39,893 nucleotides of DNA from the IMG/VR virus record IMGVR_UViG_3300041411_000405, positions 1 to 39,893 of that record; one strand, written 5' to 3'. Origin of the DNA: a virus. The notes below the pieces were generated by a model. That model did no database searches and was not told the origin of the DNA. It worked only from the letters and a program-made list of their open reading frames with translations. Below, piece by piece: positions 1 through 39,893 of the stretch; position 1 is the first letter of the stretch; each line of letters starts with the position of its first letter. The position numbers and the translations under genes are program-made.

Positions 1-15
1 AGGGCAAGACCTTTA

Positions 16-31
16 CTGTATATATAAACAG
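16..31. promoter_or_regulatory. LexA (SOS) box at the left edge
   Basis: The 16-mer CTGTATATATAAACAG has the outer CTGT/ACAG arms and AT-rich centre of the gammaproteobacterial LexA site, and differs from the symmetric CTGTATATATATACAG at one position. No convincing gene starts to its right on the plus strand, because the only ORF there (51-251) runs antisense into the DUF1353 gene. The box therefore most likely controls a minus-strand gene starting just left of the window, for example an SOS-regulated moron at the end of the late region. The match is seen; the target gene is inferred. Confidence 0.7.
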
Positions 32-148
32 GTGCTAGGCTCGCCGCGCTTTGTGCACGGAGCAAGAGCCTTGGCTGGACTTGCAGGGACAATCTGCGGG
101 GACGGCGACCGGACTGGATGTTGACGCACCCAACTCGGTCGCTCTTTT

Positions 149-619
149 TCACTTCAGCAAAGGCGGCCAGGCTGCCTCTAGCTTTCGCTTCAACGGGATG
201 GTTGAAGGCTTGTCAATGTGGGCCACCTTTCTATATGCGCTGACGCCCTGATAGATGGCCCAGCGCTTCCACTCCGGCACCCCAAGTACACCCATGGATT
301 CATAGAGGATCTCGTCGCAGCGTTCACGCGTGATGCTCACCAGCTCGCCCGCAACCACGATCGCCAGGTAATCGCATAGCAGGTCGTGCACAACGGCCGC
401 CTGCCCGTAGCTCCCCCATGGCGGAATCAGATTCCACACCAGCTGCGGAACGCTGGCCCCGTCAGTGAGATAGCCGGCCGGGACGGTGACCCACTGCTCG
501 CTGTACTTGTCACCCAGGTAGTATCGGAATGGCGTGATGACTCGCCAATGATCGGCACCTAGGGTCTTACTGGCTTGCGCGTCGTAGCGAATATCCAGAG
601 GCGCGGTAAATGACTCCAT
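149..619 (-). CDS. DUF1353 family phage protein, last gene of the late operon
   Basis: This 156-aa protein has the DUF1353 signature: a YYLGD segment, a VPAGYLTDGASVP block, then W-x-L-IPP and a VVHDLLCDYL helix with a His-Asp pair. The family is common in tailed phages, usually near lysis or tail genes, and its biochemical role is not established. I start at the ATG at 619 because AGGGAGTGG lies six bases upstream; the GTG two codons earlier would have its Shine-Dalgarno site too close. It follows the endolysin stop by nine bases, so it is probably co-translated with it. It is the last visible gene of the late operon. No spanin (Rz) gene is visible beside it. Confidence 0.85.
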   Translation of the reverse strand: MESFTAPLDIRYDAQASKTLGADHWRVITPFRYYLGDKYSEQWVTVPAGYLTDGASVPQLVWNLIPPWGSYGQAAVVHDLLCDYLAIVVAGELVSITRERCDEILYESMGVLGVPEWKRWAIYQGVSAYRKVAHIDKPSTIPLKRKLEAAWPPLLK

Positions 620-628
620 TGCCACTCC

Positions 629-1138
629 CTACGAAAGCGTTCCGCCTGCCAGGCGAAACTGTTTGATCAAGTCCTCGATGCGGTGCTCGCGCTGGCCATA
701 CCCGGCACCAGGCAGGCTGGCCCAGATGCCCTGGCACTTCTTGATAGCGGTTTCAATCCGACCGGCGTGCACATCCGGCAACGCCCGGCATTCGCGGACG
801 TGCTGCAGGGCCAACAGATCCTGGCTGATCGGACTGAAGTCTGGCAGCTTGAGCAGTGCTTGGTAATGCGGCCAATCCTTGAGCATCTGCTGGTACCGGC
901 CGGAGGCGTTCGAAGTCAGGCCCTTACTGTTGATGGCCTTGGACTTGCGGCCCTTGGCGAAGGGGTGATCGGTGAAGTCCTTGAACACCTCCGACTTTCT
1001 ATCGATGCCGGTGACGATCACGTCGTAGCCATCCATGGCCGTGGCCGGGTGATTGCTGGTGCCTTCTGCCCAGGCCAGCATATCGAGGTAGGCGAGCGCG
1101 TTGCGGCTGCCCGCTCTGCTCTCTGAAAGTCTTGCCAT
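629..1138 (-). CDS. Endolysin, lambda R-like lytic transglycosylase (GH104)
   Basis: This 169-aa protein resembles lambda gpR. Near residue 25 the segment LAWAEGTSNHP carries the presumed catalytic Glu in the AEGT context typical of the family. It is followed by YDVIVTG and, further on, ASGRYQ. It should cleave the peptidoglycan glycan strand to a 1,6-anhydro product after the holin opens the inner membrane. There is no N-terminal signal or anchor, so export depends on the holin. The start at 1138 is set by TGGAGAAAAGC just upstream; the longer reading frame to 1189 runs through a terminator hairpin and is rejected. The holin is about 20 kb away at the other end of the operon. Confidence 0.88.
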   Translation of the reverse strand: MARLSESRAGSRNALAYLDMLAWAEGTSNHPATAMDGYDVIVTGIDRKSEVFKDFTDHPFAKGRKSKAINSKGLTSNASGRYQQMLKDWPHYQALLKLPDFSPISQDLLALQHVRECRALPDVHAGRIETAIKKCQGIWASLPGAGYGQREHRIEDLIKQFRLAGGTLS

Positions 1139-1154
1139 TGCTTTTCTCCAGGCG

Positions 1155-1177
1155 AAAAAAAGCCCGCAGGTGCGGGC
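1155..1177 (-). terminator. Rho-independent terminator between tail fibre gene and endolysin
   Basis: On the minus strand a perfect 7-bp stem GCCCGCA/TGCGGGC with a 2-nt CC spacer (so in practice a slightly shorter stem with a wider loop) is followed by seven T. The T run leads directly into CGCCTGGAGAAAAGC, the ribosome site of the endolysin. The same terminator-then-RBS arrangement occurs before the fibre-esterase gene and before the tape measure gene. Confidence 0.8.
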
Positions 1178-1196
1178 GCGGGGAATCACGTCGAGA

Positions 1197-2003
1197 TCAG
1201 GCGATCGCGTAATAGGTCTTCAGTGCCGCAACCAGCTCCGACAACTGAGACTTCCCCAGATCCGTCTTCAGCAGCGAATCGCTGAAGGTGTAAAGGTCAC
1301 CCAGCTTCGAGTTCCGAATGCTCGAGGCGTCGATATGGTAGCCAACCTCAACATACGAGCCTGCCGCCGGCGCATAGTTGGCCGGCATGGTCGCGGCGGT
1401 AAAGGTGGCGGCCTGGTTCACGCCAACCGACATGGTGCGGGTCGCGTTGTTGTAGTCGATGACCACAATTGCCCAGCCGGCCGCTGGCGAGTTCGCAAAC
1501 GACCAGGTGCCATTGATTCCGGTGTTGCTACCAATCTTGCTCGGGAATACCGATGAAGCGGCACCATAGGCCCGCAACAGACCGCTGATGTACACATCGG
1601 ATGGGTCGAACCCGGAGAGGAAGTTGACCGGGTAGTTGCCCGCGGCGTCCGCGGCATTGAGGTTCACCGCCGCGACCAGCGTGAACGAGCTGGTGAGGCT
1701 TCCGGCCGGGAGCGCCAGCCCCGCCGAGCCTGATCCGTTAATGCCCAGGCCCAGGCGCCCCGCAATCTCGGTCACAGCCAGGTTGACGGCTGCACTACCC
1801 TTCGGAACCAGCGGCGCCCCAGTCCAGCGGCAACGTCCGGAAACCCCTCCAGCCGGAGCAGCTGAGATCGAGCGAGCACCCACTGCGTGCTTGAGGGTGG
1901 TGATTTTGGTCGCGATGATGTCAGGGGCATTCATGTTGATTCGGGGAGCGCCCGCTGCAGCTGCAGCTGTGACACCGTCAAGCACAACCATTTGTCCGTA
2001 CAT
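1197..2003 (-). CDS. Tail fibre-type protein with LamG/concanavalin-like C-terminal domain
   Basis: The 268-aa product begins MYGQMVVLDGV with AAGGA eight bases upstream, so the longer frame to 2063 is not used. After a short N-terminal region, residues from about 80 on are rich in Gly, Ala, Ser and aromatic residues in beta-strand patterns, with motifs such as FTLVAAVNL, GWAIVVIDYN and KLGDLYTFSDSLL. These resemble LamG-like jelly-roll domains of phage adhesion proteins. It lies between the large fibre/esterase gene and the endolysin, the usual place for receptor-binding genes. The adhesin role is inferred from position and fold-like pattern; no catalytic motif is visible. Confidence 0.65.
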   Translation of the reverse strand: MYGQMVVLDGVTAAAAAGAPRINMNAPDIIATKITTLKHAVGARSISAAPAGGVSGRCRWTGAPLVPKGSAAVNLAVTEIAGRLGLGINGSGSAGLALPAGSLTSSFTLVAAVNLNAADAAGNYPVNFLSGFDPSDVYISGLLRAYGAASSVFPSKIGSNTGINGTWSFANSPAAGWAIVVIDYNNATRTMSVGVNQAATFTAATMPANYAPAAGSYVEVGYHIDASSIRNSKLGDLYTFSDSLLKTDLGKSQLSELVAALKTYYAIA

Positions 2004-2029
2004 ATTGGTTTTCCTTGCTAAGTTGATGA

Positions 2030-3967
2030 TCAGACTGGCAGAACGTTGATGCGCTGGTGGCATGCCCAGTTGTAAACAGGCTGGCTGTAAGCATCGAGAT
2101 GAGCGTCACTGTCGCGTAGGCACGCGCGTGGGCCTGTAACCGGGCCGCCAGCGGCGCCCACTGTTCCAATGTCGGCAATTCCGATGTAAGGATTGGTGCC
2201 GGCAGGAACAGCGCTCAGCGTGACCTCGACCGTGTTGTTGCCGAGGAGGCGAACACTTTGAATAGTCGCAACACCGGAGTCGTCCACGTAGCGGATGCCG
2301 AGATTTCCTGGGTCCGTAACATTCACGGTGTCGATAGTTAGCGGGCCGCAGGGGGTATGGAAGCGCAGCGTTACCACGGCGCCCAATCTTGAAGCGGATA
2401 GCACATGGGTTGGCTTCCAGGAAACACCAGCGATGGCCGCCTTGGCTGGGCGCTCATGCATGACTCCAAGGCGCATGGAGTTCTCCGCAGCCAAGTGAAT
2501 GCCGTCGGTATTGGTCTGCAGCCAGTACTTCGGCCCCGCGCAGTAGAAGCGGGTCGGATAGGTCAGCGCCGCCTGCAGCTGCTCCAGTGGCACGAAGCTG
2601 GTCGGCGTGCTGTACATTGTCCAGTTGCTGATCTGATCGAGCAGCAGCGGTACGGTCTCTGGCTGTCCGCCGATGCTGCGGATATCCGCGTCGTAATCGG
2701 TCTGCAGCTGGAGCAGCGCTGCCAGGTAGACGCCGGCAGCCCGGTTTGCATCGTTCTCGCCTTGGATCCAGTCAACGAATGGAACCCGATAACCCACCCC
2801 AAGGCGAGTTGCCTCGGCCTTGGCATTGGCCACCGCCGTGATCAAGTTGGCATAGGGCAAGGTGCCCTTGCTCAACGCGGAAATCGCGTACCCGCCGCGC
2901 CCGTGGCAACTGGTTAGCAGCGCGGCGTTGCTCGGTAATCCACGATTTCGATTGAGCTGCGCGGCCAGCTGAACAGCGGGCACTTCGGTGCTCTTGGCCA
3001 CCATCGGCTTAAACGGCGCCACCATCGCCGCAGTGAGCGTGTCGTCCTGGTTCGTCAGGCGAACCCCGTCCTGAAGAGTCAGCAGGCGGTTGGCCGTAGG
3101 CGGCTGCAGTGTAGTTGCCGCGGCTGTTGCCCCCATCGATAGCGACTGCCCAGAACTGACGATGTGCAGAATGACGGTGACGAACCCGGCCACGCTGCCC
3201 GGGCTTGGCACATCCACACTCACAGTGGTCACCGGACCATTGCGGCGGATGTAGCTGAGTCGACCGCTGGAAACCCGCGGCGAGAAATTATCACCACTCG
3301 ACGTGATCTGGTAGGGAACGCCGTCAACGAGCACCCAAACATCCCGGCCGCCGACAGGGCCGTCGACAAAGGAAGTAGCAGGGCCATTGTCGAGGCCAAA
3401 AATCACCACCTCACCGCTCCACTTGACACCAATGAGGACTACCCCGTTGCTGTCCGGCAGCACCCAACGATAGTCGCCCAGCATCGCCAGGCCAGGCACT
3501 CCATCGAGGATCGCGTGAACCGTACCGTTCCCTTTAACCCCGAGGATTGGCTGCAGGTTCTTGTCGGTGATGCCCCACGGCATTTCCGGGTCCAGCGACC
3601 TCGGATTAGACAACCCATATGCAGTTTCAGCCAGCTCGCTAGCCCGCTGTGTGGCTTTCGCATTTGGGTAGCTGTCGACGAATAACGCTGAGCCGCCCAC
3701 ATTCCGATAAACGTTGACGTACTCATCCTGGGCACTGGACAGCACGCTGAAGTTGGTACCGTCCGCCGTCCCGAGCAGGCCTAATGCGACCGAGGTGTAG
3801 GGCATTGCGCCGCCGAGTAGCGTCGATAAATTAGCCATTACCATGGCGTTAGTCGGGCGCCACACTCCTGGGGCAACCTCAACCATTTTGATTTCAGGAC
3901 TCAGCAACAGCTCATCCGTTGTATCGATCGTCGCCGTCAGTCGCGCAATCTCCGAAGGTCCGCTCAT
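2030..3967 (-). CDS. Tail fibre/tailspike with SGNH-type carbohydrate esterase domain
   Basis: This 645-aa protein has an N-terminal region of about 260 residues, probably the virion-attachment and shaft part, followed by an SGNH hydrolase-like domain. The blocks appear in order: SSGQSLSMG with the nucleophile Ser near 275, GRGG near 356-359, WIQGEND near 400-406, and TDGIHLA with the Asp/His pair near 488-491. This is the layout of sialate-O-acetylesterase-like (SASA) enzymes. It suggests that the tip removes acetyl groups from host O-antigen or exopolysaccharide on binding. A beta-rich C-terminal domain follows. The start at 3967 has TGGAGTAAAT upstream. The domain call is from motifs; the substrate is inferred. 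Confidence 0.75.
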   Translation of the reverse strand: MSGPSEIARLTATIDTTDELLLSPEIKMVEVAPGVWRPTNAMVMANLSTLLGGAMPYTSVALGLLGTADGTNFSVLSSAQDEYVNVYRNVGGSALFVDSYPNAKATQRASELAETAYGLSNPRSLDPEMPWGITDKNLQPILGVKGNGTVHAILDGVPGLAMLGDYRWVLPDSNGVVLIGVKWSGEVVIFGLDNGPATSFVDGPVGGRDVWVLVDGVPYQITSSGDNFSPRVSSGRLSYIRRNGPVTTVSVDVPSPGSVAGFVTVILHIVSSGQSLSMGATAAATTLQPPTANRLLTLQDGVRLTNQDDTLTAAMVAPFKPMVAKSTEVPAVQLAAQLNRNRGLPSNAALLTSCHGRGGYAISALSKGTLPYANLITAVANAKAEATRLGVGYRVPFVDWIQGENDANRAAGVYLAALLQLQTDYDADIRSIGGQPETVPLLLDQISNWTMYSTPTSFVPLEQLQAALTYPTRFYCAGPKYWLQTNTDGIHLAAENSMRLGVMHERPAKAAIAGVSWKPTHVLSASRLGAVVTLRFHTPCGPLTIDTVNVTDPGNLGIRYVDDSGVATIQSVRLLGNNTVEVTLSAVPAGTNPYIGIADIGTVGAAGGPVTGPRACLRDSDAHLDAYSQPVYNWACHQRINVLPV

Positions 3968-3981
3968 ATTTACTCCAGGCG

Positions 3982-4007
3982 AAAAAAAGCCCACTCAGTG
4001 GTGGGCT
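3982..4007 (-). terminator. Rho-independent terminator upstream of the fibre/esterase gene
   Basis: The minus strand has a 7-bp stem AGCCCAC/GTGGGCT with a 6-nt loop, then seven T and directly the RBS CGCCTGGAGTAAAT of the next gene. It lies inside the late operon between the 158-aa tail protein and the fibre gene. It would stop unmodified polymerase here but not an antiterminated complex. Confidence 0.8.
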
Positions 4008-4040
4008 GTAGAATTGAAAAGTGATCAGCGAGTTGAGCGG

Positions 4041-4517
4041 TTATGCCGCGCCAGGCCAGGACTTGGTGTACCAGCGTTCCAGAAGGCTACGTAACTGAGC
4101 ACTCATGACAGCGATGTCCATGCCAGCCAGTAGATCGGTGAGCTCGGCTTCGTTGAGGATTGGAAGCTCGAACAGCTCAAGCGTGGCGGTGTAGCGCCAC
4201 AAGTTGTCAGCAACGAACTCTGGCCCCTCGTAGATATCGGTAAATCTTGCGCGGGTTGGCTTCAGCCCGAGAGGGGATTTGATCGGGCAGAGGAACCAGT
4301 CCGCCCAACCAATACCCCATTTGCACCATCCCTCGAAGAGTTTTGATTCATCTGCCGTCAACAGCCAGCTGACTGGCAGAATCGTTGGAACGCTGAGAAA
4401 CCGCCGACGCTGCATTGATCTGCCGCTCGCCATCGTCGTTCGAACTATTGGGCTGACAGGCTTAAAGCCGTAACCCTCCCCCACCGGTAGCGGAAGATCA
4501 TCCGGGAATGAAAGCAT
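4041..4517 (-). CDS. Conserved-looking phage tail protein of unknown function
   Basis: I do not recognise a named family with certainty. The 158-aa protein begins MLSFPDDLPLPVGEGYGFK. It has an R-T-TM-SGRSMQRRRF segment, a W-rich central part (EGWCKWGIGWADWF) and an acidic C-terminal half ending SWPGAA. There is no signal peptide or membrane segment. It sits between the J-like tip gene, whose stop is 13 bases upstream, and the fibre/esterase gene, so a minor tail or fibre-attachment role is likely from position. AGGA precedes the ATG at about ten bases. Confidence 0.7.
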   Translation of the reverse strand: MLSFPDDLPLPVGEGYGFKPVSPIVRTTMASGRSMQRRRFLSVPTILPVSWLLTADESKLFEGWCKWGIGWADWFLCPIKSPLGLKPTRARFTDIYEGPEFVADNLWRYTATLELFELPILNEAELTDLLAGMDIAVMSAQLRSLLERWYTKSWPGAA

Positions 4518-4529
4518 GTTCCGCGGTCC

Positions 4530-7500
4530 TTAGTTGGGGGCAAAGTTGTTGTCGTCTGCGTAGACACGCACGTCGTAGTTAACGGCCTCAACATCTGCCG
4601 AGTAATCGCCGGGCTGAATCGAGGTGATCAGCACTGGATAACACCAGCGAGTAGCCTCGCCGAACAGCAGGTGTGGTGGCTCGATTTCCCAGGACAAATT
4701 GGGACTGAAATCCAGCTCCGGCACCGTCAGGCGGAAGTCATCGACTCGCTTGGCCGCCCAGGGTCCGCTGACGGTACCGTCCGGGCGACGCAGCCCAACC
4801 ACGTGGGAGGCACCATCCTTCCAGGTCAGCGGTTCGGAGCTTTCCAGCAGCACCAGGCCGTTGCCGGCCGTTAGCCCGACCAGAACCGCGCTCTGCCCGT
4901 AGCCCGGAATGTCATCGGCCACGGCGCAGTAACTGAGGTAGCCGCTGTTTAACGCCGAGTACTCCGTTCCCCAGCTGTAACTCTTGTTCTGGTAAACCTG
5001 AGCACGCCGTCGGCGCCGACCGATGCGCCAAGCCTTGTCGCGATTGGTCACCCCCTTCACCGTCATGGTCTGCACCGTTTGTTTGGCATCGCCGGGCAAG
5101 CTGCAGTCGACGACTTCTTCTGCGCGAGTAACCGCATCGATGTACTTGACCTCAACTCCGTCGTAGTCGTCCGGCGCCGGCAATGTGAAATTGCGGCGCA
5201 GCGGACCGGTCATGTTCTGCGGCGTGTACATCTGTTCGAACACTGCCCGCGGCTCATCCCTGACCGGCGTGACACGGCCGCGCTCGACAGTGAACTCCGC
5301 AAAACCAGCAAGCAAGGCGTCGTTCAGACACTCTTTGACCGTGCTGTCATCCTCGACCTTGTAGTCAAAGTAGTCACCACGCGGTGACCAGATCGCCCCG
5401 TAACGCGCAAACTCATCAAGGTCGAGATCGCTGTCGTTTCCGCCGGCGGACTTCATCACATAGTTCACCCAGGGCACGATGTCGCGGGTTGCAACCGGGG
5501 CGCTCCATTGGCCGTCTATGAGTACCGGCAACTTGCGTGTGCCGACCACAGACACCTGACTTTGCGATTGCGCAGATAACTTGTCGCCACCGCGCACATA
5601 CAGCGCCATGACTGAGCAGCCCTCGTACCTCGTCGGCGCCTTGTCGATACGACCGCGCAAGCCATACCACTGCACGCGGTTGAATTTGAAGTTTTCCGGG
5701 GACTCCTCCCCGATCCGACGAATTCGAACTTCAGGCCGGATGTAGGTGGCAGCTTGGATGCTTCGGGTGTAGCCCTGCTGATCCGGACTCATCGCTTCAA
5801 ATTTGTAAGACACGCTGATCCAGGCACCGGCCGTTTCAATATCGCGATACTGAACTTCGACCCGCGCCCAATGTGAGCGGGTATTGCCGTTCTTTTCTGT
5901 GTATCGGACCAATCCCTGAGGGAAGAAAAAGTCGACCTCGAACCGCCGAACAACCTCGCCTTTGGGGCAGACAGCAAATGGGCCGGCCCAATCTCCCTCG
6001 GTCGTTGAGCCATCCAAGGTGATACGTGCAGTGTTGCTCTCGATGTCGACAAACCCAGTCCAGCTCTCGTCCTCAGCGCCAGTGTCGGTCAGTCGAATGA
6101 CTGTGATAGCCGAAGGGCCGTGACTTTCATCGACGCCCTCGGTGCCTTCATCGTCATCAACTGAGTCACTCGATACAGAAGCAATCCTATACCGAAGATC
6201 TCGATAGCCAATGCACGACCAGAGGACGCCGGTCTGAAGCCCGACAGCTGCGGCACCGCCGTCGTAGGCCAGCGTCATCTTGGCCGAGATCGCGTCCGCT
6301 GCTGCCACGGTTTTCACTCCGGTGACGAACACCGGCACCGAGCCAAAGAGCGGCTGCGTGCTGCCGCCCAGACTCAACGCCACACCGCTATAAGGTGAGG
6401 CCGATTCGGCAATGCGCAGAAAGTTGGTGGATGCGCTGGCCACAAGCCCGGTGCTTGTCAGCTTGGCATTTACCGCCGTGACCAGCCCGGCCAGGTCGGT
6501 CGTCGCCGTGTTCAACGTGACGGTGTACGTACTGAACCCTCGCGTCACTGTGAAGGTTAGCGGTGTGACGTCGAAGTCAAACCGAGCCGGGGCCACATTA
6601 CCCGTGACCCTCGACGCACTGCCGGCGACCGCCGGGACACCCGGCACGTACGGTGAAAAGCTCGCCACGACATACTCACCAGCGTTGGCCCCAGTGATTT
6701 CGATTTTCATCCCGATGAAGGGATCGATCATCGGCACATAGTCGCCGCTGATCACCGTGGCACTACCGTCTGCCGGCGCAGTGAAGACGTAGGGGTACAT
6801 GACCTCGATGCGCGCGATCAGGCCGGCAGTCCAGCCGATCGGGAACCAACCGGCAGATACCGGTACCGAAACCACATACTCACTGAACTGCACAGTAGGT
6901 ACAGCCAGTTGCTGCTCAATGTTGTTTGTTGTGGTCAGCGTCAACCCGGCGCTGCCGGTCGACGTCGATCCGACCTCCTCCGAACTATGCCACCACAGTC
7001 GAGCCGCCTCAGCCGCAACCGACTCACCCGGACCATAAATGGTGTAGCTGGCTGTGTTGCCCAGCGAGGCGATCGGCGTACCACCGATGCGGACTTGGCC
7101 GGGCGAAATCTCGAACTCCCCCACTCCGATGCACAACAGCATTTCAACCCACTGCACCTTGGGGTCGGTACCGAAATAACGACGCGTCGGCGTCAAGTAG
7201 TCCGGGAAAATTTCGTTCTCGCCGGCGCACTCGCGGATCACATCGCCCAGCTTGACCTGGTTGCCGGTGGTTTTCGCCAGATCGAGTCCCTTGCCGCGGG
7301 CATTGTTGGTCGAACTCGGCGTGACCAGCGGCTTCTGCGTGAGCATGATCACGCCGACGGCAACGATTGCCGCTACCACAGCCCAGGCCGCGATTTCCAA
7401 TCCAGTGCCCTTGGGTTCGGGATAAATCCGGACCAGGTCACCAGGACCGAATTCAACCGTTGCCCAGCTTGCCGGATCAATAAACAATTCGTTGACTTCA

Positions 7501-7637
7501 ATGCTGATCGGCGGCGACTCGCGAACTTGGTAGCTGGGTACGTTGCTGATCAGCCAGCTCTCGATGGTCATGACCCGGTCGGTCACGTGCCGCTCCAGAG
7601 GCTCGCCCTCCAGTTTGCTCGGGTACAGTTCGATCAC
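4530..7637 (-). CDS. J-like tail tip protein (TipJ-type host specificity protein)
   Basis: This 1035-aa protein is the size of lambda gpJ and occupies the J position, after tape measure, DUF1833 and NlpC/P60. The N-terminus ([14 protein letters not shown]) and a hydrophobic segment at about residues 80-100 ([17 protein letters not shown]) are typical of TipJ-type tip proteins. The middle is beta-rich with fibronectin-like stretches, and the C-terminal third has the conserved hub-like region ([17 protein letters not shown]). It should form the central tail hub and contact the receptor. The start is a GTG at 7637 with GTGAG upstream. It overlaps the NlpC/P60 reading frame by 140 bases. Confidence 0.88.
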
Positions 7638-8010
7638 GGTGATAACTCACTGTCAGATATTGGTCTCGGAATTTGCGCAACGGCTTGATCGTGGCGCCGG
7701 CTGGCTTCATTTCCATTCCATGAAGCCGACCATCCACTTCGACGATCACCGCGACGTGTATGCAGATCAGCCCGCGCCACACGCAGGCAATGGCCCCGGC
7801 TTCTGGTGCACACCGCTCCATGGCGGCAGCACCTTCGTTCACTGCCTTGGTGAACTCCTTGGGCATGGTATTGCGCACATAACCCCAACTGGGGAGTAGC
7901 GGCAGCCCATAAACCTCGTGCCGAACAAGCCGAGCGAGCCCCCAGCAATCCAGCCGCGCAGGGCCTCGCCCGCCATCCTCGTAGGAAGCGTTCAGGTATT
8001 GGTCAAACAT
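7498..8010 (-). CDS. NlpC/P60 family tail peptidase (lambda K-like, no JAB domain)
   Basis: This 170-aa protein has the NlpC/P60 catalytic pattern: Cys22 in [11 protein letters not shown] and a His near 85 in [11 protein letters not shown]. It should be a tail-associated cysteine peptidase that cuts peptidoglycan peptides during entry or acts in tail tip assembly. The NlpC-like part ends near residue 124. The last 46 residues are rich in Arg, Gln and Ala and are simply the out-of-frame translation of the start of the J gene, so an ancestral stop near 7637 may have been lost. The start at 8010 directly follows the DUF1833 stop. Confidence 0.85.
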
Positions 8011-8496
8011 TTAGATGTACCTAAGACAGGGCGCGAAGGCCAAGGTGTATTTGCGTCGAGGCCAGGCCAGATTGATCAGGTCGAAGTAACCTGCCTGCAG
8101 TTGGACGGTGGAACCTTCCATGGACCCACCCAGCACCGTCATGCGATAGGGTGCCTCGGCCGGCGCTGTAAGGTCGGTCGAAATAAAGATGCGAAACACC
8201 ATCCCGATTTTCGCCCTGGCCTCCAGCGCCTGATCGATCAGTTGCTGCGCCACGCCGGTGACGTTGTCGATGGCAAACGTCAGCGCCTGGCTACCACTGT
8301 TGTCGCGTTTCGGTAACGCGACATCGATCCCCGCGGCAACAAACGTCCTGGTCAATCCCGCCTCGGTCTTGGCCGTGATGTCATCGAAGCCCTGACAGAT
8401 GTAGAGCGGCGCCGCCCATGGCGTGCAGAACAGCTCAAGCGTCGGAATGATTGCCGCCTTACCGCCCGACGCGTACAGCGCTTCCAGTGCACTCAT
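8011..8496 (-). CDS. DUF1833 family tail protein
   Basis: This 161-aa protein has the DUF1833 pattern: an N-terminal MSALEALYASGG, an AIDNVTG segment and a C-terminal PYRMTVLGGSMEG followed by FDLINLAWPRRKYT. The family lies between tape measure and NlpC/P60 in siphovirus tail operons, in the place of lambda gpL, and is presumed part of the tail tip. Its ATG overlaps the tape measure stop (ATGA), which indicates translational coupling. No metal-binding cysteine set like that of gpL is visible. Confidence 0.85.
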   Translation of the reverse strand: MSALEALYASGGKAAIIPTLELFCTPWAAPLYICQGFDDITAKTEAGLTRTFVAAGIDVALPKRDNSGSQALTFAIDNVTGVAQQLIDQALEARAKIGMVFRIFISTDLTAPAEAPYRMTVLGGSMEGSTVQLQAGYFDLINLAWPRRKYTLAFAPCLRYI

Positions 8497-11400
8497 CGGC
8501 CAACCCTCCTGCTGGCATAGGTTGATTCATAGGTCTTGGCGATCTTGCCCTGCCCCGTCCGGAATCCGGCCGAGACATGGTCATCAACCGCCGCAATGAT
8601 TACCTTGAGCTGGTCGCCATCCATACGCGTGCTCACCTTGTCATTGCCATAATTGAGAACCTGGACGTTGAGCTTCGGCGACGGGCCGGCGGAAGCCGAG
8701 CCTGAGTCGGCACCTGGCCCGGGTTGGGCTGAAGTGGTACCAACGAATCCGGCGCGGCCGTTGCTCATGGCTTCGAGCGTGCCGACGCCAATGCGCGCAG
8801 TAGCCTCGGCATCAAACACGTACTCCCCGCGGTGAACGGGCCCAGCGATCTCATCCCGACGCCCATTACCGGTGTAGCCACCGGCCATAAAGCCAACCCC
8901 GGACATCGCGGTCATGCCCACGGCCGAGGCCAGCGGCCCGGTAACGGTGAGAGCGGTAGCCATTGCAGCCGGCGCGAGTGCAGGACCAAACACAGGGATA
9001 GCGGCCGTTGACGCGTAGGCATTGAGGCCGGCCTGCAATGACATTGCCATGGCATTGGCACCCAGGGCCCCGGCCGCGCTGGCCTGAGTGGTCTTGCCTA
9101 CCAACAGCTGTACGCCCTGATAAATCAACCACTGTGCAGCCATGTCGCTCAAGGCATTGAGCATTGATCGCGCGAAGTTGCCTACCATGTCGCCCAAGGC
9201 GTCTTCTGCACTCTCGGCACCGCTGGCCACGTTAGAGAAGAAATCGCCCAGCTCGCTGGTCGCACTACCCAAGGCCCCGGCAGTGAAGTCAGCGGCTATC
9301 GCGGAAGAGTTCTGAGCAGCATCGGCATAGTTGGCCCAGGCTTCGTTGACGCCATTCATCCAGTTCGATTGGTATTCATCGACCTGCTGGTAATACAACT
9401 CTTGCGCAATGAGGCGTTCGGCCAGGGCCTCTTCGAGCGCTGTAGTTTCATCCCTGTAGAGTTCGGGGCTGATGTTCTTGGCCTGGTACTGCTCGTTTAG
9501 GCTGGCCACATCGGCCGCATACTTTTGCTGCAGGGCCAGGTCAGCGCGCATACGGTCGCGAGCCTTTTGACCCAGACCGATGCCCGACAACTCCTGGTCG
9601 AACCCATCCTTCATTGTCTGGGTACCGACGCCTTGGGCATTCTTGAAGGCGGTCAGCTTCAAGTCGTCCTCGTTGGCCTTCTTGAGCTTGTTCAGCGCAT
9701 CCAACTCAGCGGCCATGCCCATGAGCCGCTTTTTCTGCGCCTCACTCAATTTACCGAGCTTGCCTTCCTGCAGCTCGAACGACAGCTTCATCACCTCCGT
9801 GGCGTCTTTCTGCTTGTCGCCCGTGGTGTTGATGAGTTCGATCTGCCGTTTGTAGCTTTCCTCCGTCGACTCAAACGACTTCAGCTGCTGCTTGGCGGCC
9901 GACTCGGTGGTGCTGGTGTTCTTTTTTGTCGCCTTGGCTGCGGCATCATCCGCCGCTTTCTGGGCGTCTTTGGCGGCCGCTGCCGAACGGATCGCGACAA
10001 TCATGCCTTCAGTGAGGTCAGTGTTCTCCTCAATGAATCGGTTTGCAGCGGCCAGGCTGGTTTTGTCCTGAGCGGCGCCGAGTTGCTTCTGCAACTGCTC
10101 AAGGTACTTCTGACCCACTTCGGCGGCCGCAGCCTTCGCTGCATTGTTTGCACCTTGGGCCTGGGTATTTGCTTCCGTCTCCCCGGTAAGCAGGGCGAGC
10201 GTTTCCTTTTGCTTTTCAAGCACCGCAGAAAGGTCAGATACCTTGATCTGGCCCGTTTCGATGGCCTGGGCCATTTCTTCGGTGACACCTGGGATCTGTC
10301 GAACCTGGTCTGCAACGGCCTTCCAGTCAACCGTCTGACCATTGGCGGCATCCGACACCGCCTTGTTGACGATATCCATAGCGGACTGAAATTCAGCCGG
10401 CAACGGAGCAATGCCCGCCATGAATCCCGAAGCACCGGCCAAGCCGGCGTTTGTGAGGCTAGCTTGAAACTCAAATGCTATCGACCCTGCTGCCCCAGCC
10501 AAGTCACTTTCAGTATCCGCGATCGACGCGCGAAGCTCGCGAAGTGTGACGGATTGAGTCGCCCGATTGAGCTTGTTGAAGCGCTCAGTCAGCTTGTCGA
10601 GCGGGTCGCTCAGATCACCCAGTTTTTCCTCAAGAACGCTGGTGTTATCGCGAAGCACGAGGAATGCAGTAGCGGCGCCGATGGCCAGCGCCGCAACGCC
10701 CACTGGACCGCCCAACATTCCGACGATACCAACGCCAGCACGACTCACGCCAACCTGAGCGGCCGCTACCGCGTTGGTAGCCCGCGTCTCGGCCAAGCGA
10801 GCCTCGGCAAGTTGAAGTGACATCTGCGTTTGGACAGCAGTACCGCGGGCAGCAATGGCTTCTTTCTCTGCGAGAAATACCGAGGTCTGAGCTTTTTGCT
10901 GTTCCGCCTGCGCCACCAGCAAGACGGCAGTTGCCTGTGCCTTTCTCGCTGCCACATCCTTGTAAGCCGAATATGCAGCGGTGGCAGCCGAAGTAGCAGC
11001 GACTGCGCCGTAGCGCGAAAGAGCGGCCACGGCGGCCATGATTGCGACGTCCGCCAGGGTTTCGAAATTATCCCCTACAACGCTGATAGCCTTTCCGAGG
11101 GTTCCGGTGAAGTCAGCGCTTTCGTTCAGGCGGCCGACATACACGCTGAAGGAATTAGACAAGTTTTGCATTGCATCACGGACTGCAATGCTCATGCTGT
11201 CCGCCAAGACGCCGTTCGCTAACGCCGACTTTTGCAGGCCCTCGGTTAGAACGTCAAGACTAAGCTTACCTTGAGCACCCAGGCTACGGATCTCTTCGGC
11301 GGTCTTACCGGTTGATTTGGCGATGGTGTCGACTACTGTCGGCATTGCCGCAAGGATTGACTGCCATCCATCGGCCTCGACCTTGCCGGTCTGTAGCGCC

Positions 11401-11924
11401 TTCGAGTAGGCGTCGATCGCCGCACTGGCCTTATCGGCGGTGGCCGAGTTGGTAACCAGCAGAAAGCTGAAACTGTCCATCACATCCAGCGCCTGGCTGG
11501 TGTTGTAGCCCATGGACTTGAGGCTGTCCGACGTCCGGATGTACAGTTCTTGAGCTTCTGCTAGCGGGCGGTAGGTACGCTTGGCCGTGTCCAGTAGGCG
11601 CTGTTGAACCAAGTCATATTCGCCAACACTGCTGGTGGCCATGCCAATCCGGTCGGACATCTGGCCGTAGGAGTCAGCCGTTTCAATAATCTTGCTGATT
11701 GAGGCCGCGCCGACGGCCGCAGCCAGTGCGCCTTTGATCAACCCGGCGGCGCCCTGAGCGCTATCCCCGGCACGGTCGAACGCCTCATCAACGCGAGACA
11801 GGCTCCTGTCGATTTTTCCTGACGCTTGGGCAACGCTGGAATCCGCACGCGCCATTTCCTGGCGTAGCTGAGCAGTGGTCGCCTCGATGCGGATCAGCAT
11901 TCCCTGAACGTCGGTGTCTGCCAT
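8493..11924 (-). CDS. Tail tape measure protein
   Basis: This 1143-aa protein is long, Ala-rich and largely helical. The N-terminal part (residues about 65-230) resembles the tape-measure N-terminal domain, with SYGQMSDRIGMATSS, EAQELYIRTSDSLKSMG and LDVLTEGLQKS. Hydrophobic Gly/Ala-rich segments lie near 400-420 and near 940-1030, followed by a typical GGYTGNGRRDEIAG/HRGEYVFDAEA motif. It should set tail length and move to the host envelope on infection; at about 0.15 nm per residue it predicts a tail near 170 nm. Translation starts at 11924 after CCCGGAGAAAAGC. A terminator lies directly upstream. Confidence 0.95.
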   Translation of the reverse strand: MADTDVQGMLIRIEATTAQLRQEMARADSSVAQASGKIDRSLSRVDEAFDRAGDSAQGAAGLIKGALAAAVGAASISKIIETADSYGQMSDRIGMATSSVGEYDLVQQRLLDTAKRTYRPLAEAQELYIRTSDSLKSMGYNTSQALDVMDSFSFLLVTNSATADKASAAIDAYSKALQTGKVEADGWQSILAAMPTVVDTIAKSTGKTAEEIRSLGAQGKLSLDVLTEGLQKSALANGVLADSMSIAVRDAMQNLSNSFSVYVGRLNESADFTGTLGKAISVVGDNFETLADVAIMAAVAALSRYGAVAATSAATAAYSAYKDVAARKAQATAVLLVAQAEQQKAQTSVFLAEKEAIAARGTAVQTQMSLQLAEARLAETRATNAVAAAQVGVSRAGVGIVGMLGGPVGVAALAIGAATAFLVLRDNTSVLEEKLGDLSDPLDKLTERFNKLNRATQSVTLRELRASIADTESDLAGAAGSIAFEFQASLTNAGLAGASGFMAGIAPLPAEFQSAMDIVNKAVSDAANGQTVDWKAVADQVRQIPGVTEEMAQAIETGQIKVSDLSAVLEKQKETLALLTGETEANTQAQGANNAAKAAAAEVGQKYLEQLQKQLGAAQDKTSLAAANRFIEENTDLTEGMIVAIRSAAAAKDAQKAADDAAAKATKKNTSTTESAAKQQLKSFESTEESYKRQIELINTTGDKQKDATEVMKLSFELQEGKLGKLSEAQKKRLMGMAAELDALNKLKKANEDDLKLTAFKNAQGVGTQTMKDGFDQELSGIGLGQKARDRMRADLALQQKYAADVASLNEQYQAKNISPELYRDETTALEEALAERLIAQELYYQQVDEYQSNWMNGVNEAWANYADAAQNSSAIAADFTAGALGSATSELGDFFSNVASGAESAEDALGDMVGNFARSMLNALSDMAAQWLIYQGVQLLVGKTTQASAAGALGANAMAMSLQAGLNAYASTAAIPVFGPALAPAAMATALTVTGPLASAVGMTAMSGVGFMAGGYTGNGRRDEIAGPVHRGEYVFDAEATARIGVGTLEAMSNGRAGFVGTTSAQPGPGADSGSASAGPSPKLNVQVLNYGNDKVSTRMDGDQLKVIIAAVDDHVSAGFRTGQGKIAKTYESTYASRRVGR

Positions 11925-11938
11925 GCTTTTCTCCGGGC

Positions 11939-11961
11939 AAAAAAAACCCGCCGAAGCGGGT
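11939..11961 (-). terminator. Rho-independent terminator after the moron gene
   Basis: The minus strand has a 6-bp stem ACCCGC/GCGGGT with a TTCG tetraloop followed by eight T (the stem's last T included). It ends the 124-aa moron transcript and sits directly before the RBS of the tape measure gene. Confidence 0.88.
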
Positions 11962-11978
11962 CATATCAATTCTGGTAA

Positions 11979-12353
11979 CTACATCTGGACATCTTCGAGA
12001 ACTTTTTTTCTCGCGGTTAGCTCGCACTCCTTGTAAATCTGGTCAGAAAGTTTGTTTGGCGATTCACTTGATGCAAACACCCTACCTGCATCAGCCTGAG
12101 AATCATTTGAGCCTTGCAGCTTGTTAAGCACCTCGGCCAAAGTCTTTCCTGCGTCTCGCTGCCTTGCAAGTTCAGCCGTTATGTTGGAGCGCATTCGACA
12201 AGACTCAGCTGCGCGAAATGAAAGATCAATTTTTTGTATGGTTCTAAGCGTCAGAAAAAGTTTGTTTGCATCTACATTTTTTGCATCGTCAGCGGCATTA
12301 ACACCAAAGGCCAACACCATTGCCGACAAACCAAAACTAATCCTTGGTCGCAT
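11979..12353 (-). CDS. Signal-peptide small protein, moron inside the tail operon
   Basis: No family is recognised. The 124-aa product starts MRPRISFGLSAMVLAFGVNA, a short basic n-region, a hydrophobic core and an Ala-X-Ala-like site before ADDAKN. It should be exported to the periplasm as a helical, Lys/Glu-rich protein of about 104 residues with two cysteines that could form a disulfide. It breaks the otherwise fixed order chaperone-tape measure. It has a plausible promoter upstream, a strong terminator downstream and visibly more AT-rich codons than its neighbours. That is the structure of a moron expressed in the lysogen. GGGAAGGGAA precedes the ATG. Superinfection exclusion or envelope modification are guesses only. 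Confidence 0.75.
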   Translation of the reverse strand: MRPRISFGLSAMVLAFGVNAADDAKNVDANKLFLTLRTIQKIDLSFRAAESCRMRSNITAELARQRDAGKTLAEVLNKLQGSNDSQADAGRVFASSESPNKLSDQIYKECELTARKKVLEDVQM

Positions 12354-12390
12354 TTCCCTTCCCTCAAAAAAAAGGAAATCACTTTACAGG

Positions 12391-12418
12391 ATTATGAAAA
12401 GGCACTGCCCATCTGCAA
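12391..12418 (-). promoter_or_regulatory. Candidate promoter of the moron gene
   Basis: On the minus strand TTGCAG and CATAAT are 16 bp apart. The -10 matches five of six consensus bases and the -35 three. Transcription would begin near 12384, about 30 bases before the ATG of the signal-peptide gene. The site lies in the gap after the chaperone stop, and no equivalent is evident in front of the other late genes. Confidence 0.5.
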
Positions 12419-12427
12419 TTGTCGATC

Positions 12428-13005
12428 TCAGTTAGCCTTACGACCTGTAAGCGCCTGCCTTAACTTGGCCGCTACTGTGGAAGGTTTTGGCTTTTCCTTC
12501 GGCCCGGCTGCCTTGCCGCCAAACGGATTGGTCATTTGGGCCCATTCGATTCTGGCGTCCATGGCCAGGAACAATTCTGGGAGCGGTGTTCGCCAAGCCA
12601 AATCAGGCGGCCATCCAAGCCAGCCGGTGGCCACCGCGTAGAGCCGGTCAACGTAGCTGCCATCCTCGACAGCACTTACGCCTTCCCCGGCTGATACTTT
12701 CCCGCGTCTTTCCCCTTGGGGTTGTACAGCGCGACCAAGTAAGCGTTGAGCTTGATGGACACGTCGAGGACACCCGCCTGCCATACCTTCTCGGCGATCG
12801 GCTCGGCATCCTTGCCAGTCAAACCAGCGCCGCCGGCGATGATAACCGCGCAACCATCAACGCTCAGCGCGTTGACTGCTTGGGATGCGCCACGCAGTCC
12901 GCCGAAGTGAGCCTCGATGGCACGAACAGCGCCCAAGGTAGGCAGCAGGGTGTAAGCATCATCACCGAGGGATATCTCAAGAGTGCCATGTAGAGTCTTG
13001 CTCAT
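12428..13005 (-). CDS. Tail assembly chaperone, -1 frameshift fusion (gpGT-like)
   Basis: This is the predicted frameshift product. Ribosomes read codons 1-103 of the short chaperone, slip back one base on GGGAAAG (12697-12703) and continue in the -1 frame from 12697 to 12428. The added 89 residues start VSAGEGVSAVEDGSY and contain DRLYAVATGWLGWPPD and a basic tail KPKPSTVAAKLRQAL, giving about 192 residues. In lambda the G/GT pair loads tail tube subunits on the tape measure protein, and the ratio set by slippage matters. The extension has no start codon with an RBS of its own, which favours slippage. Confidence 0.75.
12676..13005 (-). CDS. Tail assembly chaperone, short form (gpG-like)
   Basis: This 109-aa protein sits between the tail tube gene and the tape measure gene, the chaperone position. 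The sequence (MSKTLHGTLEISLGDD, TLGAVRAIEAHFGGLRGA, DAEPIAEKVW) resembles the GTA/TAC_11 group of tail chaperones. It should bind the tape measure protein and recruit tube subunits. AAGGATC precedes the ATG at good spacing. Near its 3' end the in-frame codons GCG GGA AAG make the lambda-type slippery heptamer used to produce the longer form. Confidence 0.8.
   Translation of the reverse strand: MSKTLHGTLEISLGDDAYTLLPTLGAVRAIEAHFGGLRGASQAVNALSVDGCAVIIAGGAGLTGKDAEPIAEKVWQAGVLDVSIKLNAYLVALYNPKGKDAGKYQPGKA
12697..12703 (-). other. Programmed -1 frameshift slippery heptamer
   Basis: On the minus strand the heptamer G GGA AAG is in the correct phase (X XXY YYZ) at codons 101-103 of the short chaperone, six codons before its stop. 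It is identical to the lambda G-T slippery site. The -1 frame is open for 89 codons downstream. I see no strong pseudoknot right after it. Confidence 0.82.
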
Positions 13006-13025
13006 GGTTCAGATCCTTTATGGAT

Positions 13026-13041
13026 CGGGGCCGAGGCCCCG
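13026..13041 (-). other. Intergenic hairpin between tail tube and chaperone genes
   Basis: CGGGGC/GCCCCG can form a 6-bp stem with a 4-nt loop in the short gap before the chaperone RBS. There is no T run, so it is not a normal terminator. It may protect mRNA ends or lower expression of the downstream chaperone relative to the tail tube protein. Confidence 0.45.
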
Positions 13042-13045
13042 CAAG

Positions 13046-13546
13046 TTAAGGGGTGACCGGCGTCGGGAGAATTTCCAGGATGTCGGAGTTGATGCCAATC
13101 GTGACGTTGCGGCGAACCACGTTGTCAGCGGCGCCTGCGGCGACAGTGTTGTTCATTACCTTGCCGCGCAGGTAAAACGTGGTCGGCAACAGTGCCGGGG
13201 TGGCAAGCGGATCACCGTCGTTCAGGGTGATCTTGATGTTGTAGTCGCCCTTGCTGCGGTCCTTGTGAGCGACTTTCAGTTTGGCTTGGCCCAGGTCGCC
13301 ATTGTCGAGGCCGACGGCCAGGGTCAGGTCGCCAGCATCGGCAGTGCCCTTGTACTTCCGTACTCGGCCATCACGTAGCGAGGTGAAGGTCACGGAACTG
13401 AAGGTGTCGCCAAACTCGCCAAGGTCCTCGACTTCGCCAATTTCGACGTAGGTGTCGGCCTTGTAGAGCGCTTCGGTGTCGGCGCCGTTCTTACTGCCGA
13501 TAGAGATTCGGCAGCCGGCGGCTGTGTTGAGGTTGTCATCGGCCAT
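13046..13546 (-). CDS. Major tail tube protein
   Basis: This 166-aa protein begins MADDNLNTAAGCRISIGSK and has the features of siphovirus tube proteins: YVEIGEVEDLGEFGDTFSSV, FTSLRDGRVRKYKG and a GDLTLAVGLDNGD strand pair, ending in beta-rich sequence. It should polymerise into the tail tube on the tape measure. The start at 13546 is given by TTGGAGGAACCCCC just upstream; the longer frame to 13708 lies in the 3' end of the preceding gene. It is preceded by the tail completion gene and followed by the chaperones. Confidence 0.88.
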   Translation of the reverse strand: MADDNLNTAAGCRISIGSKNGADTEALYKADTYVEIGEVEDLGEFGDTFSSVTFTSLRDGRVRKYKGTADAGDLTLAVGLDNGDLGQAKLKVAHKDRSKGDYNIKITLNDGDPLATPALLPTTFYLRGKVMNNTVAAGAADNVVRRNVTIGINSDILEILPTPVTP

Positions 13547-13601
13547 GGGGGTTCCTCCAAAGGCACATTGGATAAAGCCGCAGGGCGGCCGGTGTTGGAA
13601 A

Positions 13602-13988
13602 TTAGTGGGTGGTGATAACGCGGACCGTGATTGATCCCTGGTACGTGACACCGTCAGCATCGCGTTGGGCATCGGCCTGCTCGACCCTGACTGAGACGGC
13701 TCGGCCAACCGTCAGCGGCAGCCGGCGCTCGTCCAAAGCCGCGACGACTTCGCCAAGGATTCGTTTCACTTCGGCCTGGCCGTGAGCGTCAGACCACACG
13801 GATAGATAAATCAGGCGCTGCTGACGCTTTCTCCCGGCGATGGGCGAGATGTTGTTGGATATCTCCCGGTCAAACGATACATATGGCATGTCCGAATCCA
13901 TCGGCGCGCCGTCATAGACAGGGCATGACACTTCAGCCTCGAGTCTTTCGAGCAAGGCTTCCTGCAACGCAACAGATGGATCAGCCAT
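13602..13988 (-). CDS. DUF3168 tail completion/terminator protein
   Basis: This 128-aa protein matches the DUF3168 pattern: an N-terminal helix SVALQEALLERLEAEV, then PVYDGAP, MPYVSFD, QRLIYLSVWSDAHGQAEVKRI and a C-terminal strand GSITVRVITTH. The family includes tail terminator proteins at the head-proximal end of the tail, such as SPP1 gp17 and lambda gpU analogues. It overlaps the preceding HK97 gp10-like gene by eight bases, so translation is coupled. Confidence 0.85.
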   Translation of the reverse strand: MADPSVALQEALLERLEAEVSCPVYDGAPMDSDMPYVSFDREISNNISPIAGRKRQQRLIYLSVWSDAHGQAEVKRILGEVVAALDERRLPLTVGRAVSVRVEQADAQRDADGVTYQGSITVRVITTH

Positions 13989-14559
13989 TGCTCAAACCCC
14001 CGCTCGCCTTGCGCAACGTGTCGGCAACCGCTGCACGGATGTTCGCCAGCACAAACTCCCGGTTCACGTCCTTTGAAGGACGCAGCCAGGGGTGAGCCGG
14101 TCGTGCTGGGATATCCGGGTACTTACCGTAAAAGTTGGTGCCATCCGATTTGTTCTTGGTGTCCCGCGCACGCAACGCATTGCGTCGCCCGGAAAGCTTC
14201 GACTTGTCGCGGTTGTTGGTGTGCTCGCCACCGACCGCGTTTCGGTCAGCCCGCCGATACAGCGTGCCGCTATAACCTTTGGTGCCGTACTCCAGAAAAC
14301 GAAGATAGAAAAAACGCTGTGAGTCGCGCTTGCCTCGAATGCCGATTTCGGCGTTGAGGCCGCTTTTCGAAACGAACACTTTCAGGGCTGCCGCCGCTGC
14401 ACCGGTATCCTTGGGAATGAGCTGCCGCATCGTTGCCAGGATCCGATCAGCGCTCTGCTGCATCACACCAACTAACTCGTTGTCCATCGTGGCGTGGATG
14501 TTTCGCAATGTCCGCCGAAGCTTGAAGTCTCCCGACATCCGAGAGCGCCGAGCAGCCAT
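13981..14559 (-). CDS. HK97 gp10-like head-tail/tail component
   Basis: This 192-aa protein has the gp10-family core: a helix DNELVGVMQQSADRILATMR, then IPKDTGAAAAALKV and YLRFLEYGTKG, ending ARPAHPWLRPS and a final helix. A basic insert of about 50 residues rich in Arg and Lys lies in the middle. The family sits between head closure and tail completion genes and is thought to shape the head-tail neck. CAAGGAG lies before the ATG, inside the end of the 56-aa gene. Confidence 0.85.
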   Translation of the reverse strand: MAARRSRMSGDFKLRRTLRNIHATMDNELVGVMQQSADRILATMRQLIPKDTGAAAAALKVFVSKSGLNAEIGIRGKRDSQRFFYLRFLEYGTKGYSGTLYRRADRNAVGGEHTNNRDKSKLSGRRNALRARDTKNKSDGTNFYGKYPDIPARPAHPWLRPSKDVNREFVLANIRAAVADTLRKASGGLSNG

Positions 14560-14562
14560 GGC

Positions 14563-14733
14563 TTACTCCTTGGCCTTGGCCGGTTTTTCAGCGGAGACAG
14601 AAGTGTCGGTAACCGGCGCCACCAGCCCACGCAAGATCAAGTCGTCGCCAAGCTTGGCGTCAACGGTGAATTCCTCCCCTTTCTCCCGGGCGCCAGTGGC
14701 GCCGGACAAATTGCCCAGAGCAGTAACTTTCAT
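14563..14733 (-). CDS. Small phage protein, 56 aa, between neck genes
   Basis: The product begins MKVTALGNLSGATGA and has an acidic centre (EEFTVDAKLGDDLI) and a basic Ala/Lys-rich end. GAGGTGAT stands five to six bases before the ATG, an excellent RBS, and the stop is three bases before the next gene. No family is recognised. The tight packing and RBS make it real. A head-decoration or neck role is possible from position alone. Confidence 0.75.
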   Translation of the reverse strand: MKVTALGNLSGATGAREKGEEFTVDAKLGDDLILRGLVAPVTDTSVSAEKPAKAKE

Positions 14734-14742
14734 GGATCACCT

Positions 14743-15075
14743 CTATGGATTGGGTACGCTTGAGCAGAGCAGTCGAAGCATGTCCCGTTCATTGTTGGGC
14801 AACGGGGCTTCGATCAGGTATGTGGTGGTAACGCCATTGACGGTATGGACGATCCGATTACCGGCGACCGCATCGGCCCTCGGACGGATACGGATCTCAG
14901 CACTGACGACAGCCGTAAGCTGCTCAGCGACGGGCATGATTCGGCCTGTCGGCAGAGTGATCTCGGCCCAAAGCTTGCCGATTTCTGCCCAGGTCACGTC
15001 AAAGCCGCCAGTACGGTTTTTGACTCGAACCGGCTTCTGCATTGCACACCGGTGACGCATCGGGCCTGCTCTCAT
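14743..15075 (-). CDS. Head closure/head-tail joining protein (SPP1 gp16-like)
   Basis: This 110-aa protein shows the head-tail joining family pattern: an N-terminal MRAGPMRHRC, then TGGFDVTWAEIGKLWAEI, an AEQL-T-V segment, EIRIRPRADAV and a C-terminal NNERDMLRLLCSSV. It should close the capsid connector after packaging and accept the tail. Its ATG overlaps the stop of the upstream connector gene. Confidence 0.85.
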   Translation of the reverse strand: MRAGPMRHRCAMQKPVRVKNRTGGFDVTWAEIGKLWAEITLPTGRIMPVAEQLTAVVSAEIRIRPRADAVAGNRIVHTVNGVTTTYLIEAPLPNNERDMLRLLCSSVPNP

Positions 15076-15374
15076 CAGAAGCGTTTCCTGTACCAGAGCA
15101 GTCGTTCGACTGCGAGCGGCATGGCGGTGGCGATGGTGCCGACAGCGACCGCCTCACGGTTGGCGTACCAGTGACCGACCAACAGCAAGATGGCCTGCAC
15201 TACATCGCTTGTCAGGCCCATCTCTGCCGGTTCAACCGGATCAACGTCGACCAGTTTCCGGTCGCAGTGCTGCTCGACGTGAGCCTTGGCCGCCTCGATG
15301 TAGCCGCCGATCAGGGCATCTTCTTCATCGCCGTCGACCCGCAGATGCATCTTCACGGTGGCCAGGTCGATCAT
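15075..15374 (-). CDS. HK97 gp6-like head-tail connector
   Basis: This 99-aa helical protein has the connector family layout: MIDLATVKMHLRVDGDEEDALIG, then a helix GYIEAAKAHVEQHC, a variable loop, and VQAILLLVGHWYANRE ahead of a C-terminal LLWYRKRF. In HK97 gp6 forms a ring below the portal. The start follows the preceding gene stop with no gap. Confidence 0.88.
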   Translation of the reverse strand: MIDLATVKMHLRVDGDEEDALIGGYIEAAKAHVEQHCDRKLVDVDPVEPAEMGLTSDVVQAILLLVGHWYANREAVAVGTIATAMPLAVERLLWYRKRF

Positions 15375-15698
15375 TTACTTAGCACCCTCGCCGGCGTCCT
15401 TGCCAGCAACAGCGGTGCTGTCAGCGGCATTGTCCGTAGCGGATTGAACGTCACCTGCCTTTTCGGCTACGCCGGTACCAGCCTTGTTCTCACTGGGCGC
15501 GGCCGGCTTGGTGTTCTTCGGCTTTGCCACACGCGGCTTGCCATTGGCGTCGAGCTCGACGGCTAGCCCCTTCCCGATCAGGGTGTGAGCGTACTCGTCA
15601 TCAGCTTCCTCGAACGTCATGCCGGCCTTCACCTTGTTCGATTCGGCCCCAAGCAACTGGCCGTTACCGACGAAGCCCCACAGAATCTTGATTTTCAT
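15375..15698 (-). CDS. Head-region protein of unknown function with low-complexity C-terminus
   Basis: The 107-aa product has a folded N-terminal half (MKIKILWGFVGNGQLLGAE, FEEADDEYAHTLIGKGLA) and a C-terminal half rich in Ala, Lys, Pro and Gly that looks disordered. It sits between capsid and connector genes, where many HK97-type phages keep a small decoration or accessory protein. GGAGGCAGC precedes the ATG. Function is not assigned. Confidence 0.7.
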   Translation of the reverse strand: MKIKILWGFVGNGQLLGAESNKVKAGMTFEEADDEYAHTLIGKGLAVELDANGKPRVAKPKNTKPAAPSENKAGTGVAEKAGDVQSATDNAADSTAVAGKDAGEGAK

Positions 15699-15716
15699 GC
15701 TGCCTCCTGAAACGAG

Positions 15717-15739
15717 CAGGCCGGCAATGCGCCGGCCTG
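15717..15739 (-). other. Strong hairpin between capsid gene and downstream head genes
   Basis: CAGGCCGGC and GCCGGCCTG form a perfect 9-bp stem with a 5-nt loop. No T run follows on either strand. It lies just after the capsid stop and before the RBS of the next gene, so it could stabilise the 3' end of the capsid mRNA and help keep capsid output above that of the connector genes. Confidence 0.6.
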
Positions 15740-15751
15740 AGTAGGGTTGGC

Positions 15752-16954
15752 TTACGGGGCAGTCGGGAAACGACCTTTGACCAGCGCTTCCTTGCGGCGC
15801 ACACCGAGCCCCAGGCGTTCCTCTACCAGAAGGGCGATCTCGTTTCGGATGAACTGATCGTTGATCAGACCCATCTTGAACTGGAACGACATGCGATCGA
15901 ACAAGGTCGTCGAGCGTGCGAAGTTGGCCACCAGGAACTCGCCGCCAGTGTCTTCATCACCCTCGTCCATGCTGTCCGAGGTGATCACTGGGCGCCCCCA
16001 CAGGATTGGAGTGACCAGACCCTGCAAGTTGGCGAACAGGTAGCGGTTCTCGCCGTCCTTCTGCAGCTCGATGTTCATCCAATCAAGCTCAGTCATGGTC
16101 ACGCCGTCGGCGGACATTTTCGACTGTTTGCGTACCTGGTAAATGGCACGGCGTACCAGATCGATCGCGGTATCACCGGCCTTGCTCAGGTTGGCGTCAT
16201 AGCTGGTGGCCTGGGTCATCAAACCATTCAGGTTTTCGCCGGTACCGTCGCCCTTGAGGATCTGCGCCTCTTCCTCGAGTTTGAGGTCGTAACGCAGAAG
16301 CTGCTGCAGATAGGCGAACATCTGCGGCACGTCGGACAGAACCTCATCCGTGGCCGGCATCCAAACCGCGATCTTCTTCACGCGGTCTGTCTCGGTGGTG
16401 AAGGTCACGTTGCTGGTCGGCTTCAAGCCGCCTTCCGCCACCGGTGCCGCGCCCCGGGTGTGTACGTTCTCACGGAAGTAGGTGTAGTTTTGCCCGATGA
16501 CCGGAATCGTGGTGAGCAGGTCGCGAATGCGAAGTTCCTGACGGATGCCAGGCTGGATCACCGGATCATAAGTCGGGGCAACGATGCCGGCGCTGGTGAC
16601 TTTCATTTCCTTCATGCTAGCCAGATCGGACTTCGTCACCTCGATCTCGGCCGTGCTGACGCTCTTTAGCTGCAGGCCCTTGTAGTTGTCATGGCCTTTG
16701 ACGAGGTCGATGAAGCTCTTGCCCTCGCCGGGCTGGCCGCGCAGTTTGACGCCCTTTTGTTCCAGATCCTGGACCTGGTCAATGACTCGCTGCAACTCGC
16801 CCTTCTGATTATCGATCTGGCTTTTCAGATCAGTGGTGACCTTGTTGCCCTTCTCGACTTCAGCAATGGCTGCGTCGTATTTCTTTTGCAGCCCCTCAAA
16901 GCCGCTCTTCAGTTGCAGCTCCAGGGAGTCCTTCAATTCTTTCACTTCGCTCAT
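15752..16954 (-). CDS. Major capsid protein, HK97 gp5 family
   Basis: The 400-aa protein has an N-terminal region of about 75 residues with heptad-like coiled coil (the delta scaffold, usually removed by the prohead protease). The HK97 fold region follows: IRDLLTTIPVIGQNYTYFRE, a glutamate-rich E-loop region, VWMPATDEVLSDVP and the C-terminal FDRMSFQFKMGLINDQF. It should build the icosahedral shell. Its ATG overlaps the protease stop (ATGA). I cannot say from sequence whether HK97-type cross-links form. Confidence 0.94.
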   Translation of the reverse strand: MSEVKELKDSLELQLKSGFEGLQKKYDAAIAEVEKGNKVTTDLKSQIDNQKGELQRVIDQVQDLEQKGVKLRGQPGEGKSFIDLVKGHDNYKGLQLKSVSTAEIEVTKSDLASMKEMKVTSAGIVAPTYDPVIQPGIRQELRIRDLLTTIPVIGQNYTYFRENVHTRGAAPVAEGGLKPTSNVTFTTETDRVKKIAVWMPATDEVLSDVPQMFAYLQQLLRYDLKLEEEAQILKGDGTGENLNGLMTQATSYDANLSKAGDTAIDLVRRAIYQVRKQSKMSADGVTMTELDWMNIELQKDGENRYLFANLQGLVTPILWGRPVITSDSMDEGDEDTGGEFLVANFARSTTLFDRMSFQFKMGLINDQFIRNEIALLVEERLGLGVRRKEALVKGRFPTAP

Positions 16955-17592
16955 GGCCTTGCTCCGAATGTAATAGCGAATAGGGTGGAAATTTCTTTCA
17001 GCTCTTCCACGATCGCCGTGGCCTCGCTGCCGCCGTCACGGCGTAGCGCGGGATAGCCGAGCGAAGCGACTGCCGCCGCTTCCTTCTGCGAGAGGCCCAT
17101 GCGTTCGCGCAGGGCGTTCTCGAAAAGTCGAATGTCGGATTTAACGGTGAGGATTTGCGCCTCGGGGTTCATACCGAATGGCACAAACGAGGCTTCCCAG
17201 AGTTCCGCTTCCTTGATGATCCGGACGCGACGCCCGGCGCGGTCTTCAAAATCTGCTTTGATGGTGTTGAAGCCGATCGACATGCTGTCGAGGATTTCGG
17301 CTTTCATCAGCTCATAGGCATCGCGGGCATAGCTGACGGCCAGATTGACGCGCCCCTTGAGAAACAGGCCGTGATCGTCCTGCGTGTAGTCAGCAGCTCC
17401 GACCAAGCGGGTTAGGTCGTGGTAAAGGGCAAGTTTCAATTTGCCGCTGCGGGTGGCTTTCACTCGGGTAAAGGCACCCGGCAGGATGACGTCATCGCCA
17501 AGGTCGACGTTGTTAAACACCGCGGCGTAGCCTTCAAAGTTGCCAGCGTCATCCACCGCCTTGAGTTCAAACGGGACTTCAAGCTTTGACAT
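16951..17592 (-). CDS. Prohead maturation protease, HK97 gp4 (U35/S78-type) family
   Basis: This 213-aa protein begins MSKLEVPFELKAVDDAGNFEG. His58 in YHDL and the serine of SMSIGF (residues 103-108) match the catalytic residues of the family, and EAELWEASFVPFGMNPEA is the usual conserved block. It cleaves the capsid delta domain before DNA packaging. The start at 17592 overlaps the portal end by 14 bases; the longer frame to 17634 is not needed. Confidence 0.9.
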   Translation of the reverse strand: MSKLEVPFELKAVDDAGNFEGYAAVFNNVDLGDDVILPGAFTRVKATRSGKLKLALYHDLTRLVGAADYTQDDHGLFLKGRVNLAVSYARDAYELMKAEILDSMSIGFNTIKADFEDRAGRRVRIIKEAELWEASFVPFGMNPEAQILTVKSDIRLFENALRERMGLSQKEAAAVASLGYPALRRDGGSEATAIVEELKEISTLFAITFGARP

Positions 17593-18793
17593 TGGTCTGC
17601 ATCTCCCACCGGGTGACCCGGTCGTACTCCGCACCAGTCAGGGGCGGCAGGTTCTCTTTTTTGCGAACGTCGTTGACGGACATCCAGCCGGATCCACCGG
17701 AGCCACCAAGGGCTGCCTGGAAGTAAGTTGCGCGGCCAGCACTGTCGGCGCGCAGCAAGCCCTCGACCACGAACTCGACGAAGCGCGAGCCTGAACGAAA
17801 CATCTTGTCGTTGAGTTCGTCCTCGACTGCGTCGATGTAGGGTTTGAGGCCGAAGGTGATGAACCCAGTGAGCTGCTGCTCGAGGTTCGAACCCATGATT
17901 GAGGTCTTGTTGGCACGGTTGGCCAGCCATAGCGGAACGCCGTAGACGCCAGCCAAGGCCTCTTCCTGGAACTGCTGAGACTCGATGAACTGGGCGTCTT
18001 TCTGGCTGAGTCCCGCCGGCTGGATCTTGGGGTTGCCCTGCAGGATGGCCATCTTGCCGATGTCCGCCGCGTCGCCTTGGCGCACATCCGGGAATTTCTC
18101 CATGACCTGCGCCTGTTGCTGCTTGGTCAGGAACTGCTCATAGATCACATAGCCACCTGTGAAACCGCCCTTGCGCATGAAATGCGAGGACCACTGCTGT
18201 CCCGCTTTGGCCAGGCCCATGGTCTCAGCCTGGTACTCAATGGGGGACAATCCGGTGATGCCGTCGAGACTGAACAACTTGAAGTGCAGCATATTCTCGG
18301 GCGAAACCGGAAAACGGTCACCGTCCTTTGGCTGTACCCAATAGATGAGCTCGTCATCGGTATCGATCGTCACGGTGTCCGTTGATACGGGTACCAGCCC
18401 GATCGGCATGCCGTGAACATTGCGCTCGATCAACGCGAAGGCATTACCTCTCAACGCCATGTTCACAACGATGAACTTCAGAAAGCTCAGCATCGTCATG
18501 TAGGGATTGGGTTTGCGCAGAAGCTTGAGCGCCGAATCGGTGTCCGCGACTTGCTCCCGGCCTGTCTTTTTATCGTCGTACAGTTTCAGCGGTAAGCCGC
18601 TGAGGGATTCCGACAGGATCTTCACGCAAGACCAGACCATGCTGATCGACAGTGCGCTCTTGGTTGTGATGGTGACGCCGGCTTTCGTTCGCTTACCGCC
18701 GACCTCCATGTCCACATCGACATAGTTGCCTGTGGATGGATCGGTGTAGCCGAAAAACCGCCAGCTGCTGGGGTTGTACCAACGAAATGCCAT
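17579..18793 (-). CDS. Portal protein, HK97 gp3 family
   Basis: This 404-aa protein shows portal family features: ALSISMVWSCVKILSESLSG, LPLKLYDDKK, LRKPNPYMTMLSFLKFIV, then MLHFKLFSLDGITGLSPIEY and KQQQAQVMEKF in the stem/clip region. It forms the dodecameric channel through which TerL pumps DNA. It lies between TerL and the protease, the standard place. Confidence 0.94.
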   Translation of the reverse strand: MAFRWYNPSSWRFFGYTDPSTGNYVDVDMEVGGKRTKAGVTITTKSALSISMVWSCVKILSESLSGLPLKLYDDKKTGREQVADTDSALKLLRKPNPYMTMLSFLKFIVVNMALRGNAFALIERNVHGMPIGLVPVSTDTVTIDTDDELIYWVQPKDGDRFPVSPENMLHFKLFSLDGITGLSPIEYQAETMGLAKAGQQWSSHFMRKGGFTGGYVIYEQFLTKQQQAQVMEKFPDVRQGDAADIGKMAILQGNPKIQPAGLSQKDAQFIESQQFQEEALAGVYGVPLWLANRANKTSIMGSNLEQQLTGFITFGLKPYIDAVEDELNDKMFRSGSRFVEFVVEGLLRADSAGRATYFQAALGGSGGSGWMSVNDVRKKENLPPLTGAEYDRVTRWEMQTNVKA

Positions 18794-18795
18794 GG

Positions 18796-20475
18796 TCAGC
18801 CTACTAGTCCGAAGAATCCGTTATTGAGGTAGTCGTCCAAGCCTCCGCGGGCCTCAGGGTTGAGGGCCATCAGCGACACGGCGTTGAAGGTGGCCATGAG
18901 CGGGTCAATTTTTGCGGTGCCTGACGCCTGCTTGGTGATCAGAAAGGCGTTGGCCGAGGGAACGCCCTTCGCGTTGCCGCAGGCCCAGGCCATCAGCGGC
19001 TGGCCGCAATGGATCAACGAGCCATCAGCAAGGCGCCGTTCGGTAGTCTTGATCGCACCAGTAAGTTTCCAGCCTTGGGAAATACCGACGATTTGTTCTA
19101 CTTCAACGCCCACATCTGCCAACGCGTCGAGCACCGCACCGATACCCGCAGGGTCGAGCCCGACCTTATCCAGCAGGCCAGCCTGATTGATCCGCGCAAC
19201 AATGGCGGCGAACTGATCGACGTCGTCACCGATCTTGTCCACGATGGTCAGGTCGCCGGTGGCTTGTAGGTCCAGCAGACGTGGCGCTTCGGATTTGCGC
19301 CGTTCCAGCACGGAGGGATGCGCCCAGGCGTGCGCCCAGTGCAGCCATGTGCGTGAGTCGCGAACGCGGCCGATCACCGACAGGCCGAGCAGGTCATCCA
19401 GCCCCCCGCCATCGCCGCCCACCTCGATGACCTCGCATTGCTCGAGCAGATCATCCAAAGTCATTCCGGCCCGGGCCTGTGCCTCCCAAAACTCAGCGCC
19501 GACCCAATTGTCGGACATCAGCGCAAGCCCGATCTCGATGTTCAGGTGTTTGGCGAGGAACCCGCGAACCTCTGCTTCGCCGTCAATCTCCGCCTGCATG
19601 AACAAGCGTTCCAGCGTTGGCCGGTCGACTGAGTAGTTAATGTTCGGGTTAACCAGGTGGAAGTTTTCAGGCTTCCGCGCGTCGCCGCTTTTGATCATCT
19701 CCTGCGAGAATTCGTAGATGATTGGCAGGAAGCGGTTGTCATCGATCCGGCCATCCCGCACGCCGCGGGCATAGTTCAGTTTCGACCTGAAGACACCGGC
19801 CGGCGGTTCGTTCGATTGCGTCGTCAGCCAGATGATGAAACCTTCCGGCCTGGACAGCAGGCCGCCCGTGGCTTCGCGGATCATGTCCGCTGCTTTCGGG
19901 TTTTTGCCGAACAGCCAGGTTTCATCGATGAGAACGCCGACGGCCTTTTTACCGCCAACTACGTCACTGTCTGCAGCCACGACTTTCAGCGTGGCTCCCG
20001 TCTCGCGGTGAGTAATAAGCCGCAGGTGCGGCTGGACGTGCAGCAGTATTTTCAGCTCATCGTCATTGTTGACCATGTCCTTGGCGGGGACGAAGGCGTT
20101 ATCCGCAATCTCCTTGGTGGGGGCCAAGATGATGAACTCGGCCGAGAGCCGCCAGTTTCGAACCAAAGCGGTCAGCATGATCGCCGCCGCGATCGTGGAT
20201 TTGCTGTTCTTCTTCGGGATGCAAAGCATGAACTCCCGAATCAGCCGCTCGCCCGTCTCGCTGTTGTAGCTACCGAACACCGCGCCAGCAAACGCCAGAA
20301 CCCAAGGGGCGCATGCAGACTCGATCGTTGGGCTACCAGGCGCATCGACAATCTTCAGGCCTTTGAAAACTTCGAGGCTTTCCTCCGCTTCAGATGGAAA
20401 CAGCGGCGGCGGGATGATGGACTCGCCCGCAGAGAGGCGCCGCCACCAGTCTGGGCAGGCGGTTGTCCACTGCAT
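18796..20475 (-). CDS. Terminase large subunit (TerL)
   Basis: This 559-aa protein has a terminase ATPase with a variant Walker A at about 86-94 (IPKKNSKST) and Walker B VLIDE at 181-185, a coupling motif region near WLTTQS, and a nuclease domain with acidic residues in VGGDGGGLDDLLG near 353-364. It drives packaging and cuts the genome ends. AAGGGGTAATTT precedes the ATG, and the TerS stop is three bases upstream. With an HNH gene nearby and a C-rich intergenic tract before TerS, cos-type packaging is likely. Confidence 0.94.
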   Translation of the reverse strand: MQWTTACPDWWRRLSAGESIIPPPLFPSEAEESLEVFKGLKIVDAPGSPTIESACAPWVLAFAGAVFGSYNSETGERLIREFMLCIPKKNSKSTIAAAIMLTALVRNWRLSAEFIILAPTKEIADNAFVPAKDMVNNDDELKILLHVQPHLRLITHRETGATLKVVAADSDVVGGKKAVGVLIDETWLFGKNPKAADMIREATGGLLSRPEGFIIWLTTQSNEPPAGVFRSKLNYARGVRDGRIDDNRFLPIIYEFSQEMIKSGDARKPENFHLVNPNINYSVDRPTLERLFMQAEIDGEAEVRGFLAKHLNIEIGLALMSDNWVGAEFWEAQARAGMTLDDLLEQCEVIEVGGDGGGLDDLLGLSVIGRVRDSRTWLHWAHAWAHPSVLERRKSEAPRLLDLQATGDLTIVDKIGDDVDQFAAIVARINQAGLLDKVGLDPAGIGAVLDALADVGVEVEQIVGISQGWKLTGAIKTTERRLADGSLIHCGQPLMAWACGNAKGVPSANAFLITKQASGTAKIDPLMATFNAVSLMALNPEARGGLDDYLNNGFFGLVG

Positions 20476-20478
20476 AAA

Positions 20479-20955
20479 TTACCCCTTGACGATTGTGAGG
20501 GGCGGTTTGCCCTGTGCATACCTGCCCTTCCCCGCCTGCTTCGCAGCATCGGCAACGGCTTCTTTCTTCCCTTGATCGGCGACCTTGCCGTGGACATAGG
20601 GCATCAACGCCTTGGCCGCATCGACTCGCAACCGTGGCTCGACTTCCGGTTGATTCATGACGGCCTTCAGGAAGTCGCGGGGGTCGTCGAACTCGGCGAG
20701 ATCCAAACCCGTCTCGGGCGTCTCAACGTCTCGTGGCGAGTTAACTTTTCCCGCTGCTTTAACTTCTGCCGGTGTGGCGTTCTTCGCTCGCGTCTTGCGT
20801 GAAATGGCTGCAATGACATCCGGGTCTTTCGCTAGCCTGGAACCCGCTTGCGGCGCGGTTTTCTCGGAATATCCGGCGGCGATGGCGGCATCTTTTTTTG
20901 AGGCGCCCGACTGCAAAGCGTCAGCAAACCGTCGCTTTTTGTCGGTTAAAGCCAT
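20479..20955 (-). CDS. Terminase small subunit (TerS)
   Basis: This 158-aa protein has an N-terminal HTH typical of Terminase_2 small subunits (DKKRRFADALQSG, DAAIAAGYSEKTAPQAGSRL) and then a helical oligomerisation region (DPRDFLKAVMNQPEVEP, RVDAAKALMPYVHGK). The C-terminal tail is basic. It should bind the cos or pac sequence and present it to TerL. GGAAAAG lies upstream of the ATG. Confidence 0.9.
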   Translation of the reverse strand: MALTDKKRRFADALQSGASKKDAAIAAGYSEKTAPQAGSRLAKDPDVIAAISRKTRAKNATPAEVKAAGKVNSPRDVETPETGLDLAEFDDPRDFLKAVMNQPEVEPRLRVDAAKALMPYVHGKVADQGKKEAVADAAKQAGKGRYAQGKPPLTIVKG

Positions 20956-21086
20956 GGTTAACTTTTCCGTAAATTGGGAAAAAATGTGTGCGTGCGGTCG
21001 AGGGCGGTCTAGTCACCGGCCAAGGCCAGATTTTTACCCCCCCCTGGGTCTGCCCCTCAGGGCGCGCCCAGCGACGGTGGAGCGAT
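20956..21086. other. Candidate cos region between TerS and HNH genes
   Basis: This 131-bp gap has no gene. It contains a run of eight C (21037-21044) preceded by ATTTTTA, short inverted pieces (CACCGGCCAAGGCC) and a GC-rich segment before the HNH stop. In HNH-TerS-TerL phages of this type the cohesive end site is usually in or near this gap, and the HNH protein assists TerL cutting. The location is inferred from gene order; the exact cut cannot be read from sequence. Confidence 0.45.
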
Positions 21087-21425
21087 TCAACCCGCGAGTC
21101 CGGCCGCTTCCTCAGCCTGCTTGACCGAGTCGTGGCACGTCTTGCAGAGCGCTTGCCAGTTGTCTTCGTTCCAGAACAGATCCTGATCGCCTCGATGCGG
21201 AACCTTGTGGTCGACCACGCTGGATGCGGCAGTCAGGCCCTGTCGTTGGCAGTAGACGCAGAGTGGATGGTCGCGAAGGTAACGTTCTCGTGCCTTTTGC
21301 CACTTGTAGTCGTAGCCGCGCTGGGAGCTGGTCATGCCGCTCCGCCAGCTGCCCGGGGTCACAATCTTGACTCGGGAGCCTGCGCTTTCCTTGATCCGAG
21401 AACCGAGCGTCTTCAGCCTTGCCAT
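21087..21425 (-). CDS. HNH endonuclease of the packaging module
   Basis: This 112-aa protein has a zinc-type HNH fold: Cys56-x2-Cys59 (LCVYC), VVDHKVPHRGDQ with the catalytic His near 73, NEDNWQALCKTCHDS with the closing Asn/His, and Cys94-x2-Cys97. Such HNH proteins next to TerS are required for terminase cutting in HK97-like phages. The ATG at 21425 overlaps the holin stop (TGATG) with GTAGAGGG upstream; the longer frame to 21716 is antisense-like filler over the holin gene. Confidence 0.9.
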   Translation of the reverse strand: MARLKTLGSRIKESAGSRVKIVTPGSWRSGMTSSQRGYDYKWQKARERYLRDHPLCVYCQRQGLTAASSVVDHKVPHRGDQDLFWNEDNWQALCKTCHDSVKQAEEAAGLAG

Positions 21426-21748
21426 CAGCCCTCTACCTTGCGGGTTGCCGCACGATCGTAATAGCCGCGCACCTTCTCCACGCCCAAGAAGCCAACAGCA
21501 CCGCCGGCGAAGGTGGCCATGCTTTGCGGCAAGCCCATCCATTCGAGCAAGGGAACCAGTGACAGCGTGACCAGGCCACAGAGCGCGCCTTCCAGGTACA
21601 TCTGACGACGTGTACCGCCGCCATACATTACCCGCAGCACCGCAATGCCGACTGACAAACCAGCGGCATAGAGTTGCGGCTGATGCAGAACCAGCCAGGC
21701 AATCACAGCGGTCCACAGTCCGGGATCCTTCTCAGGCATGTTCGGCAT
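21425..21748 (-). CDS. Holin, lambda-type phage holin family
   Basis: This 107-aa membrane protein has hydrophobic segments at about 12-20, 26-41 (LYAAGLSVGIAVLRVMY), 54-70 (GALCGLVTLSLVPLLEWM) and 75-90 (SMATFAGGAVGFLGV), with a charged C-terminal tail VEKVRGYYDRAATRK. It matches the three-segment holins typical of Pseudomonas phages. It permeabilises the inner membrane so the endolysin can reach peptidoglycan. GGAGGAATCGAG before the ATG is a strong RBS. It is the first gene of the late operon, downstream of the putative late promoter and terminator. Confidence 0.88.
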   Translation of the reverse strand: MPNMPEKDPGLWTAVIAWLVLHQPQLYAAGLSVGIAVLRVMYGGGTRRQMYLEGALCGLVTLSLVPLLEWMGLPQSMATFAGGAVGFLGVEKVRGYYDRAATRKVEG

Positions 21749-21836
21749 CTCGATTCCTCCCTTTCGGGAAGTGCATTAGGGTCGGCTCCAACAGCACTCC
21801 CAGCTCGGAGCGATGGGTGTGGTGGAGCCGAAAACG

Positions 21837-21862
21837 AAAAAACCCGGCTCAATGGCCGGGTT
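21837..21862 (-). terminator. Terminator ahead of the holin (tR'-like)
   Basis: An 8-bp stem AACCCGGC/GCCGGGTT with a 6-nt loop is followed on the minus strand by six T in total. It is about 60 bases after the predicted start of the late promoter transcript and about 90 bases before the holin ATG. This is the place where a Q-type antiterminator would act. The T-rich arm on the plus side could make it weakly bidirectional. Confidence 0.85.
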
Positions 21863-21904
21863 CTTGAAGTGGTGTGCGTTGGAGGTAAGTTGCGCACTAT
21901 GGGA

Positions 21905-21933
21905 AAATTAACTTCAATTCCCCACCATGTCAA
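21905..21933 (-). promoter_or_regulatory. Candidate late promoter (pR'-like)
   Basis: On the minus strand a perfect TTGACA is followed after 17 bp by TAATTT. It begins five bases after the stop of the 225-aa gene. A transcript starting near 21898 would meet the terminator at 21862 almost at once. This is the lambda Q-pR'-tR' layout. The -10 matches only three of six bases. Confidence 0.6.
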
Positions 21934-21937
21934 CAGA

Positions 21938-22615
21938 TTACGCTGCTGATTCTTCTTTTTCCGTGTGAATCAACTGCCACACAGGTGATTGAGCCTCAAT
22001 ATCCACTTCTTTAATTACTGCTTTCAGCGATTCCCACAACTCCAACCAATCGCGATTCCAGTGCTTCGGCTCAATCGATACGCCGAAGAACGCGTTCATT
22101 TCGGCAGCCACTCGGGCCGGTCCCCACTCCGAAGCCCCGGTGACCTCAGCTTTATACGACTGCAATGCCAGCGTCACCAGGTACTGCGCCTTCACGCGCT
22201 TGGCCGAGGTCAGGTCGGGCAACTGCGCTTTGGCGGTGATCAACAGCACGGCATTCATTACGTGCTGCATGGTCAGGCATGGGTGGTAAAGGAAGTGCCC
22301 AAATTGCTGGACCTGAAAAGGCAGCGTCCCAATGGCGCGCTGGATTTTGCCCATCATGGCCAGGTGCGCGGCGCGGTTCGTGGATCGACCGATCGGAGTA
22401 CGCCGAGTTTCGCTGATACTGATTTTCTGGCGTGCGACCTTAATGCGCTCTTCCTTGTCCTCGCCCATCGCTGCAAAGACCACTTCGTGTTGGCGAGCTC
22501 TCGCCCTTCTGGCGACGGTAGCGGACTTAGCCGAGTCAATTGCCACAGCGGAAATTGAGGCGTTCGACTCATGCTGCGAGTCGGTCCAGGCTTGACGTGC
22601 TCCGATCAGTTTCAT
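21938..22615 (-). CDS. Candidate late antiterminator in the Q position
   Basis: I do not recognise the family by motif. The 225-aa protein starts MKLIGARQAWTDSQHES, has a basic helical N-terminal third (RRARARQHE, RIKVARQKISISETRRT) and a conserved-looking core (NRAAHLAMMGKIQRAIG, FGHFLYHPCLTMQHVMN). It ends with Trp-rich helices (WNRDWLELWESL). It is the last gene before the late promoter-terminator pair and the holin, exactly where lambdoid phages carry Q. A basic N-terminal region fits binding to DNA or RNA. The Q role is an inference from position. GGGGGAG precedes the ATG. Confidence 0.6.
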   Translation of the reverse strand: MKLIGARQAWTDSQHESNASISAVAIDSAKSATVARRARARQHEVVFAAMGEDKEERIKVARQKISISETRRTPIGRSTNRAAHLAMMGKIQRAIGTLPFQVQQFGHFLYHPCLTMQHVMNAVLLITAKAQLPDLTSAKRVKAQYLVTLALQSYKAEVTGASEWGPARVAAEMNAFFGVSIEPKHWNRDWLELWESLKAVIKEVDIEAQSPVWQLIHTEKEESAA

Positions 22616-22650
22616 AGTGACTCTCCCCCAACAAAAATAAAGACCAGCGA

Positions 22651-22966
22651 TCAGTCGCCGGTAAAGTTCGATCCGCCGGCCCCGCGGCGGTTGTTCTGTT
22701 CGTATTGGCGCTGGGCGCCACCAACGGCCGGCGAGCCGCTCAGCTGATGCCGTGCCCGGCGAACCTCAAGGCCAAGCTGAATAACCAGATCCTCCATCAG
22801 CAACGGCTCAAGCGTCTCGGCATGAACAAAGCCGGACGGAGTGACAGCCGATGCATTCAAGCTGATGAAACACGCCCTGAATGAGGCCGGCACCACAGCA
22901 GGATGGGCACTCGGTCATCGGGATCAAGCAACGCACAAAGGCGGGTCCATGCTGCTTTTCCATCAT
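22651..22966 (-). pseudogene. Zinc-finger (CxxC) phage protein, frameshifted
   Basis: Two overlapping frames together look like one protein. From 22966 the first frame gives a 52-residue piece with CPSCCGAG and LECIGC, a four-cysteine DnaJ-like zinc knuckle, and stops at 22808. The second frame (stop 22651) continues SGFVHAETLEPLLMEDLV, a helix LGLEVRRARHQLSG and the Gly-rich end NNRRGAGGSNFTGD. Joining them at about 22835-22845 restores a continuous protein of about 104 residues and requires one extra base removed or two added. The ATG is two bases after the recombinase stop with GCGAGG upstream. A sequencing error cannot be excluded. Confidence 0.65.
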
Positions 22967-22968
22967 TT

Positions 22969-24264
22969 TTAAACCTCGCCCTTAACAAATTGCGGAATTG
23001 ACTCGCAGGCCGCGCCATTCAAGGCGTCTATGAGATTTTGCGAATCTTCATATCTAGCGCCTGTCTGCTCATGGATTGCCTTGAAGCCGCGCTCATCTAA
23101 CCAGTTGTGCCACTTCACCAACGCCAGCCGACGCTGCTCCTTGGCCTGGGTGTTGATGTAGGTCGACGCGATCTTGCCGAGGGAATGGTTCAGCAGCATC
23201 TCGCCGATGTGACCGTCGACGCCCAGGTCTGTCCAGGCAGTGCGGGCTACCTTGCGTAGGTCGTGGCTGGTCCAGGCGCCCTGCCCCAATCGAGTGAACA
23301 CGGCGCTGGCCTGGTTGTCGCTCAGTGCTTTCCCTCGGCGGGAAGGAAATAGGAATGGGCCTTCGTAGCCTTGGATCCCCTGACGACCCCGGTACCGGCG
23401 CAGCAACGCGCAGACTTGGTCCGTCAGCGGCACCCGCAACTCGGTCTTGCTCTTGGTGTGCTCGGCGGGTAGGAACCACTCACGCTCAGGCAGCGCAATG
23501 TCGGCCCAGCGGGCCTGGCGGGTTTCGCCAATACGGGTGCCGTGGCAGAGCATCATCAGGGCCAGCATGGCGTCGGCCGGCGCACTTTCGAAACGCTCAG
23601 TCAGCTGCTCAACCAGCTCGGGCAACTGCACATCACGCAGTCGGGCGGGCTTTGGCAAGATGCGCGCCGTCGTGAAGTGGATGAACTTGAGCTCGGCCAT
23701 CGGGTTGACCGGGATCAGGTCCAATTTGCGGGCCTGACGAAAGGCCACCGCGAGCAGGCGGTACAGCTGCTGGACGTACGACAGCGACAGCTCTTCCTGA
23801 GCCGGCCACATCAGCAGCTTGTCCACGGTCCGCGCATTGACGTCGCGAATCAGCAGATCACCCAGGCGCGGCTTGAGCTGGCAACTGATGGCAGACTTGC
23901 CGGCGGCCCGGCGCTTGGTTGAGAGCGCTCGTGACTTGGCCATGCGATCGGCAAACCAGTCGAGCAGTTCGCCGACAGTGACCCAACCCGAAACGCTGGC
24001 AGCGCCATCGGCCGCCACTCGCAGGCGCACCGCCGGTAACGCCGCAACCACCTGCTTGGTGGAAAGGTCGGGAAAACCGCCGATGCGATGCCACTGGCGC
24101 TTGTTCAGCAGATACCAGGAGCCGCGCGCCCGATTCTTCGCATAACGGAAGTGCAACGCAGGGTGACTGGCATCACGCAAGTCGCGCACATGCTCGAGCC
24201 TGGCGTTGCGTTGAATCTCGGCGTCTGAGAGTTTCACCGTCAGGGTCTTGATCAGGGCGCTCAA
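22969..24264 (-). CDS. Second tyrosine recombinase, in the replication module
   Basis: This 431-aa protein (from the TTG at 24264) carries a full set of tyrosine recombinase residues: Arg244 in CHGTRIGE, Lys271 in HTKSKTELRVPL, His334/Arg337 in SHDLRKVARTAW, His360 in LLNHSLGKI and the nucleophile Tyr369 in STYINT. The N-terminal part looks like an arm/core-binding region. It differs clearly from the integrase at 36901-38082, so this prophage has two active-looking recombinases. It lies between DnaB and the Q-position gene in the same operon. GGAG lies eight bases before the TTG, which overlaps the upstream stop; a GTG at 24318 is the alternative start. Confidence 0.88.
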   Translation of the reverse strand: MSALIKTLTVKLSDAEIQRNARLEHVRDLRDASHPALHFRYAKNRARGSWYLLNKRQWHRIGGFPDLSTKQVVAALPAVRLRVAADGAASVSGWVTVGELLDWFADRMAKSRALSTKRRAAGKSAISCQLKPRLGDLLIRDVNARTVDKLLMWPAQEELSLSYVQQLYRLLAVAFRQARKLDLIPVNPMAELKFIHFTTARILPKPARLRDVQLPELVEQLTERFESAPADAMLALMMLCHGTRIGETRQARWADIALPEREWFLPAEHTKSKTELRVPLTDQVCALLRRYRGRQGIQGYEGPFLFPSRRGKALSDNQASAVFTRLGQGAWTSHDLRKVARTAWTDLGVDGHIGEMLLNHSLGKIASTYINTQAKEQRRLALVKWHNWLDERGFKAIHEQTGARYEDSQNLIDALNGAACESIPQFVKGEV

Positions 24265-24470
24265 TCGTTCATCTCCGGCTGGGTGAGACGATCCACCACC
24301 TCGAACGTTGAAGGCCACATCCAGGCGCCATACCGATTGGCCATGGCCTCATCGGCAAACAGCGCCAAGGCATGATCAGGAGTGCTGCCCAGCTCCATCT
24401 TGAATGAGCAGCAGAACACCGCGAAGCGGTAGGTGGACGGATCGGGAACAGCGAGTCGCCTTGTGCTCAT
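24261..24470 (-). CDS. Small hypothetical protein between helicase and recombinase
   Basis: The 69-aa product starts MSTRRLAVPDPSTYRFAVF, with two cysteines in VFCCSF and an acidic, Trp-containing C-terminal half (NRYGAWMWPSTFEVVDRL). No family recognised. Its ATG overlaps the helicase stop (TGATG) with AAGGAAT upstream, and its own stop overlaps the TTG start of the recombinase. The double coupling suggests a function tied to one of these neighbours. Confidence 0.7.
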   Translation of the reverse strand: MSTRRLAVPDPSTYRFAVFCCSFKMELGSTPDHALALFADEAMANRYGAWMWPSTFEVVDRLTQPEMND

Positions 24471-25849
24471 CAGAACGATTCCTTTTTTCGGTAGCGGTTG
24501 GCCAGGCTGGTGACTTTCTCGGGCTGCTCGACAGGCTCTGGCTTCCACCCGGCAGCAAGGTTTTCAAAACGGTTGTATTGGCCCAAAAAGGCGGTGCGAA
24601 CGGTGCCCATCTCGATGTCGCGCCCCTTACCGATGATGATTTCGGCAATGCCTTTGGCGTCGGTGTTTTCGTGATAGACCTCGTCGCGGTACACGAACAG
24701 GATCACGTCGGCGTCCTGCTCGATGGCACCTGACTCCCTCAAGTCCGAGGGGATGGGTCGCTTGTTCGGGCGCTCTTCACATTTGCGCGAAAGCTGGCTC
24801 AGCAGCACGACAGGGATGCCCAATTCCTTGGCGAGCAACTTGCAGCCGCGGCTGATGCTGCTGACCTCTTCGGTACGATTGCCGCCCTCGCCTTCCAGCA
24901 ACTGCAGGTAATCGATCATCAGCAGGTCCAGGCCGTAACGCATCTTGTGGCGGCGGGCCAGTGAGCGGATGCGACCAATCGACGAGCCGGCGCGGTCGGC
25001 GATGTACAGCGGCGCGCGACGAAGCACACCAGCCGCCGCAGAGAGCTCAGCACCGTGGCTCTGGCACGCCGTGCCGTTCTTTACCAACGTGAGTGGAATA
25101 CGCCCTTCGGACGCCACCGCTCGATCCAGCAGCTGCCCTTTGTTCATCTCCAGGCTGATGACGAGCGCCGACTTGCTCTGGCGCACGGCCGCCTCGATAA
25201 CAAAACCCATGGCGAGCGTGGTCTTGCCCATGGCAGGGCGGCCAGCAACGATATACAGGTGATCCGGCTGCAGACCGCCCAGCTTTTCGTCCAGGTCTTT
25301 CAGGCCGGTCGACAGGCCAATCAGCGTTTCACCGCGGGCATGACGGTCATGGCGCTCTTGCCAGACTTCCAACTGGTCGGCCAGCACGTCACCAACTTTG
25401 ACGATGTCGTCATCACCCGAGCCGCAGTCAATCGCCATGGCCGCAGCCTGGACGGCGGCGATTTTCGCCTGCACATCCTGATCGCTGTGCGCGATGTCCA
25501 TGGCCTGACTGCCGAGGTCAAACAGCGAGCGTTCGATTGCCCTCTCTCGCACGATTGCCGCGTAGGTCTTGGCGTTGGCAACGCTTGGAGTGCCATTAAC
25601 GATTTCGGCGCAGTAGGCGAACGCCGGGGAACCATCGAGCAAGCTCCCAACGTGGTTACCGACGGTGAGGAAGTCGACAGCCTTGCCCGCAGAGCGAACC
25701 GCCAGGATCCCCCGATACACCTCGGCGTTTTCCGGGAAGTAGAACGATTCGGCGGACAGGTCGTCGCACAGGGTGTCGATCAGCTCAGGACGCTGCATCA
25801 TCGCGCCCAGCAGGCCGTGTTCGGCCTCGATGCTGTGTGGTTCACGCAT
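24470..25849 (-). CDS. Replicative DNA helicase, DnaB family
   Basis: This 459-aa protein has both DnaB domains. The N-terminal helical domain begins HSIEAEHGLLGAMM. The C-terminal RecA-like ATPase has Walker A GRPAMGKTT at 203-211, Walker B LLMIDY near 309-314, LLSQLSRKCEERPNKRP and the DLRESGAIEQDAD arginine-finger region. It should unwind the phage origin after loading by the O-like initiator, replacing the host helicase. Length is normal. The start at 25849 lies inside the end of the O-like gene and has GAGGGAAA upstream. Confidence 0.93.
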   Translation of the reverse strand: MREPHSIEAEHGLLGAMMQRPELIDTLCDDLSAESFYFPENAEVYRGILAVRSAGKAVDFLTVGNHVGSLLDGSPAFAYCAEIVNGTPSVANAKTYAAIVRERAIERSLFDLGSQAMDIAHSDQDVQAKIAAVQAAAMAIDCGSGDDDIVKVGDVLADQLEVWQERHDRHARGETLIGLSTGLKDLDEKLGGLQPDHLYIVAGRPAMGKTTLAMGFVIEAAVRQSKSALVISLEMNKGQLLDRAVASEGRIPLTLVKNGTACQSHGAELSAAAGVLRRAPLYIADRAGSSIGRIRSLARRHKMRYGLDLLMIDYLQLLEGEGGNRTEEVSSISRGCKLLAKELGIPVVLLSQLSRKCEERPNKRPIPSDLRESGAIEQDADVILFVYRDEVYHENTDAKGIAEIIIGKGRDIEMGTVRTAFLGQYNRFENLAAGWKPEPVEQPEKVTSLANRYRKKESF

Positions 25850-26543
25850 TGTAATTTCCCTCCACAACCTTGACGAAGTTGCTCGGGGCGATCAGCCAGT
25901 CGAAGCTGGCCCGAAAAGGTGCGCCGCCGTTTTTACCCGGGGCACGCCCCATCAGGAAATCGGACTGGGCGACAGTGGCGAAGTACTCAGTCCAGAATTC
26001 GAGGTTCTGGTGAACATCGCTCTGGTTCCAGCGTGAACGGATTTGCTTTTTGCGGGCCTCAGATACGAGAACGACCGTCGGCAGTGTTGGTGTGAGCAGC
26101 CGGTTGAACAAATCGACGATGTCCTGAATCGGGCAAGACGGGGAGCGCGGAACGCGATTCCCATCAGGTGACGGTTCAATTGACGGTTCCTTTACGGTTC
26201 TGGGGGCATATCGTGCCGGGGTGACCGGCATATCCTGCCGGGGTGATGGGGCATCTGGTGCCGGGGGGCATTTACTGCCGGGGGCATATCGTGCCGGGGT
26301 GATTGAGTACCAGGTCGAACGGCCGAAGCGCTGATTGCTCGACAATATGCCGGCCTCTTCAAGCCAACGCAGCGCATTGCGTACAGCGCGTTCAGACAGA
26401 CAGGTGCGCACGCCAATGGTGGCAACGGAAGGCCAGCAAACACCTTCGTCATTGGCGTTATCGGCCAAGGAAATTAGGACAGCCTTCTGAGCTGGGCTCA
26501 TGCCGTGCAGAGGCCAGCACGCACTCATGATGACGGTGCTCAT
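25842..26543 (-). CDS. O-like replication initiator with HTH domain
   Basis: The 233-aa protein has a winged-helix-like N-terminal domain (residues about 15-75): SPAQKAVLISLADNAND, EGVCWPSVATIG, CLSERAVRNALRWLEEAGIL. A Pro-rich linker at about 80-115 is encoded by five DNA repeats. The C-terminal domain contains FDWLIAPSNFVKVVEGNY, as in DnaB-loading phage proteins. It should bind iterons and recruit the DnaB helicase encoded just downstream, whose start overlaps its stop. The linker contains two TPARYAP copies made by the iterons. Confidence 0.82.
   Translation of the reverse strand: MSTVIMSACWPLHGMSPAQKAVLISLADNANDEGVCWPSVATIGVRTCLSERAVRNALRWLEEAGILSSNQRFGRSTWYSITPARYAPGSKCPPAPDAPSPRQDMPVTPARYAPRTVKEPSIEPSPDGNRVPRSPSCPIQDIVDLFNRLLTPTLPTVVLVSEARKKQIRSRWNQSDVHQNLEFWTEYFATVAQSDFLMGRAPGKNGGAPFRASFDWLIAPSNFVKVVEGNYNA
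26205..26302. repeat. Five iterons inside the O-like gene: candidate replication origin
   Basis: Five units start at 26205, 26227, 26250, 26267 and 26283. The unit is GGCATATCGTGCCGGGGTGA; copies 1 and 5 are identical over 20 bp, copy 2 differs at one base, and copies 3 and 4 are shorter. Every copy keeps the dyad GGCA-N5-TGCC while the inner five bases vary. The spacings are 22, 23, 17 and 16 bp. As in lambda, the array lies in the gene of the initiator, in the part encoding the flexible linker. Confidence 0.8.
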
Positions 26544-26761
26544 GCGGAAACATCCTGGACAGGAATCAGCGATGCTTTGAGGTGATCAAGGCACTCTCGG
26601 CTGAAGTGAGATTTGGACGCCCGCGAGTATTGGCTACGCACCATCAGAGCGGCGTGCATCGCGGCGGATTGGTGGGCTATGAGGTGTTGCGACACTCTTG
26701 GAGAGCTCGCAGATCGTGTCGGAGCACGACCGGTGTTGCCTGGAACAGTGTTCATGCTCAT
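26540..26761 (-). CDS. Small protein in the cII position, unknown function
   Basis: The 73-aa basic product (MSMNTVPGNTGRAPTRS, then HQSAAMHAALMVRSQYSRAS and a C-terminal CLDHLKASLIPV) has a mainly helical pattern with no clear HTH. It stands between cro and the O-like gene, where lambdoid phages carry cII, and its stop overlaps the O-like ATG (ATGA). GCGGGG is six bases before the ATG, a moderate RBS. A regulatory role is possible from place only. The reverse strand also has an open frame here, so a small doubt remains. Confidence 0.6.
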   Translation of the reverse strand: MSMNTVPGNTGRAPTRSASSPRVSQHLIAHQSAAMHAALMVRSQYSRASKSHFSRECLDHLKASLIPVQDVSA

Positions 26762-26764
26762 AAT
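26736..26764 (+). promoter_or_regulatory. Candidate promoter for a short antisense RNA
   Basis: On the plus strand TTGCCT and CATAAT stand 17 bp apart; the -35 matches four and the -10 five of six consensus bases. Transcription would start near 26771, between the cII-position gene and the terminator at 26796-26820, pointing toward cro and cI. This is against the direction of the operon. Confidence 0.5.
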
Positions 26765-26770
26765 GGCCCC

Positions 26771-26820
26771 GCATTGTTTTACAAGTTGTTGAAGAAGCCG
26801 GGGTGCAACCCGGCTTTTTT
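26771..26820 (+). ncRNA. Candidate OOP-like small RNA
   Basis: A promoter at 26736-26764 and an intrinsic terminator at 26796-26820 would bound a transcript of about 50 nt that encodes no protein. It is antisense to the leader of the cII-position gene (ATG at 26761) in the cro operon mRNA. Lambda OOP occupies the comparable place near cII and is about 77 nt. The elements are seen; the RNA and its function are inferred. Confidence 0.45.
26796..26820 (+). terminator. Rho-independent terminator pointing toward cro
   Basis: A perfect 7-bp stem AGCCGGG/CCCGGCT with a 6-nt loop is followed by six T on the plus strand. No plus-strand gene ends here, so it must end either a short RNA or read-through transcription. 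On the minus strand the hairpin is followed only by CTTCTTC, a weak tract. Confidence 0.85.
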
Positions 26821-26831
26821 GTGTCTGAAAT

Positions 26832-26930
26832 TCAGGCGATTGCTTTCCCGCAGACGCAATTAATCCCGCCGACTGAGCTGCTGCCCTCAGCGTTCAATGT
26901 CCCCATGCGTCCTGTTGCGTTGCCGTCCAC
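26832..26930 (-). CDS. Possible 32-aa peptide with CVC motif
   Basis: A GTG at 26930 with AGGGGAAGG just upstream opens a frame encoding MDGNATGRMGTLNAEG and a second half VGGINCVCGKAIA, ending at 26832. The RBS is good, but the frame is short and no family is recognised. It lies in the 409-bp gap between cro and the cII-position gene, transcribed with them. It could equally be a non-coding leader segment. Confidence 0.3.
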   Translation of the reverse strand: MDGNATGRMGTLNAEGSSSVGGINCVCGKAIA

Positions 26931-27048
26931 TTGCCTTCCCCTAATGATCTTCCTGGCAGTTCTTTTCTACTGGATGAATTAACAGCTATTCAGGTGCACT
27001 CCCTCGAATCCGCGCTAAATTCGATACTGTCGCCAATGGACCTCCAGG

Positions 27049-27162
27049 CTATTTCTCTAAGTTCCGAAGGTCTTCCCGAATCCCTTCAAGGTCTTCCTTG
27101 AGTAAATCGAGGTGGTGCTGCATGGCTTCCAATCGCTCCAGCGTGTTTTCGGTGGTAGGCAC
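27049..27162 (-). CDS. Possible 37-aa coiled-coil peptide after cro
   Basis: A GTG eight bases after the cro stop opens a frame with GCGGGGGC upstream. The peptide (MPTTENTLERLEAMQHHLDL, then LKEDLEGIREDLRNLEK) has Leu/Met/Ile at regular heptad-like positions and alternating acidic and basic residues, so one amphipathic helix that could dimerise. No family known. Position directly behind cro suggests co-transcription; it might bind another regulator. It is too short for ORF statistics alone. Confidence 0.5.
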   Translation of the reverse strand: MPTTENTLERLEAMQHHLDLLKEDLEGIREDLRNLEK

Positions 27163-27170
27163 AGCCCCCG

Positions 27171-27431
27171 CTATGCCGCAGTCTTTTTTGGGTGGGCTTC
27201 GGCAACGCGAAGCACCTTGTGGGCGAGCTCAATAAGGTCAGGCCGCAAACCAGCGATAGTGATCTCGCCTTCAGAGGCGTCTTGAAGGCGCTCGGCAAGT
27301 TCGGCAGATGCTTTCCGATGACCGCCAGCAAGCTGCCAGAGATGTCCGACGGTGGTCTTCGCTGCTTTGGCTACCAGCTGGCGTCGGTCGGCTGTTGCGC
27401 TGGCGAGCCAATCTCGCAAGTGGTCATTCAT
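27171..27431 (-). CDS. Cro-like HTH repressor
   Basis: This 86-aa protein is divergent from cI and the first gene of the rightward (minus-strand) early operon. It resembles Cro/YdaS-type regulators: MNDHLRDWLASATADRRQLV, then an HTH AAKTTVGHLWQLAGGHRKAS and a C-terminal helix LIELAHKVLRVAEAH. It should bind the TTAGC operators and shut cI down in lytic growth. TAGGAGAACC before the ATG is a strong RBS. The promoter at 27457-27485 overlaps the first operator. Confidence 0.85.
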   Translation of the reverse strand: MNDHLRDWLASATADRRQLVAKAAKTTVGHLWQLAGGHRKASAELAERLQDASEGEITIAGLRPDLIELAHKVLRVAEAHPKKTAA

Positions 27432-27456
27432 AGGGGTTCTCCTAAAACGTAGGAGA

Positions 27457-27485
27457 AATTTAGCTTAGGGCTAATATCAGAGCAA
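27457..27485 (-). promoter_or_regulatory. PR promoter for cro
   Basis: On the minus strand TTGCTC, a 17-bp spacer and TAAATT. The operator at 27460-27474 fills the spacer and its last three bases are the first three of the -10. Transcription would start about 27450, giving a leader of about 20 bases before the cro ATG. A repressor on this operator would block polymerase. Confidence 0.7.
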
Positions 27486-27523
27486 GGAATATTTAGCTGT
27501 GAGCACATTTAGCATTGAGCTAA
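27460..27523. promoter_or_regulatory. Operator cluster between cro and cI (OR-like, three sites)
   Basis: The site is TTAGC-N5-GCTAA. Copies lie at 27460-27474 (perfect, in PR), 27493-27507 (one half perfect, other half GCACA) and 27509-27523 (perfect, next to the presumed cI promoter). A weak cI promoter could use TTTAGC at 27508 and CATTCT at 27531, which would make the cI mRNA start at its ATG at 27544. This reproduces the lambda OR1-OR2-OR3 plan with different sequence. Confidence 0.78.
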
Positions 27524-27543
27524 AGAATGGCATTCTTGCTCGC

Positions 27544-28392
27544 ATGGATATCTATGCGATTCGCAAGCGCCAATTGATCAAGTTGATCGGCGATCAAAAA
27601 AAAGGCGCCTGCGCCGAGCGCTGGGGGATGGCGCCTGCGCACTTGAGCCAAATCCTTTCGGAAAAGACTGCCAAGAATTTGGGCGATGACGTTGCTCGCC
27701 GGATTGAGTTGGTTGAGAAGTTGCCAAGAGGGTGGTTTGACTCTCTACCGACCGACGAGGAGTCGGTAAGTCCTGAACCGAAAGACATCACGACGGCGCC
27801 AGCTACCGAATCAAGTTCATCCGCCGCTGACCAAGTAAAGCGAATGCTTGGAAAGGTGAAGGGCCTTTCAATTGAGGCGCGAGATCGAATTGTCGCCGCA
27901 GCCGAAGAGCCTGACGATGGGCTGCCCCATCAACTCTCGGTGAACCTCGCAAGCCTACGCCCCACCAATGACGAGATCGTCATTCCTCAATACGACATTC
28001 GAGCCGCTATGGGCCATGGCCAGGTACCGCCTGAATATACGGAGGTTGTCCGAAATCTGGTGGTGCGCGAGGAAATCCTGCGCGAGAAAGGTATCACCTA
28101 CACGTCGAAGACATCTCTGGGGATGATCAACGGGTGGGGCCAGAGCATGGAAGGCACCATTAATGACAAGGATTTGGTCATTGTTGATAAGGGTGTACGG
28201 GATTTCATCGGAGAAGGGATCTACGTTTTGACCTGGCATCACGAGCTTTATATCAAGCGGATCATGCGCCTCGACGAAGAACATTACCGGCTGATTTCTG
28301 ACAACCCGCACTATGAAAACCAGACAGCCCGGATCGATGACGTAACCATTCATGCAAAGGTGCTGCTGATCTGGAACGCCAGAAAAGCCTGA
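27544..28392 (+). CDS. CI-like phage repressor with S24 peptidase domain
   Basis: This 282-aa protein has an N-terminal HTH (RKRQLIKLIGDQKKG, AERWGMAPAHLSQILSE), a Ser/Ala/Pro-rich linker and a LexA-like S24 domain with Ser201 in GWGQSMEG and Lys238 in LYIKRIMRL. It should repress PR and PL through the TTAGC operators and maintain lysogeny. No Ala-Gly or Cys-Gly pair occurs in the linker or at the start of the S24 domain, where the region reads RAAMGHG, so RecA-stimulated self-cleavage is doubtful. I start at the ATG at 27544; a GTG at 27499 with AAGGAA upstream is an alternative that would place two operators inside the gene or its leader. Confidence 0.9.
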   Translation: MDIYAIRKRQLIKLIGDQKKGACAERWGMAPAHLSQILSEKTAKNLGDDVARRIELVEKLPRGWFDSLPTDEESVSPEPKDITTAPATESSSSAADQVKRMLGKVKGLSIEARDRIVAAAEEPDDGLPHQLSVNLASLRPTNDEIVIPQYDIRAAMGHGQVPPEYTEVVRNLVVREEILREKGITYTSKTSLGMINGWGQSMEGTINDKDLVIVDKGVRDFIGEGIYVLTWHHELYIKRIMRLDEEHYRLISDNPHYENQTARIDDVTIHAKVLLIWNARKA

Positions 28393-28410
28393 CCGTTCGA
28401 AGCAAGTCAA

Positions 28411-28436
28411 AGCCCGCTACTACAGCGGGCTTTTTT
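28411..28436 (+). terminator. Rho-independent terminator of cI
   Basis: An 8-bp stem AGCCCGCT/AGCGGGCT with a 5-nt loop followed by six T, 18 bases after the cI stop. The convergent 105-aa gene ends just beyond it at 28444, and the hairpin probably serves both directions only weakly because the minus side lacks a T run. Confidence 0.9.
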
Positions 28437-28443
28437 GTGGCCG

Positions 28444-28761
28444 TCAGAAAGGCGCTAGCTCTTCCACCGCATCGAACTCTTCATGAGCCTCTACACGCGG
28501 GTCTTCATCCGCTGGAGTTTCCCATCGGAGCGTAACAGAATCGTCATCGTTGAAGGTCATCTCGATGCTATCCACATCGGCGAGCGCGCCCATAACCTCC
28601 TCCCATTCCCTGTCCCCATCGGTGTCGAGCCGATGGATCGTCGCCCACTTCCGATCCTGGGCAATTGGGTGATTGATCATGTTCGAAATTCTAAGAGTCA
28701 GGCGCTCCACGCCAGACATTGGCTTTGACTCTTGCGGTTTTTTCTTCTGCGGGCTTGCCAT
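28444..28761 (-). CDS. Acidic 105-aa protein under a LexA box, beside cI
   Basis: No family recognised. The N-terminus is Lys-rich (MASPQKKKPQESKP), the centre is mixed (GVERLTLRISNMINHPIAQD) and the C-terminal two thirds are strongly acidic (TFNDDDSVTLRWE, EEFDAVEELAPF), for a net charge near -14. It is convergent with cI. AAGGAGTAACTG gives a strong RBS. A LexA box ends 18 bases before the ATG, and a CI-type operator overlaps the likely promoter. Control by LexA plus its place beside a repressor without a usual cleavage bond makes an SOS-induced antirepressor a reasonable guess; an acidic DNA mimic is another. Confidence 0.75.
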   Translation of the reverse strand: MASPQKKKPQESKPMSGVERLTLRISNMINHPIAQDRKWATIHRLDTDGDREWEEVMGALADVDSIEMTFNDDDSVTLRWETPADEDPRVEAHEEFDAVEELAPF

Positions 28762-28778
28762 CAGTTACTCCTTGATTA

Positions 28779-28794
28779 CTGTATGCATGTACAG
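28779..28794 (-). promoter_or_regulatory. LexA (SOS) box of the acidic gene
   Basis: CTGTATGCATGTACAG has perfect CTGTA/TACAG arms and agrees with the symmetric LexA consensus at 13 of 16 positions. It lies between the candidate promoter (28804-28833) and the RBS of the 105-aa gene, where bound LexA would block early elongation. Confidence 0.75.
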
Positions 28795-28803
28795 CCTTTC
28801 AGA

Positions 28804-28833
28804 ATATTAGCTTGATGCTAATGCCCGCGTAAA
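28804..28833 (-). promoter_or_regulatory. Candidate promoter of the acidic gene, with CI operator
   Basis: On the minus strand TTTACG, an 18-bp spacer and TAATAT. The operator 28807-28821 ends in the -10 with the same register as in PR and PL (TTAGC-N5-GC, then TAA of the -10). The promoter would thus be closed by CI or Cro as well as by LexA. Confidence 0.5.
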
Positions 28834-28938
28834 GACCGGCGGCGAATTACCTTTCACAACTTCCACATGCCCATAACTTTTACCAAAAGCTAAATTATTT
28901 AGCTCTGAGCTATTGACTGATCTTTAGCCTGTAGCTAA
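28807..28938. promoter_or_regulatory. Operator cluster upstream of the early plus-strand operon (OL-like)
   Basis: Three TTAGC-N5-GCTAA sites: 28807-28821 (perfect), 28899-28913 (last base changed) and 28924-28938 (perfect, inside PL). In addition AGCTAAAT-T-ATTTAGCT at 28888-28904 is a 17-bp palindrome built from the same half-sites. Together with the cluster at 27460-27523 this gives two operator regions flanking cI, which could be joined by looping of repressor. Confidence 0.75.
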
Positions 28939-28941
28939 ATT
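28913..28941 (+). promoter_or_regulatory. PL promoter of the early plus-strand operon
   Basis: TTGACT, a 17-bp spacer and TAAATT. The -35 matches five of six bases. The operator 28924-28938 lies in the spacer in the same register as at PR. Transcription from about 28948 would run through a leader of nearly 290 bases to the LuxR-type gene at 29235. Confidence 0.72.
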
Positions 28942-28986
28942 TATCTCAACGCCAGCGAACAGGGCGCCAGAGCAAACCAGCTCGTA

Positions 28987-29067
28987 GCTCTTTAACAGTC
29001 AGCGCAACAAACAACAGACCGCATTGCCTCTACCGGCGACCGGCGAGCAGACAGGCCCGAAAGCCTG
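28987..29067 (+). promoter_or_regulatory. nut-like leader: boxA and hairpin
   Basis: The leader holds GCTCTTTAACA at 28987-28997, the core of the bacterial rrn boxA, about 40 bases after the predicted PL start. A small hairpin CAGGC-CCGAAA-GCCTG follows at 29052-29067. BoxA recruits NusB/NusE for antitermination. No N gene is recognised, so either host factors alone or one of the unknown early proteins would be used. The rest of this 470-bp gap is operators, promoter and leader, with no gene seen. Confidence 0.6.
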
Positions 29068-29184
29068 CCAACGACAGGAACAACCTGGACGACTGCTCGA
29101 TGGTGAAACGCCTTAACCGTGTGAATGACCCGGCAAGCAATGCGCCCCGCCCCTCCGGCGGCAATAGGACGGACAGTTTCACTG

Positions 29185-29208
29185 ATGCACCTGGTTACCC
29201 GGGTGCAT
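29185..29208 (+). other. Leader hairpin before the first early gene
   Basis: ATGCACCTGG and CCGGGTGCAT pair over ten positions (one G-U) around the loop TTAC. It ends about 15 bases before the GGGAG of the gene at 29235. No T run follows, so translation control or RNA stability is more likely than termination. Confidence 0.5.
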
Positions 29209-29234
29209 TGGGAAAACAACCGGGAGTCAACGCG

Positions 29235-29618
29235 ATGAAAACAGAAATCGTAAATGGCACATGGAAGGGTCACCTCGGTCGTGGCCTTGCACCACGAGAA
29301 CTTCAGTTCCTTCTATGGGTCGCCCTCGGGCTGACCGCGAAGGAAATAGCTCGGGAAGTTGGCATTTCTCCGGCCACAGTAGCGAAGCGCCTCACCAACG
29401 CAATGTTCAAGCTCGGCGTCACCCGCCGCGCCGCACTGGTGGCCGAGGCGATGCGCCGGCAGATCATTTCGCCAATGTGCTTCGTGCTGGCTGCACTCAT
29501 CGCCATGCACGCGATGCTCGATGGCGACTCAATGCGCCGCGACCGTCGCGTCCCTGAGCGCCGTATCGCCCAGGTCCGAACGGCAAAGCGCGCCGAGGCT
29601 TACGACCACCACGCTTAG
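29235..29618 (+). CDS. Small LuxR-type HTH regulator, first early gene
   Basis: The 127-aa protein has a LuxR/FixJ-type HTH at about residues 16-72: LAPRELQFLLWVALGLTAKE, then IAREVGISPATVAKRLTNAM and KLGVTRRAALV. There is no receiver or ligand domain. A short hydrophobic stretch follows (about 80-93) and the tail is Arg-rich. It is the first gene after PL, so it may regulate other phage or host promoters. The ATG at 29235 is chosen because GGGAG lies upstream; the longer frame to 29100 covers leader RNA structures. Confidence 0.82.
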   Translation: MKTEIVNGTWKGHLGRGLAPRELQFLLWVALGLTAKEIAREVGISPATVAKRLTNAMFKLGVTRRAALVAEAMRRQIISPMCFVLAALIAMHAMLDGDSMRRDRRVPERRIAQVRTAKRAEAYDHHA

Positions 29619-29722
29619 GCATCACTTCTGCTCATTCATTGAATCAGCGGAGGGACTCGGATCGGAAACAAATTGCACCTAACCGGAAAAGTTTTTCCAG
29701 CCAAACCAATCGAGGAAAGGAC

Positions 29723-30085
29723 ATGAATCAAACTCTCCAACAGCGCCGCGCCATCCTCGATGGCCTGCGTCAACGAGCCACGCTGGCCACCGCCGAGTTT
29801 TATCAAAAGGTAGGGATCACCGCTCCTGCGGTGTCTCCGCGCTTCACCGTCATACCGCACGGAAACAATCTGTTTGGTGTCGTTGATCGCCAAACCGGGG
29901 CCGAGCGCGCAGAAGTGGCAGGCCACATGAACGCCTGCCGGTCAGCGCAGGGTTTTGAAAGCACCGCTCAATTTACCCAGGCCGCGCAGATCACAGTCGC
30001 CAACGTGGCACGCTGGATGACGCGATGGGCATTGGTGTTCGTTGCTGTGGTTACTGTATTCGCCTTCATCGGAGCAACTCGATGA
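29723..30085 (+). CDS. Small membrane-anchored protein, unknown function
   Basis: The 120-aa product starts MNQTLQQRRAILDGLRQRA and ends with one membrane segment (about 97-118, RWALVFVAVVTVFAFIGAT). The N-terminal 95 residues are soluble, so it is a tail-anchored protein facing the cytoplasm. No family recognised. GAGGAAAGGAC is an excellent RBS. Its stop overlaps the next ATG. Position in the early operon would suit superinfection exclusion or host takeover, but nothing in the sequence proves it. Confidence 0.75.
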   Translation: MNQTLQQRRAILDGLRQRATLATAEFYQKVGITAPAVSPRFTVIPHGNNLFGVVDRQTGAERAEVAGHMNACRSAQGFESTAQFTQAAQITVANVARWMTRWALVFVAVVTVFAFIGATR

Positions 30086-30315
30086 ACATCGGCCCAATGC
30101 CCAACCCGCGAGACTCGATGATCGACGACCTGAACCGAAAGCTGGATCAGTTCTTCGGTACCGGCGGCAAGGCTGAACCAGCTGCCGCCTTCAAACCGGA
30201 ACCCCGCCCGACCCGCTCGGACAAGATCGACCCCGACACCGTCCTGAAGCGCCGGCGCCCTTCCCCATCCCATGCAGAACGTATCGCGCTGAGGCGTATT
30301 ACGGAGGCGCTATGA
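30082..30315 (+). CDS. Small hypothetical early protein, 77 aa
   Basis: It begins MNIGPMPNPRDSMIDDLNRK, has a helix followed by a Pro/Ala-rich linker and a basic end (VLKRRRPSPSHAERIALRR). ATGA overlaps the preceding stop and GGAGC is upstream. The next gene overlaps its own stop, so three genes here are translationally coupled. No family recognised. Confidence 0.7.
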   Translation: MNIGPMPNPRDSMIDDLNRKLDQFFGTGGKAEPAAAFKPEPRPTRSDKIDPDTVLKRRRPSPSHAERIALRRITEAL

Positions 30316-30773
30316 GCAAGCGCAAGGCGAACAACAGTTTCGCCCGGGCCGAGCGAAGCTGCCGGGCGCTGCTTAGGACGAACCACGTCGCCGTCGTGAA
30401 CATCGATCCCAGCGGCACGCAGATCATGGCGAACTGGAAGAACTGCCAGCAGATCCGGAGCCTGGCCATTGCCAACGCTCTGTTCGACTTCTCCTACCGC
30501 TGGACGATCTACATCAGCGCCATGTGTCGGGACGAGCGCGGCGGTGAGTACGTCAAGTCGGTAGAGATATCGCCGGATGGCATTTACAAGGTCGAGCGCC
30601 TGACTGATGCCATCGAGCACTACTACCTGGAGCTGCGGAACAGCTGCAACCCAAACCACCTGGTGGCGTCAGGCTGGATCGCCGTTCCCGCGGAGGTATC
30701 GCTTGAAGAGGCTCAGGCCGCGAAGTTGTTCTACGCCGCCGGGGCCTGGCACCAAGTGAAGGTCGCCGCGTGA
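30312..30773 (+). CDS. Hypothetical early protein, 153 aa
   Basis: No family recognised. The product starts MSKRKANNSFARAERSCRAL, has a beta-rich centre (VAVVNIDPSGTQIMANW, WTIYISAMCRD) and a helical end (LEEAQAAKLFYAAGAWHQV). It has six cysteines spread along the chain without a clear metal site. GGAGGCGCT precedes the ATG. It is part of the coupled run 29723-30773. Confidence 0.75.
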   Translation: MSKRKANNSFARAERSCRALLRTNHVAVVNIDPSGTQIMANWKNCQQIRSLAIANALFDFSYRWTIYISAMCRDERGGEYVKSVEISPDGIYKVERLTDAIEHYYLELRNSCNPNHLVASGWIAVPAEVSLEEAQAAKLFYAAGAWHQVKVAA

Positions 30774-30907
30774 AACGAATCAACACCCAGGTGCGCCAGC
30801 GCCTTCGCCAATCGCAATTCAAACTTCCCCCCAGCGGCCTTTCGGCCATCCCGGAGAAACAGCCATGCCAACCCCAACCGATACCGCCGAGTTCCTTGAA
30901 GAGCTAA
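30770..30907 (+). CDS. Possible 45-aa basic peptide
   Basis: A GTG that overlaps the preceding stop (GTGA) opens a frame encoding MKRINTQVRQRLRQSQFKLP and a Pro/Ser-rich end. GAAGG lies upstream. It overlaps the start of the next gene by 43 bases. Overlap coupling speaks for it; its shortness and the overlap speak against. Confidence 0.35.
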   Translation: MKRINTQVRQRLRQSQFKLPPSGLSAIPEKQPCQPQPIPPSSLKS

Positions 30908-31212
30908 ATGGCGGCGCTTTTGCCAGCCAAATCGGCCACGCCCTTTCCGAAGTAGCTGCCGGGGTGGTTGACCACGGCAAGGCCGGCAAGTTGGTGATTA
31001 CCCTGGACTTCAGCCAGATCGGCGAATCCAGCCAGGTGAAGATCAAGCACAAGCTTGACTACAAGGTGCCGACCAAGCGCGGTACCCGCAGCGAGAACAC
31101 CAGCCTGGATACGCCGATGCATGTCGGCTCCGGCGGCAAGATAACCCTCTTCGCTGAAAAGCACGACCAGCTCTTCACCCGTGAAGAAGCGCCTATTAAA
31201 CCCCGCACCTGA
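30865..31212 (+). CDS. Hypothetical protein paired with the DUF2303 gene
   Basis: The 115-aa product starts MPTPTDTAEFLEELNGGAFA and has a strand-rich core (GKLVITLDFSQIGESSQVKI, KHKLDYKVPTKRG) and GGKITLFAEKHDQLF near the end. It precedes the DUF2303 gene by 27 bases with the same orientation, an arrangement that suggests a shared function. Catalytic motifs are not seen. CCGGAGAAACAGCC is the RBS. Confidence 0.75.
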   Translation: MPTPTDTAEFLEELNGGAFASQIGHALSEVAAGVVDHGKAGKLVITLDFSQIGESSQVKIKHKLDYKVPTKRGTRSENTSLDTPMHVGSGGKITLFAEKHDQLFTREEAPIKPRT

Positions 31213-31239
31213 TTCCACCCCCTCACAAGGATCTGAAGC

Positions 31240-32055
31240 ATGTCCCTGACCAAAGAAGCCGTTCAGCTCATCACCGATACCGCCCTGCAAGCCTCGGGCA
31301 AGACACTCCCAACTCAAACCCCTACTGTGGTGCTGCCCGAAGGCTGTCAGGTGGTGACGTTGGAAAAATGGCAAGCCGGCCGTAGCCGCTTCCGTGGCAT
31401 CTACTCCACTCATTCGCTGGCCGACTTCAGCACCTACGTGGCTGACCGAGCGATCCCGACCGCTAAGGGCTTCATCGATCAGGACGAAATGACCTGCACG
31501 CTGTTGTTCAACCTCGGTACCGATGCGCTCCCAGGGCACGCCGATGATCGTGCAGTGCTTCGACTGAAACCGTCTGCCGGGTACAAAGCAGCTCAGGCTA
31601 TCGGCGGGCGCGCCATGTCACAGAAAGAGCTGAGCGACTGGATCGAAGACTGGCACCAGTACCTGACACCGGTGGATGATGAAGGCAACGCAATTCCTGT
31701 CGCCAAGGCCATCGCCGCGGTGCGCACGATCACGGTCAAGGCCAGCAGCGAATCTGAAACAACCGTTGGCGATACCAGCGCCAGCCGTAGCGCCATGGAT
31801 CAGATCGAAGCGCGCAGCAAAGAAACGCTGCCGGCGGCACTGCTGTTCAGCGTGATTCCTTTCGAGGGTCTGACCGAGCAGCAGATCAACTTGCGGATTT
31901 CTGTGATCACCAGCGGAGCAGTGCCTGCGTTGAAGCTGCGCTGGGTTGGAGAAGAAGTGCAGCGCGAAGACATAGCGCAGGAGTTCAAAACGGTGCTTCA
32001 GGAGAAAATCGGCGCCAACGCATCGCTGTCCCTTGGAGCTTTCGATCCGAAGTAA
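31240..32055 (+). CDS. DUF2303 (YfdQ-like) protein
   Basis: This 271-aa protein has the DUF2303 pattern: LEKWQAGRSRFRGIYSTHSL, DFSTYVAD, CTLLFNLG, GRAMSQKELSDWIEDW and FSVIPFEGLTEQQINLRISV. Members occur in phage early regions next to recombination or host-takeover genes, including E. coli YfdQ; the function is unknown. AAGGATC precedes the ATG. A hairpin lies directly after the stop, so it may close the first part of the early operon. Confidence 0.85.
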   Translation: MSLTKEAVQLITDTALQASGKTLPTQTPTVVLPEGCQVVTLEKWQAGRSRFRGIYSTHSLADFSTYVADRAIPTAKGFIDQDEMTCTLLFNLGTDALPGHADDRAVLRLKPSAGYKAAQAIGGRAMSQKELSDWIEDWHQYLTPVDDEGNAIPVAKAIAAVRTITVKASSESETTVGDTSASRSAMDQIEARSKETLPAALLFSVIPFEGLTEQQINLRISVITSGAVPALKLRWVGEEVQREDIAQEFKTVLQEKIGANASLSLGAFDPK

Positions 32056-32059
32056 GGAG

Positions 32060-32079
32060 CAGGCCGGGAAACCGGCCTG
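32060..32079 (+). other. GNRA-capped hairpin after DUF2303 gene
   Basis: CAGGCCGG and CCGGCCTG form an 8-bp stem closed by a GAAA tetraloop, five bases after the stop codon. There is no T run. The stem resembles the hairpin after the capsid gene (15717-15739). It probably stabilises the mRNA end. Confidence 0.55.
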
Positions 32080-32113
32080 ACTCACCCTCACCTATTGCGC
32101 TGACTGGCGAAGC

Positions 32114-32365
32114 TCAATCGTCATGAATGGAATTCGATATTCGATCAATCTCGATTACTACCAAGGCCTTTCCTTCTATAACAGCCTCTTCAAGGTTATT
32201 GAAGTGGTGCTTTTCAACGATCGAAGTAATGCCGCCTTCGTCGTTTTGAATAGTGATCTTGAGCCCCGTGGGGGCCGGATCGCTATCAGCGCCCCACAGA
32301 AAATCAATCTTCGCTTTTACGCCGCGATACTCGTAGTCAACTGGGTACGGCCTATCCACTGACAT
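32114..32365 (-). CDS. Small acidic protein on the opposite strand
   Basis: The 83-aa product starts MSVDRPYPVDYEYRGVKAKI and has two strand-like segments (KIDFLWGADSD, GLKITIQND) and an acidic helical end (NNLEEAVIEGKALVVIEID). It runs against the surrounding plus-strand operon. AGGGGA is before the ATG. The upstream frame to 32473 overlaps the next plus-strand gene and is not used. Composition is more AT-rich than its neighbours, which suits a separate acquisition. Confidence 0.65.
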   Translation of the reverse strand: MSVDRPYPVDYEYRGVKAKIDFLWGADSDPAPTGLKITIQNDEGGITSIVEKHHFNNLEEAVIEGKALVVIEIDRISNSIHDD

Positions 32366-32452
32366 CCTTCTTTCCCCTTGATCTGCCCCTATACCGGTAC
32401 GAACACCAATACCCCACTTAAACGAATCACGCCAGCCGGCGAGGGTGAAGCG

Positions 32453-33172
32453 ATGAATCCAATTGCTCAACAAGCGCTTGATAGTGCGATGGCTCGCCTC
32501 AGCTCAGTGCCTGCGCGTCGAGTCAAAGATCGTAAACCTTGGACTCCAGAGGACGAAAGCCGCCTTTGCTCTCTTTACCCCGACACCCCAATGCCGGAGC
32601 TGCTAAAAGCCTTCGGTAGACCGTACTGGTCGATTTACAACAAAGCCTATTCCATGGGCCTTCGGCGGAGTGACGCTTACTTGGCAAGCGAGCATGCATG
32701 CCGACTCCGGCGGGATAACAACCCAGGCGCAGGCTCAAGATTCAAAAAAGGCCAGGCATCGTGGAACAAAGGGATCAGCTTTCATTCGGGCGGCCGATCA
32801 GCTGAGACACAGTTCGCCCCAGGAACAATGCCGCACAACCATGTCCCTATTGGTACCGAGCGCGTCACTTGCGACGGTATACGCCAGCGCAAGACCCATG
32901 ACGACGGACCAGCGCACCGCCGCTGGAAATCGGTGCACATGATCATGTGGGAAGAGAGACACGGCGAAGTGCCGGCGGGCCACATCGTTGTTTTTCGCGA
33001 CCGAAACACCGCGAACATCACCATCGAAAACCTTGAGCTCATCACCAGGGCAGAGAACATGCGGCGCAACACCATCCACCGGTACCCGCCGGAACTCAAA
33101 GACACGATTCGCCAACTCGGAAGGCTCAAGAAGGCGATCAGCGAGGCGTCCAATGAAAAACAAGATGACTGA
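32453..33172 (+). CDS. HNH endonuclease with N-terminal HTH-like domain
   Basis: The 239-aa protein has a Myb/SANT-like N-terminal part (RKPWTPEDESRLCSLYP, KAFGRPYWSIYNKAYSMGL) and an HNH_3 nuclease region: HRRWKSVHMIMWEERHG, VPAGHIVVFRDRNTANIT, then IENLELITRAENMRRN. This is the standard build of free-standing HNH enzymes in phage early regions. It may be a homing enzyme or take part in host DNA degradation. GAGGGTGA precedes the ATG at 32453; it lies outside the packaging module, unlike the other HNH gene. Confidence 0.85.
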   Translation: MNPIAQQALDSAMARLSSVPARRVKDRKPWTPEDESRLCSLYPDTPMPELLKAFGRPYWSIYNKAYSMGLRRSDAYLASEHACRLRRDNNPGAGSRFKKGQASWNKGISFHSGGRSAETQFAPGTMPHNHVPIGTERVTCDGIRQRKTHDDGPAHRRWKSVHMIMWEERHGEVPAGHIVVFRDRNTANITIENLELITRAENMRRNTIHRYPPELKDTIRQLGRLKKAISEASNEKQDD

Positions 33173-33395
33173 TCTGCGAGACCACCTGTTCGCTACCCTG
33201 GAAGCCTTACAAGACCCTGACAAGCCAATGGAAATCGAACGGGCCAAGGCCATCGCGGACGTGGCGAAGGTGCTGGTCGATTCAGCGAAAGTCGAGGTCG
33301 CGTTCATTGTCGCCATGGATGGTGACGTCGAAACCACCGGGTTCATTGAATCGGCCCGAGCTCTGCCCTCGCCTCAGCCTGCAGTTCGTCAGTAA
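33153..33395 (+). CDS. Small hypothetical early protein, 80 aa
   Basis: It begins MKNKMTDLRDHLFATLEALQ and is largely helical (KPMEIERAKAIADVAKVLVD). It overlaps the HNH gene end by 20 bases and has GCGAGG seven bases upstream; the ATG at 33165 is a second choice without a good RBS. No family recognised. Confidence 0.72.
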   Translation: MKNKMTDLRDHLFATLEALQDPDKPMEIERAKAIADVAKVLVDSAKVEVAFIVAMDGDVETTGFIESARALPSPQPAVRQ

Positions 33396-33449
33396 CTCGC
33401 CAGCCGACCAACCTCCACCGCCCGGGCATGCCCCGGCATAGGACGCCCC

Positions 33450-34238
33450 ATGCCCACAGAAAACAAACCGGCGCGCACTTTCATCGTGCTGAGCCTGAAG
33501 CACACCCACCGCCGCCACAAAGCAATCACGCTCTGGCGGTCAGACGACAGCGGCTACTGCTGGAAGCTCGACAGCGCTGGCTCCTACGACGAAGCACGTG
33601 TTCTGGAGCATCCTGGCTACTACAACAGCGGTTGCTCTAACGTTGCGGTCCCTGCGGATCTGGTGCAGCGGCTTTCCTGTGAAGTTGAGTACGACACCAA
33701 GGAGTTCGGGATTTGCCTGCCGAACAACGCCAACACTTGGGCGCAACTGCTGGCCTGCGTGATCCCCCCCACCGATTACGAGCCGAAACCGGAGTATCGC
33801 GGCTGCCGCTACTCGGAAAACAGCATGTGGATAAAGCGTAAACGCTGCGAGCAGGTCAACCAGGCGATCCGTATCATCGCCGACCATGGCCGCCGGTTCT
33901 TCTACAGCCAGACGGTGAATCGCTACGCCAGCATGGAGGTCGACGCCCGCGGCAAAGTCTGGTTTGTCGACGAATACAGCGGCAAGCGCATATTCACCCA
34001 TGACACGGCATGGGGCGGGAGATGGCGCGGCTTCAGCCACGGCGGCACACTGAAGGACCTGGTCAAAGAATTCCGCGACTACATCTGCACCGGCAAGCAG
34101 CTGCACCCTGGCTATCTCGGTCCTGAACGGTTCGACGACAGCAACATCTGGGGTTACGACCAGGAAGGCATGCGCGCGGTGCGTGAGCAGGCCGGCGCCC
34201 TTCCCGTCTTCCGTCAGCCCGTCGCGGAGGCAGCATGA
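33450..34238 (+). CDS. Hypothetical early protein, 262 aa
   Basis: No family recognised. The protein begins MPTENKPARTFIVLSLKHTH and has several Cys and Trp residues (GYCWKLD, CSNVAVPADLVQRLSCEVEY, IRIIADHGRRFFYSQT) and a C-terminal region with DYICTGKQLHPGYLGPERFD, so it looks like a compact enzyme or binding protein. There is no membrane segment. The next small gene overlaps its stop. The gap before it (33396-33449) is only leader. Confidence 0.75.
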   Translation: MPTENKPARTFIVLSLKHTHRRHKAITLWRSDDSGYCWKLDSAGSYDEARVLEHPGYYNSGCSNVAVPADLVQRLSCEVEYDTKEFGICLPNNANTWAQLLACVIPPTDYEPKPEYRGCRYSENSMWIKRKRCEQVNQAIRIIADHGRRFFYSQTVNRYASMEVDARGKVWFVDEYSGKRIFTHDTAWGGRWRGFSHGGTLKDLVKEFRDYICTGKQLHPGYLGPERFDDSNIWGYDQEGMRAVREQAGALPVFRQPVAEAA

Positions 34239-34414
34239 AGCGCCTCATGCGCCGCAAGTTCGAAGCCTGGCTGATCCTGCTGGCAGCGAAGATCCTGATC
34301 GACCGCAACGTCCAGCGAGCTTCAGTCGTATCGCGCCGAGACAACAACGACATGTGGGGCATGGCCGAGAAGCTCGAAGCCATCGCCAAGCGCATCCACA
34401 AAAGCTACCAATGA
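34235..34414 (+). CDS. Small basic protein, 59 aa
   Basis: The product MKRLMRRKFEAWLILLAAKI has an Arg/Lys-rich start then a hydrophobic helix LILLAAKILI, and a second helix near the end (MAEKLEAIAKRIHKS). It could sit at the membrane surface. The ATG overlaps the preceding stop (ATGA) and GCGGAGG is upstream. No family recognised. Confidence 0.7.
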   Translation: MKRLMRRKFEAWLILLAAKILIDRNVQRASVVSRRDNNDMWGMAEKLEAIAKRIHKSYQ

Positions 34415-34418
34415 ATGC

Positions 34419-34664
34419 TCAGTTTTCCGAGGTATGCGGCCTGTCAGCCGGTCGACCATCAAGAGCAGGCATCGGATCTGTTTGAACACCGCTGAGTATT
34501 GACGTCCACGCGTCATAGGCAAGTTTCTGGCGTGCTACTGCTTCATCCCAACGACTTCCAGCAACCTCCCTCGAAACCACCAACATCATTAGATGATTGG
34601 TGGTTGCGTCGAGATCGAGTAAGAGGTGATGGACCTTGAAGCGAAAATCATCAATCGAAAACAT
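34419..34664 (-). CDS. Small hypothetical protein on the opposite strand, 81 aa
   Basis: The product starts MFSIDDFRFKVHHLLLDLDA and is helical (NHLMMLVVSREVAG, WDEAVARQKLAYDAWTSIL), with a Pro-rich end. Its RBS is weak. It is convergent with the 59-aa gene, only four bases apart. No family recognised. Following it, 34665-34791 shows no gene. Confidence 0.6.
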   Translation of the reverse strand: MFSIDDFRFKVHHLLLDLDATTNHLMMLVVSREVAGSRWDEAVARQKLAYDAWTSILSGVQTDPMPALDGRPADRPHTSEN

Positions 34665-34791
34665 GAAGTCACACTGATAGTCAAAGCGAGTACTACAGGA
34701 TCGTTTTCCCGACTCACATGAGATTATTGTGACACTACTGCATTATTAGTGCGCACGGCCTGACGGTCGGTCGCACATTTGCAGGACGCCT

Positions 34792-35088
34792 CTATTTCGA
34801 GGACGATTTTTGAGTCTTCTCATCTGCAGCAGATGCTAATTGGCGAGCTCGACCTACACCCCAAGCCAAAGCTCTGGTCATCGATTCGCCACGACGTGGA
34901 TCAACAGCTTCTTCATGCAACGCCATGCCATCTGCAGCATAAACACCGATGAACATCTGAGTCTCTCCGGCGCGGGATAGCCTGACCTCCACGTCAATGT
35001 GGGTTCCATCACTGAGCGTTTCAACGTGCGTCCTGTGGTGAAGCGAGGGGTCTGCCCACGCCCAGAAGATGTCACCTCTAAATCTCAT
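34792..35088 (-). CDS. Small hypothetical protein on the opposite strand, 98 aa
   Basis: The product starts MRFRGDIFWAWADPSLHHRT and has alternating strands (THIDVEVRLSRAGETQMFIG) then a helical, Lys/Ser-rich end. GGGAGGGCTCT before the ATG is a good RBS. It is divergent from the gene at 35255; the 166 bp between them probably contains promoters for both directions. Function unknown. Confidence 0.7.
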   Translation of the reverse strand: MRFRGDIFWAWADPSLHHRTHVETLSDGTHIDVEVRLSRAGETQMFIGVYAADGMALHEEAVDPRRGESMTRALAWGVGRARQLASAADEKTQKSSSK

Positions 35089-35254
35089 AGAGCCCTCCCG
35101 TCTTTTCTTTGTGAGGGTCATTAAAGTCCAAAAATAGACCTATTCGAACGAAGTGAAACTGTGCCCAAACGGTATCGGACAACTGGTCGTAATAGCTGTA
35201 CGAAATCAATTTCTCTGTACAACTTTCAGCCGCTATAGCGGCAAGGACGAAGTG

Positions 35255-35545
35255 ATGCCTGAAGAAAAGTACCCACTTGAGGTCGAAAGCGTCGGCTCTG
35301 ACACCTACATCGTCATGAGCAAAGGACACCACGACCTGACTGAGTTTATGACCGAGGCCGTGAAACAGTACCCAGGCTGGTTCCTCGGCGGTGCCGAGCA
35401 TGTCTGGTGCAAGACAACGCCGCGGCCAGGCGGCTCTTGGTATCACTTCGTCGAGCCAGGAACGCGCGGTGCATGGCCGGCGACGTATTGCTGGGAGTAC
35501 GCCAGCGACTACAAGGAATGGATGAAGAAGGAGGTAGCAGCGTGA
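35255..35545 (+). CDS. Hypothetical early protein, 96 aa
   Basis: The product begins MPEEKYPLEVESVGSDTYIV and is rich in Trp, Tyr and His (YPGWFLGGAEHVWCKTTP, GGSWYHFVEPG, YCWEYASDYKEW). This may be a small beta-barrel. GGCAAGGACG lies upstream, and its stop overlaps the next GTG. No family recognised. Confidence 0.72.
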   Translation: MPEEKYPLEVESVGSDTYIVMSKGHHDLTEFMTEAVKQYPGWFLGGAEHVWCKTTPRPGGSWYHFVEPGTRGAWPATYCWEYASDYKEWMKKEVAA

Positions 35546-36123
35546 TCATCGACGACGTAATGACCGACAAAATCACGTTGCACGGCCTGGGCTTTGTGCA
35601 GGTGCAGCTCCAGGGCAGCCAGCGCCTGCACGTCTGGCACCCGGAATTGCCACGCCGCATTTGCTTCGAGCACTCGGCAATCCACAACCATCGTTTCGAT
35701 TTTGATTCCCTGATTCTGGTTGGCGAACAAATCAATATTGAATACGCGGATCTGCCACCTACCTCCGCTGCGTTCATTCGGGAAACCCACGAACTCTATC
35801 TGCACGAAGGCGCCCGCACCGCGCGCGGTGGACGGCCATGGGTTCCGAACGGTCGGGTAGACATGCGCCAAGCACATCGCAGGGTTATCCCGGCCGGATC
35901 GACCTACCGAATGAAGGCCTACGACTTTCACCGCACCGAGCCCGGCGGCGACGGCAAGGTGGCGACCATCATGAAAAAGGGATGGGAAGGCAAAGTCGGC
36001 GCGCAATCAAGCTGCGTTATCGGCATTGAGCCGGATGGTGACTTCGATCGCTTCCAGTGGTCACCAGCCCACCTTTGGGAGATCGTCAGCGACGTGCTGC
36101 TCGGCCTGAAGGTGACGCCATGA
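35542..36123 (+). CDS. Cupin-like early protein
   Basis: The 193-aa protein starts at a GTG overlapping the preceding stop (GTGA), with GGAGG upstream. It has a His-rich strand IHNHRFDFDSLILVGE and a second conserved strand IPAGSTYRMKAYDFHRTEP, the spacing of the two cupin motifs (H-x-H, then Gly and a later His). A metal-binding cupin fold is therefore likely, but the substrate is unknown. The name is from motif spacing only. Confidence 0.65.
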   Translation: MIIDDVMTDKITLHGLGFVQVQLQGSQRLHVWHPELPRRICFEHSAIHNHRFDFDSLILVGEQINIEYADLPPTSAAFIRETHELYLHEGARTARGGRPWVPNGRVDMRQAHRRVIPAGSTYRMKAYDFHRTEPGGDGKVATIMKKGWEGKVGAQSSCVIGIEPDGDFDRFQWSPAHLWEIVSDVLLGLKVTP

Positions 36124-36173
36124 TCGCCCTCGCTTGGTTCGCCTACGTGTACTGCTACAAGGGGCCGCGGTGA
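36120..36173 (+). CDS. Possible 17-aa peptide
   Basis: ATGA overlap with the cupin-like gene opens MIALAWFAYVYCYKGPR, a hydrophobic Tyr/Trp-rich peptide, and its stop overlaps the next ATG. Only the chain of overlaps supports it; it may simply pass ribosomes on to the next frame. Confidence 0.3.
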   Translation: MIALAWFAYVYCYKGPR

Positions 36174-36253
36174 TGAAGCCGCTCAAGAACAACTACCGGC
36201 GCAAAGGTCACCATAACTTTGGAACTTTCGAGCCTCGGAAGCTGGGGCCCTGA
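36173..36253 (+). CDS. Possible 26-aa basic peptide
   Basis: The frame MKPLKNNYRRKGHHNFGTFE plus six residues has AAGGGG eight bases before the ATG, a strong RBS. It is basic and aromatic. No family recognised. The 327-bp stretch between 36123 and 36451 holds this, the interrupted frame at 36274 and nothing else I can see. Confidence 0.4.
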   Translation: MKPLKNNYRRKGHHNFGTFEPRKLGP

Positions 36254-36273
36254 TTGCACTACGGGCCAGGTCC

Positions 36274-36399
36274 ATGACCAAGCCAGAGAAGCTGCTATTG
36301 GTCGACTGAATCGGCTTTTTCAAGGATCACTTGGACAGCACAAAGATTGTCGGACCAGTGATAGTCGAGGCCGTTACCACCTCCCTCGAAAAGCGCTAA
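36274..36399 (+). pseudogene. Small ORF interrupted by one TGA
   Basis: From the ATG at 36274 the frame reads MTKPEKLLLVD, TGA (36307-36309), then IGFFKDHLDSTKIVG and VIVEAVTTSLEKR to TAA at 36399. The two parts look like one 41-residue helical protein in which a Trp codon (TGG) became TGA. It may be a dead gene, or the stop may be a sequence error. CAGG is upstream. No selenocysteine element is seen. Confidence 0.45.
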
Positions 36400-36450
36400 C
36401 CCCCTCTTCCACCTACCAGCCTGCCGGTGAACGGCGGGTGAGGAATTGCT

Positions 36451-36678
36451 ATGCCACTGGTATTGGTAACGAGCGCGATCACAACCGTTGTTGAGGTTCC
36501 CGAAGGCGTCGACATTCTGCGAGTTCGGCAGTTGGGGCTTTCGGAGCTCGGTGATGACGAGAGCGCCACTGACGCCGTATCCATCCAGCACGACCAAGTT
36601 ATCAACCAGATCTACCTCGGAAGCGCAGACCGCAAAACGATTTCGATCTCGCACAGCATTGTAGAACCCGCCGAATAA
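36451..36678 (+). CDS. Small hypothetical protein, 75 aa
   Basis: The product MPLVLVTSAITTVVEVPEGV has strand-rich sequence (EVPEGVDILRVRQLGLSELG) and an acidic centre. GTGAGGAATTGCT provides the RBS. It is the last gene before the excision/integration module. No family recognised. Confidence 0.68.
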   Translation: MPLVLVTSAITTVVEVPEGVDILRVRQLGLSELGDDESATDAVSIQHDQVINQIYLGSADRKTISISHSIVEPAE

Positions 36679-36715
36679 CCACCTTCTGCCGCCACGCGCG
36701 GCATGGAGCATCACA

Positions 36716-37060
36716 ATGGCAGCAGCCGAGAAGCTGGGCGACGAGTCCGGCCACGACAAGGTCACCGAAAAGCGGATGGCCGAACTGCTGGGCACCACAC
36801 CGAAAGCCCTGCAGCGCAAGCGAGAACGCAACATCATTCCGGCCGGCGTCTGGTCGAAAATCGACGGACGAATCATGTACAGCAAATGGAGGTATGACGA
36901 ATGGCTAGAGAGCCAATGGAGCTGCCCACCGGAGTTGAGTTTGTCGGGAAGTCGATCAGGATCAGGTTCTCCTGGAACAAGAAACGGCACTGCGAAACGC
37001 TCCCTCTCCCGCAAACCCCAAAAGGAATCGCAGCAGCCGAGGCTTTACGTTCTCAAGTAA
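36716..37060 (+). CDS. Excisionase-like DNA-binding protein
   Basis: This 114-aa protein has an N-terminal winged-helix type Xis domain: KVTEKRMAELLGTTPKALQR, then KRERNIIPAGVWSKIDGRIM and YDEWLESQW. It should bend the attachment DNA and direct Int to excision. The last 50 residues are Ser/Gly/Arg-rich and are encoded in the overlap with the integrase start (36901-37060), so the useful domain probably ends near residue 65. GGAGC is upstream of the ATG. Confidence 0.78.
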   Translation: MAAAEKLGDESGHDKVTEKRMAELLGTTPKALQRKRERNIIPAGVWSKIDGRIMYSKWRYDEWLESQWSCPPELSLSGSRSGSGSPGTRNGTAKRSLSRKPQKESQQPRLYVLK

Positions 37061-38082
37061 CTCAGCTGGCCAAACTGGGAGTCCTCACTCCTGAAAAGTA
37101 CCGGGAGCTGTTCCCGAGTAGCCGAAGCGACGCCACTGGGCAGATGCCGATATTTTTCGACTATGCCCAGGACTGGCTGAACAGCCTCCAGATCGAGGAC
37201 AGCACGCGGAAAAATTATCGAAGCACCATGCAAAACTACTGGGTGCCGCACTTGGCCCAGTACCCGCTCGACAAAATTACGCCCGTTCTGATGCGCAAAA
37301 TCGTCAACGGGATCACGTGGACATCGCCGATCCGCAGAAAGGGTGCCATCCGGCTCGTTACCAGCCTGCTCACCCAGGCTGTGAACGATGAACTGATCCT
37401 GAGAAACCCGGCCAATTCCATTCCTCCGACGCGAGTTGTCAGGCGCGAGATCGACCCGTTCAGTCGAGAGGAGGCGGATGAGTTGATCGCCAAACTCTAC
37501 GAAGTGACGAGCGGCTTGCAATCAATTTACGCGTGTTTTTTTGAGTTTTCTTTCTATACAGGTATGCGTCCAGGCGAGGCAATGGCCCTGCGCTGGAGCG
37601 AGGTTGATACGCGATCGAGGCGCGCCAAGGTATGCCGTATCAGGCTGTACGGCAAGATCAAGGAAAGAACTAAGACGAAGGTGTCGCGCGAAGTTTTATT
37701 GAACGATCGCGCGCTGCAGGCGCTCGAAAAAGCCAGACCTCTTACGGCGGCGCGCTCTGATTACGTTTTCGCGCCGGAAGGTTCGGGTGAAAGATCAGAG
37801 CTGTACATCCGTTCCGAAACAGGGGCTAAGCGCTATTGGTTGACAGCGCTGCGCAAGGCGGGAATCCGCTATCGCCGGATGTACGACACCAGGCACACCT
37901 ACGCAACGATGTGCCTGATGTCCGGGATGAACCCGGCATTCATCGCCGCGCAGCTTGGACACAGTGTTCAGGTATTGCTTTCAACCTATGCCAAGTGGAT
38001 CAGTTCTTCGAGTGATTTCGCGGAGCTTGAAAAGCTGGATTTGCCGAAAAACGGTACAAAATTGGTACTTGATTCGAGGTAG
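36901..38082 (+). CDS. Integrase, tyrosine recombinase with DUF3596 arm domain
   Basis: The 393-aa protein begins with a DUF3596-like arm-binding domain (GVEFVGKSIRIRFSWNKK), then a core-binding domain (FFDYAQDWLNSLQIEDS) and a catalytic domain with Arg223 in YTGMRPGEA, Lys near 258 in RTKTKVSRE, YDTR at 328-331, His354 in LGHSV and Tyr363 in STYAKW. The first His of the H-x-x-R box is Tyr here, as in many phage integrases of this type. It should carry out integration at a site next to its own 3' end. GGAGGTATGACGA is the RBS. Confidence 0.93.
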   Translation: MAREPMELPTGVEFVGKSIRIRFSWNKKRHCETLPLPQTPKGIAAAEALRSQVTQLAKLGVLTPEKYRELFPSSRSDATGQMPIFFDYAQDWLNSLQIEDSTRKNYRSTMQNYWVPHLAQYPLDKITPVLMRKIVNGITWTSPIRRKGAIRLVTSLLTQAVNDELILRNPANSIPPTRVVRREIDPFSREEADELIAKLYEVTSGLQSIYACFFEFSFYTGMRPGEAMALRWSEVDTRSRRAKVCRIRLYGKIKERTKTKVSREVLLNDRALQALEKARPLTAARSDYVFAPEGSGERSELYIRSETGAKRYWLTALRKAGIRYRRMYDTRHTYATMCLMSGMNPAFIAAQLGHSVQVLLSTYAKWISSSSDFAELEKLDLPKNGTKLVLDSR

Positions 38083-38103
38083 ATGCGCTTAGGCCCAGCA
38101 ACT

Positions 38104-38115
38104 AAAAGGCCTTTT
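38104..38115. other. Palindrome in the presumed right attachment region
   Basis: AAAAGGCCTTTT is a 12-bp perfect palindrome in the 38 bp between the integrase stop and the asnO ATG. Phage-host junctions of integrases placed like this lie beside the integrase gene, so the att core is in this short gap or at the start of asnO. I found no second copy at the left end of the window. Confidence 0.4.
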
Positions 38116-38120
38116 GGAAT

Positions 38121-39893
38121 ATGTGCGGATTAGCTGGCGAGTTACGTTTTGACAATCAACCTGCAGACCTTGCAGCCATTGAGCGAATCACCCATCACCT
38201 GGCACCTCGAGGCCCTGACGCCTGGGGTTTTCACAGCCAGGGGCCGATTGCCCTGGGCCATCGCCGCCTGAAGATCATGGACCTGTCGGACGGTTCGGCG
38301 CAGCCGATGATCGAAAACCAGTTGGGTCTGTCCCTGGCCTTCAACGGCGCGATCTACAATTTCCCGGAACTGCGCACCGAGCTTGAAAGTCTGGGTTATG
38401 CCTTCTATTCCGGTGGCGACACAGAAGTGCTGCTCAAGGGCTTTCACGCCTGGGGCGAAGCGCTCCTGCCAAAACTCAACGGCATGTTTGCCTTTGCCAT
38501 CTGGGAGCGCGACAGCCAACGCCTGTTCCTCGCCCGCGACCGCCTCGGTGTCAAGCCGCTGTACCTGTCGCGCACCGGCCAGCGCCTGCGCTTCGCCTCG
38601 GCGTTGCCGGCGTTGCTCAAGGGCGGCGACATCAACCCGATTCTCGATCCGGTGGCGCTCAATCATTACCTGAATTTCCACGCCGTGGTCCCGGCGCCGC
38701 GCACATTGCTGGCCGGCATCGAAAAACTGCCACCGGCAACATGGATGCGCATTGAAGCGGATGGTCGTACCGAGCAGAAAACCTGGTGGACCCTGCCCTA
38801 CGGGCCCCACGAAGATGAGAAGAATCTGACCCTCGAGGACTGGCGAGACCGCGTGCTCGACAGTACGCGCGCCGCGGTGGCCATCCGCCAACGTGCCGCG
38901 GTCGATGTCGGCGTGCTGCTTTCCGGCGGTGTCGATTCAAGCATGCTGGTGGGGCTGTTGCGCGAGGTCGGCGTGGAAAACCTGTCGACCTTCTCCATCG
39001 GTTTCCAGGATGCCGGTGGCGAACGCGGCGACGAGTTCCAATACTCGGACCTCATCGCCCGACACTACGGCACTCATCACCACCAGCTGCGCATCGACGA
39101 AAACGAGATCATCGAACAACTGCCCGCCGCGTTCCGCGCCATGAGCGAGCCGATGGTCAGTCACGACTGCATTGCGTTCTACTTGCTGTCCAGGGAAGTG
39201 GCCAAGCATTGCAAAGTGGTGCAAAGCGGCCAGGGCGCCGACGAACTGTTTGCCGGTTATCACTGGTATCCGCAGGTCGACGGCGCCAGCGATCCCTACG
39301 CGGCCTATCGTGAAGCGTTTTTCGACCGCAGTTACGACGACTACGCCGCCACTGTGCAGCCGAAATGGCTGACGGCCAACGACGCTGCTGGCGACTTCGT
39401 GAAAGAGCATTTCGCACAGCCCGGTGCCGACGCGGCGGTGGACAAAGCTCTGCGCCTGGACAGCACGGTGATGCTGGTGGACGACCCGGTCAAGCGCGTC
39501 GACAACATGACCATGGCCTGGGGCCTGGAAGCGCGCACGCCGTTCCTCGACTATCGCCTGGTGGAATTGTCAGCGCGGGTGCCGGGCAAATTCAAACTGC
39601 CCGATGGTGGCAAGCAAGTCCTGAAGGAAGCGGCGCGCCTGGTGATTCCAAGCGAAGTGATCGACCGCAAGAAGGGTTATTTTCCGGTGCCCGGCCTCAA
39701 GCACCTGCAGGGCGAAACGCTGAACTGGGTGCGCGAACTGCTGCTCGATCCGAGCCAGGATCGCGGCCTGTTCAACCCCGCCATGCTCGACCGCCTGCTG
39801 ACTGACCCGCAAGGTCAATTGACACCGTTGCGCGGCTCCAAGCTGTGGCAACTGGCGGCTCTGAACCTGTGGCTCAGCGAACAAGGAATCTGA
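38121..39893 (+). CDS. asnO: N-acetylglutaminylglutamine amidotransferase (asparagine synthetase-like), host gene
   Basis: This 590-aa host enzyme has an N-terminal class II glutaminase with the nucleophile Cys2 (MCGLAGEL), HHLAPRGPDAWG, HRRLKIMDLS and NGAIYN, and a C-terminal synthetase domain with the PP-loop SGGVDSS at 268-274 and SGQGADELFAGYHWYP. It makes the final amide of N-acetylglutaminylglutamine amide, a Pseudomonas osmoprotectant. It is intact and ends with the last base of the window. The RBS is TTGGA. The prophage lies directly in front, so its normal promoter is probably far away or replaced. Confidence 0.88.
   Translation: MCGLAGELRFDNQPADLAAIERITHHLAPRGPDAWGFHSQGPIALGHRRLKIMDLSDGSAQPMIENQLGLSLAFNGAIYNFPELRTELESLGYAFYSGGDTEVLLKGFHAWGEALLPKLNGMFAFAIWERDSQRLFLARDRLGVKPLYLSRTGQRLRFASALPALLKGGDINPILDPVALNHYLNFHAVVPAPRTLLAGIEKLPPATWMRIEADGRTEQKTWWTLPYGPHEDEKNLTLEDWRDRVLDSTRAAVAIRQRAAVDVGVLLSGGVDSSMLVGLLREVGVENLSTFSIGFQDAGGERGDEFQYSDLIARHYGTHHHQLRIDENEIIEQLPAAFRAMSEPMVSHDCIAFYLLSREVAKHCKVVQSGQGADELFAGYHWYPQVDGASDPYAAYREAFFDRSYDDYAATVQPKWLTANDAAGDFVKEHFAQPGADAAVDKALRLDSTVMLVDDPVKRVDNMTMAWGLEARTPFLDYRLVELSARVPGKFKLPDGGKQVLKEAARLVIPSEVIDRKKGYFPVPGLKHLQGETLNWVRELLLDPSQDRGLFNPAMLDRLLTDPQGQLTPLRGSKLWQLAALNLWLSEQGI

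Follow-up and report, generated by a model that had tools for sequence, protein, structure and literature searches.

A DUF1654 gene beside cI as a candidate SOS-controlled prophage inducer in Pseudomonas phages

Described SOS-controlled inducers and the DUF1654 locus

Coliphage 186 makes Tum, which is under SOS control and inactivates the repressor that maintains lysogeny. In the Gifsy prophages of Salmonella, the small LexA-controlled phage antirepressors GftA and GfoA trigger prophage induction, and 186 is named as being of the same regulatory type (PMC3121763). For Pseudomonas putida KT2440, PMC4595014 places the gene PP_3901 under LexA1/LexA2 control and, citing Abella et al. (2007), states that it is needed for damage-mediated induction of several prophage genes.

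Here, we describe a gene from a virus record of 39,893 bases, which was analysed over its whole length (the window) and has relatives in Pseudomonas phages and genomes. An earlier note on this DNA had drawn attention to a strongly acidic 105-aa gene adjoining cI, with a 16-mer ahead of its ATG and a TTAGC-N5-GCTAA operator in its promoter. These features are borne out: the product has 25 D+E vs 12 K+R (pI 4.45, computed from the ORF at 28444-28761), the 16-mer, CTGTATGCATGTACAG, occupies 28779-28794 and is separated by 17 bases from the ATG at 28761, and the operator at 28807-28821 is perfect (Table 1). The product matches the Pfam profile DUF1654 (PF07867) at 82.1 bits, against a curated cut-off of 27, and PHROG 2707, whose function is unknown; these were the only families that Pfam and PHROGs returned for it, and no described antirepressor family was among them. 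A literature search on DUF1654 found no test of its function.

Table 1. Features of the immunity region (positions in the 39,893-base window)
Feature	Position	Strand	Details
Cro-like protein, first gene of leftward operon	27171..27431	-	Weak YdaS match; PHROG 35, transcriptional repressor
CI operator	27460..27474	+	Perfect match; between cro-like gene and cI
CI operator, weak	27493		Between cro-like gene and cI
CI operator	27509..27523	+	Perfect match; between cro-like gene and cI
cI, S24 repressor	27499..28392	+	Peptidase_S24, 72.4 bits; start probably 27546
M171-G172 of CI (numbered from 27499)	28009-28014	+	Linker YDIRAAM171-G172HG
Terminator-like hairpin	28411..28436	.	Between convergent cI and DUF1654; read directly from sequence
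DUF1654 gene, 105 aa	28444..28761	-	Predicted core ~17-80; predicted acidic tail ~82-105, ending EELAPF
LexA box CTGTACATGCATACAG	28779..28794	-	At approximate transcription start; kept in relatives
Probable promoter	28804..28833	-	-35 TTTACG (28833-28828), 18 bp, -10 TAATAT (28809-28804)
CI operator TTAGCATCAAGCTAA	28807..28821	-	Perfect TTAGC-N5-GCTAA; overlaps spacer and -10 of DUF1654 promoter
Two CI operators	28899..28913, 28924..28938	.	One mismatch and perfect, respectively; at divergent rightward early promoter

GftA and GfoA resemble the DUF1654 gene in being small, LexA-controlled, phage-borne and linked to prophage induction. Judged by Pfam and PHROGs profiles, neither they nor Tum show a family relation to DUF1654. 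The repressors also differ: those of the Gifsy phages wholly lack the cleavable domain, whereas the CI of the window has a full S24 domain with the dyad and the Gly kept.

PP_3901 comes closer. In IMG/VR record 637000222 (L319), its published primers map to an 86-aa ORF and the stretch immediately ahead of it. The DUF1654 profile recognises this ORF (E 6e-18), which makes PP_3901 a member of the family. Upstream of the ORF lie a LexA box, CTGTCTATGCATACAG, and GTAC-N4-GTGC, a LexA2-like site. PP_3901 shares with the window gene the DUF1654 domain, the LexA box, its residence in a prophage (P1) and a place in the immunity region beside cI. It differs in its length of 86 aa, in having no acidic Pro-Phe tail and being distant from the window protein in sequence, in sharing its orientation with the cI-rexAB operon, past rexAB and hicAB, in its additional LexA2 control and in the type of its CI, which has a Leu-Gly linker. 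The report on PP_3901 is the strongest functional evidence for the family, though it concerns a distant, tail-less relative and reaches us through a secondary source.

The promoter and its LexA and CI sites

The immunity region runs from the Cro-like gene (-) through operators at 27460, 27493 and 27509, cI (+), the hairpin, DUF1654 (-) and operators at 28807, 28899 and 28924 to the rightward early genes. A terminator scan of the window did not list the hairpin at 28411-28436. Each of the 257 loci that have both genes shows DUF1654 on the 3' side of an S24 cI and pointing towards it, with a gap between the two of 37 bp to 4.8 kb. KT2440 P1 and phage PS-1 represent a third type of pairing, in which a short DUF1654 and a GTAQ-type CI share one direction. 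In P1 (L319 573-3301), rexAB and hicAB sit between cI and PP_3901, so this interval holds variable accessory genes; YafO-like and BrnT-like toxin-antitoxin genes are found there in P. aeruginosa phages (L294 7936-8376 and L365 4287-4936).

In the window, CTGT-N8-ACAG occurs twice, with 0.54 occurrences expected by chance, and a single box of this kind in 40 kb has by itself no significance. What is decisive for the box being real is its conservation across DUF1654 upstream regions. A LexA-type box is present in 166 of 169 distinct upstreams, and 116 of them have all eight outer bases, a full set carried by only 6 of 3928 control ORFs. This conservation supports the SOS control that had been proposed for the acidic gene. 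Boxes of this form, though less perfect ones, are also found in the lexA promoters of five Pseudomonas host genomes.

When the DUF1654 upstreams are aligned, the box sits just downstream of a shared promoter, near the expected start, and the relatives have in common both the position and the pattern of that promoter (a TTTAC-type -35 and a TATGCT/TAATAT-type -10). A strict consensus scan of the window did not detect the promoter at 28804-28833; the scan placed a promoter-like site at 28913-28941, at the rightward early promoter.

Elsewhere in the window, a second LexA-like box, CTGTATATATAAACAG, is located at 16-31, at the extreme left end beside lysis-like genes, and the gene that it controls may lie beyond the end of the record. 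A weaker LexA-like site, CTGGATGAATTAACAG, occurs at 26970-26985 in the region of the leftward operon.

A perfect TTAGC-N5-GCTAA would be expected by chance about 0.02 times in the window. We compared this operator between the two genes across loci. Among distinct promoter cores, 48 come from loci with a perfect operator upstream of cI, and in all 48 the DUF1654 promoter carries this operator with no more than two mismatches (no more than one in 44). None of the 86 cores from loci in which cI has a different type of operator does so. The operator of the DUF1654 promoter thus changes with CI specificity, which supports the dual control, by CI as well as LexA, put forward earlier. Several other loci have a different element, a GCAAGC-type palindrome, in common between the cI and DUF1654 regions, suggesting that a matching operator is gained anew whenever the CI specificity changes. 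Weaker candidates for shared elements are perhaps TCAC-N5-GTGA and perhaps a GGTTAA element.

The CI repressor and its pairing with DUF1654

Translation of cI probably begins at the ATG at 27546 rather than at the listed GTG at 27499, because homologous CIs begin MDIYAI. A start at the GTG would place a perfect CI operator inside the cI coding region.

The window CI has its Ser in GQSM and its Lys in LYIKR. The earlier note was right that this S24 dyad is kept and that the linker holds no Ala-Gly or Cys-Gly; neither pair occurs anywhere in the CI ORF, and Met171-Gly172 is found instead of the canonical RecA cleavage pair. Its premise that CI is not cut lacks support. All 204 distinct CIs keep the catalytic Ser, the Lys and the P1' Gly, which argues that self-cleavage is still in use, and Met-Gly CIs occur in Pseudomonas phages where DUF1654 was not found. 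The intact catalytic residues suggest that CI can still cut itself. At P1, the 204 CIs have Met (164), Ala (31), Leu (7) or Gln (2); Ala belongs to the F116-type CIs, and the phages with those mostly carry DUF1654 too. We also considered whether a Met-Gly pair is the mark of a CI that cannot be cleaved and so depends on DUF1654. We rejected the idea, as UFJF_PfDIW6 and FBPa47 have Met-Gly CIs but do not appear among the DUF1654 matches. A literature search on the cleavability of the Met-Gly bond returned nothing.

The divergence of DUF1654 follows that of the C-terminal domain of CI (rho 0.88, n=60; 0.76, n=182) more closely than that of the N-terminal domain (0.54 and 0.35 for the same sets). 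Given the other CI domain, the partial correlations are 0.82/0.72 for the C-terminal vs 0.02/0.08 for the N-terminal domain, and the neighbour on the other side of DUF1654 correlates less than the C-terminal domain does. As cI faces DUF1654 with the end that encodes its C-terminal domain, we analysed separately the loci with a gap of >800 bp. There, rho is 0.70 with the C-terminal domain (0.42 without F116-type phages) and 0.36 with the N-terminal domain (0.12 without them), so that the co-variation drops with the distance between the genes. Most control genes correlate much less with DUF1654; the exception is Cro in the >800 bp subset, and since this control is not beaten there, hitch-hiking with cI is a possible source of the co-variation.

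Possible modes of action of DUF1654

We think it probable that the DUF1654 gene is an SOS- and CI-controlled prophage inducer, antirepressor-like and acting on CI. Its role as an SOS inducer is well supported, by the conserved LexA box, the CI operator, the fixed place, the co-variation with the C-terminal domain of CI and the report on PP_3901. Our reading retains from the SOS antirepressor originally proposed the SOS control, the control by CI and, through PP_3901, the prophage-inducing role, and gives up the uncleavable CI, the S24 dyad being invariant.

In a lysogen, the gene would be repressed twice, by host LexA bound at its transcription start and by CI covering the -10 region. DNA damage would remove LexA and allow the DUF1654 protein to be made, which would then disable CI, most likely by acting directly on its C-terminal S24 domain; CI might be displaced, blocked or helped into self-cleavage. 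The loss of CI would free the DUF1654 promoter further, a putative positive feedback that would commit the prophage, and in a new lysogen CI and LexA would turn the gene off again.

It is also conceivable, though we rate it as rather unlikely, that CI is not displaced and that DUF1654 serves to promote RecA-dependent self-cleavage at a Met-Gly, Leu-Gly or Gln-Gly bond that is otherwise poorly cut, either through contact with the S24 domain or by supporting the RecA filament. The constancy of Ser, Lys and P1' Gly in all 204 CIs while P1 varies is consistent with such help, as are the co-variation of DUF1654 with the very domain that cleaves and the need for PP_3901 in the induction of several prophage genes reported in PMC4595014, and the chromosomal copies of the family would suit a general SOS helper. 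However, some Met-Gly CIs have no DUF1654 at their side, and the Ala-Gly CIs of the F116 type have it too.

The protein itself offers further clues. AlphaFold2 predicts a small alpha/beta core (helix-helix-strand-helix-strand-strand; pLDDT ~90 over residues 21-80) and a disordered tail. A Foldseek search with this model gave no significant match, the best VIA-align hits (Z 6.2; Smr, S8, R3H-like) are within the range of common arrangements, and neither structure comparison identified a DNA-binding fold. A PDB sequence search found no relative of the 105-aa protein.

The tail has a distinctive end. In our first set of 165 distinct DUF1654 proteins, 159 have Pro-Phe at the C-terminus, in 149 cases with at least two acidic residues just before it, and 1 of 10,280 other ORFs ends in this way. 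Across 150 distinct Pro-Phe tails from a larger set, the last six residues are E-E-x-A-P-F (E 89-91%, A 91%) and the linker before them is poorly conserved. The SSB of the host, in the same genomes, ends DFDSFDDDIPF, and its tip (DDDIPF) likewise joins acidic residues to a terminal Pro-Phe after a variable linker. The likeness is one of motif only: Pfam gives no SSB family match for the 105-aa protein, and the DUF1654 tip reads E-E-x-A-P-F. A literature search for a phage mimic of the SSB tip found none. The tip is missing from PP_3901, the F116-type proteins, D14S, phi297 and all chromosomal copies, so the basic inducing function must be independent of it. An association of the tail with a non-Ala P1 in CI, striking in the main set, is broken by D14S and phi297 (Met-Gly CI, no Pro-Phe tail), and we treat it as a matter of lineage, not mechanism.

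That the main job of the protein is to bind the host partners of SSB (RecO, PriA, ExoI, chi subunit) through this tip during replication of the induced phage, its position beside cI serving timing only, seems to us improbable. The prevalence of the tip in the first set, its rarity in the background and the DDDIPF of host SSB speak for it; against it are the members without a tip, the failure of the structure comparisons to identify a DNA-binding fold and the tight pairing of DUF1654 with the C-terminal domain of CI. The tip could instead be part of a prophage inducer acting on CI, with a core matching the S24 domain of the cognate CI and an SSB-tip mimic docking on host SSB-binding repair proteins, e.g. 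at RecA-loading sites. We hold this idea tentatively and consider it doubtful; if it were true, repressor inactivation would be coupled to the place of DNA damage.

Of 40 Pseudomonas genomes sampled, 35 have the family, and a LexA box stands upstream of every one of the 34 host-chromosomal copies. These copies are short, end in F-W-x-V-P-K-E-D and lie mostly near endA, and no S24 repressor was seen within ~1.5 kb of the core copies. From these features, the short copy near endA would be a core SOS gene, and since it has a LexA box and no S24 repressor within that distance, the DUF1654 domain may have another or older job. We rejected its identification with PA0922, which adjoins dinB, as no DinB motif was present within the 1.5 kb checked. 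Although this distribution would fit a general Pseudomonas SOS accessory gene that phages took up and whose target is the host damage response rather than CI, the phage copies stay next to cI, have an operator that matches their CI and co-vary with its C-terminal domain, and we find this very unlikely.

The prophage-inducing role of one family member, PP_3901, had already been reported (PMC4595014). Within the literature searched, four points appear to be new: the link between PP_3901 and DUF1654, the logic of the two operators, the way DUF1654 is paired with the S24 domain, and the SSB-like tip. Our reading of DUF1654 as a prophage inducer provides a candidate function for DUF1654/PHROG 2707, a Pseudomonas-associated family found in many temperate phages. 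By the same reading, many Pseudomonas prophages whose repressors resemble ordinary self-cleaving CIs may be induced by a LexA-controlled protein, which would either add to simple cleavage of CI or take its place. If the conserved SSB-like tip is real, it would connect prophage induction with the repair machinery of the host in a way not reported before.
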